A DNA stretch of 64,000 nt, taken from positions 2,294,001 to 2,358,000 of the forward strand of contig NZ_CP099567.1 in the NCBI RefSeq assembly GCF_022530855.2, read 5' to 3'. The translations under genes were made by a program, and so were the position numbers. Of this stretch, positions 1 to 64,000 are shown in pieces. Position 1 is the first letter of the stretch, and each line of letters starts with the position of its first letter. A model generated the notes under the pieces. The model had not been told where the DNA came from, searched no databases, and worked only from the letters and a program-made list of their open reading frames with translations. The stretch is from Candidatus Vondammii sp. HM_W22. Lineage in GTDB: Bacteria > Pseudomonadota > Gammaproteobacteria > Chromatiales > Chromatiaceae.

Positions 1-83
1 AACAGGGATGGGGTACGTCAGACTGTCCCGCACATCGGAAGCGACAAGGCGAGAGTTTTGGAAGGAACGTACGTAACACTGGT

Positions 84-545
84 CTAACTAATCGTTGCAG
101 CGGAAGTTAACATTCTTCGCTTGTTGATCCCCGCTGGCCTTCGAACTATGGCACCTTCCTCTTCGGCACTATCCCGCTCGATTTCCGTCCTGCTACCGTC
201 GGGGTAGTAGTGCGTGATTAATCCCGTCTTGCATGTCTCTCTCTTTCTTCGAGCCATAGAACACACTCGCATCCAGTGTCGTTTTAATGCCGATACATAC
301 TCATCAGAGTCCAGCTCTGATGCGAAATACGCCTGTCTGACGCGCTGTATATCTGCAACTGCCAACTCAAGCGGCGCTGCCCTGACGGCAGCTCGCAGAT
401 GATCCGCCGTGCATAATGAGCGCTCCAGATCGGTCGCACCCAAGATCGGGCGTAGATCAGCAGGAAGACGCCAACGAAAATAGTAGATGCTGCCTCGCCG
501 CAGCAGATGCCTTTGGCCCGCGATTTGTCCCATTTTTTGTCTCAC
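84..545 (-). pseudogene. Tyrosine recombinase N-terminal fragment (DUF6538-like)
   Basis: The 153-residue frame contains RRGSIYYFRWRLPADLR followed by a 'LRRSL'-type stretch, which resembles the DUF6538 arm-binding N-terminus of phage and genomic-island integrases. The core-binding and catalytic domains (R-H-R-Y) are absent, so it is a remnant. The last 40 residues do not look like an integrase. A GTG lies at 545 and an ATG at 533. It begins about 65-75 bases beyond the 3' end of rnpB and runs away from it, a layout expected if an element once integrated at rnpB. The family call is from the N-terminal motif only. Confidence 0.55.
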
Positions 546-609
546 CCCCAGTGATCAAAAGCGTAGTAAAGAGGCCACTTCCTTGTTTTTCAACAAGTAA
601 TAAAGAAGG

Positions 610-985
610 ATGGGAGCCGGCCTGTAAGCCGGGTTCTGTCGTGAATGGTCATTCATCTGGGATGCGCGTTGCCGCGCACCTCTAGCAACCTACCCGGGGA
701 CCGTGCGGACCACACGCTACGACCGAAGCCGCCTGCCCCCCTATTTGGTCTTGCTCCGGGTGGGGTTTACCCTGCCACTGCTGTTGCCAGCAAGCGCGGT
801 GCGCTCTTACCGCACCATTTCACCCTTACCGCCCGGCAATCCGAAGATCACCGGGATGGCGGTATATTTTCTGCGGCACTTTCCGTAGGCTTTCGCCTCC
901 CAGGCGTTACCTGGCACCCTGTCCATCGGAGCCCGGACTTTCCTCCACCCCTCACGGGGCAGCGACCATCCGGCCGACTCCCGGG
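610..985 (-). ncRNA. rnpB: RNase P RNA, class A
   Basis: Catalytic RNA of RNase P, which matures tRNA 5' ends. Read on the minus strand it has the universal 5' core GAGGAAAGTCCGGGCTCC, the tract GCCAGGTAACGCCTGGG, the GGTAAGGGTGAAA region, and the 3' core AGATGAATGACCATTCACGA followed by ACAGAACCCGGCTTA. The ends GGGAGTCGGCC (near 982) and GGCCGGCTCCC (near 612) pair as helix P1, which fixes the boundaries within a few bases. The length of about 375 nt fits the bacterial type A family. It diverges from argD. Confidence 0.96.
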
Positions 986-989
986 GGAG

Positions 990-1018
990 AGGGTAATGGT
1001 GATAAAAGAAAACTGCAA
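990..1018 (-). promoter_or_regulatory. Probable sigma70 promoter of rnpB
   Basis: On the minus strand TTGCAG (1018-1013) and TACCCT (995-990) are separated by 17 bases. They would start transcription close to the P1 helix of rnpB at about 985. The -35 box is good and the -10 box is weak. This is an inference from position and consensus. Confidence 0.5.
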
Positions 1019-1170
1019 TACCTAGCAGTTAAGGTAAAATATTTCTCTTGCCACGTAGGAAAAACATAGATAGAGTGAACGGTTTTCTTATATATTTTTA
1101 GGGTGGCCAAAGCAGATAGGGCTGCCTTTTGTTTTTTACGGGGCAGAGCAAAGGCCCAGAGGATAAACCG

Positions 1171-2343
1171 ATGTCTGATGCATTGATGGCCACATACAGG
1201 CGGCTGCCGGTCAGTTTCCAGCGGGGCGAAGGCGCCTGGCTCTGGGACAGTGATGGCAAGCGTTACCTGGATGCCCTCTCTGGCATTGCGGTATGTGGTC
1301 TGGGACATGCACACCCCGCTGTCAAAGAGGCAATCTGCCGGCAGGCGGGGGAACTGATCCACACATCAAATATCTATAACATCACTCTGCAGGAACAGCT
1401 GGGCGAGAAGCTGGCAGCACTCTCCAGCATGGACCGGATATTTTTTGCCAACTCCGGTGCTGAGGCGAACGAAGCGGCGATCAAAATTGCACGCCTCTAT
1501 GGATACCAAAAAAAGGTCGATAAACCTGCAACCATTGTCATGGACGGAAGCTTTCACGGCCGTACCCTGGCAACACTCTCAGCGACCGGAAACCGCAAGG
1601 TTCAAGCCGGTTTTGAACCCCTTGTGCAGGGTTTCATCCGGGTTCCCTTCGGTGATATAGAGAGCATCCAAACCATTGCCGAAACCACATCCAATGTTGT
1701 GGCGGTTCTAGTCGAGCCGATTCAGGGAGAGGGTGGCATCAATATCCCAGCCGAGGATTACCTCAACCAACTGCGGACCATTTGCGATGACAATGGCTGG
1801 CTGCTGATGCTGGATGAGATTCAGACCGGCATGGGTCGTAGTGGACAGATGTTCTCTCACCATCACAATGGTATCCAGCCCGACGTTATGACTCTAGCCA
1901 AAAGCCTTGGTAATGGCGTGCCTATCGGCGCCTGCCTGACCGCCAGCAAAGCCAGCGACGTATTGGTACCGGGAACCCACGGTTCCACTTTTGGTGGTAA
2001 CCCCCTAGCCTGCGCCGCTGCACTGGCAGTGATTGAAACAATTGAGCAGGAGCAGTTGACAGCCAGAGCAGAAAGCCTGGGCAAAAAACTACTGACTGAG
2101 ATCGCCGACGCCCTTGCCGGCATTGCAGGAGTGGAAGAGATCCGTGGCCAGGGACTGCTGATAGGGATCGAGCTTGACCGCCCCTGCGGAGAACTGGTGA
2201 CTCAGGCATTGGAACAGGGCTTGCTGATCAATGTCACCGCAGAAAAAACAGTCCGTCTACTGCCACCGCTGATTTTCAGCGACACTCAGGCCGAACAGTT
2301 GGTAAAGATGCTCTTCGCTCTGATCAAGAATTTTCTCAAATGA
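1171..2343 (+). CDS. argD: Acetylornithine aminotransferase
   Basis: PLP-dependent class III aminotransferase of arginine synthesis; it converts N-acetylglutamate semialdehyde to N2-acetylornithine in the cytosol and in many bacteria also serves as succinyl-diaminopimelate aminotransferase. The 390 residues match the family length. Visible motifs are NSGAEANEAAIKIAR, SFHGRTLATLSATG, the cofactor aspartate in LMLDEIQTGMGRSG and the Schiff-base lysine in TLAKSLGNGVPIGA. An upstream in-frame start at 1129 exists, but the ATG at 1171 has an AGAGG box about 9 bases before it and gives the usual N-terminus. argF follows after 33 bases in the same direction, suggesting an argDF operon. Confidence 0.95.
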   Translation: MSDALMATYRRLPVSFQRGEGAWLWDSDGKRYLDALSGIAVCGLGHAHPAVKEAICRQAGELIHTSNIYNITLQEQLGEKLAALSSMDRIFFANSGAEANEAAIKIARLYGYQKKVDKPATIVMDGSFHGRTLATLSATGNRKVQAGFEPLVQGFIRVPFGDIESIQTIAETTSNVVAVLVEPIQGEGGINIPAEDYLNQLRTICDDNGWLLMLDEIQTGMGRSGQMFSHHHNGIQPDVMTLAKSLGNGVPIGACLTASKASDVLVPGTHGSTFGGNPLACAAALAVIETIEQEQLTARAESLGKKLLTEIADALAGIAGVEEIRGQGLLIGIELDRPCGELVTQALEQGLLINVTAEKTVRLLPPLIFSDTQAEQLVKMLFALIKNFLK

Positions 2344-2376
2344 GTCAGGAATACCGCCCGGCGGTAGAAAAACATA

Positions 2377-3300
2377 ATGACGACTAAAGAAAACCAATCA
2401 CCCAGACACTTTCTCTCACTACTGGATCTGACGCCAGAAGAGTTACGCCAACTGATCGGGCGGGCCATTGAGCTAAAACGGATGCTGCTGGCAGGCGAAT
2501 ACCATGAGCCCCTCAAGCACCGCACCTTGGGTATGATTTTTGAAAAATCATCGACCCGCACCCGGGTCTCCTTCGAGGCCGGCATGACCCAGCTTGGCGG
2601 TCATGCGCTCTTCCTCTCGTCAAAGGATACCCAATTGGGCCGGGGTGAGCCAATAGAAGACAGCGCACGGGTCATGTCCCGGATGGTCGACTGCATCATG
2701 ATCCGCACCTTTGAGCATGAAAAATTGAAACTGTTTGCCAAACACTCCAGTGTGCCGGTAATCAATGCGCTTACCGACCTGCTCCACCCCTGTCAGCTGC
2801 TGGCCGACATGCAGACTTACTTTGAACATCGGGGTGACATCGCAGGCAAAAAAGTGGCCTGGATCGGTGACGGCAACAATATGTCCCACTCCTATATCAA
2901 TGCCACACGGCAGCTTGGTTTTACCCTGAATATCGCCTGCCCTGAAGGCTATGATCCCGACAGTGAGATTCTTCAACCTGCCGGCGACAGTTGCCAGATC
3001 ATTCGTGATCCCATGGCAGCCGCCGAAGGTGCTGACTTGGTGGTAACCGATGTCTGGGCCAGCATGGGCCAGGAGGAGGAACAGGCAAAACGCGTCAAGG
3101 CATTTGCCGGCTACCAGGTTGACGACGCACTTATGGCGCAGGCGGATAAAGACGCTCTGTTTATGCACTGCCTGCCAGCACACCGGGATGAAGAGGTGAG
3201 TGCATCGGTCATGGACCGGGACGATAGTGTGGTTTGGGACGAGGCTGAAAATCGCATGCATGCACAAAAGGCGTTACTGGAACTACTCCTCTGCGAATAA
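2377..3300 (+). CDS. argF: Ornithine carbamoyltransferase
   Basis: Condenses carbamoyl phosphate and ornithine to citrulline in arginine synthesis. The 307-residue protein shows the carbamoyl-phosphate loop [13 protein letters not shown] near residue 53, the [11 protein letters not shown] motif, the ornithine-side motif DVWASMGQE and the [11 protein letters not shown] signature near the C-terminus. It lies 33 bases after argD and is followed about 40 bases later by a strong intrinsic terminator, which closes the two-gene unit. No lesion is seen. Confidence 0.96.
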
Positions 3301-3341
3301 CAAGAAATACTCCCCCGGTAAAAACCGGATTCAAAGAGACG

Positions 3342-3368
3342 AAAAAGCCGATATTTACCGGCTTTTTT
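3342..3368 (+). terminator. Intrinsic terminator after argF
   Basis: AAAAAGCCG and CGGCTTTTT pair around an 8-base loop and run into a T tract. It ends the argD-argF unit. Confidence 0.85.
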
Positions 3369-3570
3369 TGCGTCTGCAGCAAACAGAATTTCCTAACAGT
3401 CGAAATACTCAGAAACACTTCAGCTGCTTGCAACAGTCAAAATAAAAGCACAGGACAAAGGATCAGCGAAGGCCTTCAAGAAGCTGGCTCATCCACTCTG
3501 GCGCATTAGTCCTGATGTCGTGTGGCAGGTACCTCAATTGAATTCAGGTTAAACAAAGCAGTATCGTCTA

Positions 3571-4331
3571 TGACTCCCTCAGATCTCGATCCCGTACGGG
3601 AATATATTGCCTCACGTATTATTGGACAGTAGAAACTGGTTGACAGCATGCTGGTCTGCCTGCTAAATAATGGCCACCTGCTGGCAAAGGGCATGCTAGG
3701 CTTCGCAAAAACCACCGCAGTCAAGACGCTTGCGGAGGCACTTGAAGGTGATTTTCACCGAGTCCAGTTCACTCCCGATCTGCTGCCGTCCGACCTGATC
3801 GACACCGATATGCATCGTCACGAAAAAGGGAGATTTGGGTTCAGGCAAGGCCCTCTGTTCCACAATACCCTACTCACCGATGAGACGAACCGCGCACCTA
3901 CCAAAGTACAGGCAGCCCTGCTGGACGATGGGTGAGCATCAAATCATCGTCAGCCAACGCCCCTATCCGCTACCCGGCCTTCTCATGGTGCTTGCCACTC
4001 AGAAAACCTGATTGAGCAGGAAAGCACCTGTCGGAAGCCAGCTGGACCGTTTTCTGATGCAGGTCCCAAAACAGGGATGAAGAGCCAGAAGTAGAAAGAA
4101 GACCTTAAGCCACCGACAAAGCCGCTCTCCCGGAAAGCGTTCTTCATCATGCGTCAAAAGGTCGCTGATATATTTCTTGATACTAAGCTGAGCAACTATA
4201 TCGTTGACCTGATTCAAGCCACCCGTGACCCAAGCGCCCATGGCGACACTCTGGCCCGCTGGTGCAGATTTTGGCGCGTCACCCCGAGCCTCCCATCGCA
4301 CTGGCCCGTTATGCCCGGGTCCACAGACTAG
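3571..4331 (+). pseudogene. MoxR-family AAA ATPase, decayed
   Basis: The reconstructed protein starts MTPSDLDPVREYIASRIIGQ and matches MoxR ATPases, which act as chaperones with von Willebrand/DUF58 partners. An in-frame TAG follows IIGQ. The P-loop reads GMLGFAKTT and the Walker B region reads LLTDETNRAPTKVQAAL. The frame then stops at 3935. Further MoxR pieces appear in other frames: the IEQE sensor region near 4010, the KVADIFLDTKLSNYIVDL stretch from about 4160, and a final ALARYARVHRL near 4300. At least one nonsense codon and several frameshifts make it non-functional. The lid region is also scrambled. Confidence 0.85.
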
Positions 4332-4378
4332 TTTGATGGAATGGCGAATCGGCGGAGCCCACCCTCTCCTCTAAGGAC

Positions 4379-4552
4379 GCGATCCTAGTGGACGGCAACC
4401 TCCTGGTCAAGCGCCTCCAGCGTCTTCCCTGCCGCCAAGTGAAGATCACCAGCGACAACCCGATCTATGAGCCGTTCAACCTATCGCTGGAAACACCCGG
4501 TGAAGACTTGGCGATCATCGGTCGCATCGTCTGGGCCGGCCGCCGGATGTAA
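4379..4552 (+). pseudogene. Phage repressor C-terminal fragment (S24/LexA-like)
   Basis: A 57-residue open stretch reads DGNLLVKRLQRLP, SDNPIYEPFNL and ends EDLAIIGRIVWAGRRM. This is the typical end of S24-peptidase cI/LexA-like repressors, including the lysine of the Ser-Lys dyad in LLVKRLQ. The DNA-binding domain and the catalytic serine are missing upstream, where the MoxR remnant ends. It is a prophage or island relic. Confidence 0.7.
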
Positions 4553-5383
4553 TCGGCTGTTAAACGATATTTAAAAGGTACGTGAACAGATGACGCGCTT
4601 TCGCAATTCTACAGGGAAAAATGAGCCTACGGAACAAATCGCCGCGACCTTCGCATAATCGCGCCCAACTCATTGATTCCCTGCTCACTGTTGCTCGGTA
4701 TCGCTCATCATTGCGCCACTCCATGTTTCACTTTTTAAATGTTTTCCTTCACTGAAACCAGCGCCGCCCCGATCAAACAGCTCCTGGCCAGAGAAGAGCA
4801 TTGAAAAAAGCCAGGTTGCCTATCTGTTCTCGGGCGCTTCATCTTTGATCTTGTGGATTCCGCTGATCGGGGTATTCGGTGTAACTGTCGGCTTCCGGGT
4901 TCTCGCCTAAGTTGCGCAAAAAACGCTTCATGCAAGTGGTGGAAGGGAAGATAGCAGTAGTCGCCTTCTTTCATTGAGACAAACTGCCGTCTTTCTGGCT
5001 TGGCTGGGCCCGATACGCCACCTGCAACGTCTTAGGCAACTATTTGTCGCTAATCTGCCGCGCTCGTTCCAACTCTGGCTCTACATCCGGCTGGTGAGCA
5101 ACGAAACAGGCCCGGAAGTCTGGGCCTACATGATCCGGTTTCTCGCCAATAAATACCTCGGCATCCCGTCCCAAATCCCCCTCCCTGGTAACTCAGGAGG
5201 CACTGGTGACAATGATGCAGAAGCTGGACGCCGCCCTGTACCACGATGGCAGTCTCGATTTCGAACCCTGGAAACGCCGGTTCAGAAGTCAGCTCCGCCC
5301 TGCCCCTTATCGTGCAGGCAAACGAAAAATAGATGATTCATTGAAGCCTCATCTGCCACCGCTTAATCCGACCGTTTAATCTC
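4553..5383 (+). other. Region without an intact gene; possible BatD-like remnant
   Basis: No intact gene is visible. Between about 5040 and 5332 two overlapping frames look protein-like: one has LYIRLVSNETGPEVWAYMI, the other MMQKLDAALYHDGSLDFEPW and ends at 5332. The second recalls the C-terminus of BatD-type proteins that sit in MoxR/DUF58 operons, which would fit the MoxR remnant upstream. That assignment is weak. The stretch 4560-4970 holds nothing I recognise. Confidence 0.3.
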
Positions 5384-5596
5384 TTACGCATCTTCCAGGC
5401 GAAAACCGACTTTGATGGTCACCTGCCAGTGAGCCACCTTACCATCAACGATATGGCCGCGGATCTCTTGCACCTCGAACCAATCCATATTACGGGTCGC
5501 TGCCGAGGCACGAGCCAAGGCATTCTCTATCGCCTTATCGCTACTCTCGGTTGAAGAGCCGACCAACTCCACTTTCTTATAGATATGCGCACTCAC
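5384..5596 (-). CDS. Dodecin family flavin-binding protein
   Basis: Small dodecameric flavin-storage protein. The 70 residues match dodecins over their whole length: MSAHIYKKVELVGSSTESSD, then AIENALARASAATRNMDWFE with the flavin-stacking tryptophan, and GHIVDGKVAHWQVTIKVGF. It is probably a single-gene unit. It likely buffers free flavin or FMN in the cytosol. The gene appears intact. Confidence 0.93.
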   Translation of the reverse strand: MSAHIYKKVELVGSSTESSDKAIENALARASAATRNMDWFEVQEIRGHIVDGKVAHWQVTIKVGFRLEDA

Positions 5597-5731
5597 ATAT
5601 TACCCCTTGGAGAATCTGCTGTTAAAAATAGGCACCATACGCATGAGTGTAGATTCCTGATGGATCTGTCGATGGCAAAATTGATTATCGACTATGCTTT
5701 GGTAACCAAAGAGCAGAACAGAGAGATCACC

Positions 5732-5965
5732 ATGAGCAATGACCTTGCAGACATCACTCTCCACATAGACCAGGAACTATCCAGTGAGGATATGAAATAG
5801 CTCAAGCAGGTATTCTACCAGCGCGACGGCATAGAGTCAGTGCAGTCAAACGAGGAGAAAATACATCTCCTGATACTCAAATATGATCCAGAACTTATCA
5901 ACTCAAGAGATATTGTGGATATACCCCGGTTTCTTGGAATGAATGCTGAACTCGTAGGCATCTAA
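5732..5965 (+). pseudogene. HMA-like small protein interrupted by TAG
   Basis: Starting at the ATG 5732 the frame encodes ADITLHIDQELSSEDMK, an in-frame TAG at codon 23 (5798-5800), then LKQVFYQRDGIESVQ, HLLILKYDPELINSRDI and NAELVGI to a TAA at 5963. The beta-alpha-beta-beta-alpha-beta pattern resembles heavy-metal-associated or ferredoxin-like small proteins, but no CxxC metal site is present. The frame is otherwise perfectly open. A CAG-to-TAG change is a likely cause. The role is unknown. Confidence 0.55.
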
Positions 5966-6223
5966 ACCATCCTGATATTCAAGAGGAGGTAGATGTCACC
6001 TCCAAGAGTGTTGGCGGCAGGGATGTATTCTCAACGTCTCTTGGAGGTGGTATTTCCACACTCTCCTGCACAGACTTTTTGAGAACTTACCTTGTTCTTC
6101 GTGATAATTTACCGATTTCTCGATACGCATTGGCACTCTATAATTCCGCAAACAGGCAGGAGTTCCTCCCTCAAGGCACTCCAGCAGACGCTCTTCATCT
6201 TCAACAACAGGCAAACAACCACT

Positions 6224-7164
6224 GTGAAACTTGCATACCAGGAACTTGAACAGGGCATCGCCTGCATCGAAACCTACTATCAACGGCCAAGTCTTGCCTG
6301 CTGCTACCTGGTCCGGGAAGGGGATGAAGCCGCCCTGATAGATACAGGAACAGCCCGGAACGTACCGCTGATCATGGAACTGCTGGCCCGCTACGGGCTG
6401 TCAGCAGACCATACGTTATCCCTACCCATGTTCATCTCGATCACGCAGGAGGGGCGGGGCAATTAATGGAACAGTTGCCCAAAGCACAATTAATTGTACA
6501 CCCCTATGGCGCCCGGCACATGATCGATCCAACAAAGATTGAAGCCGGAACCATTGCCGTCTATGGAGAAAAGGCGTTTAAAAGAGACTACCTGGAACTG
6601 GTGCCAATACCGGAACAGCGGGTATTGGAGGCAGAGGATGGTTTCACGGTTGAACTGGCGGGGCGCAAACTGCTCTGCCTGGACACCCCGGGACACGCCC
6701 GCCACCACATTACGATCTGGGACGAACAGAGCAGAGGTTTTTTCTCTGGCGATACCCTCGGGATATCTTACCGGGAACTGGATACAGAAAACGGCCCGTT
6801 CATGATTCTCCCCTCCACACCGGTCCAGTTCGACCCGAACGCCTGGCATCAGACCCTGAACCGGCTGATGACCTATCAACCCCTGCATATCTACCTGACT
6901 CACTATTGCAGTGTCAATAACCCGGCCCCGCTGGTGGAAGCACTGCATCGGGCGCTGGACGCCTATGTGGAAATAGCCCTGGCATCCGATCCGGAAAACC
7001 GTCATCAATCACTTAAGCAGGGGTTGAGAGATTACTACCTGAAGGGTCTGCGACAGCACGGCAGCGACCTCAGTGAAGAGGAGATCGATGCCATCCTGAA
7101 TATGGATATGGGTCTTTGCGCGCAGGGTCTGAAAATTTGGCTGAAGCGAAGAGGGAAGACGTAA
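6224..7164 (+). pseudogene. MBL-fold metallo-hydrolase with frameshift
   Basis: Two abutting frames make one metallo-beta-lactamase-fold protein. The first part (GTG at 6224) carries IACIETYYQRPSLACCYLVR and AALIDTGTARN. The second frame continues VIPTHVHLDHAGGAG with the zinc motif HxHxDH, then LDTPGHARHHITIWD, FFSGDTLGISYRE and YLTHYCSVNNP. The frame changes near 6410, immediately before the zinc motif. In the second frame the next start is ATG 6466, after the HxHxDH, so a separately translated protein would lack the metal site. It resembles hydroxyacylglutathione-hydrolase-like orphans; the substrate is unknown. A single missing base could also be an assembly error. Confidence 0.8.
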
Positions 7165-7193
7165 GCCGAGAAAGCCTTGGGACCCAACAGATC

Positions 7194-7564
7194 CTAGCTA
7201 AAAGGACAATCCAGCTCGGCCAACACAGCAACCAGACCATCTTCAGCACCATCCAGCATAACTGACAGAGGAGCACGACCGAATCGACGGTGTTTCTGCC
7301 GGAGCCAGCGCCATCCCATACTTTCATTGGTGGGGTAGGTGGTGTGCAGAGCGCCGGAAATACGTATCACGTAGTCGATTCTGCGCTGAATACTCTCGTC
7401 TTCAGGAAGCGGCAAATGGCTGCATTTATAGAAGGTGCTGGCACGCAAGGTCTCCGGCGACCCATTACGATACGCATCTCCTCCACTCCCAGTTTCCAGG
7501 AATCGAGGATACTCATGGTTCCTTTTGTCAGGGTCAGTCTGTACTCCGAGGACATTCCACTCAT
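7194..7564 (-). pseudogene. DUF2384 (MbcA/ParS/Xre-like) antitoxin, frameshifted
   Basis: The C-terminal part reads SIQRRIDYVIRISGALHTTY, SMGWRWLRQKHRRFGRAPLS and VMLDGAEDGLVAVLAELD, the DUF2384 domain of antitoxins that pair with RES-type NAD-degrading toxins. The N-terminal part, MSILDSWKLGVEEMRIVMG, is in another frame. The junction is near 7460, where the second frame continues SPETLRAS. No RES-domain toxin gene is found on either side. Confidence 0.72.
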
Positions 7565-7655
7565 CTGAACGCTTCCCCTTGCCTCTATATACCTACTATT
7601 TTACTACGGTATTAGCACAGTATTCAGTAATAGATTTACTATCATTTCATAGAGT

Positions 7656-8013
7656 CTATCCAAACAGCCGCCACCGTTTACGGTTGCCCGGCAGAATCTG
7701 GTTTGCAGAAACATCATAGGGTTTGAGTTTGCTCAAGACCCAGCCAAGCAGTGGAAGGTTGTTACTGTAATTCACAGGAGATCCCCAGATTATTGGGATC
7801 ATAGATCTTTATAAACGCCGGGGCAGCCAGGTCATCTGGATAGGCAATGCCGTAGTAATCCTCATCATGCCCTTTGCGCAGCAGACTATCGATCTCATCC
7901 AGAAAATTGTGCAGATGCCCTCCGCTGACGTTCTTCTCCGGTAGCTTCTCACTCAGCGCATAGACATACCAGTCATCTTCCGGCTGCCCCTTCATCCACT
8001 GACCACCTTCCAT
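7656..8013 (-). pseudogene. Conserved hypothetical protein, frameshifted
   Basis: The first frame (ATG 8013) encodes about 75 residues with WYVYALSEKLPEKNVSGG and DEDYYGIAYPDDLAAPAF, then FIKIYDPNNLG. At about 7782 the coding continues in another frame as SPVNYSNNLPLLGWVLSKL and ends ILPGNRKRWRLFG at 7656. The joined product would be about 118 residues. I do not recognise the family. No signal peptide or membrane segment is visible. Confidence 0.5.
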
Positions 8014-8137
8014 AAACTACCTAGGTGGTACCAGCGAAGCGCTGAGGTAAAGCCAGCACCGGAAGGCAATCATAAAGGTCTTTTCGTGCTCAACCACTTC
8101 ACTCATACCGGTTCTAGATCGTTAATTTGCACATAGA

Positions 8138-8167
8138 TTATAAAGACCGGTAACAAACAGGTATAAT
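8138..8167 (+). promoter_or_regulatory. Probable promoter of purC
   Basis: A perfect TATAAT lies at 8162-8167. TTATAA at 8138-8143 is a weak -35 with an 18-base gap. Transcription would begin near 8174, giving a very short leader, which favours the ATG at 8201 over 8186. Confidence 0.5.
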
Positions 8168-8200
8168 TTCGCATTCGCTAACTAAATGGTTTTAACAGCC

Positions 8201-9094
8201 ATGACCCAATCTGACGCACTGTTCGAATCCAACCTTCCACACCTGAAGCTGCTCAACCGCGGCAAGGTGCGAGACATCTATGATGTGGACCAGGATCACA
8301 TGCTCATTATCACTAGTGACCGTCTCTCTGCCTTCGATGTCATTCTGCCCCAGCCCATTCCCGGGAAAGGTGAGGTGTTGACCAGGGTAGCCAATTTCTG
8401 GTTCGAACGCACCCGGGGAATCATCCCGAATCATATTTCCGGCAAAAACCTAGAAGAGGTGGTGCCTGACGCATCCCAGCGCGCCATATTGGGCGACCGG
8501 GCCATGGTGGTACAGAAGCTTAAACCCCTGCCGGTGGAAGCAATTGTACGCGGCTACCTGATTGGATCTGGCTGGAAAGATTATCAGAAAAGCGGCAATG
8601 TCTGCGGCATTCCATTGCCAGAGGGGCTGCAGCAGGCGGATAAACTGCCTGAGGCGATCTATACACCGTCTACCAAAGCAGCGATTGGTGAACACGACGA
8701 AAACATCAGGTTTGACAAAACCGTCGATCTATTGGGCCGGGAACTGGCTGAACAGGTCCGTGATGTCAGCCTGAGAATCTACACTGAAAGTGCTGCTTTC
8801 GCCCTGAAAAAAGGGATCATCATCGCCGACACCAAATTCGAATTCGGCCAGGACGATGAAGGCAACCTCTACCTCATCGACGAGGCACTCACCCCTGACT
8901 CCTCACGCTTCTGGCCGGCCGATCAATATCGCCCCGGCATCAGCCCACCGAGCTTCGACAAGCAGTTTGTCCGTGACTACCTGGAGACCCTGGAGTGGGA
9001 TAAAACCCCACCGGGACCTGAGCTGCCGAAAGAGGTTATCAGCAAAACGGCTGAAAAGTACCTGGAAGCGGAAACCCGGCTAACCGCTAGCTAA
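8201..9094 (+). CDS. purC: Phosphoribosylaminoimidazole-succinocarboxamide synthase
   Basis: SAICAR synthetase, the purine-pathway step joining CAIR and aspartate with ATP. The 297-residue protein is the longer form found in many proteobacteria and yeast. Motifs are [13 protein letters not shown] near the N-terminus, [36 protein letters not shown], the ADTKFEFG stretch and [18 protein letters not shown] 8186 is also in frame, but 8201 gives the common start [11 protein letters not shown] glutaredoxin gene starts 8 bases after the stop, so the three genes to srkA are likely co-transcribed. Confidence 0.95.
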
Positions 9095-9102
9095 AGCACT
9101 TG

Positions 9103-9360
9103 ATGAAAAAGCAGCAGGAACAAGTCACCCTCCACAGCACCCGGCAGTGCAGCTACTGCAGACAGGAAAAAGCGTTTTCCAAACAGCGCAAGATACCCTT
9201 TGCCGAATTTGATGTAGAGCGCAACCGGCGTGCATTCACGGATTTTCAACGTGCCGGCGGTAGAGGGGTACCGCTGATTCTGATCGGCAAGCAGACGCTC
9301 AACGGATTCAACCCAAAGCAGTTGGAAAAGGCCCTGCGGCAAGCTGGGTTCAATGTCTGA
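9103..9360 (+). CDS. Glutaredoxin family protein
   Basis: Small thiol-redox protein of 85 residues with the active-site CSYC near residue 16, the cis-proline loop GGRGVPLILIG and a C-terminal helix LEKALRQAGF. It reduces disulfides or glutathionylated cysteines in the cytosol. A TTG at 9100 could also start it, but the ATG at 9103 is preferred. It starts 8 bases after purC and overlaps srkA by 8 bases, indicating translational coupling. Confidence 0.88.
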   Translation: MKKQQEQVTLHSTRQCSYCRQEKAFSKQRKIPFAEFDVERNRRAFTDFQRAGGRGVPLILIGKQTLNGFNPKQLEKALRQAGFNV

Positions 9361-10345
9361 AACCGATCAACACCCTTATAGCAGACTGATGCCGGACACC
9401 ATCCTCAATGCGCTGGAATCGGCAGGCTACCAGCCCGACGGCGGCATGCTGACGCTCAACAGCTATGAAAATCGTGTCTATCAGATCGGGATGAATGACG
9501 GTCCACCCCTGGTGGCAAAATTCTACCGCCCCGGTCGCTGGAGCACTCCCGCTATCCTTGAGGAGCACCGTTTTTCCCTGGCCCTGGCAGAGAGTGAGAT
9601 CCCGGTTGTAGCCCCCTTGATTGGGGAGAATGGAGAAACCCTGCATCAATTCGAAGGATTCCGTTTTACCCTCTTCCTCCGTCGCGGCGGACGCTGGCCG
9701 GAGCTGGAAAACCCGGATAATCTGGAATGGATTGGCCGGTTTATGGGACGAATTCATCAGTTGGGAGCCAGCGACTCCTTTCAATACCGTGCATCCATTA
9801 ACCTGGATGAGATGGGACGGGATTCAATCCGATATTTACTGAAAAGTGGAATTCTTCCTCCAGAAATCGAATCCGGATATCGCCGAACCAGCGACCAATT
9901 GATGCAACTTATTGATGATGCATTCAACACCATGAAAGGGTACCGCGCCATCCGCCTTCACGGCGATTGCCACCCGGGAAATATTCTCTGGACTGAACAA
10001 GGTCCACACTTTGTCGACCTGGATGATTGCCGCACAGGCCCCGCCATTCAGGATCTGTGGATGCTGCTCTCCGGAGAGAGGGACGAGATGGCACTACAAC
10101 TGAGCTACCTCAAAGAAGGCTATGAAACCTTCTATGAGCTAAATTCCAGAGAGCTGATCCTGATTGAACCCCTGCGCACCCTGCGCATGATCCACTACGC
10201 CGCTTGGCTGGCCCGTCGCTGGAGTGACCCGGCCTTCCCAACCGCCTTCCCCTGGTTCAATACCACCCAGTACTGGCAGGAGCATCTAGCCACCCTGGAG
10301 CAGCAGATACCGGCGCTAGAAGCGCCGCCTTTGCCGCTTTATTAA
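9353..10345 (+). CDS. srkA: Stress response kinase A (YihE/SrkA)
   Basis: Ser/Thr protein kinase of the aminoglycoside-phosphotransferase fold; in E. coli it counteracts MazF-dependent death and responds to oxidative and envelope stress. The 330 residues show LTLNSYENRVYQIG, the ATP-lysine segment VAKFYRPGRWS, the catalytic loop LHGDCHPGNILW near residue 205 and the metal-binding FVDLDDCRTGPAIQD. Its ATG overlaps the end of the glutaredoxin gene. In many gammaproteobacteria this gene lies next to a thiol-redox gene (dsbA), so the pairing is functionally coherent. No lesion is seen. Confidence 0.93.
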   Translation: MSETDQHPYSRLMPDTILNALESAGYQPDGGMLTLNSYENRVYQIGMNDGPPLVAKFYRPGRWSTPAILEEHRFSLALAESEIPVVAPLIGENGETLHQFEGFRFTLFLRRGGRWPELENPDNLEWIGRFMGRIHQLGASDSFQYRASINLDEMGRDSIRYLLKSGILPPEIESGYRRTSDQLMQLIDDAFNTMKGYRAIRLHGDCHPGNILWTEQGPHFVDLDDCRTGPAIQDLWMLLSGERDEMALQLSYLKEGYETFYELNSRELILIEPLRTLRMIHYAAWLARRWSDPAFPTAFPWFNTTQYWQEHLATLEQQIPALEAPPLPLY

Positions 10346-10556
10346 ACCCAATCTGCTCGCTACAAGGCACCAGAGGCCTTAATGGTCAGGTAATTATTGA
10401 CCAGTGCCTCGGGGCAACTGAGGCACCTGGAGGTCGAGGGCTATAATGCCCTGGTGTTTCAAAACCTCTAAGCTCTGGCGTCAGCTATCAAGGTACTCAT
10501 TGACGGCATGGAATTTAAGCACCCCGTCAAAATAATGAACCGGCTCTGCCAGCGAC

Positions 10557-11106
10557 TCATCCCCGCAGATTGGCCACCACCACCAAGTGCTTTCGTTTCA
10601 GCATCTGAACTCCCGTGATCAGATCGGCGCTCTCCTCATCACGAGTATTGGTGATGATAATGACCAGTGCCCGGCGCTGTCGCAGCGACATCAGCTCCCC
10701 TGCAGCCACCAGATAATCCGCGGCACTGAGCGTCGATTCCAGATCATAAGTCCGATACAGCAGCTGCCGCACCAAATTCCCGCCTTTTCGGGGAGGAAGC
10801 CAGCGGCGTGAGCCGCCAAAAGGGAGAAAACCCACAGCATCGCCCCGTTCTGCGGCGGCATGAGCCAGCAGCAACATCGCATTCAATGCTTCGTCTAGGT
10901 GCATCCGGCCAGTCTCTGCATGGCGCATGCGACGGCCGCAATCCAGCATGAATACCACCTGTTGGTCCCGCTCATCCTGATACTCTTTGGAGATCAGTTT
11001 GCGATAGCGCGATGTCGCCTTCCAGTCGATCTGCCGCAGGCTGTCACCAGCACGGTATTCACGCACCAGATTTTCTGTTCGAAATTTTCCAGGAACCACT
11101 GAACAC
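10557..11106 (-). pseudogene. DUF58 protein, N-terminally truncated
   Basis: About 180 residues of a DUF58 (vWA-like) protein: FRTENLVREYRAGDSLRQID, the WKATSRYRKLISKEYQDERD segment, VVFMLDCGRRM with a MIDAS-like aspartate, and RALVIIITNTRDEES. The N-terminal membrane half of a normal DUF58 protein is missing. Upstream bases near 11107 switch abruptly to the start of a DUF4350-like gene. This is best explained by a deletion that also removed a MoxR gene. Confidence 0.85.
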
Positions 11107-11154
11107 CCCAGCCAATAGCAAACTGAAAATAATAAGCGTGGTCTTACCCCTCAT
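11107..11154 (-). pseudogene. DUF4350-like N-terminal stub
   Basis: MRGKTTLIIFSLLLAGVFS, a start methionine plus one membrane helix, follows the DUF4129 remnant where DUF4350 genes usually lie. It breaks off into DUF58 sequence after 16 codons. The identity rests on gene order and is inferred. Confidence 0.45.
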
Positions 11155-11171
11155 TCTCAGCCTCCTGGCTG

Positions 11172-11905
11172 GAAAAAAGTGACCACTCCCGGGCCCCAAC
11201 TCCTCCACCTGCTCCCTGGATGGCATCAAATGGCCATAAGCCAGACCGATCCACAGTCGGGTCAACTACTGAAACAGACCACTCTCCCCGCTTGGCCGTT
11301 CCACTATCACCAGTTGCAGACACTCGCCCTCGGTCGCACTATCCGGGATATTCAGCCGGTGCTGGTGAATAAATTACACCAACGATCCACGATACAGCAG
11401 ACTTAACGCGCCCCTGAGGTCACCCTCATCCAGCCGTTTTCTCACAGCCGCGGCAATATCATCGGGGAGGCTTTCGGGGGGTAACATCCAGACCAAACAG
11501 AGAAACTGGCCTGTTTTGCACCCAGCTCTCCTTGGCTGGCCGCCACTGCAACCATCCCCGATTGGTCGAAATCCGGCACAACAGGTAGGACAACAGTCCA
11601 CCGCAAGTCCAGAGCAGAAATTCAGCAACTAGGGCAAACCCCTGGCCGGAACCGCCAAAAGGATCGAACAGCCGCTCCCAAAACCAACCCCAGCCACTGG
11701 AACTGTCATTGGCATCACCATCCTTTTTACCAATATATTTCCAGGAGCTCTGCGTCTCCTTGTTGCCAAAATCCTCATGAGAAAGGATTTCGCTGATACT
11801 CTCTCTCGTTTCTTCATGGCCAATTTGCAGAGCCGATACATCCTGAACCGGCAAAAGAAACCGCAGACTAAACAGCAGTGCAAAGCAGTGATACCGGCAA
11901 ATATC
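11172..11905 (-). pseudogene. DUF4129 domain protein, multiply frameshifted
   Basis: Pieces in three frames form a DUF4129 protein: RESISEILSHEDFGN, a tryptophan-rich SGWGWFWERLF, a membrane helix ALVAEFLLWTCGGLLSYLL, IAAAVRKRLDEGDLRGALSL with LLYRGSLV, and finally RLWIGLAYGHLMPSREQVEE. The last is the conserved C-terminal DUF4129 motif. At least three frameshifts are needed. The family occurs in MoxR/DUF58 clusters of envelope function. Confidence 0.7.
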
Positions 11906-12590
11906 TTTCTGCGCTCCATCAGACGACGGAAGCTAATCTCTGTATCCTAGGCCTCCAGCTCACTCCGTCTGGTCAGGTAGAGTGCGAAGCCGCCTGCCAC
12001 GTAAAAAGGGGCTATCAAGGATATTGCCGATATGTTGCAGCCACTCCTCCAGCCATCCTGGGGTAAAGATAAATTCGTTCAGGTCTATCCAACGCAGCTC
12101 CTCAGGCTGCAGCAGCATCACCATGAAGGAGAGTTCCAGCACTGTTTCGAAATGTAACCCGACCAGAGTCAACCAGATCCCCGCATACTGGCCCCGACCC
12201 CAGCACCTCGATCCGCTGTTTACGCACTTTACCCTTCAACTGCTCCAACAGGGCCACCGGCATATAAAAAGAGCGATTTGCGCTTAGACGACACCAACTG
12301 AGATTAGCCAGCAGTTGTGGCCAGACAATACCCTTCCCCTGGCGCAGAACTGTCCGGATTTGTGGAGGCTCATCAAACAGCCAGACTGAGCCAGAACAGC
12401 AGCAGGGGTTCGTAGAGTGGCTTGAACCACCAGACCAGCAGAATCACCAGCCAGAGATCGTCAGAAAACAGCAGCACCGCTAAAAGATAAAGTGGCAGTA
12501 CCACCGACAACCAAAGCACCCAGAGTGGCAGAAACCATGGTGAAACCCAGATCCACGCCCTCCTAGGCGCTTCGGGATCGGATAGTGACG
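11906..12590 (-). pseudogene. Membrane protein of the DUF4129/DUF58 cluster, decayed
   Basis: Scrambled frames carry a start-like DKITVTIRS (near 12600), GFTMVSATLG and a LWWFKPLYEPLLLFWLS segment, ANLSWCRLSANRSFYMPVAL, then WLTLVGLHFETVLELSFMVM and DTEISFRRLMERRK at the end. This matches the multi-pass protein that lies between SpoIIM and DUF4129 genes in such operons. Several frameshifts are present. It had about four membrane helices. Confidence 0.55.
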
Positions 12591-12596
12591 GTGATT

Positions 12597-13556
12597 TTAT
12601 CGAGATCCACGAAATCCGGTTCCGGCAAAGCCAAGATAGAGTATAACCAGCAGCCACAGCATTCCGGCCACGCTGTATTTGATACTTATGGCAGCACCGC
12701 TTGATGACCAGAAGGCTTCGATAAAGGCCGCCGCCACCAGCATCAGGGCGTCCACGGCCCCTTTTTTTAGCACCTCCAGCCGACTCAACTGACCAGGAGC
12801 AACAACCCATGAGCTAGTATCAACCCAGCTGCACCGCAGGTCACGATAGCGGTCAATTCAAATGCACCGTGTCCACTGATAAAAGGCCAGAAAGTATCCT
12901 GATAACCGATGCGGGTCAGGTGCCCTGCTACCACCGTTCACTAATCCATTGAACAGCAGAAACAGAACACTGCCCAGCCCAAACGATATGCCACCGGCAA
13001 AAGTACGAAAGCCGACACCGATATTATTTGAGATGTAGAAACCGAACATGACAAAATCGATTTCAGAGCTTCTTTCTGAAGCCCTTCCGAGTTTGCGGTT
13101 CGCCGGATCATACATCGTCTTGGGCTATCTGCTGATCATCCATCAGGCTGTAGATCATCTCGGGATGGTGTAGCAATAGCCATCAACCAGCATCGCAGGT
13201 AACAGAAACAGGGCCGTTGCAAGCCAGAAATAACGGGCATTCTGCCGTAGAGTCCTGGGGAATTCAGCGCCGATAAAACTGAGCAGTCGCCAAAGGCCGG
13301 CACCACGCCTACGATACAGACGGCTGTGTCCGCGCAACACCAGACTGTGCAACTGGGCCCCCTCCAGCGCCGGACTATAGTGCCGACTTTGAGCCAGGGC
13401 GTAATGGTTGCAGGTCTTCCGATAGAGTTCCGGCAGGCGCTCATGCTCACCCCCGGCCAACTGCCGTTTACGTTTTGACAGATCCAGATCATCGAGTACC
13501 CGCTCAAGCTGCTGCCAAAGCTCACTGTTGAGTTGCTCAAATTTAACCTGGCGCAC
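12597..13556 (-). pseudogene. Stage II sporulation protein M-like (DUF95), decayed
   Basis: Starts MRQVKFEQLNSELWQQLERV and continues to the first membrane helix YFWLATALFLLPAMLVDGY. A compensating pair of frameshifts lies between about 13155 and 13115 (EMIYSLMDDQQIAQDD is in another frame). Then follow MYDPANRKLGRASERSSEID, FGFYISNNIGVGFRTFAGG and GLGSVLFLLFNGLVNG. Another shift precedes the last helix, SVAGMLWLLVILYLGFAGTG. SpoIIM-like proteins in this operon are multi-pass and of unknown envelope role. Confidence 0.75.
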
Positions 13557-13614
13557 TAGCGTCCCCGCCCCAACCAGCTAGCATAAACATGAAGCCTCTC
13601 GCCTTCCTGGCCGG

Positions 13615-14219
13615 TTATTCCGCTAAGAATACCCGCCAGTTCGGCACTTCGGTCTGCTGACAACAGACTACTGCGTTCAGCAAAACCAATAGTGCCCGCT
13701 GTTCATCACCGGTCAGGTTACCCGGCGGGTGCTCAGGAGCAATATCAGGTAATTCCCTGCGCTCGCCTTGGGATTCCTGATAGATCATTAACGTCCCGGC
13801 AGCCAGATCACCGAGGCGCTTGAAGTCTCGGCTTGCCAACATGGATAACAGCCAAAATCCATACAAGAAGGGGGGGAAATCGGCCGCCCTGAGCAGGTTA
13901 CGAATCAGTGACGAGGACCATGATACCGGGGTTCCGTCATCATGAACCACCAGGATGCCCATCGCCTTCTTCCCGGGTGTGGCACCTGATTGCAGCTCAA
14001 AAAAACTGGATAAAACCACTCGACAAGAAAGAGACCAATAAGAATGACGGCCATTCCAAACCCGCCAAAAAAGGCAAAGACGAGCGAGATGACCAGATAG
14101 AGCCCTGCCCGTATGGCCATATCGATTGCCCAGGTGCAAGCCCTGACCACCGGCCCGGCGATCCGCATCTCCAGCCTTATGCTTTCCGGCGTTTCGTAAC
14201 TGCGCGATGTATCTAGCAT
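13615..14219 (-). pseudogene. RDD family membrane protein, frameshifted
   Basis: The N-terminal frame reads MLDTSRSYETPESIRLEMRI, IAGPVVRACTWAIDMAIRAG and an LVISLVFAFFGGFGMAVIL helix. After a run of seven T bases at about 13995-14001 the coding moves to the next frame: FELQSGATPGKKAMGILVVH, SLIRNLLRAADFPPFLYG and KRLGDLAAGTLMIY. One missing T restores the family sequence, so this may be a real slippage lesion or an assembly error. RDD proteins are three-helix membrane proteins. Confidence 0.8.
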
Positions 14220-14258
14220 CCCTCTATTTTTGTTCCCTCAGATTTAATATTAAAGTGA

Positions 14259-15491
14259 TCATCTGTAGTAGATATCCCTAAATGAAACATAGATCGATGC
14301 CGTCATTACCGGCAACATAACCAGCAGACCCAAGCCCACCGGTATTGCCAGAAATAGAAATACCAGTGCCACCACTCCATAAAGCAAGAATGGCAACATA
14401 TTCTTCCAGCAACCGACAAAACTCATCTTCATGGCATTGATAGCACTCATTCCCTCCAGAGCGACCAGTGCCGGGGCAAACCAGTAAGCCATAACAAGGG
14501 GAATGGTGAGGCCAAAACCCAATAACATTGCGAAAATAAATGCATTGCTGCCGAGCATTGCAACCAAGGCCTCAGGGGCTGGCGACGCTTGCCCTCCCTC
14601 CATTCCACCCATCATGCTGAAAAAAGCACCTCCTGCCACCAGCATGATCATAATGCCGATCAATATAAAACCAATAAGATAGAGGAGACCTACCAGCACC
14701 AGCTGGGCTGGGTTATTGGAAAATCCTGCAAAGAGATGGCTAACTTCAAAATCATCTCCCTGGCCCTGCGCCTGAGCTCCAAGAATAAACCCAGCCAATA
14801 CCACCGGGGTAAAGAGAATGACCGCCAGAAAACCAATGAAAGGAATCAGACTACTCATCATTGCTAGAACAATCCAAACAACCATGGAGATAATCCAGGC
14901 CAAAGGATTCTGCCGGAAGTGCCAGAACCCCTTGGAAAGCCAAACCCAGCCATTCCCTATCGGCACACCAACAGGTCCACCGAAATCTCCCGCTTCCACT
15001 TCGGCCACTAAATCGGATTGAGGCACTGCATAAGGATTGTCCTGCAGCGGGGAGGGCTGATCAGCGTTATTAGCTTGACGTTCCTGCATCGCCAGATATT
15101 TTGAGAGAATAATGCCACACTCCAGACAGCTCTCTTCGGACAGCCGATCCGAGCCGCATTTTTGGCAAGCCCTTTTTTTAGGCTCGTCATTGGTTTCGCT
15201 TTCAGCCTCTGGCACCCTCCACCGGCTCCAGAGTGAGTCCGGAAAGGCCCGGTTCAGGATTCGTCGGTTCCAGCCTGATCACCATCCCCAGCTCCTCCAA
15301 CGCCTCTTTGTAACTTTCTGCCTTGGCCTGGTTCAGCTCTTTCTTCAGTAGCACTTACCGCTGGCGTCCAGTAGTCTCTGTGCCTTCTCATCAGAAACGC
15401 CAAAACGCTTGATGAAGGCAACACAAACCTCCTCCTTGTCAGCACCGGTACGCAATTTTCCAGTATAGATAACCTTGAACAGTGCTTCCAC
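14259..15491 (-). pseudogene. Zinc-ribbon membrane protein (BPSS1780-like), frameshifted
   Basis: A GTG at 15491, 8 bases after AGGAG, opens EALFKVIYTGKLRTGADKEE, which runs to a stop near 15355. The next frame carries KKELNQAKAESYKEALEELG and VIRLEPTNPEPGLSG. From about 15215 a third frame gives the zinc ribbon CQKCGSDRLSEESCLECG and about six membrane helices ending SIYVSFRDIYYR. The 318-residue tail alone is open (GTG 15215). The composition matches BPSS1780-type membrane proteins of unknown role. The upstream part is split by two frameshifts, so the tail may or may not be made. Confidence 0.65.
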
Positions 15492-15721
15492 TATCAAATC
15501 TCCTTTTTGCTAACCTGGACACTCATCGATTCATTCTATGTCATAGGAGAAAAAATCTACATCGCCAAAATCCTTATAGTGTGCTCTATACAGTAAAGAA
15601 CAATACTTCTGAACAGAAGCCAGATAGCGGCAATCCTAAAAAAGATATGACAGGCAGCAACACAAAAAAGGGGCGCCGAAGGGCTTCGTCGTTTATTTTA
15701 ATTTCCGGATCACCTAGCCGA

Positions 15722-16235
15722 AGCCCCCCCCTATAGGCTGCCTTCCAGCCCCCATCGCTGCTGGGAGTCATAATTATCTCGTCTCCCAGAAATAATGTGA
15801 CCTAGGCTCTGAATGGCTCAATATGGCCTGAGAGTGCCTTAGATAAATCATTCACCATCTCATGAAACCACTCAGTGTCCCGTGGCAGCATGGGTGCGAT
15901 ATCATGGACCATAGTACTATGAGCCCTGAGTTCTTCATCAGAACTTCCGCTTTTCTGCTTCCAGCTCACTAATCATCGAGGTAATCTTCTCAGAGTTAGC
16001 CAGTGCAGGATTATCCATTATTGAGGCGACCAAGTTGTCAAGTTGCTTTTCGATAGTCCGCAGCTCGGTATTGACCTTCCGAATATTGGGTTCGAATTCA
16101 GCCATTATCTCCTTCAGTACAGCAGCAGCCTTTTTTCTAAACTCCTCGACGGCTTCCGGTCAGAATAGATCCTTTTTGATTGATGCAAGCAGCATCTCTT
16201 CTATTTCGGTGCGATTAACCTTCTGTTTATTTTTT
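15722..16235 (-). pseudogene. Serine site-specific recombinase C-terminal remnant
   Basis: Minus-strand pieces are AVEEFRKKAAAVLKEIMAEF, ITSMISELEAEKRKF, EELRAHSTMVHDIAPMLP and IIMTPSSDGGWKAAYRGG. Coiled-coil segments followed by a 'TP..DGGW.A.YRG' ending are typical of large serine recombinases. Stop codons and a frameshift interrupt it. The catalytic N-terminus is missing; the IS256 copy sits at its upstream edge. Confidence 0.55.
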
Positions 16236-16238
16236 CAT

Positions 16239-17625
16239 GAGTTATAGTCAAATCTGGTGTTTAGCCAGTTGAATCAAGCGGCGACCTGATCAACTCCTGC
16301 TACCTCAACACCCTCTTTAAATTTGATTCCGGTTATCACCTTCGCCAGATAATCGAAACCCCGTAATCGTCTCCACGTCTTCTCGGCACACAGGCCGAGT
16401 TTGAACATCATGTATAGCATGCCGTCACGCGATAGGCAGCCCTTGGAACGCTTGGTTCGATGGCGGATTGCCCCGAAGGTGGATTCAATCGGATTGCTGG
16501 TCCGAATGCTCTGCCAATGCTGCGCAGGAAATTGATAGAAAGCCATCAGTTCCTCTCGATCTTTGTGCAGACAGATGGCGGCCTTCGGATACTTTGGCTC
16601 ATACGTTTTGATAAACAGATCAAAGGCCTTTTCCGCATCGGCCTGGGTCTCCGCCTGCCAGATGTTGTGCAGTGCCTGCTTCGCTTTCGGCTGAGCTGAC
16701 CTTGGCAGGCAGTTCAGCACGTTCATGGTTTTGTGCATCCAGCAGCGCTGCTGACGCGTCTCTGGATACACTTCCTCCAGTGCAGCCCAGAAGCCCATAG
16801 CACCGTCTCCGATTGCCAATTTTGGCGGGTTTAGTCCGCGTCACTTCAGTTTTAACAGCACCTCCCGCCAGCTCTGTGTGGACTCCCGTACACCATCCTC
16901 AATTGCCAGAAAATGCTTCTCACCACGCTCATTCACGCCGATCACCACCAGGGCACACAGCTTCGTCTGCTCTGCTCTCAATCCGCTGTAGACACCGTCT
17001 GCCCACACATACACCCAATGGCGCTTATCCAGACGCTCTTCGCACCAGCCCCGATATTCTTCTGCCCAGACCTGCTTCAGACGCGATACCCTGCCGGCCG
17101 ACAAGCCTGTTGCATCCGAACCCACCAGCACTTTCAGAGCTTCACCCATCTCTCCACTGGAAATCCCCTTCAGGTAGAGCCACGGCAGCGCCGCTTCCAG
17201 TGACTTCGTCTTGCGTACATACGGCGGCACCAGAGCTGATCGGAACGTCACCGGCTCGCCGGTCTTCGCTCGTATTTTGGGGATCTTGACCGTGACCGGC
17301 CCCAATCCTGTCTGCAGTTTACGAGCTGGCAGGTGACCATTACGCACCACACCCGTCTTGCCATCCTCTGTCCGTCGCTCGACGTGCTCCGCCAACAACT
17401 CCAGCAGCTCGGCCTCCACCGCCTGGTAGATCAACTGCTCTGCACCGCTTCTCAGCAACTCTGTCAGCGGATCGATAATCGTATCGCGACCTGCCAGCTT
17501 AACAACGTTATTCTTACTCATGGTGGCGTATCTCCAATGGTTGTTTTGATGTCTCGCAACAACAAATCAACCAGATACCCCACTTTTTTTCAATCCCCTT
17601 CAAACAACACTTTCAGTTATAACTC
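16239..17625. mobile_element. IS256-family element, copy A
   Basis: The ends are imperfect inverted repeats: GAGTTATAGTCAAATCTGGT on the left and, on the right, the complement of GAGTTATAACTGAAAGTGTT. The 9 bases on each side (TTTTTTCAT at 16230-16238 and TTTTTGCAT at 17626-17634) differ at one position, the expected 8-9 bp target duplication. Length is 1387 bp. Copies B and C in this window share the same ends. Confidence 0.9.
16274..17521 (-). pseudogene. IS256-family transposase, one nonsense codon
   Basis: A 415-codon frame with MSKNNVVKLAGRDTIIDPLT, GVVRNGHLPARKLQTGLGPV, the first DDE aspartate in WVYVWADGVYSG, the second near LAIGDGAMGFW and SNPIESTFGAIRHRTKRSKG with the catalytic glutamate. 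An in-frame TGA at 16841-16843 replaces the serine codon TCA present in copies B and C. The rest of the frame is open, so the lesion is recent. Confidence 0.9.
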
Positions 17626-17763
17626 TTTTTGCATACGACCGCGCCGCGCCGATGGACGCTTCCATTACTAGCGACGCTTAGAAATTTTTACAAATATCCA
17701 GTCTGTAAAATAAGTCGCAAATCCCTGAAGCGCCCCTTCTAAAGTACTGCATGGATTCAAAGA

Positions 17764-18828
17764 TCAGCTGACTTTTGCATCCAGCTCGCCACTGGCGTAG
17801 CGGACCTGCATCTCTTCAATACCAATCACTTTGATCTTGGAAGCGTGGCCGGCAGCGCCAAAGGCTTCAAAGCGTGTCTTGCAGATCTCCATCATGCCAT
17901 TGGTGGCTTCCTTGAGGAACTTGCGTGGATCGAAGTTAGACGGGTTCTCCTGGAGATGACGGCGTACAGAGCCGGTAGAGGCCATGCGCAGATCGGTATC
18001 GATGTTGACCTTACGTACACCGTGCTTAATGCCTTCTACAATCTCTTCAACAGGTACACCATAAGTCTGGCCCATCTCACCGCCATAGCTATTAATGATT
18101 TTCAGCCAATCCTGAGGAACTGAAGAGGAGCCATGCATCACCAGATGGGTACTCGGGAGACGCTGATGGATCTCTTTAATACGATCGATCCGCAGCACTT
18201 CGCCGGTAGGCTCCTTGGTAAACTTGTAGGCACCGTGAGAGGTACCGATGGCGATAGCCAATGCATCTACTTGTGTCTTGTTTACGAAATCAGCAGCCTC
18301 ATCAGGATCAGTCAGCATCTGATCCATCTCCAGCTTGCCCTCTGCACCAACACCATCCTCTTCACCGGCTTCACCGGTCTCCAGAGAACCAAGACAACCC
18401 AGCTCGCCCTCGACGGATACACCACCGGCATGAGCCATCTCCACAACACGGCGGCTGACATTGATATTATACTCATAGCTGGAAGGGGTCTTGGCATCTT
18501 CTTCCAGGGAACCGTCCATCATTACTGAGGAGAACCCGGACTGGATTGAACGCAGGCAGACCGCTGGTGATGAGCCGTGGTCCTGGTGCATAACGATAGG
18601 AATCTGTGGGTAGGCTTCAATCGCGGCCAGAATCAGGTGACGCAGGAAAGGTTCGCCCGCATAAGCGCGTGCACCGGCAGAACCCTGCATGATAACCGGG
18701 CTGTCAGTGGCAACCGCCGCCTGCATGATAGCGTGGACCTGCTCCATATTGTTGACATTGAATGCCGGCATACAGAAGCTGTTTTCTGCTGCATAATCGA
18801 GCAATTGACGCAGGGAAATAAGGGCCAT
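17764..18828 (-). CDS. fba: Fructose-bisphosphate aldolase, class II
   Basis: Zinc-dependent aldolase joining DHAP with glyceraldehyde 3-phosphate, and with erythrose 4-phosphate in the Calvin cycle. The 354 residues show [16 protein letters not shown], the metal site [28 protein letters not shown], the [12 protein letters not shown] phosphate/zinc motif, VMHGSSSVP and [16 protein letters not shown] precedes the ATG. It is the last gene of the tkt-gap-pgk-pyk-fba cluster, downstream of pyk. Confidence 0.95.
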
Positions 18829-18896
18829 GGTTTTCTCCTTTTCTCTATAAAATTAGTTTCAAATATGTTGGGTCAGGTCTTACTGTCCGCTCAAAC

Positions 18897-20354
18897 CTAT
18901 TCCGGCAAACGGTGCTCGCCTACACGCAGAATCTTCATTACGTTGGTACCACCCTCAACGCCATTCAGATCCCCTTTCGTGATAACAACTAGGTCACCCT
19001 TGCGAACCGCGCCTCTCATTAACAGTTCGTCAATAATCTCTTCATTCGCCTTCTGACTGTCACAGCCGACACTCTCTGCTCCGGTTACATCGAAACTGAC
19101 AGGGTACACCCCCCTGAGCAGGGTTACCTTTCTGCGTGTCGCGATATGGTTGGTCAACGCGTAGATAGGAATTCCGGAGCTGATACGAGACATCCACATC
19201 GGCGTTGAACCGGACTCGGTCAAGGCAGCTATTGCTGCAGCTCCAAGGTGGTTTGCCGTGTACATCGCGGCCATGGCAATAGCCTCATCGACACGACCGA
19301 ATACAGAATTCAAGCGGTGGTGAGAGGTCGTTACCTTGGTCTGCTTCTCTGCCTCCCGACAGACCCGGTCCATCGCTTCCACTGCCTTGGCAGGATATTT
19401 TCCAGCGGCTGTCTCAGCTGAAAGCATAACGGCATCGGTACCATCGAGAACCGCATTGGCGACATCGAACACTTCTGCCCGCGTCGGCATCGGATGCTCA
19501 ATCATCGACTCCATCATCTGAGTCGCCGTGATCACCGCTTTATTCATCGAGCGAGCCCGCTTGATTAATCGCTTCTGAACCGCAGGCAACTCAGCATCGC
19601 CGATCTCTACACCCAGATCGCCGCGGGCAACCATAATAGCTTCGGATGCCTCGATAATATCATCCACCGCATCCAGCGCTTCAGCCCGTTCAATTTTGGA
19701 GACGATACCGCCTTTGCCTCCCGCTTCCCTCAGCAAGCGGCGCGCCTCACAGACATCGTTCGCGCTCTGCACAAAAGAGACAGCCAGATAATCCGCGTCG
19801 ATACTGGCGGCAAAAATGATATCGGCCTTATCTTTTTCAGTAAGGGCTGGGGCAGAGAGACCGCCACCTTTTTTATTGATCCCCTTGCTGTCCGATAATT
19901 TACCGCCAAACACCACCCTGCAAGAGACTTTGGCTTCACTGACATCGTTAACCCAGAGTTCAATGGCACCATCAGCCAATATCAGAGTATCGCCTCGCCG
20001 AACATCCTGGACCAGATCAGGAAAGGTCAAACCAACTCGTTCCTGATCGCCATCATTCAGCCCGCACTCGGCATCAAGCACAAACTCGTCATTCTCTTTG
20101 AGCAGGATCGGACCGTTTTTAAAGTGTCCAATTCTGATCTTCGGTCCCTGAAGATCCATCAGCACACCAATCTGCCGGCCACTCGCCTGAGCTCGGGCGC
20201 GTACCGCTTCAGCACGCTTCCGATGCTCATCATGGATTCCATGGGAAAGATTGAGACGTACCACATCAACACCGGCGCTGATTAACTCATCCAACACCCT
20301 TGGGTCGTCGGTAGCGGGACCCAATGTGGCTAATATCTTGGTTCTTCTAAGCAT
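18897..20354 (-). CDS. pyk: Pyruvate kinase
   Basis: Transfers phosphate from phosphoenolpyruvate to ADP. The ATG at 20354 gives MLRRTKILATLGPATD, the normal start, with GGAGAG just upstream; an in-frame start at 20393 is less likely. The 485-residue protein has DVVRLNLSHG, LMDLQGPKIRIG, the substrate-binding KADIIFAASIDADYLAVSFV, VARGDLGVEIG and KAVITATQMMESM, plus the C-terminal allosteric domain. It lies between pgk and fba, linking CO2-fixation products to pyruvate. Confidence 0.95.
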   Translation of the reverse strand: MLRRTKILATLGPATDDPRVLDELISAGVDVVRLNLSHGIHDEHRKRAEAVRARAQASGRQIGVLMDLQGPKIRIGHFKNGPILLKENDEFVLDAECGLNDGDQERVGLTFPDLVQDVRRGDTLILADGAIELWVNDVSEAKVSCRVVFGGKLSDSKGINKKGGGLSAPALTEKDKADIIFAASIDADYLAVSFVQSANDVCEARRLLREAGGKGGIVSKIERAEALDAVDDIIEASEAIMVARGDLGVEIGDAELPAVQKRLIKRARSMNKAVITATQMMESMIEHPMPTRAEVFDVANAVLDGTDAVMLSAETAAGKYPAKAVEAMDRVCREAEKQTKVTTSHHRLNSVFGRVDEAIAMAAMYTANHLGAAAIAALTESGSTPMWMSRISSGIPIYALTNHIATRRKVTLLRGVYPVSFDVTGAESVGCDSQKANEEIIDELLMRGAVRKGDLVVITKGDLNGVEGGTNVMKILRVGEHRLPE

Positions 20355-20411
20355 TTTCTCTCCGAGCCCAAGCGGGCCAATACTCACAGACAACAGGGGC
20401 TCTTTTGGGGA

Positions 20412-21593
20412 TCACTCAGCAGCACGTGCTTCCAGCATGGCTACCGCAGGCAACTGTTTTCCTTCCAGAAACTCCAGGAATGCGCCGCCACCTGTGGAAA
20501 TATAGGAGACTCGCTCAGAGATACCATACTTTTCAACGGCAGCCAGGGTGTCGCCACCACCGGCAATGGAGAACGCATCGGAATCGGCAATCGCGATACC
20601 CAGGGTTTTGGTACCCTCGCCAAACTGATCAAATTCAAATACACCGACTGGACCATTCCAGACAACGGTACCGGCAGCCTTCATCATCTCGGCAAAACGG
20701 GCAGCCGTCTCAGGACCGATATCGAAAATCATATCGTCGTCGATTACATCTTCCACTTTCTTCACAACGGCTTCTGCAGATTCAGAGAACTCCTTACCGC
20801 AGACAACATCGGTAGGAACAGGAATCTCGCCGCCCTTGGCCTTGGCGGCCTCCATCAGGCGCTTGGCTTCATAGACCAGATCCGCTTCATAAAGGGACTT
20901 GCCAACATTATGACCCGCCGCGGCAATGAAAGTATTGGCAATACCACCAACGGGAATCAGCTGATCGACGATTTTAGAGAGAGACTCCAGAACCGTCAGC
21001 TTGGTTGAAACCTTGGAACCACCGACAATAGCAGCCATTGGGCGCTTTGGATTGTCGAGGGCCTTACCCAGTGCATCCAGTTCACCTGCGAGCAGCGGAC
21101 CGGCACAGGCAATCGCTGCATAAGTACCTGCACCATGGGTGGAAGCCTGGGCGCGATGAGCGGTACCAAAAGCATCCATCACATAGATATCGCAAAGTGC
21201 TGCGTACTGCTTGGAGAGTGCCTCGTCATTCTTCTTCTCACCAACGTTAAAACGGACATTCTCCATCAGAACAACGTCACCATCCGCCAGCTCTGGAAAT
21301 GTCTCCAGGTAATCCTTGATCAGCCTGACCTCTCTCCCCAACGCATCTGAAAGATGGGTTGCTACCGGCTGCATCGAGAACTCATCCGCAGGCTCACCTT
21401 CGGTGGGACGTCCCAGGTGAGACATCAACATCACTTTGGCGCCAGCCTTGATACAATGCTTGATCGTAGGCATGGAAGCACGAACCCGCTTATCCGATGC
21501 CACTTTGCCATCCTTGATCGGGACATTCAGATCCTGGCGAATAAGAACACGCTTACCGGCGAGATCAAGATCAGTCATTTTGATGACGGACAT
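20412..21593 (-). CDS. pgk: Phosphoglycerate kinase
   Basis: Interconverts 3-phosphoglycerate and 1,3-bisphosphoglycerate; the ATP-using step after Rubisco in the Calvin cycle. The 393 residues show [32 protein letters not shown], the [12 protein letters not shown] segment, [16 protein letters not shown] and [18 protein letters not shown], with [13 protein letters not shown] near the end. An AGGAGA box lies before the ATG. It follows gap after a 155-base gap that holds a terminator. Confidence 0.96.
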
Positions 21594-21692
21594 GGTCTGA
21601 GTCTCCTTGCTACTGCTTTAAGTGGACGATAAAAGGGATTAGATGAAACCACTATTTCAGCTAATACCTCTTCGCAGGTTTTTGGGAAACTG

Positions 21693-21725
21693 AGAAGAAA
21701 AACAGGGCAGGCAATGCCTGCCCTG
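21693..21725 (-). terminator. Intrinsic terminator between gap and pgk
   Basis: On the minus strand CAGGGCAGGC and GCCTGCCCTG pair perfectly around a 3-base loop and are followed by TTTTTC. It begins about 24 bases after the gap stop and would lower read-through from tkt-gap into pgk-pyk-fba. Confidence 0.8.
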
Positions 21726-21748
21726 CTAATCTACAGATTTACAACCTG

Positions 21749-22762
<1,014 letters not shown>

Positions 22763-22830
22763 TTAATATTTAGCTTGCTAATAACTTTATCTACAGGGCA
22801 CCCGAAGAGGCCCTGCAACGATTGCTGGAT

Positions 22831-24819
22831 TCAGGTGGATACTTCGTCGATAGCGCTGACGACATTATCCACGGTGAAGCCGAATTCCTCGAACAGCTGG
22901 CCGGCTGGGGCAGACTCACCGAAGCGGTTCATACCAATCACCTTGCCGTTCAAGCCGACATACTTGTACCAGCCATCGGAAACTGCTGCTTCAACAGCTA
23001 CCCGGGCAGTCACGGAGGCAGGAAAAACGGACGCTTTGTAGGCATCATCCTGTGCATCAAAAGCAGAGGTGTTTGGCATGGATACCACGCGTACCTTCTT
23101 ATCGGAAGCGGCAGCAGCTTTCACCGCCAGATCCACTTCGGAACCGGTGGCGATAACAATGGCGTCTGGAGTACCGTCACAATCAACCAGCACATAACCG
23201 CCCTTGGCGATATCAGCAATCTGTGCATCACTTCGCGGCTGATGGGCCAGGCCCTGACGCGAGAAGATCAGACAGGTTGGGCCATCTTTTTTCTCTACAG
23301 CGCATTTCCAGGCTACAGCAGTCTCAACTGCATCGCATGGACGCCATACATCCATATTCGGAATCATACGCAGAGTCGGGATCTGCTCTATTGGCTGATG
23401 GGTAGGACCATCTTCACCCAAACCAATGGAGTCATGGGTATAGACGAAGATAGACTGAATCTTCATCAGTGCTGCCATCCGCAGTGCGTTGCGGGCGTAC
23501 TCTGAGAACATCAGAAAAGTCGCGCCGTAAGGTACGAATCCACCGTGGAGCGAGGCACCGTTCATTATCGCCGACATGCCGAATTCACGCACACCGTAAG
23601 AGAGATAGTTACCATCGGCATTGCCCTCATTGATCGACTTACAGCCGGACCAGAAGGTCAGGTTGGAGGGGGAGAGGTCGGCAGAGCCACCGAGAAACTC
23701 CGGCAGTAACGGACCAAAACCGTTCAGTGCATTCTGGGAAGCCTTGCGAGTGGCAGGAGATTCAGCCTTCTCGTTGACAGAGGCGATAAACTTGGCCGCC
23801 TCTTCCTCCCAGTTGGCGGGTAGGTCACCAGCCGTACGACGCTCATATTCAGCAGCCAGCTCAGGGTATTCAGCCTTATAGGCTGCAAACTTATCAGCCC
23901 AGACAGACTCAGCTGCGGCACCCACCTCTTTGGCATTCCAACCGGCATAGACCTCATCGGGGATCACGAAAGGACCGTGAGCCCAATCCAGCTGCTCGCG
24001 GGTCAGTTTGATTTCATCATCACCAAGTGGAGCTCCGTGGCAATCGTGGGTACCAGCCAGATTCGGGGAACCGAAACCGATGATGGTCTTACAGCAGATC
24101 AACGTTGGCTTGTCTGTGACAGACTTTGCCTCTTCAATCGCCTTGTTGAGTGCATCGGCGTCATGGCCGTCCACACTCCGTATCACATGCCAGCCGTAAG
24201 ACTCGAAACGCATGGGCGTATCGTCGGTAAACCAGCCATCGGTATGGCCGTCGATCGAGATACCATTGTCATCCCAGAAGGCGACCAGTTTCCCCAGACC
24301 CAGAGTACCGGCAAAGGAGCAGGCTTCATGGGAAATACCCTCCATCAGACAGCCATCGCCCATGAATACGTAGGTGTTGTGATCGACGACCTCATGTCCC
24401 GGCTTATTGAACTGGGCGGCCATGGTCTTCTCGGCCAGAGCCATGCCCACGCCATTGGCAATACCCTGACCCAACGGGCCAGTGGTGGTCTCTACGCCTG
24501 GAGCATAACCATATTCCGGGTGGCCCGGGGTTTTGGCATGAAGCTGACGGAAAGATTTCAGATCATCCATACTGAGGTCGTAACCGGTCAGGTGAAGCAG
24601 GGAGTAGATCAACATGGAGCCATGACCGTTGGAGAGAACGAAGCGGTCACGATCGGCCCAATCCGGATTGGCCGGGTTGTGTTTCATATGGCCGTTCCAC
24701 AGTGCCTCAGCGATATCGGCCATACCCATCGGGGCACCAGGGTGACCTGAGTTAGCTTTCTGCACCGCATCCATACTGAGAGCGCGGATGGCATTAGCAA
24801 GTGTTCTGCGTGAGGACAT
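22831..24819 (-). CDS. tkt: Transketolase
   Basis: Thiamine-diphosphate enzyme that moves two-carbon units between sugar phosphates in the Calvin and pentose-phosphate cycles. The 662 residues show [39 protein letters not shown], the ThDP motif [19 protein letters not shown] near residue 155, and the C-terminal [27 protein letters not shown] lies 8 bases before the ATG. As first gene of the cluster it probably carries the promoter in the gene-free stretch upstream. Confidence 0.97.
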
Positions 24820-25034
24820 GATCCCTCCTATTTATATAGTTAAAACTGGTTAGAAGTTCTTTCTCATCCAGGTTCTGCCACTGGCAGACCCGGTGTTAAT
24901 ACATAAAGCATACCTTCGATCTCGTGATGCATTTTGGGACGTCCTAGCCCCCAAAACGCACCCGATCTTCGACAGATCTATTATTGCCCCATCCGCCCTG
25001 CGGGGGAGCGTCTTTTATTCTTCAGGCTCCCTCT

Positions 25035-25059
25035 CCCTGCCCTGCCCTGCCCTGCCCTG
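25035..25059. repeat. Five tandem CCCTG repeats
   Basis: Five exact copies of CCCTG in a row, about 215 bases upstream of tkt. Short tandem arrays of this kind can vary in length by slippage, though they are outside any coding frame here. Confidence 0.85.
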
Positions 25060-25309
25060 TAAATTGACAGTTGCCGGGGCATTTCAACAAGCAACAGCAC
25101 CTGCTTCCGTCGGTAGTCGTATTGCCTGCCCAAGAGGCAAAAAAACTTACATCTATAAGGATATTCAGTGCCCACTGAAAAGGGGCCTATTCTTACCCTA
25201 TCGCAATTCTTGGGGCAAGCCAGGTCACTTTATGAGGGTAAAAAAAACCACTTGGCAATTTTATAAAAAACTGATACCTATCACTGCTTAACAAATCATC
25301 AACAGACCA

Positions 25310-25330
25310 TTATTGTGCGTCGCACAATAA
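25310..25330. promoter_or_regulatory. Perfect palindrome (possible operator or hairpin)
   Basis: TTATTGTGCG and CGCACAATAA flank a single T, immediately after the stop of the thioredoxin-like gene. No T tract follows on the minus strand, so it is not a standard terminator; it could be an operator for tkt or an RNA hairpin. Confidence 0.4.
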
Positions 25331-25333
25331 ATA

Positions 25334-25888
25334 TTACTCCCGCCACTTGATGGAGCAACCGATGCTCGGGATCTGGGCATCCGGCCCTTTGCCGGTCTCA
25401 GACACCTGCTTCATCGCTTCAAAAAGGTCTCTGCGGACATCTTCAGCCGCCGCTTCCTTCCGACTCTCATCCAGGCGACCACGGTACCGGAGTTGCAGCT
25501 CACCATTGTACCCGAAAAAGTCCGGTGTGCAGACAGCGCCATAAGCTTTGGCCACCCGTTGCGACTCATCCAACAAATAGGGAAAGGGAAAGTTCAGTTG
25601 TTCAGCTATCTTCTGCATATTCTCAAACGAGTCCTCTTCGTAGTAAGTCGAATCATTCGACATAATAGCCACACAGTTGACTCCAAGCCCCTTCAATTCC
25701 CTAGCATCCCGCAGAATACGATCAATAACCGCTTTTACGTAGGGGCAGTGGTTACAGATAAACATCACCAGAAGCCCATTTTCTCCGCGACACTGTTCCA
25801 GAGTCCAAGTTTTGCCATCCACGCCGGGAAGAGAAAAATCAATGGCAGGAAGTGCAAAATCACACACCGGAGTTTCGAGTGAGACCAT
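25334..25888 (-). CDS. Thioredoxin/AhpC-TSA family protein
   Basis: A 184-residue thioredoxin-fold protein with LPAIDFSLPGVDGKTWTLEQ, MFICNHCPYVKAVIDRIL as the active-site region (CNHC), MSNDSTYYEEDSFENM and YGAVCTPDFFGYNG. It resembles the redoxin-domain proteins that are widespread in proteobacteria, acting as a peroxide or disulfide reductase without known partner. No signal peptide is visible, so it is probably cytosolic. It seems intact and single. Confidence 0.85.
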   Translation of the reverse strand: MVSLETPVCDFALPAIDFSLPGVDGKTWTLEQCRGENGLLVMFICNHCPYVKAVIDRILRDARELKGLGVNCVAIMSNDSTYYEEDSFENMQKIAEQLNFPFPYLLDESQRVAKAYGAVCTPDFFGYNGELQLRYRGRLDESRKEAAAEDVRRDLFEAMKQVSETGKGPDAQIPSIGCSIKWRE

Positions 25889-26097
25889 AAACTACTCCTT
25901 CTCAGGATTAAACAAATTGATAAAAAGGGGATCAAAATGCCAGCATCAGCTAATAAATGCTACCCTTAATTTATTAAGGTTCCATGACTAGGGGCACTCA
26001 AGTGCTACATAACCGGAAAGAGTGGTCCAATGGCTAAACCGCTTCATAATCCTGCCTCGAAACAATCGGAAACCGATCATGACCTTGACTTGATATG

Positions 26098-26125
26098 TTG
26101 ACAATTCCAGGAGTATGCGCATAAT
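26098..26125 (+). promoter_or_regulatory. Strong sigma70 promoter upstream of metK
   Basis: A perfect TTGACA (26098-26103) and CATAAT (26120-26125) are 16 bases apart. Transcription would begin near 26132, giving a leader of about 127 nt before the metK ATG. Confidence 0.7.
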
Positions 26126-26205
26126 CTAGCCACTGCGCCGATTTGATATCAGATTGCGGGCGCGTTACAAATGCGGCTAAAGCGTCAGACCGGTCACTAT
26201 TTCGG

Positions 26206-26240
26206 AAAACCCGCCTTAGCTTTTGTCAGGCGGGTTTTTT
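26206..26240 (+). terminator. Intrinsic terminator in the metK leader
   Basis: AAAACCCGCCT (26206-26216) pairs with AGGCGGGTTTT (26228-26238) over 11 bp and continues into TT. It ends 18 bases before the metK ATG, so transcripts from the promoter at 26098 must read through it. An upstream GCGGG (26156-26160) could pair with CCCGC of the stem and act as antiterminator. This points to transcription attenuation; the regulator or ligand is unknown. Confidence 0.75.
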
Positions 26241-26258
26241 ATTGGGAATTTATTAATT

Positions 26259-27425
26259 ATGAGCGATTACATATTTACCTCCGAATCAGTATCGGAGGGA
26301 CATCCGGACAAAATGGCGGATCAGATCTCTGACGCCGTACTGGATGCCATCCTCAAACAGGACTCCAACCCGGAACATGCCCGGGTTGCCTGCGAGACCA
26401 TGATCAAGACAGGGGTTGTCATTGTCGGCGGAGAAATAACCACAAATGCCTGGGTCGACCTGGACGAGGTGGTGCGTAAAGTGATCTGCGATATCGGTTA
26501 CACAAGCTCCGATGTGGGCTTCGATGGCAGCACCTGCGCCGTCATGTCGCTGATTGGCAAGCAGTCGGGGAATATCGCTCAGGGTGTTGACCGCTCTGCC
26601 CCTGAACAACAGGGCGCGGGTGACCAGGGCCTGATGTTCGGCTACGCGACGAATGAAACAGAGGTGCTGATGCCAGCCCCCATCACCTACGCTCACCGAC
26701 TGATGGAACGCCAGGCAGAAATGCGCCGTGATAACGTGCTGCCCTGGTTGCGCCCCGATGCCAAGAGCCAGGTCACCTTCCGCTACCGTGAAGGTAAGGT
26801 CGTCAGCATTGATGCCGTGGTGCTCTCCACCCAGCACGACCCTGACATCAAGCACGAGCATCTGGAAGAGGCGGTGATGGAAAATATCATCATGCCGGTT
26901 CTTCCCTCCGAATGGCTGCATGAAGATACCCGCTACCATATCAACCCCACAGGCGCCTTCATTATCGGCGGCCCGGTCGGCGATTGCGGCCTCACCGGTC
27001 GCAAGATCATCGTTGACACCTACGGTGGCGCTGCCCGCCATGGTGGCGGGGCCTTCTCCGGCAAAGACCCATCCAAAGTGGATCGCTCTGCAGCTTATGC
27101 CGGGCGCTATGTGGCCAAGAATATCGTTGCCGCCGGTCTGGCCGACCGCTGCGAAATTCAGATCTCCTACGCCATTGGGGTGGCAGAGCCCACCTCCATC
27201 TCCATCGATACCTTTGGCACTGCCCAAATCGATGGAGAGAAGATAGCTGACTTGGTACGGGAGCACTTCGACCTGCGTCCCTTTGGCATTATGCAGATGC
27301 TGGACCTAATCAAGCCGATCTATCAGAAGACCGCTGCCTATGGCCACTTCGGCCGCGAAGAACCTGAGTTCAGCTGGGAGCGGACCAATAAGGCTGATCT
27401 GCTGCGAGAGGCTGCCGGCCTCTGA
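26259..27425 (+). CDS. metK: S-adenosylmethionine synthetase
   Basis: Makes SAM from methionine and ATP. The ATG at 26259 gives [20 protein letters not shown], the normal start; an upstream TTG at 26223 would lie inside the terminator. The 388 residues show [14 protein letters not shown], the signature [31 protein letters not shown] and [20 protein letters not shown]. It opens the methyl-cycle group metK-ahcY-metF. Its leader suggests control by transcription attenuation. Confidence 0.97.
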
Positions 27426-27498
27426 GATTTAATGAACCATCTCATTCCCACACGCTACGTGGGAAGGTGTACACCGAAATAATTCTTTAACTCATTCC

Positions 27499-27574
27499 AG
27501 CTGGCTGAGGAGCGTTGCAACAGGTGATTTTCCTGCCAGGCTTAGCGAGCTGATCCACAGTAAACGGCGCTTAG
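27499..27574 (+). promoter_or_regulatory. S-adenosylhomocysteine (SAH) riboswitch
   Basis: The leader of ahcY carries the conserved core of the SAH riboswitch: GAGGAGCGTTGCAAC (about 27507-27521), then GCCAGGCT and finally AAACGGCGCTTA. Spacing and order fit the family, in which SAH binding frees the ribosome-binding site (CGGAG at about 27581) and turns on ahcY. It lets the cell remove SAH, an inhibitor of methyltransferases. Confidence 0.9.
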
Positions 27575-27594
27575 TTTTTTCGGAGACTAAAACC

Positions 27595-28998
27595 ATGACT
27601 GCCACTTTAAATGACTATAAAGTTGCCGATCTCTCCCTTGCGGATTGGGGTCACAAAGAGATTGCTATCGCCGAAACAGAGATGCCCGGCCTGATGGCAC
27701 TGCAGGAAAAATACGGTAAAGAAAAACCCCTGAAGGGTGCTCGTATCGCCGGAAGCCTGCATATGACAATCCAGACCGCCGTACTGATCGAGACCCTGAT
27801 TGAGCTGGGAGCCGAAGTTCGCTGGGCGTCCTGTAACATCTACTCCACACAGGATCACGCCGCCGCCGCTATTGCGGGTCTGGGCATTCCAGTCTACGCC
27901 TTCAAGGGAGAAACCCTGACCGAGTATTGGGAGTACACCCATAAAATCATGGAATGGACCGATGGCGGCGCCCCGAATATGATTCTTGACGATGGTGGTG
28001 ATGCCACCCTGCTGCTCCATCTCGGCGCCAAAGCCGAGAAAGATATCAGTGTACTCGACAACCCAACCAGTGAAGAAGAGATCGTACTCTACGCCACCAT
28101 CAAGGCTCGGATATCGGTACAACCGAACTGGTACTCTGACACCTTGAAAAATATCCGGGGTGTTACCGAGGAGACCACCACCGGTGTTCACCGCCTTTAT
28201 CAAATGGCCAAAAGCGGTGAACTCGCCTTCCCAGCCATAAATGTCAATGATTCAGTCACCAAATCGAAATTCGATAACCTCTACGGCTGCCGGGAATCCC
28301 TGGTCGATGGCATCAAGCGTGCCACTGATGTGATGATTGCAGGCAAAATTGCCCTGGTCCTAGGTTATGGCGATGTGGGCAAGGGGTGTGCACAATCCTT
28401 GCGTGGTCTGGGTGCTACCGTATGGGTTACGGAAATCGATCCCATCTGTGCCCTCCAGGCAGCAATGGAAGGCTACCGGGTCGTAAACATGGATGACGCC
28501 TGCAGCGAGGCTAATATCTTTGTCACAGCCACCGGTAACTACCGCGTCATCAACCATAATCACATGGCAAAAATGAAGGATCAGTCCATCGTCTGCAACA
28601 TCGGGCACTTTGACAACGAGATCGATATCGCCAGCCTCGAACAGTACCAGTGGGACGAAATCAAGCCCCAGGTGGACCACATCATTTTCCCCGACGGCAA
28701 GCGTATTATCATGCTGGCCCAGGGCCGGTTGGTAAATCTAGGCTGCGCCACCGGCCATCCCAGCTTCGTCATGTCCAACTCATTCACCAATCAGACACTA
28801 GCCCAGATGGAGATCTGGAACAAGGGTGACCAATACGCCAATAAAGTTTACACCTTGCCAAAAGAGCTGGATGAGGAAGTGGGCCGACTGCACCTCAATA
28901 AAATCGGGGCAAACCTAACCACGTTGACCAAAGAGCAGGCAAACTATATCGACGTGCCTGTGGACGGTCCCTACAAACCGGATCACTACCGTTATTAA
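27595..28998 (+). CDS. ahcY: Adenosylhomocysteinase
   Basis: NAD-dependent hydrolysis of SAH to adenosine and homocysteine. The 467 residues show [57 protein letters not shown] with the catalytic lysine, the Rossmann stretch [19 protein letters not shown] and a C-terminal KPDHYRY. A typical GGAG box lies before the ATG. It is preceded by an SAH riboswitch and followed by metF, which supplies methyl groups to remake methionine. Confidence 0.97.
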
Positions 28999-29108
28999 TA
29001 ATCTGGAAACAGTGTAGAGATGTACGCCTTCTTTAGGTGGTTTATAGGGTGCGATAACAAAAGCCCGATATGCATCATCCATCATTATCAGTTTGATTGA
29101 GTACTGGC

Positions 29109-30038
29109 ATGGAATCACAGAAAAAATTTACTCCGACTTTCAGTCTTGAACTGTTTCCACCCAAAACCGAAACAGGGATGGAGAGGCTGCAAACAACCGT
29201 CAAAAAGCTTGTAGCGATTAATCCGGGATATATCTCGGTCACCTACGGTGCTGGCGGCTCCACCCAGGAGCGGACCTATGAGACGGTTGATTGGCTGGTA
29301 TCTCAAGGTGTTGAGTGCGCCCCCCACCTATCCTGTATCGGCAGCAGCCGGGAAGAGATCGATGAGATTCTCACTCGCTATAAATCACAGGGTATCAGGC
29401 GCATTGTCGCCCTTCGCGGAGACCTTCCTTCAGGAGCAGGACTCAGCGGGCTTGGCGACTTGAACTATGCCAACGAATTGGTAGCGCAGATCAGACAGTC
29501 GTTTGGCGATTACTTCCACATTGAAGTCGCCGCCTATCCTGAATTTCATCCACAGGCTCTGAGTGCCGAGGCAGACCTCTTCAACTTCAAACGTAAAGTC
29601 AAGGCGGGAGCAAACGCAGCCATTACCCAATATTTTTTCAATGCTGAAGCCTACTTCCAGTTCGTCGACTCCTGTGAAAAACGGGGGCTAGATATTCCCA
29701 TCGTTCCAGGCATTATGCCGATCACCAACTACAGCAGCCTGTCACGCTTTTCAGATGGTTGTGGAGCAGAGATTCCACGTTGGATCAAAAGACGGCTGGA
29801 AGGTTTTGGCGACGATATCAACAGCATCCGTGACTTTGGAATCGATGTCACCAGTAACCTCTGCCGGGAACTACTGGAGCATGGCGCACCGGGACTGCAC
29901 TTCTACAGCATGAATCAGTCAGTGCCCGTCCTCAGGATCTGGGAAAACCTTGATTTGAACAAACTATCGTCATGTAAGAATGCAGAAAACGCGAAAAAGC
30001 ATAGAGTTCGCAGAGAAAGGTGTTCAGGGAACCTCTAA
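29109..30038 (+). CDS. metF: Methylenetetrahydrofolate reductase, C-terminus altered by IS end
   Basis: Reduces 5,10-methylene-THF to 5-methyl-THF for methionine synthesis, using FAD. Motifs are SLELFPPKTETGMERL, ISVTYGAGGSTQERTYE, IVALRGDLPSGAG, VAAYPEFHPQA and VPGIMPITNY, ending with LHFYSMNQSVPVLRIWENL. The start at 29109 gives MESQKKFTPTFSLE. The last 20 or so residues (after WENLDLNK) are not family-like and the stop codon lies in the end of an IS5 remnant that begins near 30027, so the native stop has been lost. The catalytic domain is complete; activity is likely retained. Confidence 0.9.
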   Translation: MESQKKFTPTFSLELFPPKTETGMERLQTTVKKLVAINPGYISVTYGAGGSTQERTYETVDWLVSQGVECAPHLSCIGSSREEIDEILTRYKSQGIRRIVALRGDLPSGAGLSGLGDLNYANELVAQIRQSFGDYFHIEVAAYPEFHPQALSAEADLFNFKRKVKAGANAAITQYFFNAEAYFQFVDSCEKRGLDIPIVPGIMPITNYSSLSRFSDGCGAEIPRWIKRRLEGFGDDINSIRDFGIDVTSNLCRELLEHGAPGLHFYSMNQSVPVLRIWENLDLNKLSSCKNAENAKKHRVRRERCSGNL

Positions 30039-30081
30039 AAAACCGACAAGGGCCAATAGTCTTAGCAAATCGGGAGAGCCC
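30027..30081 (-). mobile_element. IS5-family 3'-end remnant
   Basis: GGGAACCTCTAAAAAACCGAC followed by a stretch coding on the minus strand for a transposase tail (SRFAKTIGPCRFF). A close relative occurs at 53452. It is cut at 30081 by the IS256-like element. Confidence 0.65.
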
Positions 30082-31325
30082 GAGACTGTCCTGAATTCTG
30101 TGTAACTGCCTATCATTAAACCCAAACAAGGGGACGATCGACAAGAAAGAGCTCCAGGCGATAGCCCAGGCGGCCGCTAAAAACATCAAAACTGAAGAAG
30201 ATCTCAACGAGTTTCGGCAAATGCTGACCAGGATCACGGTCGATGCAGCCCTCAACGTTGAACCGGATGATCACCTTGGCTTTGCCAAGCATCAACAACC
30301 CGAAGCGAGTAATAGCCGCAACGGCACGACCAGCAAGACCTTGCAAACGGAAGATGGCCAGTTTGAACTGGATACCCCGCGAGATAGAGCAGGCAGCTTT
30401 GAACCTCAGCTAGTTAAGAAGCACCAGCGTCGATTTACCTCAATGGATGACAAGATCCTCTTCTTGTATGCCCAAGGTATGACAACCCGCGAAATCGTCA
30501 CGATATTCAAGGAGATGTATGGGGCCGATGTCTCTGCCACACTCATATCCAAAGTCACTGATGCAGTTATCGAACAGGTTGTTGAATGGCAATCTCGCCC
30601 CCTGGATGCGATTTATCCTATTGTTTATCTGGACTGCATTGTCGTTAAAATCAGGCAAGACAAGAAAGTGATCAACAAAGCGATTTACCTCGCTCTGGGC
30701 GTTAACCTGGAAGGCCACAAGGAATTATTAGGGATGTGCCTATCGGAGAAAGTGAAGGATATTTTGATTGCCTGTGTCGAAGGCTTAAAAGGCTTTCCTG
30801 ATGCCATCAACACGGCCTTTCCGGATACCCAGATCCAGCTCTGTATCGTGCATATGGTACGGAACTCGATGAAGTACGTGCCTTGGAAAGACTACAAGCC
30901 TGTCACGGCTGATTTGAAAAAGATTTACCAGTCCATCACCGAGGAAGAAGCCTTATTGGCGCTGGATAAATTCTCTGACCGGTGGGACAACAAGTACCCC
31001 CGGATCAGCCGCTCCTGGCGTGCCCATCGGCAGAATATCAACACGCTGTTCAGCTACCCGGAGGACAAACGAAAAGTGATCTGCACGAACAACACCATTA
31101 GCCGCTGAACAGCGTCATTCGCAAAGCGATCAAAAAGCGGAAATTGTTTCCAACCGATGACTCGGCAAAGAAGGTAATCTATCTGGCAATCCAGGCCGCA
31201 TCGAAAAAGTGGACAATGCCAATCCGTAATTCGAAACCAGCACTGAATAGATTTATGATTGAGTTCGAAGAACGCTTAGCGGTATATAGTTAACCCAGGC
31301 AGTTACACAGAAAACTTTACAGGCT
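30082..31325. mobile_element. IS256-family element, second type
   Basis: TTCTGTGTAACTGCCT near 30096 recurs inverted near 31297, and the outer ends both read CGAG(A/C)CTGT. The element is about 1.24 kb. It is not similar in sequence to the IS256 copies A-C. It has inserted in, and truncated, the IS3 element to its right. Confidence 0.85.
30116..31293 (+). pseudogene. IS256-family transposase (second type), frameshifted
   Basis: The open middle part (30221-31108) shows the first DDE region IYPIVYLDCIVVKIRQDKK and then DTQIQLCIVHMVRNSMKYV, the conserved CxxH-type stretch. An extra G near 30131 separates the first 35 codons (KKELQAIAQAAAKNIKTEED). At about 31100 a frameshift moves the tail, LNSVIRKAIKKRKLFPTDDS and NRFMIEFEERLA, to another frame. 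The element cannot make a complete transposase. Confidence 0.85.
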
Positions 31326-31994
31326 CGATTTATCGTTTAAGCTTTCTACAAACGCATTCTGAGTAGGCTTACCTGGCTGAATAAAACCTAGCTTAACGCC
31401 ACTTTCTTTTTGCCAGTAGAACATCGCCTTGCTAGTAAACTCAGTACCGTTGTCGCAGATTATTTGATCCAGAGCGCTCCTTAGCTCAATCAGCTGAGTT
31501 AAAAAACGAGCGACCTGGTGACCATTGATCGAGAAGTCAGAGAGCTGGCCAATAACTTCTCTTGAGTAATCATCAATCACATTAAATACTCGAAAGCGGC
31601 GACCATTAGCCAACTGATCACTAACAAAATTCATTGACCAGCGTATATTTTTACCAATGGGCATAATCGTTGGCATTCTTGGTCGTATTATCTTCTTGCG
31701 TTTTTTAGTCCTCACTTGAAGACCTTCTTCGTTATAGACTCGGTAGGTCCGCTTCTTGTTTTTCACAAGCCTCTCACCTCTCAGGAGGCCATGTAAAAAC
31801 AAATAACCATAACTCGGATGCTTCTTTGCTAACTCAAGTAACCGTTTGCGTAGAGGCTCATCTTTTCCCCATTGAGTAACGTACCGAAAAGCGGTTCTAC
31901 TTAAGCCTACTAATTGGCAAGCTCTACGCTCACTTAATTTGAACCGCGACTTAAGGTAGCTCACGATTTGTTTTCTATCAGCAGGCTTTACCAC
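31317..31994 (-). pseudogene. IS3-family transposase OrfB, C-terminally truncated
   Basis: rve-type integrase core with a helix-turn-helix start (LSERRACQLVGLSRTAFRY) and catalytic pieces WSMNFVSDQLANGRRFRVFN, VIDDYSREVIG, ICDNGTEFTSKAMFYW and AFVESLN. The D-D-E residues are present but the final 50 or so residues are replaced by the end of the neighbouring IS. OrfA overlaps its start by 7 bases, the usual IS3 frameshift arrangement. Confidence 0.85.
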
Positions 31995-32328
31995 TTTTTT
32001 GAGAGCACATCCTTCATCGCCTCAGCTTCAAGCATTTTCTCGGCAAGTAACTTCTTAAGCTTGTTGTTTTCGCTTTCAAGCTCTTTGAGCCGTTTGGCTT
32101 CTGAGACATCCATCCCGGCGTGCTTGCTTCGCCAGTTATAAAAGCACCCGGTTGAAATGCCGAACTGACGACAAATGTCATCAACTTTTACCCCTGACTC
32201 ATGCTGCTTGATGGCACCAATAATTTGCTCTTCGCTGTAACGCTTCTTCTTCATGTTGAGATCTCCTAATATACAGACTAATTGGAAATCTCATCCTTAT
32301 CATGGCTCTATTTTTGGGGGAAAGGTCA
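31326..32328. mobile_element. IS3-family element, 3' end lost
   Basis: Right end TGACCTTTCCCCCAAAAATA (complement, 32328-32309) is a typical IS3-type terminal repeat. The left end has been removed by the IS256-type insertion at 31325. The right end adjoins a fragment of IS256 copy B, so IS3 inserted into that copy earlier. Confidence 0.85.
31988..32254 (-). CDS. IS3-family transposase OrfA
   Basis: An 88-residue helix-turn-helix protein: MKKKRYSEEQIIGAIKQHES, VDDICRQFGISTGCFYNWRS and a leucine zipper ELESENNKLKKLLAEKMLEA. It binds the terminal repeats with OrfB. Intact, but its partner is truncated. Confidence 0.88.
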   Translation of the reverse strand: MKKKRYSEEQIIGAIKQHESGVKVDDICRQFGISTGCFYNWRSKHAGMDVSEAKRLKELESENNKLKKLLAEKMLEAEAMKDVLSKKW

Positions 32329-32940
32329 ATGGTGTACGGGAATCCGCGGGAGGTACTGTTAAAACGGAAGTCACGCGGACTCACCCCGCCAAAATTGGCG
32401 ATCGGTGACGGTGCCATGGGATTCCGGGCTGCGCTGGAGGAAGTGTATCCGGAGATGCGCCAGCAGCGCTGCTGGATGCACAAGACCATGAACGTGCTGA
32501 ACTGCCTGCCAAGGTCAGCTCAGCCGAAAGCGAAGCAGGCACTGCATAACATCTGGCAGTCGGAGACCCAGGCCGATGCGGAAAAGGCCTTTGATCTGTT
32601 TATCAAAACGTATGAGCCAAAGTATCCGAAGGCTGCCATCTGTCTGCACAAAGACCGAGAGGAGCTGATGGCTTTCTATCAATTTCCTGCGCAGCACTGG
32701 CAGAGCATTCGAACCAGCAATCCGATTGAATCCACCTTCGGAACAATCCGTCATCGAACCAGGCGTTCCAAGGGCTGCCTATCGCGTGACGGCATGCTAC
32801 ACATGATGTTCAAACTCGGCCTGTGTGCCGTGAAGAAGTGGAGACGATTACGGGGTTTCGATTACCTGGCGAAGGTGATAACCGGAATCAAATTTAAAGA
32901 GGGTGTTGAGGTAGCAAGAGTCGATCAGGTCACCGCTTGA
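32329..32940 (+). pseudogene. IS256-family transposase, C-terminal half
   Basis: Continuous frame with LAIGDGAMGFRAALEEVYPE, CWMHKTMNVLNCLP and SNPIESTFGTIRHRTRRSKG. It lacks the DNA-binding domain and the first aspartate, so it cannot act. Confidence 0.88.
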
Positions 32941-32975
32941 TTCAACTGGCTAAACACCAGATTTGACTATAACTC
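32329..32975 (+). mobile_element. IS256-family element, copy B, 3' half only
   Basis: Matches copies A and C from the fragment GGTGTACGGGA to the end repeat (…ACTATAACTC at 32975). Thirteen bases seen in copy C (CACACAGAGCTGG) are deleted near 32344. The N-terminal half of the transposase is missing, replaced by the IS3 end at 32328. Confidence 0.9.
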
Positions 32976-32982
32976 CGTGGAA

Positions 32983-33091
32983 ATCGATCCGAACGTGATA
33001 TCCTAGCCTCGTACCAACCCTATGTCCACATGGATGATTGGGATGAAGAGGTGACCAAGTGGGAAGAGCGCAAGCAATCTACTGCCTCCTG
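32983..33091 (+). pseudogene. C-terminal fragment of an unknown gene
   Basis: An open stretch ends ILASYQPYVHMDDWDEEVTK and WEERKQSTAS at a TGA near 33089-33091, followed by a strong terminator. It begins at the IS256 end, so the gene was cut by that insertion. Acidic and tryptophan-rich; the family is unknown. Confidence 0.35.
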
Positions 33092-33111
33092 AGACTAATA
33101 TCTGCAGGCAT

Positions 33112-33159
33112 TAAAAAAACCCCGAAATTCGAAAGAACCCTCCGGGGTTTTGTTTTTTT
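33112..33159 (+). terminator. Intrinsic terminator
   Basis: AAAACCCCG and CGGGGTTTT form the stem around a 19-base loop, with TGTTTTTTT after it. It would end the truncated upstream gene (33091) and separate it from ubiA on the other strand. Confidence 0.75.
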
Positions 33160-33227
33160 ACAGCAACTCAACTCGGGATAAATCTTTACGAAGGTTTACC
33201 AGGGGTTGCAGGGCGATTCAACACTTA

Positions 33228-34133
33228 TTACACCATCAGATAATCAACCAACAGACCGATAAAGATCACTATCCCCAGGAGATTGTTATTCTGAAAGGCG
33301 AGAAAACAACCCTTTGGATCACACTCTCTGATGAGATGCTGCTGGCGAAGAAACAGCAGTCCGGCAACGGCAATACTGGTGTAGTAAAACCAGCCGAGCC
33401 CCACTTTACTACCGGCCAGCAGCAATAGTCCCAACATGGAAACCTGCAGCAGACCAATCATAATACGGTCATACTCACCAAACAGAATAGCTGTGGATTT
33501 CACACCAATTCTGATGTCATCTTCCCGATCCACCATGGCATACTCAGTATCGTAGATCAGCGCCCATATGACAGCTGCAAGATAAAGCAGCCAGGCAACA
33601 GGGGGGATTGTTTCCGTCAGCGCCATGTAGGCCATGGGCACGGCCCAGCCAAAAGCCATACCCAGCACCAACTGAGGCAGATGGGTATAGCGCTTCATAA
33701 AAGGATAAAGGGTTGCCAAAATCATCGCCACAATTGACATCAATACTGTTTCGACATTGAGCAACAACACCAGACCAAATGCGATCAGACTCAAGACGGC
33801 AAAAACTGCCAGTGCCTCTTTGGGCTTTACCCGCCCCATTACAATAGACCGGTTACTGGTACGCTTCACCTTGCCATCAAAATTCCGGTCTGCGTAGTCA
33901 TTAATGGCGCAGCCGGCGGAGCGCATCAGTGCGACCCCTAAAATAAAAATGACCACTACACCCCAGCGCGGCTGCCCTTCACCGGCTATCCACAGAGCCC
34001 AGAGCGAAGGCCACAGCAACAGAAAAATACCAATGGGGCTGTCCAACCGAACCAGTTTTATGTAGTTGGAAAGCCGCCTCATCATAGGGGAAGGGCCATG
34101 ATTCAGCTCGACCTTTATTTGTGGTTGATTCAT
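33228..34133 (-). CDS. ubiA: 4-hydroxybenzoate octaprenyltransferase
   Basis: Membrane prenyltransferase that attaches the isoprenoid tail to 4-hydroxybenzoate in ubiquinone synthesis. The 301 residues show [20 protein letters not shown], the first aspartate motif [15 protein letters not shown] and the second [20 protein letters not shown], with about eight membrane helices. It overlaps ubiC by one base (34133), a coupled pair in which UbiC supplies the substrate. Confidence 0.95.
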
Positions 34134-34708
34134 CAGGAATTCCCGATCGCCTCCGGCAAAAAGATCTCATTCACAAGCAGAGGATGTCCGGCAAGATGAA
34201 ACAGGGTCCGCCGCCCCCATATCTCATTCCTCTTCCAGGCCTGACCCTTTGTGGCAACGTCGTACAACCTATGCTGCTTGGAGAGCCGGGCCATCTCAGT
34301 GGTCCCTCTGGTCATTCGGGGGTCTGCAAACAGCACCTCACCTAGTGGCTTTTCACCCAGCATGGATAATCGGCGCGCAGGACCACGCAGGCTTCGGGCA
34401 GGAATCAAGGTACGTGCAAAAACCCAGGGCGTTCCATCACAGATCAGCTCAACTTCACGAACAATGGCAATCTCACCCATGTTCATTCCCAGCAATCGCT
34501 GCTCACTGTAGAGAGGACGCCCCCATTCCTGCCGCAGCAAACGAACTCGAAAACTTTCTTTGCAGACGGATTTCAGCCGAGCCGTAAGAGACCCTGTATC
34601 TCTCAGCCAGCCCTCAATATCAGCCGGTACCCGATAGAAACGCAGTTGCTGCCACTCCGCCCAACGGAGCTCCTGACCCGATCGATTGTAATTGATCTGT
34701 TTCAACAA
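34133..34708 (-). CDS. ubiC: Chorismate pyruvate-lyase
   Basis: Converts chorismate to 4-hydroxybenzoate and pyruvate, the first step of ubiquinone synthesis. The 191 residues show [38 protein letters not shown], the core [14 protein letters not shown] with conserved arginine, and [19 protein letters not shown]. Coupled to ubiA downstream; recG lies 67 bases upstream in the same direction. Confidence 0.93.
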
Positions 34709-34775
34709 AAGACTCTGTAAAAATCAAAACCCCATTATCGCTGATTTTAATCACCCTTTCTCCCTCTCTCGACCC

Positions 34776-36887
34776 TCAGGCATCGATATATTGCTGCTTC
34801 TCCCCGATCCAACGTCTCAAAAGCAGTCTAACCCGCTCTGGAGAACGCTGCAACAGTTGCTCCGCCGCCCCCTTCGTTTCTTCCAATAGCGATTGATCGC
34901 GCATTAAATCTGCAATACGGAACTGCATCTCCCCTGTCTGTCGGGTACCCAACACCTCACCGGGGCCGCGCAGTTCCAGGTCCTTCTGGGCTATAACAAA
35001 ACCATCGCTGGTCTCACGCATGACGCCCAGGCGCTCCTGGGCATTTCCGGAGAGAGGTGGATGATACATAAGCACACAATGACTCTTCTGAGCCCCACGG
35101 CCGACGCGTCCTCTTAGCTGGTGTAGTTGTGCCAGCCCCAATCGCTCCGGGTTCTCTATAATCACCAGACTGGCATTGGGCACATCCACACCAACTTCGA
35201 TAACCGTGGTAGCCACCAGAAGATTCAGTTCACCTGACTTGAAAGCCGCCATCACGGCCTCTTTCTCGGCAGGCTTCAACCGCCCATGGACCAAACCTGT
35301 CTTCAGTTCTGGCAATGCCTCTTTTAGCAACACCGCCGCATCCTCTGCCGCCTGGCACTGCAGCACTTCCGACTCTTCGATCAGGGTACAGACCCAATAG
35401 GCCTGCCGTCCCTCCAGGCAGGCATTACGTACCCGTACCACCACCTCATCACGGCGTGAATCAGAAATGACCACCGTCACCACCGGCTTTCGCCCTGGCG
35501 GCAACTCATCGATTACCGATATATCCAGATCCGCATAGGCTGTCATCGCCAGTGTTCGTGGAATGGGGGTAGCCGTCATAATTAACTGGTGGGGTACTCT
35601 CCCATTTTGCCGCCCCTTCTCCCTCAAGGCCATCCGCTGATGAACGCCAAAACGGTGCTGCTCATCAATAATCACCAGACCCAACCGATCGAACAGCACA
35701 TCCTCCTGAAACAGTGCGTGAGTACCCACTACGACCCTGACGGTGCCATCGGCTATCTCCTTCAGCACCTTCTCCCGAGCCTTGCCTTTGTGCCTTCCGG
35801 TAAGCCATGCCACCTCCAGTCCCAGAGGCTCCAGCCACACTCTGAAACTCTGCAGATGCTGCTCTGCCAACAACTCAGTCGGCGCCATGAGCGCAACCTG
35901 ATGACCGGCCTCCACTGCCTGTATCGCCGCCAAAGCGGCAACCACTGTTTTTCCAGACCCGACATCACCCTGAACCAGCCGCATCATTGGGTGGTGCAAT
36001 CCCAGGTCATGGTCTATCTCCTCTACCACCCGTTGCTGTGCTTGGGTCAATGTGAACGGCAGCATCTTCAGAAATCGTCTTCTCAGCTCACCTTTTGCAG
36101 CCAGAGCAGGCGCATCGATACGCCGCTGTCGCTGACGCATCACTCGCAGGCTCAGTTGGTGGGCCATCAGCTCCTCAAAGGCAAGTCGCTGTTGCGCCGG
36201 GTGCAGTCCCTCCAGCAACAGATGCTGGTCGGCATCCGGTGGCGGGCTGTGGAGATAGCGAATAGCCTTTGCAAGATCCTGTAACTTGAAGCGGTTGAGA
36301 ATTTCATCGGGAAGCCATTCAGGTAGCGTATCTTCCCCCAGAAGGGCCAATGCTTTTTCCGTCATGCCTCGCCATGTCAGCTGATGCATGCCATCAGTAG
36401 TTGGGTAGACAGGCGTCAGAGACTCCTCCATCGCCGAATCATCTATTCTTTGATACTCAGGGTGAACTATTTCAAAACTCGCCGGGCCATTACGAACCTC
36501 TCCGAAACAGCGCAATCTGACACCACGGGAAAGGTTTGCTTTCTGGGCTGCAGAGAAGTGAAAAAAGCGCAGCGTGATAGACCCTGTTCCATCCGACAAT
36601 CTGATCAAGAGGGAGCGACGGCGGCCAAAACGAATACCGGCAGCATCAATCACGCCCTCCACCACCGCCTGATCACCCGGTCTCAAGCTGCCCAGAGGCA
36701 TAATCCGGGTTCGGTCCTGGTAGCGGAAAGGCAGGTGAAAAAGGATATCCTGAACTGTCATAATACCGATCTTGGCCAGCTTCTCCGCATTACGGGGACC
36801 AACCCCCTTTAATGCTGTAACGGGCGTTGCATCCACCCCTTGTGCTGTTGGCATATTTTTCAAACCCGGGCCTTTTGAAATTACCAT
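34776..36887 (-). CDS. recG: ATP-dependent DNA helicase RecG
   Basis: Branch-migrating helicase acting on stalled forks and Holliday junctions. The 703 residues show the wedge/OB domain (about 60-160), Walker A LVQGDVGSGKTVVAALAAIQ near residue 310, the DEQH box VIIDEQHRFGVHQR, MTATPIPRTLAMTAYAD and the TRG-type motif RGRVGRGAQKSHC. The start may be ATG 36887 or 36854. Order recG-ubiC-ubiA with ridA and spoT upstream is common in gammaproteobacteria. Confidence 0.95.
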   Translation of the reverse strand: MVISKGPGLKNMPTAQGVDATPVTALKGVGPRNAEKLAKIGIMTVQDILFHLPFRYQDRTRIMPLGSLRPGDQAVVEGVIDAAGIRFGRRRSLLIRLSDGTGSITLRFFHFSAAQKANLSRGVRLRCFGEVRNGPASFEIVHPEYQRIDDSAMEESLTPVYPTTDGMHQLTWRGMTEKALALLGEDTLPEWLPDEILNRFKLQDLAKAIRYLHSPPPDADQHLLLEGLHPAQQRLAFEELMAHQLSLRVMRQRQRRIDAPALAAKGELRRRFLKMLPFTLTQAQQRVVEEIDHDLGLHHPMMRLVQGDVGSGKTVVAALAAIQAVEAGHQVALMAPTELLAEQHLQSFRVWLEPLGLEVAWLTGRHKGKAREKVLKEIADGTVRVVVGTHALFQEDVLFDRLGLVIIDEQHRFGVHQRMALREKGRQNGRVPHQLIMTATPIPRTLAMTAYADLDISVIDELPPGRKPVVTVVISDSRRDEVVVRVRNACLEGRQAYWVCTLIEESEVLQCQAAEDAAVLLKEALPELKTGLVHGRLKPAEKEAVMAAFKSGELNLLVATTVIEVGVDVPNASLVIIENPERLGLAQLHQLRGRVGRGAQKSHCVLMYHPPLSGNAQERLGVMRETSDGFVIAQKDLELRGPGEVLGTRQTGEMQFRIADLMRDQSLLEETKGAAEQLLQRSPERVRLLLRRWIGEKQQYIDA

Positions 36888-36997
36888 CGGAGATCTATCA
36901 GCAACCTACCTCCCGATAAAATAAAACCAAAAGCGGGACTGTTAGAGTGTTATTTCTCACCTTAAACCTACACTATATATAGAATAACGATAGAACA

Positions 36998-37039
36998 ATG
37001 CTGTTCGTAGTACTATTAATGCTGTTCGTAGTACTATTG
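36998..37039 (+). repeat. 21-bp tandem duplication
   Basis: ATGCTGTTCGTAGTACTATT occurs twice in a row (36998-37018 and 37019-37039, one mismatch at the last base). It lies just upstream of the thiamine-binding protein gene and extends its open frame, but the real start is probably 37082. Confidence 0.8.
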
Positions 37040-37081
37040 ATAGAGACATTCAGAATGTCTTCAGATAAAGGAGTATACCAA

Positions 37082-37411
37082 ATGTCAGTCCTCTTGGAAT
37101 TTGCCATGTTCCCCACCGACAAGGGAGAAAGCGTCAGCGCCTACGTAAGCCAGGTCATCAAGATGATCAGAGAGAGCGGCGCAGATTACCAGCTCACCCC
37201 TATGGGCACCATCATAGAGACGCCAACACTGAAAGATGCCATGGCGCTGGTTGAAAATGCCTATGCGATACTGGAAAAAGCCGGGTGCAACAGGATCTAC
37301 TCTTCACTCAAGCTCGATATCCGGATTGGTAAAGAGAACAGGCTCAAAGGAAAAATTGCCTCTATTCAGGAAAAAATAGGCGATGTTGTAATCCCCCCAT
37401 TTATAACCTGA
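37082..37411 (+). CDS. MTH1187-family thiamine-binding protein
   Basis: A 109-residue ferredoxin-like fold protein (DUF77) with MSVLLEFAMFPTDKGESVSA, YQLTPMGTIIETPTLKDAMA and SSLKLDIRIGKENRLKGKIA. Members bind thiamine or a related molecule. AGGAG lies about 10 bases before the ATG at 37082. The last 8 residues (VVIPPFIT) come from the left end of an IS3 element inserted at about 37386, so only the extreme C-terminus is changed. It stands alone next to recG. Confidence 0.8.
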   Translation: MSVLLEFAMFPTDKGESVSAYVSQVIKMIRESGADYQLTPMGTIIETPTLKDAMALVENAYAILEKAGCNRIYSSLKLDIRIGKENRLKGKIASIQEKIGDVVIPPFIT

Positions 37412-37424
37412 GTTTTAAATAGAG

Positions 37425-37574
37425 GGTTAAGCTGCCTTTAGCAGTTGCCTCGTAGGTACTCCTCCAATGGCCATATGTGGCTTTTCGTTATTGTATTGCC
37501 AAAGCCACTGAGTGGCTAATAACCGGGCATGCGCAATGCTCTCAAACAGGTGCATGTCCAACCATTCATGCCTG
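37425..37574 (-). pseudogene. IS3 OrfB C-terminal part
   Basis: Reads HEWLDMHLFESIAHARLLA then TQWLWQYNNEKPHMAIGGVP and TRQLLKAA. This is the C-terminus of the IS3 transposase whose other part lies beyond IS256 copy C. Confidence 0.85.
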
Positions 37575-38953
37575 AGTTATAACTGAAAGTGTTGTTTGAA
37601 AGGAATTGAAAAAGAGCGGGGTATCTGGTTGATTTGTTGTTGCGAGACATCAAAACAACCATTGGAGATACGCCACCATGAGTAAGAATAACGTTGTTAA
37701 GCTGGCAGGTCGAGATACGATTATCGATCCGCTGACAGAGTTGCCGAGAAGCGGTGCAGAGCAGTTGATCTACCAGGCGGTGGAAGCCGAGCTGCTGGCG
37801 GAGCACGTCGAGCGACGGACAGAGGATGGCAAGGTGGGTGTGGTGCGTAATGGTCACCTGCCAGCTCGTAAACTGCAGACAGGATTGGGGCCGGTCACGG
37901 TCAAGATCCCCAAAGTTCGCGCGAAGACCGGCAAGCTGGTGACGTTCCGATCAGCTCTGGTGCCGCCGTATGTACGCAAGACGAAGTCACTGGAAGCGGC
38001 GCTGCCGTGGCTCTACCTGAAGGGGATTTCCAGTGGAGAGATGGGGGGAGCCCTGAAAGTGCTGGTGGTTCCGGATGCAACAGGCTTGTCGGCCGGCAGG
38101 GTATCGCGTCTGAAGCAGGTCTGGGCAGAAGAATATCGGAGCTGGTGCGAGGAGCGCCTGGATAAGGACCATTGGGTGTATATGTGTGGGCAGACGGTGT
38201 CTACAGCGGACAGAGAGCAGAGCAGACGAAGCTGTGTGCCCTGGTGGTGATCGGCGTGAATGAGCGTGGTGAGAAGCATTTTCTGGCAATTGAGGATGGT
38301 GTACGGGAGTCCACACAGAGCTGGCGGGAGGTACTGTTGAAACTGAAGTCACGCGGACTGACCCCGCCCAAATTGGCGATCGGTGACGGTGCCATCGGAT
38401 TCTGGGCTGCGCTGGAGGAAGTGTATCCGGAGACGCGCCAGCAGCGCTGCTGGATGCACAAGACCATGAACGTGCTGAACTGCCTGCCAAGGTCAGCTCA
38501 GCCGAAAGCGAAGCAAGCACTGCATAACATCTGGCAGTCGGAGACCCAGGCCGATGCGGAAAAGGCCTTTGATCTGTTTATCAAAACGTATGAGCCAAAG
38601 TATCCGAAGGCTGCCATCTGTCTGCACAAAGACCGAGAGGAACTGATGGCTTTCTATCAATTTCCTGCACAGCACTGGCAGAGCATTCGGACCAGCAATC
38701 CGATTGAATCCACCTTCGGGACAATCCGCCATCGAACCAGGCGTTCCAAGGGCTGCCTATCGCGTGACGGCATGCTACACATGATGTTCAAACTCAGCCG
38801 GTGTGCCGAGAAGAAGTGGAGACGATTACGGGGTTTCGATTATCTGGCGAAGGTGATAACCGGAATCAAATTTAAAGAGGGTGTTGAGGTAGCAGGAGTC
38901 GATCAGGTCGCCGCTTGATTCAACTGGCTAAACACCAGATTTGACTATAACGC
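37575..38953 (+). mobile_element. IS256-family element, copy C, with 9-bp target duplication
   Basis: TTCATGCCT flanks it exactly on both sides (37566-37574 and 38954-38962), and the ends match copy A (GAGTTATAACTGAAAG at left, ATTTGACTATAAC at right). Length is 1379 bp. Removing the element and one repeat rejoins the host IS3 OrfB frame. Confidence 0.95.
37678..38918 (+). pseudogene. IS256-family transposase, frameshifted
   Basis: The first frame runs to about 38250 with MSKNNVVKLAGRDTIIDPLT and FRSALVPPYVRKTKSLEAA; a short in-frame deletion shortens AELLELLAEH to AELLAEH. Two extra bases (AT) near 38181 shift the frame inside the WVYVWADGVYSG motif. The second frame carries the rest to 38918. 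Confidence 0.9.
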
Positions 38954-39711
38954 TTCATGCCTCGCTGTGCGGTTAAACCGCTCAATACAGGCATTCTGTG
39001 TCGGCTTACCCGGTTGGATATACAGCAAGGTAATTCGGCGCATTCGCCCAGTTCACCAGGGTTTGACTAGGATACTCTGGCCCGTTGTCATACCGCAGTG
39101 CCGCTGGTTTTCCACGCCACTCAATGATTTGCTCTAGCGCCCGAACCACGCGCGATGAGGTAGTGATAAATCCACTTCAATTCCCAGCCCTTCACGGTTG
39201 TAATCATCCATCACATTGAACGTAAGGAAGTGGCGCCCACCACGAAGCTGGTCTGACATAAAATCCATCGACCAGACTTGATTCTTTGCCTTGGGCACAT
39301 CCAATTCCCCGGGATAATCCCGTTTGATCCGTTTTCGGTGCTTAATCCAAAGGTTAAGTTCTAACTCCCGATAAATGCGATACCCCCGCTTGTGGTTCCA
39401 GCCATAGCCTTTCACATTGCGTAGATACAGAAAGCACAAACCAAAGCCCCAACGCTTGTGCGTTTGTCTCAGTCGCAATAGCCAATCGGCCTGTTTTCAC
39501 TAGAGTATTTAGCCTCATATCGGTAACAGGTCTGACTGATACCAAAAGTAATACAGGCTAAACGGATACTGATACCATCACGGCTCACGGTGTGCTTCGC
39601 CATCCCCCTTCGACGAGATGGCGCTACAACTTCCCTCAAGGGCTTCCTGTCGCAGTTCCGCTTTGATCCGCTCTTCTGCGTACATCTTCTTAAGTCGGGC
39701 ATTCTCAGCAC
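38954..39711 (-). pseudogene. IS3 OrfB, N-terminal and middle parts, frameshifted
   Basis: Pieces include MAKHTVSRDGISIRLACITF, a [20 protein letters not shown] stretch, [20 protein letters not shown] with [16 protein letters not shown], and near 38970 IQPGKPTQNACIERFNRTAR. At least two frameshifts separate them. Confidence 0.8.
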
Positions 39712-39889
39712 GTAGATCTTTGACCTCTTTCATCAGGGAGGCATCCATTCCACCGTATTTGGTACGCCACTGATAAATCAGTGGCGTGCTAACCCCGTGC
39801 CCGCACGCCAGCTCTGACACCGAAACACCGGCTTCGTGCTGCTTCAAGATGGACAAAATTTGACTGTCCGAAAACTTCGATTTCTTCAT
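39578..39889 (-). pseudogene. IS3 OrfA, end altered
   Basis: MKKSKFSDSQILSILKQHEA, VSELACGHGVSTPLIYQWRT and a zipper ENARLKKMYAEERIKAELRQ. It is the DNA-binding OrfA; the last 15 residues do not look like the family and may result from a frameshift. Confidence 0.8.
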
Positions 39890-39986
39890 AAAAACTTCCT
39901 CTGATTAACATCATAAAAGTCTCTACTTAAAAACTCGATTACTTTTCGGGGGGATTACAACGTCTCTGTATAACGATGAAGACCCA

Positions 39987-40240
39987 ACGTGCAGATCACA
40001 ATGAAAATCCGAGGGCGAGGTACTTATGAAATCACCCGAGAAATAGTGCAGATCATTGCTCAATCGGGGATCGATACAGGCCTCTGCCATATCTTTGCCA
40101 CACCAGTGCGTCCCTCACCTTGTGTGAAAACGCCAATCCATCAGTACGCAGGATCTGGCAAAGAATTTATCTCTAGGAGCACCGCAAACCCTCATCCTCA
40201 TCACCGATTCAAGGAGACAATGCAAGGCACGGAGCCTTAA
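39987..40240 (+). pseudogene. yjbQ: YjbQ (UPF0047) family protein, decayed
   Basis: KIRGRGTYEITREIVQIIAQ and SGIDTGLCHIF match the N-terminus of the secondary thiamine-phosphate synthase family. The next part, HTSASLTLCENANPSVRR, is in another frame. A deletion then joins it to IWQRIYL and an in-frame TAG, where the family has GTWQGIYLWEHR. Beyond that EHRKP is recognisable. It is non-functional. Confidence 0.78.
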
Positions 40241-40623
40241 CCACCCAGATCTAGCTCCGCATCCATCTCAACACCGGCATCTTTAGGCAGCGACGCCACA
40301 CCGATAGCAGCGCGAGCTGGATAGGGTTCGTCGAAATACTCTGACATCACTTGGTTAACAACCGGGAAGTTAGAAAGATCGGTAAGAAATACGTTCAGTT
40401 TAACCACGTCTTTGAAATCGCCCCCCGCAGCCTGAGCTACCGCCTTGAGGTTATCGAACACTTGGCGAATCTGGATTTCAATATCGCCTTCAACCATCTC
40501 CATGGTTTCGGGCACCAGGGGGATTTGCCCTGATAGGTAGACAGTGAGGCCCACCTTGATCGCCTGGGAATAGGTTCCAACAGCCTGAGGTGCCTTGTCG
40601 GTGCGAATAATCTCGCGTCCCAT
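40237..40623 (-). CDS. ridA: RidA family 2-iminobutanoate/2-iminopropanoate deaminase
   Basis: Hydrolyses reactive enamine/imine intermediates from PLP enzymes. The 128 residues show [55 protein letters not shown] and [20 protein letters not shown] with the conserved arginine. In related genomes it sits directly between spoT and recG; here IS sequences and a type I secretion module separate it from both. Confidence 0.93.
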
Positions 40624-40746
40624 GGTAATTCCTTAACCGTTAGTATCAAAATATGAATAGAATATGAAGTTTATCCCTTATTCTGTTTATTTCAATCCCC
40701 AACTAGCGCCCGTCTGGAAACTCATGAGGCTCCACAAAGAGGGCAC

Positions 40747-42104
40747 CTATCTTTCTTGCAGGGCATTTTGCTGAGTCTTTAATATTGGTTTCAGCAGATA
40801 ATCCAACACGCTCTTTTTCCCGGTCAATATATTAACTTCAGCCACCATTCCAGGCATAATCGGGAGAGGTTTTTTTGCTGTACCCAGATAGTTTTTTTCA
40901 GTTCTGACTCGGATTTTATAATAACTCTGATTCCGCTCTATCTGATCTTCTATGGTGTCTACACTTATCCCTTCCAGAGTAGCCTTCAGCCCCCCATAGA
41001 TAGAAAAGTCATAGGCGGTTATCTTAACCATCACATCCTGATCCAGAGTGCAGAAAGGCAATATCGGAAGGCCTGATTTTCGCTTCAACAAGCAGATTGT
41101 CTTCAATGGGTATAATTCCCACCAGATCCATCCCCGGCTTAACCACACCGCCAACGGTATTGATCATCACCTGTTTGATTATGCCTTTAACAGGGGGGGA
41201 GCGCACCTCTGTACGCCTTACCTTATCTTTGGCCCGTGTCAGGATTTCCCTAAAGGCTTCAATTTTTGAATTGACCTCTGACAGCTCATTCAAAGCCGTA
41301 TTTCAAGCCATCACCCCTTTCGGATAGACGCTGTCTTGCCTAGGAAATAGCCGCCTTTGAGCGGGGAATAGAGAGGCGTGTCGCCTCCATTGTGCCCTTT
41401 ATATCATTAACCTCACGTTGCAACTTCAGGAGCTCTACTTTGGAAGCAGCACCTTCTCCCACCAAGGGCTGCACGATAGTAACCTGCTCTGCAGCCGATG
41501 CATAGCTAACTTGTAGCTGCTGCTCTCTTCGCCTCAACTCAACAAGTTCTTGTTGCTTCTGACTAAGCTGACTGCGCAACACCCCCACCCCCAGGCTTGA
41601 ATCAAGTTCGATCTTTCGTGATAAATAGCGTGTTTTTTCACGTTGGATCAACTCAGCATAATCTTTCTCGCCACTCTGGGTCAGAAAACTGAAATTGAGT
41701 TTTCTACCCTCTCACTCTGCCCTCAGCCGCTCGGCTCTTACCAAGTGGCTGTGGTAGGCATTGTTGTTTTCACGAAAATCGGCACTAAAACGTGTATCAT
41801 CAATGCGCAGCAAAATATCTCCCTTCTGAACGGTCTCACCCTCTCTGATCAAGATTTCGGCAACAATACCCCCTTCCAGATTTTGAACAATCTGCGGATG
41901 ACCTGATGGAATAACTTTTCCCTGGCCTTTAGTCACCTCATCAATCTCGGAATAGTAAGCCCAAGTGATCAGAGTAATAAAGAAAAGCACGACAACCATA
42001 AGCAGTATACTGTAGGCGAACCGAGGCCCCTGCAAAGCAGCCGACCTGAGATCGGACAAAAATTCTGCATCACCGTATTTAACCTTTGGCGTTTGCCTCC
42101 TCAT
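40747..42104 (-). pseudogene. HlyD-family membrane fusion protein of a type I exporter, decayed
   Basis: Starts MRRQTPKVKYGDAEFLSDLR, with an inner-membrane helix YSILLMVVVLFFITLITWAY, then the biotinyl-lipoyl-like VQNLEGGIVAEILIREGETV. A TGA at 41712-41714 and a TAG at 41340-41342 interrupt the same frame. The coiled-coil part (LSQKQQELVELRRREQQLQV) precedes the second stop. The rest continues in two other frames: RSPPVKGIIKQVMINTVGGV (from about 41293) and the barrel end with PMPGM-like PIMPGMVAEVNILTGKKSV. Two nonsense codons and two frameshifts disable it. Confidence 0.88.
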
Positions 42105-42273
42105 TGGACCTTCTTATTCCAATTTCCTACCGGCACTCATTAACAATTCGTTCACCCCAACCCTTTCCAAAATAGATAGTGTGATTATTCGCATCTTTGT
42201 CACACGGGAATAGTAGATATTACATTGACACCCCATCATCTCCGAAGAAAGTCTGAAGCGAGAAAATTACGCT

Positions 42274-44529
42274 TTACTCAGTTTTTGGAATAACTATCTT
42301 CCTCGAACTCAGGGCCGCCAATACCTTATCTTTTGGCCCATCAATCACGACCCGTCCGCCATCGAGAACAATGATTCTATTAACCAGCGTCAATACAGAG
42401 TAACGGTGGGTTACCAACACCAGAGTTCTACGATTAACAAGACGTTCAAGGCGCTGTTTCAGCAACTCTTCTCCCTGGGTATCCATGGAGTTTGTCGGCT
42501 CATCGAATAGAAGAATTCCCGGAGCATGAAGAAGTGCGCGCGCCAGTGCAACAGCCTGACGCTGCCCCCCTGATAATCCCTGCCCCCGCTCACCTATATT
42601 TTTATCATAACCTTTGGGGTCCTGCCGGATAAAGTCATCCACACCGGCGAGGCGTGCCGCCTGCAACACCTCTTCATCTTGCGCATGGGGGGACCCAATA
42701 CTGATGTTATCTCTGATCGACCCCATAAAAAGAAAGACATCCTGGGGAACACTGCCAATGTTGCGCCTTAAATCTATCGGGTCGATCTGCCTGATATCCG
42801 TCCCATCCACCAATATAGAACCTGTATTTACAGGATAAAGATTGAGCAACAGCTTTGTTACTGTGCTTTTCCCCGACCCCACTCTACCGATAATGGCGAC
42901 ACGCTCTCCCTCTTCAATAGTAAAATTAAGGTTATTCAGAGCAGCCATCTCTTCACCGGGGTAAACAAAAGAAACATCGCGAAACTCGATACTCCCTTTT
43001 AGCTTTGGCCGATGAAGAAAATCCGCTTCATCCAGGCGCTCAACCGGCTGTTTCATTACACGATCAAGCCCTCGCAATGCAGACATCGAGCGATCCAGCC
43101 GCACAAGAATTCCCGCAATCTGAGAAAGTGGAGCCAGTATTCGTCCATTGAGAATTACCGCGGCAAACATCACACCCATGGTAATCTCACCTTCCATTGT
43201 GCGAAAAGAGCCATAGACCACCAATATCACAGTAGAGAGCTGTATTATCATTGCTGTGTAGTTGATGGCCAGTTGGGAGAGCAGCCTGGAGGCTTGCCCA
43301 TATTTTGATGTGATGCCGACACTGTTTTCCCATAGTTGGCGCATTCGGCCATCGGCACGTACACTTTTGATCGTTTCCAGTCCGGTCACTGCCTCTATCA
43401 GGGTGCCGTGCTTTATCTTATCTTCCACCTCCACCACTGATTTCTTCACTATATTTCTGAGCGGTATCTGAACCAGAAGAACACCAACCAGCATCAGAGG
43501 AATCGTTAACAGTGGGACATAGGCAAGCGGCCCACACAGCAGCCAGACAACGCCAATAAACAAGAGAGAAAATGGAAGATCTATCAGTGTCGTCAATGTC
43601 GCCGATGAGAAAAATTCACGCAGTGATTCAAACTCACGCAATTCACTCGCAAAAGCCCCGGATGAAAGTTTGTTCTCTCCCATTCTAATGTTCAGCACCT
43701 GATCAAATATCTAGTTGGCTAATATGATGTCGGCCTTTTTTCCCGCCACATCGATAAAATAACCACGTAGGGTTTTGATCAGGAACTCAAAAAGATAGAC
43801 CAGCGTTACACCACTGGCCAAAACCCAAAGCGTCTCAGTTGCATTGTTGGGTATAACACGATCATAAACATTCATTATGTAGAGCGGACTGGCCAGGACA
43901 AACAGATTGATCATCACCGACGCGATGAGCACCTGGGAATAGGTTTCTGCACTTTTAGCCAGTGTGCCCCAGAACCAGTTTTTCCCCCTGTCTATCTCAA
44001 CTCTCTCCCGTTCAGAGCCAAAACGATAATCGGGACGGACGAGAATAGCATAACCAGTATAGAGCGCTTCCAATTCGTTGCGACTTATCTGTTGAGTTCC
44101 CTCTCCTATCTCAGTCAGCACAACTTCAGGGTCACCCGAGTCAGTATAATCAAGCAGAACGCAAGCCCCTTGTCCCTCAAGGATCAGCACGGCCGGCAAC
44201 AAAAAGGATGATAGCTCTTTCAGCTTCCGTCGAACCACTCGGGCATTCAAGCGCACCCGTTTGGCCGCACGTATGAATAACCGATGATCAAACTCTTTTT
44301 TCGTTTCAGGAAGCCCCGCCTTAAGCACGGCAGGAGAGTATGGACGTTTGTAATAGCGAGTCAAAAATGCAAGCGCAAGTAAAAGAGGTGGGTGCTCTTC
44401 ATCAACGTTCACGTCAAGGTGCGGAGGAACCTTCTCCTGATAACTGTCATCGTCGTTTACCGGGTGTTCGACGGAAACCGCTTCATTCACTTGGCAACAC
44501 TCCATCATTCTCGAAGCAGAAGATTGCAA
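42274..44529 (-). pseudogene. Type I secretion ABC transporter (LapB-like), amber-interrupted
   Basis: The frame is open for 273 codons, has a TAG at 43711-43713 (ADIILAN then TAG then IFDQVLNIRMGENK) and is open again to 42274. The N-terminal domain is C39-like but lacks the catalytic cysteine. Six membrane helices are followed by an ATPase domain with Walker A IIGRVGSGKSTVTKLLLNLY, signature LSGGQRQAVALARALL and FDEPTNSMD. It would form an exporter with the HlyD and TolC proteins. The second part alone, from an internal start, lacks the N-terminal domain and first helices. Confidence 0.9.
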
Positions 44530-44660
44530 ACGTTCTTGCAGGTATTATTATGCAGGACAGGAACCGCTTCCTCATGCTCGAAAAAACAGGCGGGGGTTCT
44601 ATCCTTGTTTTGTAGCACAGTCAACTTTTATTAAATTCTAAATCATTTTACGAATACCTT

Positions 44661-45122
44661 TTACCCGCCGCACCAAAGTAGAGAGGCATTATTCTGATAA
44701 TTGGAGCACAGAGATGAATCTGACTGCGGCAATGCGCAGCGCACCCGATCCCGTTCTTTCAGGTACTCACGATATACCCAAACCGTTCTGACATCGGGTA
44801 CATTACCCTCCGGACTCAGCCCAAGAAAACGACAAAAACTATAGCTATCCTGTATTTGGAACTCTGTTTGATCATCGGACAGATTGAACAAATGCTGTAG
44901 GACCAACATCTTGAACATCAGTACCGCATCGCAAGGTGGACGCCCGCCTTTACTGGGATTACTGTTTTTGTAGAATGAGCCCGGCAATACCCGAAAAGCC
45001 TCCCATCCTACGGTCCTTTCCAGCTTTGGCAGCGGATCTCCCAGTTGCTCAAGGAATTCAAGTCGGTCTTGATGATCAAAAAACTCGGTTGCATGGCTTT
45101 TATCAACGGTTGAGTTGGTCAC
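44661..45122 (-). pseudogene. IS5-family transposase, N-terminal half
   Basis: Contains DRLEFLEQLGDPLPKLERTV, SNPSKGGRPPCDAVLMFKML, VLQHLFNLSDDQTEFQIQDS and FCRFLGLSPEGNVPDVRTVW, the DUF772/IS5 N-terminal domain. The DDE catalytic region is missing. Confidence 0.88.
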
Positions 45123-45162
45123 TATGTTTATCGCTGGTTTTGGAAGGTTTTTAGGGGCTCCC
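44661..45162 (-). mobile_element. IS5-family element, 5' half
   Basis: Right end GGGAGCCCCTAAAAACC (minus, 45162-45146) resembles the ends at 30027 and 53452. The internal frame is a transposase N-terminus. The 3' half is missing. It sits between the transporter gene and the adhesin and starts 2-3 bases after the adhesin stop. Confidence 0.8.
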
Positions 45163-45163
45163 T

Positions 45164-47811
45164 TTACATAACAAGGAGATTATTATTAGTCTCCAGATCG
45201 GCAAGCGTAGTATCAACACCTTGCAGGGTGATAGAAATATCGTTGTAACTGGAGCCTCCTGTGGTGCCATTGGAGTCAATACGGATAACGGTATCATTAG
45301 CAGATTTTGTTACCTGCAGGAAATCACTCAGGTTACTGTTGCTGTCATACCCCACCAGCAAATCCCTCAGATCAAGGACATCCCCCTCTGTGTCGTCGGT
45401 TGCACTGAAATCGGTGATGGTGTCGTCACCGTCATCGCCGTTGTAGACAAAGGTATCTTTACCGCCACCGCCGGTCAGGATCTCATTGACGTTAGTACCG
45501 GCTAGCCTGTTTGAACCCACATCACCTGAAATTGGGCCTGTTGTGTCGATAGTGATTTCAGTAGCGCTGCCGTCACTGCTGTTATTGCCAGCCACATCCC
45601 TGACAACGGCTGTAACTTCATAGCTGGTGCCATCAATGAAGCTACCGAGAGTAGTGCCTGCTTTTGGTGTTGCACTACCGGTATCGACGCGCCATCTGCC
45701 ATCGCCATCTACAGAGACATTCTCGTAGGTCGCGCCATTGACAGTAACCGTCAAAGCTTCGCCCGTGGCCAATGCACTATCGCCTACCATCCCAGTAATC
45801 ACCGGCGTGGTATCACTGCCTATCAAACTATCAACAGTTGGTGCCATAACAGGAGCAAGGGTATCAACCTGATGATTTTTCAATAGCTTAGTACCAATAG
45901 TTTTACTCACCTCATTACCGGCTAGGTCCGTAAGTCCTCCCTGGTCAAATGCCAAACTATTCGCTTTTACACTAATACCATTTCGATCAAACAAGCCATC
46001 TTCTGTTAATTTATCAGTAGTAAAGGTGACTGTCTCGCTACCGGCAACCTCGCTGAAGGCAAGACCTGATGGCAACATCGTCATAGCTGGCGTTCCAGCC
46101 GCGCCGGAAGAACGCATCCACACACCAACTTCATCTGGACTTGAAGCAAATCCGGTCGATGAAGTTGACAATTCCCAATACCATTCGCCTGTTGGAGCAC
46201 CATCTATACCCGCCTTGGTAATGTGATATCCACTATCTTGTCGTGCCCAGGCATACCAAACATCACCATTAACATCCGTCATTCTGTAAACAGCTTTACT
46301 TGTGTCGACCATCGATGTATTGCCAAAGGGATTAAAATCTCCGGAAAACGTTAACTGCCCAACTTCTTGACTCGTAAGCACCTCCCAGACAGTACCTGCA
46401 AATACGTTACCTACACTACTGTCTGATAGCGACAGGCTGTGACGTACCCTGGCCGCAATCTCCACTTGTGTGCCATCTGTTTTATCTATAATCAATGTTA
46501 TTTCGGCACTCTTACCATCGGCCAACGCCATTTCTTCATTGAATTTTAATTGCACAGCAAGCTGACCATTTTTACCAGTGAATATTGTAGTTTGCGGATC
46601 AATAATTTCTGTTAATGATGGTGCCGTTATACCCAATTTGATATCGGTTGCATCACTCGCCGCACTGGCATTGCCCGCCGCATCGGTAACCGTCGCGGTA
46701 ATGGATTTATCACCATCGGCACCCAGGTCTGCTTTAGCAACTTTGATCGTTGCCTTGCCTGCGGTGATATCCGCCGCAGTCACGCTGCAGGCACTGCCGA
46801 GATCGGCACCACCGAGCTTGAGTTGAATCTCGTCTCCGGCGACCATGCCGGTTGCCTTAACCTCCAGGTTGATACCGTCTTCATCCTTATTGACCAGTTT
46901 ATTTTCGCTGGATACAACCTCGATGCCCGGTTGACCAGGTGCCGCTGTGTCAAGCGTGATGTCGATTGCTTCACTCGCCGCGCTGGTATTACCCGCAGCA
47001 TCTGTCGCCTTGGCTGTGATGCTGTGGGCACTGGCACTGGCAGCCAGATTAACATCCTTACTAAAATCGCCATTGCCACCGGCTATGACTGTACCCAGAC
47101 TCTTCGTGCCATCAAACAACTCGACCGTACTGCCCGCTTCGGCCTTGCCCGTAATGGTTAAACTATCGGTAGTTTTGGTTATGCCATCGCTGTTACTGCT
47201 GCCGGTATCATCCGCTGATGAAAGTGCCAGGTCAGATGGTGCTTCGGGTGCGGCGGAATCGACCACTGTCACACGTTCAGTCTCTGTGGGTTTCTTGGTG
47301 CTTGCTGAATTTCTTCCGCTATCTTTTTTACTGCTACCTACTATTGTGGCATCACGCTCATCGATCAAAGTTACACTTGACTCAGTTGCGCTGAGCGTCT
47401 CTTTCAGCCTGCTGGCCCCAGACAACACGGCCACTTCTTCATCGCCTGAGCCCGGCTTTTGATCATCGCCTACGGCTGTTTCTCTGCTAAACTCAAGCTG
47501 GTCCAGTAGGCTATTAATCGAATCAACTATCTCTCCACCTGCAAATTTCATTTCAGGTGCATTATTCGGTTCTCCCTCTATGACAAGCCCGACATACCCC
47601 TCCAAAACTATTACTGCACCATTCGGCAGGATAAGCATCAGGTTGTCGCCTTCGACCGTAACAACCACATCGTTTTGAGCTATATCCAACACCCATATTA
47701 AATCACCAAGCTTAATATTGACCTTAATATGATCACCGCTGTGTACCGCAATTATTTTACCATTAATTGCAATTGATGCCGTGTCGGATGTTTTTTTATG
47801 ATGTCAGCCAT
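45164..47811 (-). pseudogene. Type I secreted Ig-repeat adhesin, frameshifted near its start
   Basis: The large frame (842 codons, 47692-45164) begins LDIAQNDVVVTVEGDNLMLI, the BapA-prefix type N-terminus. An ATG at 47811 opens MADIIKK; after a run of seven A bases (47797-47791) the sequence SDTASIAINGKIIAVHSGDH continues in the frame of the main ORF, so one base seems lost. Repeated Ig-like modules follow (DITLDTAAPGQPGIEVV, ATVTDAAGNASAASDATDIK, VTGNGATYEN-type). Near the C-terminus are ILTGGGGKDTFVYNGDDGDD (RTX-like) and DLRDLLVG, the secretion signal region. It would be a biofilm or host-contact adhesin exported by the adjacent type I system. Confidence 0.85.
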
Positions 47812-47838
47812 ATCGGTAACCTTATTGAGAATGCTTTA

Positions 47839-48001
47839 AGGAGCCTCTGAATTAATTTTGGATTGGATGGATGAAGAGTTGAAATCTTCCGGATCAAGGC
47901 GAAAATTGCCGGTAACACTGGCTATTGCCAAGCGTTTTCAGCGCAGAGCCGGGAGGTTTCAACCGTCAGACGTCGATTCATGAATTGATCAGAGGCTCCT
48001 T
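47839..48001. mobile_element. MITE-like element
   Basis: AGGAGCCTCTGAATTAATT at the left end is repeated inverted at the right end as AGGAGCCTCTGATCAATT (complement). The 163-bp unit has no gene, so it would depend on a transposase elsewhere. It separates the adhesin gene from the tolC-like gene. Confidence 0.65.
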
Positions 48002-48016
48002 TATATTTTTCGCCTA

Positions 48017-49349
48017 CTACCTTGGATGCAGTCTCTTACTAACCTGTATGCTTACGCCTTTTTGAGCATACAACGTTTCCAGCAACACTCCCTGAACTGC
48101 ACAGATCTCGTAAACAGCCTGCTTCTCTTGATACTGTCCTGAGATGTAAGTCACTTGTGATTGATGAGTTTCTATACTCCGGCTGAGGAGATCACTGGCA
48201 CTTAGTCCTCCCATCTTAAACTGCAGACGAGCTCTTGCCATTGCTTTGGTTGTTGCCTTTAGGTTCGCCTCCAGCAAGGGTAGACGATTACGTGCACTTG
48301 TCAGTCCCTGTATGCTTTACGTGCGGTCAATGTTACAGAGCGTCTATATTCACTCTGTTTCATTTTTGCAGCACTCTCATACTCTTTTGCCTGTCGCACC
48401 TGTGATGTGCTCGCCTTACCGTTAAACAGGTTGTAATTAAGACGAAGCATGGCTGTTAAATCGTTATTTTTACCTGCTACACCGTCAATACCCTTGTCTC
48501 TTGTAGCACCGAGTTCAAAATTAATTTTCGGGAAAAATCCTGCTTTTGCCGCACCCATCTCGGCTGTAAAAGCCGAGACACCGTATTTCATAGATACTAT
48601 CCCGGGATTTTTCTCCAAGGCGCTTGCCACTAGCTCCGCCTCGGTTTCCGGTAGTTGAATTCCAGCGATTAAAGGAGATGACATCTCAGCCGATGGAAAC
48701 TCACCCACCACCTCATAATAGCCTGCTTCCTCTACCGCCAAGTTACCCTGAAAATGCTCCAGTTCAGCCTGTCCCAGTGCCAAACGTGCCTCGGCAAGAA
48801 ACTGAGAATTACCGGCAGATACTCCTGAGCTTGCACGCCGCCTGATCAGCTTCAACAGCTCCTTGTGTCTCGTGACGTTGTTTTTTGCCTGATCGACCAG
48901 CTGACGTAGCTTCAACACATTCAGATATGAGCGTGTCACGCGTAACCCAACTATCTCCCGCTTTGATAAAACCTCACTTTCTGCCTCATTTCGTCTTGCC
49001 GTTGCAGCACTGACCGCGCCGCCAGTACGCCCCCATCATAAAGAAGCTGAGTCAGCCTAATACTGGCTTCCCGGCGATTCTCCCAACGATTATCGATCGA
49101 CTTAGTATCGGTATTTTCACGGCCGATCCCCACGCTGAAATCAACTAAGGGGTAGTAGCCGGATCGGGCAACATCTACTTCTGCGTCAATTGCGCGCTTG
49201 GATGCGTTTATACGCCCGATTGCCGGATGTGTCTCCACCGCTTTATGCACTGCATTCTCCATGCTCTCTGCCAGCACACCCTGTCCGCATGATCCCCCCA
49301 CCAGGACTATAGGCAGTAAAGTTAGTTTCATCCAATTTGGAAGTTGCAT
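48017..49349 (-). pseudogene. TolC-family outer membrane protein, frameshifted
   Basis: Three frames join into one outer-membrane efflux protein. The first (from ATG 49349) has a signal peptide-like start MQLPNWMKLTLLPIVLVGGS, SMENAVHKAVETHPAIGRIN and RLTQLLYDGGVLAARSVLQR. After a shift near 48955 follow RSYLNVLKLRQLVDQAKNNV and LRLNYNLFNGKASTSQVRQA. After another near 48290 come QFKMGGLSASDLLSRSIET and the end near 48017. It is the outer-membrane channel of the type I system. Confidence 0.85.
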
Positions 49350-49712
49350 TTTGTTTTCCTGCTATGTTCGTCTTTCTAGATTGACTTTGGCGCTATTTAC
49401 GTTAATTAACGCGCAAAGGTTGTATGTTGATAACGTGCAAAGGTTGGTTTCAATCCACTCAGCACTGCTCCGGGGTATCGCCTGCGTCTTGAAGAAGCGC
49501 CAAAGAGAGGCAGGAACTATATTCCTTTATAAAAATGGATAATATTCTTATTTCCATATAAACGTAAAGGAAATTTATTTTTCTGCATGCTATCTGACTT
49601 GCATTTGTCAGATTCGAAAAAACGAGGGGGAAATAGGGGAATAATATCTGGACATCAGGAGGTACAAACAGTGGAAGGTCTTAAATAAGAGGCTACTGAG
49701 GAGATAGCGGCA
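49350..49712. other. Intergenic stretch upstream of the tolC-like gene
   Basis: No gene is seen. Two 16-base copies of TAACG(C/T)GCAAAGGTTG start at 49407 and 49431, a 24-base period. The stretch 49470-49712 shows nothing else. Confidence 0.5.
49407..49446. promoter_or_regulatory. Two 24-bp-phased direct repeats, possible regulator sites
   Basis: TAACGCGCAAAGGTTG (49407) and TAACGTGCAAAGGTTG (49431) differ at one base and are spaced 24 bases apart, about 60-100 bases before the start of the tolC-like gene. Such phased repeats often bind an activator dimer of dimers. The regulator is unknown. Confidence 0.45.
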
Positions 49713-51884
49713 TTATCCGTCCATGCGATAGATACGCATCACTACTTTCAGCATACGCAATCGCCGCATGATATTTGCCACATGCTTGCGGTCATCCACT
49801 GTCAGGACAAAGTGGAGTGTGGAGGTAAGTCCATCCCGCTCTTCCATACTGATATTTTCGATGTTCGATCCCATTTCGGATATTGCCGAGGCGATAGTGG
49901 CTAGAGAACCACGTTTATTGCCGACCTCTACTTTGATTTCTGTGGTGAAGTCACCGGCGGGCTCTTTTTCCCACTGCACATCCAGCCAGCTGTCACTCTT
50001 GCGGAAATCACCAATATTCCTGCACTCGTGACGATGCACGACAATGCCTTTGCCCGGGCTAAAAGTAGCTACAATTTCATCACCAGGAATTGGGCGGCAA
50101 CATTTTGGGTATTTTACAACCATCCCCTCTGTGCCTTTGATCGCCAGGGGCGGAGCATTACTGTAGATGTCGCCAGCAAGATCCTTCGGCATCTCGGTCT
50201 CACTATCCACCAGCCGTCGCGTCACAAGCAGGGGCATCCGATTGCCAAGGCCGATCTCTTCCAACAGATAGTCCAGACTCTTTAAACCAAAATCCTGCAG
50301 TAGGATATCCATCTTCTCTGCGGCCACCTGCTCCAGCTTGAGATCATAAGCACCAAGCTCTTTCTCCAGCAGACGCTTGCCAAGGTCGATCGCTTCCTGA
50401 CCACGCAGATTCTTCAGATAACCCCGGATATTGGACCTGGCTTTAGCCGTTACTACAAAACTGAGCCAGAAAGCGCTGGGATTTGCAGATGGCGAAGTGA
50501 TCACTTCAACCGTCTGCCCGCTATGCAACCTAGTGCGCAAAGGTACCATACGCCGGTCCACTCGGGCGGCAACGCAGTGGGCACCGACATCAGAGTGAAC
50601 CGCATAGGCAAAATCGATCACTGTTGCCCCTTTGGCCAATACCATGATCTTGCCTCTGGGGGTAAATACATAGACCTCATCCGGGAACAGATCGAATTTG
50701 ACGTGCTCAAGAAACTCTATTGAGTCTCCCGCTCCTTTTTGCAACTCCAATAGGTTTTTCAGCCAATCAGAAGCGCCCGCCCGCGCCAGATTATCCTCAT
50801 TCTCCTCAGATTTATAGAGCCAGTGAGCAGCAATGCCCGACTCGGAGAGGTGGTGCATATCCTCGGTTCTTATCTGGATCTCTATGGAGATGCCGTGAGG
50901 GCCGAACAGCACAGTATGGAGGGATTGGTATCCATTGGCTTTGGGTATGGCAATGTAATCTTTAAAACGGCCAGGTACCGGGTTGTAAAGATTATGCATG
51001 GAACCCAATATCCGGTAACAGGTATCCTGCCTATCAACAACGATACGGAATGCATAAACATCCACCACTTCGTGAAAAGAGAGTTTCTTGTCACGCATCT
51101 TCCTGTAGATACTATAAAGGTTCTTCTCCCTGCCGCCCACTTCACCAACCAGTCCTTCTTGTTCCAGCCGACCACGAATCGCCCGTTCAATATTACCAAG
51201 CACCTCTTTGCGGTTACCACGCGCCGTCTTCACTGCTGCCTTGATAGCCTGATAGCGCACTGGCCAGTAGGCGGCAAAACCCAGCTCTTCGAGTTCGATC
51301 CGGATGCTGTAGATGCCCAGGCGATTGGCGATTGGCACATAGATTTCAAACGTCTCCCTGGCGATACGGCGGCATTTCGCCGGGCGCATAACACCCAGGG
51401 TACGCATGTTGTGTAGCCTGTCGGCCAATTTAATGAGGATTACCCGGATATCCTTGGTCATTGCCAGCAGCATTTTGCGGAAACTGGCTGCCTGAGCTTC
51501 GGCTCTGGAGCGGAAATTGATCTGTGTCAGCTTACTGACACCGTCTACCAGTTCTGCGATCTCATCATCGAAAGCTGCAGCAATCTGCCCTTTACCTACA
51601 GAGGTATCCTCAATGACATCATGAAGGATAGCCGCCATCAGACACTTGTGATCAATCCGCATGTCGGCAAGGATGCGGGCAACGGCCAGGGGATGGTAGA
51701 TATAGGGTTCGCCACTCAGGCGACTTTGTCCCTCATGGGCTTCAGCACTGAAGATATAGGCACGGTAAACCTCCCGTATCTGATCAGTCTTCAGGTAGGA
51801 TTCAAGATAGACACAGAGGTCACTGATTAAAAAGCGTGGCTTATTGGCATCTTTCGAGGAGCAACTAGCAACCGGTTTAGTCAT
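49713..51884 (-). CDS. spoT: Bifunctional (p)ppGpp synthetase/hydrolase SpoT
   Basis: Stringent-response enzyme. The 723 residues show the HD hydrolase domain (about 45-190: GEPYIYHPLAVARILADM, MAAILHDVIEDTSVGKGQIA), the synthetase domain (about 245-355: VDVYAFRIVVDRQDTCYRIL, RFKDYIAIPKANGYQSLHTV), the TGS domain (about 390-450: DEVYVFTPRGKIMVLAKGAT) and a C-terminal ACT domain (TTEIKVEVGNKRGSLATIAS). The order gmk-rpoZ-spoT on one strand is the usual one; ridA no longer follows directly. Confidence 0.95.
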   Translation of the reverse strand: MTKPVASCSSKDANKPRFLISDLCVYLESYLKTDQIREVYRAYIFSAEAHEGQSRLSGEPYIYHPLAVARILADMRIDHKCLMAAILHDVIEDTSVGKGQIAAAFDDEIAELVDGVSKLTQINFRSRAEAQAASFRKMLLAMTKDIRVILIKLADRLHNMRTLGVMRPAKCRRIARETFEIYVPIANRLGIYSIRIELEELGFAAYWPVRYQAIKAAVKTARGNRKEVLGNIERAIRGRLEQEGLVGEVGGREKNLYSIYRKMRDKKLSFHEVVDVYAFRIVVDRQDTCYRILGSMHNLYNPVPGRFKDYIAIPKANGYQSLHTVLFGPHGISIEIQIRTEDMHHLSESGIAAHWLYKSEENEDNLARAGASDWLKNLLELQKGAGDSIEFLEHVKFDLFPDEVYVFTPRGKIMVLAKGATVIDFAYAVHSDVGAHCVAARVDRRMVPLRTRLHSGQTVEVITSPSANPSAFWLSFVVTAKARSNIRGYLKNLRGQEAIDLGKRLLEKELGAYDLKLEQVAAEKMDILLQDFGLKSLDYLLEEIGLGNRMPLLVTRRLVDSETEMPKDLAGDIYSNAPPLAIKGTEGMVVKYPKCCRPIPGDEIVATFSPGKGIVVHRHECRNIGDFRKSDSWLDVQWEKEPAGDFTTEIKVEVGNKRGSLATIASAISEMGSNIENISMEERDGLTSTLHFVLTVDDRKHVANIMRRLRMLKVVMRIYRMDG

Positions 51885-51969
51885 TGCGCCACCCGATAAC
51901 CGACTGTCGCAGCAATGAGCTATCTGCCGACCTGGGTTTTAGAAGAAAGGTTGCCGGTTTGGGCATCCC

Positions 51970-52239
51970 TCAGCCAGCATCGAACCCAGTGCCGACGGCG
52001 AGTCCCTCTTCGAGTGACGCTCTATCGATCTCTGCCTGTTTTGGTGGGTTGACCACCTCATCGTCGACCAAGCCAGCTGCAATCTCACGAAGCGCCATAA
52101 CGGTGGGTTTGTCATTCTCCCACTCCAATAACGGGCCAGCACCATTAGCCAGCTGACGGGCACGTTTGGCCGCTAAAAGTACCAGATCGAACCGGTTATC
52201 AACATGATCAAGACAATCTTCTACGGTAACGCGGGCCAT
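51970..52239 (-). CDS. rpoZ: RNA polymerase omega subunit
   Basis: Small subunit that aids assembly of the beta' subunit and forms part of the ppGpp site. The 89 residues show [34 protein letters not shown], the [15 protein letters not shown] motif and VNPPKQAEI. It lies between gmk and spoT, its standard place. Confidence 0.95.
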
Positions 52240-52448
52240 CAGAATACTCCGAAATATTTACCCCCCGCACCTGCTTTGCCAAGGGTAAAGATAAAAATAA
52301 AAATAAGGGCTGCCCTAGTTAATCTGGCTAAAGTTTAGCTTTAACCCATTATTCGGTTGTTTTAACTAAATCTTTTTGGATCACTATTATTAAATCACCA
52401 TTCACATTCCTTCAAAAAGAGATGAAATAGTCAACGGATGATTATAGC

Positions 52449-53063
52449 CTAAGCGAGCAGAGCTGCCAACTGGTGTTGGAGCCGCTCCCGCTGAACTGAC
52501 TGCCTGAACCGCTGCCCAAGGATAACCGATCGAAGCTCCTCTAGGGCCTGATTGAAGTCGTCATTAACGATGATAAAGTCATACTCCCCATAATGAGACA
52601 TCTCGTCTCTGGCATCACGCATCCTGCGCTCCACCACTTCAATACTGTCCTGGCCACGACCACTCAGTCGCTGCCATAAAGCCTCCAGGGTAGGGGGTAG
52701 AATGAAGATGGAAACCGTATTAGGCATTCTTTCACGCACTTGGTGTGCACCTTGCCAGTCGATCTCAAGGACCACATCATCCCCCCGGTTAAGCTGGTTT
52801 CGAATACCCACCTCCGAGGTACCATAATAGTTATCGAAGACTTGGGCATTTTCCAGGAAGGCGCCCTGCCTGACCAAATCGGTAAACTGCTCCAGATCGA
52901 CAAAGTGGTAATCCACACTATTCTTCTCTCCCGGTCGCATTGGGCGCGTTGTATAGGAAACAGAGACCTCTATCATCTCTTCTGTTTTCAGTAACGCCTT
53001 CACCAGACTGGTCTTTCCCGCACCAGAGGGTGCGGACACAATAAATAAGGTACCTATAGTCAT
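52449..53063 (-). CDS. gmk: Guanylate kinase
   Basis: Phosphorylates GMP to GDP. The 204 residues show the P-loop SAPSGAGKTSLVKALL, VSVSYTTRPMRPGEKNSVDY, YYGTSEVGIRNQLNRGDDVV and LEIDWQGAHQVRERMPN. It is the first gene of the gmk-rpoZ-spoT group; 209 bases separate it from rpoZ. Confidence 0.96.
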   Translation of the reverse strand: MTIGTLFIVSAPSGAGKTSLVKALLKTEEMIEVSVSYTTRPMRPGEKNSVDYHFVDLEQFTDLVRQGAFLENAQVFDNYYGTSEVGIRNQLNRGDDVVLEIDWQGAHQVRERMPNTVSIFILPPTLEALWQRLSGRGQDSIEVVERRMRDARDEMSHYGEYDFIIVNDDFNQALEELRSVILGQRFRQSVQRERLQHQLAALLA

Positions 53064-53450
53064 GCTCTTCTCTTCGTGGTTTTCCGGTTACAAGCCATCT
53101 GAAATAAGGTGATCGATTTTATCACGCCAGAGGTATGAGGTTAATACGGCAACACCCTTGACTGGATGTCATCACCCCGGACACCTAAGGTAATTCGAAA
53201 TCCGGTGGCTTGTTCTGGTGTTGTCGCCACCACACTATGCCCGAGGTAGCGAGATCAAACCAATCCACTTTGTACATCAGGCGAACATTTTCTTCTCCAG
53301 TAACAGTCCGTAATGTAACTATATTCATCCGAGGCAACGAAATAAATTTCGACAAAAAACAAACGCTAAAGTCCTTACGCCCCTTGCCGCTACAGGAAGG
53401 ACCAAGGATAGATATTACAAGCCGTGAGAAGAAAATAGATAACGACCTTA
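53064..53450. other. Stretch upstream of gmk with no clear gene
   Basis: A 47-codon frame (53328-53185, minus) ends VDWFDLATSGIVWWRQHQNK. It resembles a C-terminal piece of a protein but I do not recognise it. The gene usually found here (yicC) is not visible. Confidence 0.3.
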
Positions 53451-53451
53451 A

Positions 53452-53620
53452 GGGAACCCTAAAAACCCGACAAAGGCCAATAGTCTCTAGCAAATCCGGA
53501 GAGCCCGTTATCTTCACGCCGGCCCTGCCTTACCCAACGCTACGTACCCGTCGATTGGCCTGCTGGGCAAACACATGCTCAACTCGAGCCCAAACTCTTA
53601 ATCGTTTTCGATATAGTTTT
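53452..53620 (-). mobile_element. IS5-family 3'-end remnant
   Basis: Starts GGGAACCCTAAAAACCCGAC and on the minus strand encodes RVWARVEHVFAQQANRRVRS, the Y/E-region of IS5 transposases, ending GFARDYWPLSGF. It is the same end as at 30027. The upstream part is removed by the adjoining IS3 element. Confidence 0.75.
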
Positions 53621-53639
53621 GCATAGTTAAAGTGGCAAA

Positions 53640-54126
53640 CCCCTAGTTCTATAGACATCCAACAGCTTCTCTAATACCCTTCTTTCAAATTCAGCAGGTG
53701 ATAGCCCATTATTAAATCCATGTCGCCGCTTTGAGTTATAAAACATCTCAATATAGTTAAATATATCTGCCCTTGCTACTTCACGTGTCGGATAGATCTG
53801 CTTTCTAATGCATTCGGTTTTTAATAAGGAAAACAGGCTTTCAGCAACGGCATTGTCATGGCAAGTTTCCTTTCCGACTCATACTGCATTCCAGGTTGTG
53901 TTCTGTCAGGAAATCCTGCCAGTCCCTACTGGTATATTGATAGCCCTGGTCTGAATGTATTAATCCCTTCTGTTTAGGACGCCCTTGCCAAACAGCCATC
54001 AATAAGGCGTCCATAATGATCTCGATAGTAATTCTCGGCTTCATCGACCAGCCAATGATGCGCCGTGAGTATAAATCTATGATCGCCGCCAGATATAACC
54101 AGCCCTCATAAGTGCAAATATAAGTA
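53640..54126 (-). pseudogene. IS3 (IS150 group) OrfB C-terminal part, frameshifted
   Basis: Contains AAIIDLYSRRIIGWSMKPRI, GLIHSDQGYQYTSRDWQDFL and, after a shift near 53870, CHDNAVAESLFSLLKTECIR and SKRRHGFNNGLSPAEFERRV. The D, D and E residues of the rve core are visible but split between frames. Confidence 0.85.
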
Positions 54127-55571
54127 GTCGATCCTGAAATATTCATTCTAGGCACTTAATAATACTGTTGTTTCTGTTTTGCAAACAGGAACAACAGTAT
54201 GGACATGATATTTTTCAGCACAAAAAGAACCTCCCTCATCCATTTTCTGAAGTTGAAGGCAGCCGCCGCCATAAGCAAGTTAATCTGATCCCCGGCAAAG
54301 CCTTTAAGAAAGTTCATTTTTAGCCTGTGGTCACTCTTTAAGTGACCACAGGCTCAATGCCAGCTCGTCTTCTGAAACGTTTTCTGGCTAATGCCATGGC
54401 TTCTTCTGAGGTATTCTTCCTAGCAGGCTTTGGCGTTACTATCTGGGTGTCATTAACCTTTGATTTGCCCCGGTAACCTCGATCAGCAATACCCACTTTG
54501 GGTACTCGATTGATGAGACGTTTCACCTGTGCCAAGACCTCAGGTACGGTGTGACCATCAAATACATTCTTCTCAAAAGCCAGGGCACCAATCACAATGC
54601 CCGCGTCCCTTGTGGTGGTGATTGATGCCTTGGTGCCAAACTCATAACGCTGCTGGGCCTTGCCTTTGCTCATACAGTAAACATGAGGTTCATGTAGGCT
54701 GTACAACTTGTTTTTATCAGCACGCTTCTGATTCAGCATGCGCTGGTACAGGGCGAACTTTTCTGCATAGAATTTCTGTTGTTCTCCGGTCATCTTACGC
54801 TGTATTTCACGCAGTAATCAGCCGCTGATGGTCTTTAATCGCTTGACGGCCTTACGTGCCTTTTTACGATTCCTCGGATGTGTGGCAAATCGGGTGGGGA
54901 GCTTGAGAATTTTTACTTCCTTCTCATGGCTTCGACTGAGCACGATACCTTCTGCTCGGGCCATCTTGAGTAACTGCCCGTGTATCTTTCGGTACTGCTT
55001 TGCATCAGTTGGAAAGGTAATGTTTTTCTCTTGTACGGTAGTGTCGATACACATTTCATCTTCGATCGCCTTTTCTTGATGTAAGGCGATAGAGGCAGCC
55101 AGGACCTTTTCAAAACCTTCTTTGCCAATACGCTTTCTGAAGTAAGTCAGGTCGGAGGGGTCACAAGGAAGTTGCCATTGGAATTCGATCTCACCCGTAA
55201 AACTCTGGTAGCAGGGATTTTGTATCCAGCGTTGAATCAGAACCTCGTCACTGAGGTCTTTCAGATGCTTGAGTATCGAGAGATCCACCATTAGGCGTAT
55301 GGGTTTTGAGGGCTTTCCAAGATGAGAATAAAGCGGGCAAATTTAGCATCAAAATATGACCAGTCTATCTGTCTGGCCAGTAGCAAAAGTGGATGCTTGG
55401 GGTTCAGCTGATCCAGTAAGTTCTGGTGTAGGAAACTTTGCTGGTTGGGATTGGCTGTCTTGGATTTGCTCAATTATCCACCTCTGTTTCGTCCAGTTTT
55501 TCTCTGCTTTTACCCCTTTCCGGACGCTTATTTTATATAAATTATTGCGTTATGAATATTTCAGGGTCGAC
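54127..55571. mobile_element. IS5-like element with TAAGTA duplication
   Basis: Inverted ends GTCGA(T/C)CCTGAAATATTCAT (54127-54146 and 55552-55571). Directly outside are TAAGTA at 54121-54126 and 55572-55577. Length 1445 bp. The insertion splits the IS3 OrfB codons for T-Y. Confidence 0.9.
54160..55473 (-). pseudogene. IS5-like DDE transposase, frameshifted
   Basis: Starts MSKSKTANPNQQSFLHQNLL and QLNPKHPLLLLARQIDWSYF, then after a shift near 55310 MVDLSILKHLKDLSDEVLIQ, DPSDLTYFRKRIGKEGFEKV and CIDTTVQEKNITFPTDAKQY with the first catalytic aspartate. After a second shift near 54806: YEFGTKASITTTRDAGIVIG, VGIADRGYRGKSKVNDTQIV and finally LKMNFLKGFAGDQINLLMAA. Three shifts disable it. Confidence 0.85.
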
Positions 55572-55756
55572 TAAGTAATGTCAGTTGCCCACACCTGATT
55601 AGGCCCTGCAGTAACGAATTCACGATTCAGTGTATTCGGCGCTATGTGGGCCGGTTTGCCGCCTTTAAACCCAGGGTGACGCTTGTATCCTCTCTGAGAT
55701 CGAATCCTTTCGGTAGACATGATGCGATAAAACACGATTTTTACCGCAATGTTCAT
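55571..55756 (-). pseudogene. IS3 (IS150 group) OrfB N-terminal part
   Basis: YRIMSTERIRSQRGYKRHPG followed by FVTAGPNQVWATDIT, the region just before the first catalytic aspartate. The rest lies beyond the IS5-like insertion. Confidence 0.8.
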
Positions 55757-55800
55757 CCAGGTCCTTTAGATCCTTGCTGATATTGCGATAGCCATAGTCT

Positions 55801-55990
55801 CAAGCCAGGACTGTTTGAGGGAATATTGAACGCTGTTGTTTTGGAAGTAAGTAATGGTCCGGCAGAAGATTTCAACAGCCGAATTAAGATGACCAAGGTG
55901 CGTAGCGGAGGTTTTCTCAACAAGGAACGGTTGCCAATGCGATCTACCTCCACCTTGGAGGGCTGAATCTTTATCCTGAGGGGGATGGTT
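55801..55990 (+). pseudogene. ISL3-like transposase C-terminal fragment
   Basis: Plus-strand pieces read NAVVLEVSNGPAEDFNSRIK, MTKVRSGGFLNKER and, one base out of frame, ANAIYLHLGGLNLYP. This pattern (N-x-R-IK … AIYFH-GGL-LYP) is the usual end of ISL3-type transposases. No ends of the element can be placed. Confidence 0.55.
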
Positions 55991-56127
55991 GGGTGATACT
56001 TACCCGCTCGATTAGGCGAATAGCCCTTTTTTGCATGAGCCATGGCCGCTTTATCATTGGGCTAAGGAAATTCCATTTCACTCCTGGCAAGCGAGAAATT
56101 GGGCACAAGTACAAGCGACAGAAATGA

Positions 56128-57471
56128 TCACAAAGGCAGCCAGAGAAATATCCTGTTCCCTCCCAGCTCACTGGACAGGATCCTAAGTTCGCCTCCATAA
56201 AGCCGTATGATCTGATCAGAGACACTCAAACCTATCCCTTGCCCAGGCTGCCTTTCATCCGCACGCCGGCCACGTTTCAGCACATTCTGCCGCTCGGATT
56301 CGGTGATACCCGGTCCATCATCATCAATAGATATCTGCAACTCTGAAGCTGACTGATTCACTTTAGCCCTGACAACTACTTTCGACCGACCGTACTTGAA
56401 TGCATTTTCCAACAGATTACCCAGGAGCTCCATCAAATCACCTTCATCACCGGAGAAAACGATCTCTCCGGCCACTTCGCTAATACAGTTGATCTGTTTC
56501 TCCTGATACACCTTATCCAGAGTACGCAGAAGACGGTTCACAACGGCAGCAACCGGTGTAATCTGAGCCAGACCCTGACGCCCCGACGCGGCAGCGCGCT
56601 TGAGCTGATACTGGACGATATCATTCATCCTGCCAACCTGCTCGTTGACGCTCGCAGTCAAAGCAGTAGCATCATCACCCCCAGCAGCGCCCTGCAACAC
56701 TGTAAGCGGCGTCTTCAGACTGTGAGCCAGATCGCCCAAGCTATTCCTGTAACGCTCCTGACTAGCCAGACCACTTCGGATCAGAGAATTGATATTGCCT
56801 GTAAGGCCCTGAAGCTCCTTTGGGTAACGGCCTTTGAGTTGGTCAGATTACCCTGACTCAATCCGTTTCAAACCACTCGAGACTTGTCGTAGCGGGCGCA
56901 ATCCCCAGCTCAGCACTAGTCCCTGGAGCATGAGCAAGATGACTGAAACACCACCAAGCCAGACCAGCAGCGATTCTCTGAAAGTAGACACCTGAGCTTG
57001 GATTGCAGCATCATTTTCGGCGATGGCAAAACTGTAGGAGAGTTCTTTACCTGCATCATCTTCCCAGAGAAGCCCGAAAACCAGTAAATAAAACGATCCG
57101 CCAGCCGATTCCTCATAGCTAAAACTGTGACTACCTGCCTTAACAACTTCGAGTGGTTTGACAGGTCGGCCCACCATGGAGAGGGAGTGCCATCGGTAGT
57201 TACCATCCTCTCCAAGAACCCAGGCATATAACCCTGAATCGGGGTTGGAGAAACGCGGGTCAGGCAGGCTACCAGGAAGCCGCATACGTCCTTCAGTGTC
57301 TGTTTTTGCCGCACCCAGCAGTGCATAGACATATCCCAGCAGGCGCTCCTCGGCTGCCCGCTCAAGGCTATCGCTGAAAGCCTTGTCCAAAGCAAAACTT
57401 CCCAGCCCGAGAAAAGCCACTAATGCCAGAGTGACAGCCAGCAACAGCCTTAAATGGATTGACGGCATCAA
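56128..57471 (-). pseudogene. PhoQ-like sensor histidine kinase, ochre-interrupted
   Basis: One frame of 447 codons broken only by a TAA at 56848-56850. Before it: a membrane helix (LLLAVTLALVAFLGLGSFAL), a periplasmic sensor with YAWVLGEDGNYRWHSLSMVG, a second helix VWLGGVSVILLMLQGLVLSW and the start of the HAMP (LRPLRQVSSGLKRIESG). After it: SDQLKGRYPKELQGLT, the phospho-acceptor histidine in GDLAHSLKTPLTVLQG, the N box NLLENAFKYGRSKVVV, and G boxes DDDGPGITESE and GQGIGLSVSDQI. GAA to TAA is likely. It overlaps the response regulator by 4 bases. Confidence 0.9.
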
Positions 57472-58151
57472 ATCTTGTTCCGATCTAAATTGAAGCGGTA
57501 GCCTCTCCCCCGTAACGTCTCAATGGGTTGGAGCGTCCCATCTGGATCCAGCTTCTGCCTCATGCGTCTTATGAAAACCTCAAAAACATTGCTGTCGCGA
57601 TCAAAATCCTGCTCGTAGATGTGCTCAGTCAACTCAATTTTGGAGACTACTGCCCCACTGTGCAGCATCAGATACTCCAGGACTTTATATTCATAAGCGG
57701 TCAGTGAAACAGTCTGGCCATTAAGCACCAATGATTGCGCCGCCGTATTCAGTTGAACAGGACCACTTTCGATGATTGGGCTGGCATAGCCAGCAGAACG
57801 GCGTACCAACGCATTCAGCCGGGCCAGCAACTCTTCGGTATGAAACGGCTTGACCAGATAATCATCAGCCCCCGCTTCCAAACCTTCAACTTTATCCTGC
57901 CAGTTACCCCTGGCAGTCAAGATCAGAATGGGGAAGGAAAACGCCTCTGCCCTCAGCTGGCGAATCAACTCAATACCGGACAGTTTGGGTAGTCCAAGAT
58001 CAATAACAGCGATATCCAGCGGGTATTCCCGTCCGAAATAGAGCCCCTCTTCGCCATCCTCGGCAACATCAACGGAATACCCCTTGGCGGTTAAATGGGA
58101 CTGCAGTTGTTCACGCAGAGGCGCTTCATCTTCGACCACGAGTATCCGCAT
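57468..58151 (-). CDS. PhoP-like OmpR-family response regulator
   Basis: Two-domain transcription factor of 227 residues. The receiver has the acidic pair (VVEDEAPLR), the phosphorylated aspartate in IAVIDLGLPKLSG near residue 51, and KPFHTEELLARLNALVRR. The winged-helix domain shows YEYKVLEYLMLHSGAVVSKI, ELTEHIYEQDFDRDSNVFEV and LRGRGYRF. It is intact, with its cognate kinase broken. The gene order with a PepSY protein upstream matches PhoP/PhoQ-like systems of sulfur-oxidising gammaproteobacteria. Confidence 0.92.
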   Translation of the reverse strand: MRILVVEDEAPLREQLQSHLTAKGYSVDVAEDGEEGLYFGREYPLDIAVIDLGLPKLSGIELIRQLRAEAFSFPILILTARGNWQDKVEGLEAGADDYLVKPFHTEELLARLNALVRRSAGYASPIIESGPVQLNTAAQSLVLNGQTVSLTAYEYKVLEYLMLHSGAVVSKIELTEHIYEQDFDRDSNVFEVFIRRMRQKLDPDGTLQPIETLRGRGYRFNLDRNKI

Positions 58152-58160
58152 ATCGATCCC

Positions 58161-58490
58161 TTAGCGGCGTTTGGGTCGTGACAAGAGACGACCGGTGCGG
58201 GCATCCACACGATACCGCTGTACCTTGCCGCGCTCAGTGATGATCCGGATATCGTGAACCGGCGTATCATCCCGGTTCGTTGTCTCGGCAGACAGGACAC
58301 GGCCGCCGGTACGCTCACGCAGCCTTGAAACAGAACTATCCAGCCCCTGGTACCCCCCGCGTCCGGCACGCTGGCTTGCCCGGCCATCATCCCCGGATGA
58401 GGAGTAACGCTGAGCGGCCACCGGCAGACTGAGCAGCAGCCCACCGAAGATAACACCTGTCAGAATCCACTGTTGGCGGTTCACAGCCAA
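58161..58490 (-). CDS. PepSY-domain secreted protein
   Basis: 109 residues with a signal peptide (MAVNRQQWILTGVIFGGLLL, SLPVAAQ), a Ser/Gly/Arg-rich linker and a short PepSY-like end, VHDIRIITERGKVQRYRVDA and RTGRLLSRPKRR. Such proteins usually precede PhoPQ-like pairs and may modulate envelope proteases or the sensor. It ends 9 bases before the response regulator, so it is probably in the same operon. Confidence 0.75.
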   Translation of the reverse strand: MAVNRQQWILTGVIFGGLLLSLPVAAQRYSSSGDDGRASQRAGRGGYQGLDSSVSRLRERTGGRVLSAETTNRDDTPVHDIRIITERGKVQRYRVDARTGRLLSRPKRR

Positions 58491-58554
58491 TCTCCTATAG
58501 TAATCAGGGGTCTATCCATTATATTATCGAATATTGTACCTCTTCATAATAATG

Positions 58555-59079
58555 CTAGTATTTTCGCCCCCCGGTTGGTGCCACAGAAACATGCACCTCT
58601 ATGTAACGCCCTGGATCGTTGTCAGTACGGGTCCAGAACATTTTCCCGTTGTATTTGTATTTTACACGATAACCAACCAATTCCTCATGTTCGCTGTAAT
58701 TATCAACCAGTTCACAACGTCGTTCGCTGCTGACATAGCTGCGGCTCGGACGCCGCCCCATATCATTACCTATGGATCCACCCAACAACGCTCCGGCTAC
58801 GGTCATGGCTTTTTTTCCACCTCCCTTGCCAAACTGATTGCCGACCACGCCACCGAGAATTGCACCTGCAATTGTCGGGGTGTAGGAATCACTGCGACCG
58901 CGCCCACGTTGTTCGACTCTTTCATTCCAGCAGCGCTCTTCCGGGTAATTGGTGCGTACCATTTCATAGAGTGGTTTGGCTTTGACGACGCGAGCCTTAT
59001 CGTAGAAACTGTTGTCTGCCATGATGTTTCCCGCAAATGCGACAAAACCGAGAGCCAACACTGCAACTGTTTTTTTCAT
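58555..59079 (-). CDS. Glycine-zipper 2TM domain envelope protein
   Basis: 174 residues with a signal peptide (MKKTVAVLALGFVAFAGNIM, ADN) and two glycine-zipper helices, TIAGAILGGVVGNQFGKG and VAGALLGGSIGNDMG, followed by RCELVDNYSEHEELVGYRVK and YKYNGKMFWTRTDNDPGRYI. This is the SlyB/17-kDa-antigen type of outer-envelope protein. The gene looks intact and is 64 bases upstream of the PepSY gene on the same strand. SlyB-like proteins are often PhoP targets. Confidence 0.85.
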   Translation of the reverse strand: MKKTVAVLALGFVAFAGNIMADNSFYDKARVVKAKPLYEMVRTNYPEERCWNERVEQRGRGRSDSYTPTIAGAILGGVVGNQFGKGGGKKAMTVAGALLGGSIGNDMGRRPSRSYVSSERRCELVDNYSEHEELVGYRVKYKYNGKMFWTRTDNDPGRYIEVHVSVAPTGGRKY

Positions 59080-59264
59080 GATTCATCTCCTGTAACTGTC
59101 ATTCCGGCTGACACTATCTCCATTCTATGATTGCAGGATATGCAATCCACCCTTAACCAAAGCTGAACAAACTCCATTTTTCTGACCGACCCCAGGAGCA
59201 TAACCTGCTATGTTGTATTGATCAGGTGGATTTGAGCCCCTACCAAAAACTGTACCGGGCATTC

Positions 59265-59778
59265 TTAGAGGATTCCGGCCTTAGAGTGCTTCTCCCGGAA
59301 TTCATCCGGCATCAAATTTTCCAGTGATGCATGGGGTCGAAATGTATTGTAATCATGGCGCCAGCTTTCAATCTTTATCTTGCGCATCTTTCAGTGACAA
59401 AAACCAATGGGTATTTAAATATTCATCCCTAAAACTCCCATTCAACGACTCAATAAACGCATTATCTGTTGACTTATTCCCTGCCGCGAAAAGTCTGACG
59501 TTATTTTATTCTCATACGCCCATTGATCAAGGGCCTTCGAAATAAATTTACGGCCATTATCGACTTAAATCCTCAAGGGCTTATGCTTATTACAGAGTCG
59601 TAATTGCTCCATAACATCTACAACCTGCTCCCCTTTTATAGCACGATCAACCGCAATAGCAACACATTCCAGGCTCAAATTATCGACTACAGTTAAGGCT
59701 TTGATTCGTCGCCCATTGAACAGTTGATCGGCGACAAAATCCATACTACAGCACTGATCAATATGAGAGTTCCGGCCT
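59265..59778 (-). pseudogene. IS3-family OrfB C-terminal part, multiply broken
   Basis: Reads CCSMDFVADQLFNGRRIKAL, TVVDNLSLECVAIAVDRAIK, then after a stop VDNGRKFISKALDQWAYENK, and near the end ESWRHDYNTFRPHASLENL followed by MPDEFREKHSKAGIL. Stop codons and frameshifts interrupt it. Confidence 0.8.
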
Positions 59779-59801
59779 GAATGCTACTTACTTAAGCTTT
59801 T

Positions 59802-60640
59802 TTAGGTGCCATTTTTCCGAATATTCTCTCGCACAATAGCCCTGGCTTTGGTAAGTAGCGGGAATGGCTTGGATCTTCGTTTTATAGCCCGCGGCTCCAT
59901 ACATCCCGGTTGTTTTCCAACATGCTGCTGTGCAATGAGGATAAAAAGGCCATCAATTTTTTCAATGTCATAACGACCACTTTTTTGCCACACAACCCAT
60001 AGCTGCAAGGTATGCTTGAAGCCCGGTTGTCGAGGAATGATGTCAGCCAGTAAAACCGCCTGAGCCATCAGTAAACGGATCAAGTTGTAAGCCAAAAGAT
60101 AGACCCACAGCTCTTTTTCCGCCATTTCCGGTGTGCGACAACTTAATGTTTCCATTCCCAGAGTGGTCTTGCATGTTGCGTATACCTAACTCTACCTGCC
60201 AACGGTTCCGATTAGAGTGCCTTCAGGGCGGCTTTGCTCGTACTTTTTGAGCAAAGTAGTGTTGTCACCAGGATCTTACCGCCAGCACGCAACTCCCGCA
60301 CTTTCAATCTATCGGGGGTTTGATCATACTCTGCCTGACTCATCCAGGCGGGTTTGACTTTTGGCTTGTCTATTTCGATAAGATGATCTCGCGGGCCCAG
60401 ACGCTCTCCTTGGCGAAAATCCGTGCTGCGCCGCCGTGAACCATATTGCTCGAAAACGCCATCCACTCCTTTGGCCTGAAGAGCACACAACAGAAAATAG
60501 GTGGCATAAAAAGCATCCCCCAGAAGGAGATCACCAGCGTCCAAGGTACCAAGCATGGTTCTAAAGCCAGAAACATCGATAGCGTCTCTGTTGGCGGAAA
60601 CAGCCTTTCCCGATATTCCGGTAACAATGATTCGACTTGA
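59802..60640 (-). pseudogene. IS4-family transposase, N-truncated and frameshifted
   Basis: First part: GTLDAGDLLLGDAFYATYFL and AKGVDGVFEQYGSRRRSTDF (second catalytic aspartate region), then LRAGGKILVTTLL. After a shift near 60190 comes the Y-R-E signature of IS4 in RNRWQVELGIRNMQ, and then ELWVYLLAYNLIRLLMAQAV to 59802. The N-terminal part with the first aspartate is missing. Confidence 0.8.
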
Positions 60641-60754
60641 TTGAGAAACTCAAGGGCAGGTTAGCCGATTAAAGAGAGCATAGGAATCACTGACTGTAGC
60701 GTAGGTTGTGATGCCTTTTTGTTGATGTATGCAGGCGCGTTGATTAGGATGCAT

Positions 60755-60828
60755 TAAGGCTGGTTCCCTGGTTGTTGGTTGTTGGTTTAGTGATTAGCAT
60801 CTTATCACCTGAACCAGCCTTTTTTTAT
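60755..60828 (+). terminator. Hairpin with T tract within the IS4 element
   Basis: AAGGCTGGTTC and GAACCAGCCTTTTTTT can pair across a 50-base loop. It may block transcription entering the element, or be a remnant of the N-terminal region. Confidence 0.35.
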
Positions 60829-60831
60829 TCG

Positions 60832-61464
60832 TTATATCAGCAGGTTATTGCTTAAGTAAATAGCATTCAGCTCCGGCCTGTCCATCCGGTGTGCGGCGGC
60901 AACTCGACGCCTTGCTCGTTTGTGCCTTAGATTCAGGCCCTCCTCACGATAGATGCGCAACACACACTTATGATTCACCCGCCAGCCTTCACGCTGCAAT
61001 AGAATGTGAATACGCTGGTAGCTATAACGAACACGGTCTTTGGCAATTTCACATATCCGGAATCGTAAAGCCGGATCATCATGCTTCCTGCTTTTGTGGC
61101 TATAATTACTGCGGCTCATCTGAATGACTGCACAGGCCCGGCGGTTACTAACCCGGTAACTATCCTGGAGAAAAGTAATTGAACGTCGACGCTTGGCCGT
61201 CTTCAGCGCTTTTTTCGCACGACATCCTGAAGCATCTGCTTGTCCAGCCTCCATCTGCTTTAGGCGACGATTTTCGTCCTCTAATTGACGTAAACTCCGT
61301 CGCTCTGAAACGCCTAAACCTCCAAACTTATTTTTCCAATTGTAAAATGTCGCGTCCGATATTCCCATCTTGCGGCAGACCTCTCAAATCCGTGTTCCCG
61401 TTTCTGCCTGGCGCAATGCGAATGCGAATGCGATCTGTTGTTCCATGCACCGCAATTTCTTCAT
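60832..61464 (-). pseudogene. IS3-family OrfA/OrfB N-terminal part
   Basis: Starts MKKLRCMEQQIAFAFALRQA, has an in-frame TGA after GTRI, then CRKMGISDATFYNWKNKFGG and RRLKQMEAG (OrfA), fused in frame to KKALKTAKRRR, NRRACAVIQMSRSNYSHKSR and REGWRVNHKCVLRIYREEGL (OrfB). It breaks off at RPELNA, where the IS4 element begins. Confidence 0.8.
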
Positions 61465-61544
61465 AGCTCATCCTCCTGCTTTCAGCTTAACGGATCCGCC
61501 AGAATTCTCTAATTTAGATCAGTACGGTTTTCAGGGAGGAGGTC

Positions 61545-61672
61545 ACTTCATGGCAGAGAGGCGATTCGTTCTGTGAACGATCTGAAAAAGAGAACACGAT
61601 CCTATATGCGAACCTTGCAAAAGAGGCCAGAACGAGTGAAAGTTACTTCAATACGACACACATAAAATACTC
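61545..61672 (+). pseudogene. IS630-family transposase C-terminal remnant
   Basis: RSVNDLKKRTRSYMRTLQKR and PERVK match the transposase end at 63713-63982 closely. It adjoins an IS3 end. Only about 35 codons remain. Confidence 0.65.
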
Positions 61673-61706
61673 CACCTAGTAAGTGTATTTGGCCGCCAAG
61701 CTAATA

Positions 61707-62351
61707 CTACCTGCTGGCGGGAATATTGGCCGATTTTCTATTCTTCTGATAAAACGCCAGCACACGGGTGACATACTGCTGGGTCTCAGGAAAAGGCGGC
61801 ACTTTATTGCCATACTTCTTGACCGCATTCTCACCTGCATTGTAAGCGGCCAGCGCCAGCTTCAGATCATTCTGAAACATACTCAAAAGATCCTTCAGAT
61901 ACCGGGCTCCCCCATTTAGATTTGCCTTTGGATTCCATCTGTCAGAAACGCCATAACGCTTTGCCGTAGCCGGCATCAGCTGCATCAGGCCCATAGCACC
62001 TGTTCTGGACCTGGCACGCGGATCATAGGAGGACTCTGCCCTGACAATGGCATGCAGCAGTTCCGGACGCAGCCGGTTACTCCTCGCAACGTTATCGATC
62101 AAAGAAGTGTATCTGGACTTATTGCGTCGCATTGCAACCGTGTCAATACGCGATTTTGAGCTGGATTTTCGTGCTATCCTTGTTCTCCATATCAACTGAT
62201 AGTTTGCGCCGAGCATTGGCTGATCAGTAAGAAAGATATTGCCATGGCGGTCTTTATACTTATAGATATCAGCCGATGCCGAGTGCATCGCAGACATTGC
62301 GATCACTGCAGAGAGCATGATTAATCTGTTAATTTGAAACCACACCATCAT
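61707..62351 (-). CDS. Lytic transglycosylase with DUF4124-like N-terminus
   Basis: Periplasmic peptidoglycan lyase. The 214 residues have a signal peptide (MLSAVIAMSAMHSASADIY), the DUF4124-like YKYKDRHGNIFLTDQP, and an SLT domain with catalytic glutamate in LLHAIVRAESSYDPRARS, the GAMGLMQLMPATAKRYGV motif and LALAAYNAGENAVKKYG. The start may be at 62351 or 62318. It appears intact. Confidence 0.92.
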   Translation of the reverse strand: MMVWFQINRLIMLSAVIAMSAMHSASADIYKYKDRHGNIFLTDQPMLGANYQLIWRTRIARKSSSKSRIDTVAMRRNKSRYTSLIDNVARSNRLRPELLHAIVRAESSYDPRARSRTGAMGLMQLMPATAKRYGVSDRWNPKANLNGGARYLKDLLSMFQNDLKLALAAYNAGENAVKKYGNKVPPFPETQQYVTRVLAFYQKNRKSANIPASR

Positions 62352-62368
62352 TCACCATCACCCGGATA

Positions 62369-62851
62369 TCAACGTCCACAACATTTCTTGTCACTACCAC
62401 AGGGACACGGATCATTTCGTCCCACCTTTGGCCCCTCATTCACCTGAGCCTTGGTTAATACCAGATCGCCATAATAAAATACCAACGGCCATCCTATTTT
62501 TCAAAACGGCTTTTCTCATGGTGTCGGCGGGTAACCCCTTTTTCTTTAAAAATTGCGATAAACTCAACAACGCCCTGTTGATCCTCTTCACCCCCTCCCC
62601 GCTTCAGTGGAAACCACCTATAGATCGAGCCATTGGGAATCCAGTGCCCAGCGGTTAGTCGCAGCTTCATCATAATCGTGGCGCTGATCCGGATGCAGAC
62701 TGTCGCCAAGAAAGCCGATCTTCCGCTCGGCAAAGGGACACTAACGGGCACGCATCAGATTTTCAGCGGTAGTCACTTCCCGGGCACCTGAAAAGACAGG
62801 ACTACAACAGTCATCAAACTCAATATGGGAGCCGCAGTGACAGAGTGACAT
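62369..62851 (-). pseudogene. YchJ-like SEC-C motif protein, decayed
   Basis: Starts MSLCHCGSHIEFDDCCSPVF, a zinc SEC-C like motif, with TTAENLMRAR followed by an in-frame TAG. Then DSLHPDQRHDYDEAATNRWA and a second TAG; EEDQQGVVEFIAIFKEKGVT is in another frame, and the end [18 protein letters not shown] is a second SEC-C motif. Two nonsense codons and at least one frameshift. YchJ-like proteins bind metal; their role is unclear. Confidence 0.8.
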
Positions 62852-63004
62852 CAAACAAAACCTCCTGAAAAATTTAGTGGCACATTAGTACGTCAACCAT
62901 TCTCTCCCTATTTTGCCATCATCAGCGCTGAAATTCAGCGAGTCAGAGTGGATTCTGACGATGTGCATTAGTCTCTATTCGAAATTCGAAGATTCAAGAA
63001 AGGA

Positions 63005-63683
63005 ACGCTTTCAAACACGCACTATGCCGAAACCAACAGCCTGTTTGTGAACCACTAGGTCACTGCAAGAAACAGCACCGATCCAAGCAGACATCCGGTG
63101 AGATCCCATAACTGATAGATTCCACCAGAAAGAATGATTCCGATCAATCTGCCACCCGCGTTTGCCATATAGTAGAAGCCGACATTCATCGCCACCTTGT
63201 CGTGGTCGGAATAGGCCAGAACAAGAAACGAATGAACCGCAGAATTGATGGTAAAGACGGCCCCGAACAGGGCCAGCCCGATGACCAGTGACCATGGGAA
63301 ATCCAGTCCCAGATAGATTACTACGATAAGAGCGGCGGTGACCAGCAACAGCACCCAAAAACGGGCCGTTACGCTATCCGGCCCCGGTCATGATGAGAGC
63401 GGCGCAGTAGTTTAGGTGCTGAGGCCGGTACAAATCCATAACCGACAACCCAGAGCGCCATACTAAGTGCCTACTGTCGTATGTTCCCAACCCAACTCGG
63501 AAACAAAGAAGACAGGCAGGGCACAACAAACCAGATATCTCTGACACTAAAGAGAAAAAATTGCGCTGCAAAAAGCCTATTGATCACCGGGACCTTGGAG
63601 AGTATCTGACTGAGTTTTGCTTTTGCCTTGGAGCGCCCGATATCTCTCGGCAGCATCAGTTTGACGCTGACCTTTTCGCTCAT
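63005..63683 (-). pseudogene. arsJ: ArsJ-like organoarsenical efflux protein, fragment
   Basis: Pieces are FAAQFFLFSVRDIWFVV (near 63560), VVGYGFVPASAPKLLRRSH, then LLLVTAALIVVIYLGLDFPW and DHDKVAMNVGFYYMANAGGR with LIGIILSGGIYQL. They fit the MFS exporter ArsJ, which removes 1-arseno-3-phosphoglycerate made by a GAPDH. The frames shift several times and a TGA follows AVT. The start region is truncated by the IS630 fragment. No partner gapdh/arsenic genes are in the window. Confidence 0.7.
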
Positions 63684-63712
63684 TTCATTAACCAGGCAGA
63701 CAAATACACTGA

Positions 63713-63982
63713 CTAGGCAGAGTGCTTTATATCTGTCGCATTGAAGTAATTTTCCACTCGTTCAGGCCTTTCTTGCAAGGTTCGCATACAGGATCGTGTT
63801 CTCTTTTTCAGATCGTTCACAGAACAAAACGCTTCCCCGCTATGAAGCATGCTTTTCAGATCACAATTCAGATACTCGTCAGGATTCAGTTCCGGTGAAT
63901 AGGCAGGCAAGAAAAAGACTTCCAGATAGCATTTTACGGTCCGGTCAGATAACCATCGCTTCACTTTCTTGGTATGATGCAC
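63713..63982 (-). pseudogene. IS630-family transposase C-terminal part (window edge)
   Basis: LEVFFLPAYSPELNPDEYLN is the IS630 signature around the last catalytic acid, followed by VNDLKKRTRSCMRTLQERPE and RVENYFNATD. The element continues past the window end. It truncates arsJ. Confidence 0.85.
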
Positions 63983-64000
63983 TCGTAGGTTGTCCTGTAT

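Follow-up and report, generated by a model that had tools for sequence, protein, structure and literature searches.

Evidence for a SAM-II class riboswitch in the metK leader of Candidatus Vondammii sp. HM_W22 and its predicted action as a transcriptional OFF switch

Introduction

SAM-II riboswitches were first described as RNAs with a promoter just before stem P1 and a terminator after P2, and an OFF switch was proposed for them (PMC1273637). In the crystal structure, whose numbering is used here, the fully conserved pocket bases are U10-U12, U20, U21, G22, C23, G42, C43, U44, A45, A46 and A47 (PMC3764141). In 2007 the class was placed in gamma- and alphaproteobacteria and Bacteroidetes, and its alpha- and betaproteobacterial representatives were said to have regulatory terminators (PMC2258182); in 2009 it was called common in alpha-, beta- and gammaproteobacteria (PMC2704228). 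Leyn et al. (2014), who covered about 200 genomes, found SAM_alpha in Rhizobiales and Rhodobacterales only and left betaproteobacterial metK without a known regulator; they also described a betaproteobacterial metXZ element, located before metX or metZ, with six conserved regions, a pseudoknot, a terminator and an antiterminator (PMC4239095). A further RNA, Bp2_287 (Bp2_Cand287_SIPHT, RF02424), was reported 5' of metX and metZ, and its authors suspected a cis-acting methionine element (PMC3521395). The metZ SAM-II riboswitch of S. meliloti is followed by an intrinsic terminator, and an RNA of about 100 nt (RZ) is released (PMC9373788). In the open-access literature searched, no paper was found that joins SAM-II, the metXZ element and Bp2_287.

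Here we describe the leader of metK in a stretch of 64,000 nucleotides from Candidatus Vondammii sp. HM_W22 (the window; NZ_CP099567.1, positions 2,294,001 to 2,358,000). With a probability of about 0.88 in our estimate, it belongs to the SAM-II riboswitches and turns metK off at the level of transcription, where we infer SAM binding and switching from sequence comparisons. The riboswitch class is a known one, to which this leader is an added member.

Results

Organization of the metK locus

The presumed regulated gene, metK, encodes methionine adenosyltransferase (26259-27425; TIGR01034, E 9.1e-186); it lies on the plus strand, as do all features below unless stated otherwise. The closest named metK found, with 86% identity, is that of Sedimenticola hydrogenitrophicus. 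By comparison with the consensus, a putative sigma-70-type promoter lies at 26098-26125, with a −35 element TTGACA (26098-26103), a 16-nt spacer and a −10 element CATAAT (26120-26125), which give 11 of 12 consensus matches. Two promoter-like sites were counted in the region, against a mean of 0.8 in shuffled sequence, and inspection by eye placed a similar −35/−10 pair at the same place in eight metK leaders, those of the window and its relatives. The leader is about 127 nt long and ends in an intrinsic terminator (26206-26240) with an 11-bp stem (26206-26216/26228-26238) and a T-run (26235-26240), and 18 nt separate it from the ATG of metK; promoter, leader and terminator lie where a preliminary description of this DNA had put them. 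The isolated terminator has a predicted folding energy of −20.1 kcal/mol. A simple terminator scan did not detect it because its 11-nt loop exceeds the 8-nt limit of the scan.

The whole leader folds only moderately better than its shuffled versions (z −1.82). The real grounds for regarding it as more than a chance feature are homology and conservation. The absence of MetJ control, also proposed earlier, agrees with the genome, in which no metJ (PF01340) was matched while the E. coli control was detected.

Downstream of metK follow, in this order, an SAH riboswitch, ahcY and metF. The SAH riboswitch (27501-27579; RF01057, 51.7 bits, cut-off 37) lies directly 5' of ahcY, one gene after metK, and these neighbouring SAM-cycle genes therefore carry two different riboswitch classes. 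An ORF just 3' of metF (30221-31108) looks by eye like a transposase fragment. A short intergenic CCCTG repeat (25041-25059) was noted as downstream of a thioredoxin-like gene (25334-25888).

The leader belongs to the SAM-II class

The preliminary description could not match the leader to any known SAM riboswitch class, which proved wrong. In a permissive Rfam scan, RF00521 (SAM_alpha, that is SAM-II) matched positions 26125-26200 over all 79 model positions with 32.4 bits and an E value of 1.4e-5. A scan of the whole window at gathering thresholds did not report the metK leader, as this score lies below the cut-off of 36 bits, which is an operational limit and not a structural feature. In the 3.35-Mb genome, the leader is the top RF00521 match (E 2.1e-5). 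The other SAM classes in Rfam (SAM-I, SMK, SAM-IV, SAM-V, SAM-VI, SAM/SAH and SAM-Chlorobi) gave no match at E <=10 between 25900 and 26400. The 13 invariant pocket bases are all unchanged in the metK leader (26142-26144, 26154-26157 and 26176-26181). The distances agree as well: the −10 element ends at 26125 and P1 starts at 26135, and a SAM synthetase gene lies downstream, as expected for SAM-II.

A test free of circularity was provided by a model (R2) whose sole input was 36 metZ leaders from other families, so that it contained no metK leader and no sequence of the source genome. R2 recognized the metK leader of the window with 70.3 bits (E 3.1e-17). It gave one further match in the source genome (32.2 bits), 5' of a metZ-like gene for O-succinylhomoserine sulfhydrylase. 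This second SAM-II copy, which lies outside the window on the minus strand (L114, G000:C1:1770266-1770330), has its own terminator and was not matched by RF00521.

Parts of the aptamer

P1 is formed by GCGCC (26135-26139) and GGCGC (26159-26163), both strands being supported by covariation. Between them lie L1 (GAUUUG, 26140-26145), which contains the pocket uridines U10-U12 (26142-26144), then UCAG (26149-26152) and the 5' strand of P2b (UUGC, 26154-26157). In the SAM-bound pseudoknot, the latter would pair with G26176, C26177, A26179 and A26180. L3 (GUUACAAAUGCG, 26164-26175) is expected, by analogy with the SAM-II structure, to dock in the minor groove of P1 (PMC3764141). The segment GCUAAAGCG (26176-26184) that follows contains the 3' strand of P2b with pocket bases G42-A47; it may otherwise serve as the 5' strand of an antiterminator.

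The outer pseudoknot helix P2a is weak in the window copy, in which a single predicted Watson-Crick pair, C26150-G26184, is followed by a U-U mismatch. UCAG was found in 115 of 149 gamma- and betaproteobacterial leaders, and CAG in 134; in 25 comparison leaders, which were retrieved from the phylum by means of RF00521 and almost all lie outside the class, UCAG did not occur (0 of 25) and CCGG or UCGG mostly stood in its place. The predicted ligand-free pairing of GAUUUG in L1 with CAGAUU (26150-26155) may explain why UCAG precedes [AC]UUGC in the gamma- and betaproteobacterial leaders. Alternatively, UCAG may have a tertiary role in P2.

Conservation, covariation and distribution

The metK and metZ leaders of relatives share the motif GCGC[CU]-[GA]AUUU-n-UCAG[AC]UUGC-n-GCGC-n-AAA-n-GCUAAAG, followed by a terminator. 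Covariation was analyzed in an alignment (A2) of 90 sequences; because A2 was fitted to P1 and its sequences are related, the following figures lean toward the structure. Overall, 94.2% of the cells were paired, compared with 89.5% after column shuffling and at most 53.9% with slid partners. P1 was paired in 96.9% of its cells, with both-sided changes in three of six pairs, and its outermost pair occurs as A-U, C-G, G-C and U-A. P2a was paired in 80.9%, and two of its three pairs show both-sided changes. Covariation was thus seen in P1 and in P2a of this set. In P2b, the pairing UUGC:GC-AA is possible in every aligned sequence; the UUGC:GCUAAA segments are invariant, so that they carry no covariation support of their own, and such invariance is as expected for a binding pocket.

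A model built from 22 metK and metZ leaders of relatives (R1) matched 187 of 369 genomes sampled across the class at E <=0.01. In the same 369 genomes, RF00521 scored above its cut-off in 30 and reached E <=0.01 in 136 (controls, 0 of 14). Most SAM-II members in the class therefore fall below the RF00521 cut-off (30 genomes versus 187 with R1). Among the 129 leaders of the class survey, 90 precede metZ and 15 metK; metK is a minority target and metZ a more frequent one. Likewise, only six of the 80 closest named metK loci carry the element: two from Sedimenticola, one from Chromatiales and three labelled Gammaproteobacteria or Thiotrichales. Beyond these named loci, taxonomy was taken from kinship labels and gene content. 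R1 also found SAM-II aptamers with terminators 5' of metX in 14 of 15 genomes of one probable Burkholderiales family, and 5' of metZ in many families.

Several variants were observed in these surveys. Five metK leaders of a betaproteobacterial-looking family (L311, L354, L355, L356 and L357) have a diverged aptamer and lack a terminator; in three of them (L311, L354 and L356) GAGUU replaces GAUUU, a possible altered-pocket variant. In the diverged leaders, GCUAAAGC is followed by GUUCGCC, whose complement GGCGAAC lies at the start of metK. This suggests that the terminator-less leaders may exert translational control. Tandem SAM-II aptamers, known already (PMC9481103), were seen at 12 loci (L136, L166, L171, L180, L199, L205, L006, L212, L222, L230, L232 and L234), arranged as an aptamer, usually a terminator, and a second aptamer about 100-120 nt downstream. 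Their targets are odd: several are non-methionine genes, including those for a MoxR-type AAA ATPase (L136), an HD-domain protein (L234) and proteins without Pfam matches, and the regions 3' of the tandem aptamers at 13 places showed no single theme. Two genomes had many R1 matches at E <=0.01 (G279, 10; G391, 6); in G279, several near-identical tandem leaders lie 5' of different accessory genes.

A predicted switch between ligand pocket and antiterminator

In the mechanism that we consider most likely, ligand pocket and antiterminator are alternative uses of one strand. Transcription would start a few nucleotides 5' of P1. As long as SAM is absent, GAUUUG of L1 in the nascent RNA would pair with CAGAUU and thereby extend P1, and the free GCUAAAGCG would pair with CGCCUUAGC (26212-26220), which overlaps the left arm of the terminator. 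The resulting antiterminator, with 8 of 9 possible pairs, would allow the polymerase to reach metK. When SAM is plentiful, it would be bound in the P2b pseudoknot, with UUGC paired to GC-AA and U10-U12 engaged in triples, and GCUAAA would be occupied; the left and right arms of the terminator could then pair and transcription would stop before metK. The predicted terminated RNA, aptamer plus terminator (about 26131-26240, by the presumed start and end), would be about 110 nt long.

The comparison covered 149 leaders (28 metK, 96 metZ and 25 other), in 121 of which a terminator was found automatically. The best 9-nt pairing of terminator arm plus loop with GCUAAAGCG had a mean of 7.2 (metK), 8.1 (metZ) and 8.5 (other) of 9, compared with 5.7, 6.2 and 6.0 for dinucleotide-shuffled arms (one-sided Wilcoxon p 9e-6, 3e-14 and 4e-6, respectively, values that overstate independence because the leaders share ancestry). 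When all 9-mers of the aptamer were tried, the complementarity profile was highest at GCUAAAGCG in each of the three groups. For RNAs cut just after the left arm and loop of the terminator, pairing of the arm with GCUAAAGCG (more than four pairs) was predicted in 21 of 25 metK, 70 of 78 metZ and 17 of 18 other leaders. In the window, the minimum-energy fold of the nascent RNA contains the antiterminator 26176-26184/26212-26220 with 8 of 9 pairs, as well as GAUUUG:CAGAUU (−28.6 kcal/mol). Taken alone, the window's 8 of 9 arm pairs are reached by 12% of shuffles, which is not significant, and the case for the antiterminator therefore rests on the leader set. At equilibrium the completed full-length leader is predicted to be 9.3 kcal/mol more stable with the terminator; control must then be kinetic and be decided during transcription.

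Alternative explanations

An antiterminator had already been proposed in the preliminary description, with GCGGG (26156-26160) pairing to CCCGC (26210-26214) and thus competing for the 3' strand of P1. Both segments are present, and an antiterminator as such is supported by the present analysis. In the metK leaders, complementarity does have a secondary maximum near UUGCGGGCG (offsets −24 to −21), and pairing of this type is the predicted nascent fold in three of 25 metK leaders (L005, L009 and L040). However, it was predicted in only one of 78 metZ and none of 18 other leaders, and when forced in the window it gives −20.4 kcal/mol, 8.2 kcal/mol worse than the antiterminator with GCUAAAGCG. 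We regard switching through this partner as unlikely. That the terminator does no more than reduce metK expression, in an RNA without switching, is distinctly unlikely. Such constitutive attenuation would accord with the preference of the full-length leader for the terminator, and the terminator after the SAM-II aptamer of S. meliloti metA is not predicted to be aptamer-controlled (PMC9373788). But plain termination needs no complementarity between the arm and the ligand-binding strand, and yet the left arm shows it in the majority of the 121 leaders for which a terminator was detected.

Ligand specificity cannot be proved from sequence, and with the weak P2a of the window copy and the lineage-specific UCAG one might suppose a SAM-II-like aptamer whose ligand has changed by drift, perhaps to SAH or methionine. 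Every pocket base is unchanged, though, the targets metK, metZ, metX, metF and metH suit feedback by SAM, and ahcY of the SAH cycle has an SAH riboswitch of its own, so that drift appears very improbable. As for an independent small RNA, possibly antisense as the Rfam name Bp2_287 would imply, RF02424 does match the minus strand of the window at 26113-26240 (31.7 bits). Against this, for at least 22 of the 24 RF02424 matches in the class R1 detects a SAM-II aptamer in sense orientation on the other strand, the RF02424 consensus reads as the reverse complement of a SAM-II aptamer plus terminator, and the sole minus-strand promoter-like site is directed away from the leader. A separate small RNA, also raised in the preliminary description, is hardly credible and not needed, although termination would set free an RNA of about 110 nt, much as the S. 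meliloti metZ riboswitch yields RZ. That description's wider proposal of a metK attenuator with an antiterminator is supported, and a response to SAM, one of its options, is probable.

Discussion

With this leader, bacteria that lack MetJ have a candidate RNA for the regulation of metK; several methionine genes were left without a regulator in the 2014 survey. Most SAM-II riboswitches in this bacterial class go unseen at the standard Rfam cut-off, although about half of the genomes sampled have one. The proposed mechanism is simple and testable, as a single strand would be either ligand pocket or antiterminator.

We consider it fairly likely that the gamma- and betaproteobacterial metK, metZ and metX leaders make up a separate branch of SAM-II, for the most part unannotated, with a ligand-free state built in, in which GAUUUG pairs with CAGAUU and the ligand strand becomes the antiterminator. 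This branch would be a main SAM sensor in lineages where MetJ is absent, and SAM-II, the metXZ element and Bp2_287 would then be one and the same. What is possibly new is the targeting of metK by SAM-II in these bacteria, together with the lineage-specific platform and the identity with Bp2_287 and metXZ.

Compared with the described systems, the leader resembles SAM-II (RF00521 SAM_alpha; PMC1273637) in P1, in L1 GAUUUG and in the predicted UUGC:GCUAAA pseudoknot, and also in having a promoter just 5' of P1, a terminator after P2 and a methionine/SAM gene downstream. It differs from RF00521 members in its target, metK instead of metA, metX, metY or metZ; in UCAG, where the alpha-type has CCGG before [AC]UUGC; in its short P2a; in a terminator arm that can pair with GCUAAAGCG; and in its score below the Rfam cut-off. 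The metZ SAM-II riboswitch of S. meliloti likewise combines an aptamer with an intrinsic terminator, but is alphaproteobacterial and precedes a different gene. The metXZ element, not recognized as SAM-II by its authors (PMC4239095), is matched to the present leaders by description and location. Finally, Bp2_287 occurs at the same kind of loci as the gamma- and betaproteobacterial SAM-II leaders (RF02424 matches L244-L263), but its model has the opposite strand and is filed as an sRNA; RF02424 seems to represent SAM-II and its terminator in reverse complement, which suggests that this Rfam 'sRNA' family was built on the wrong strand.
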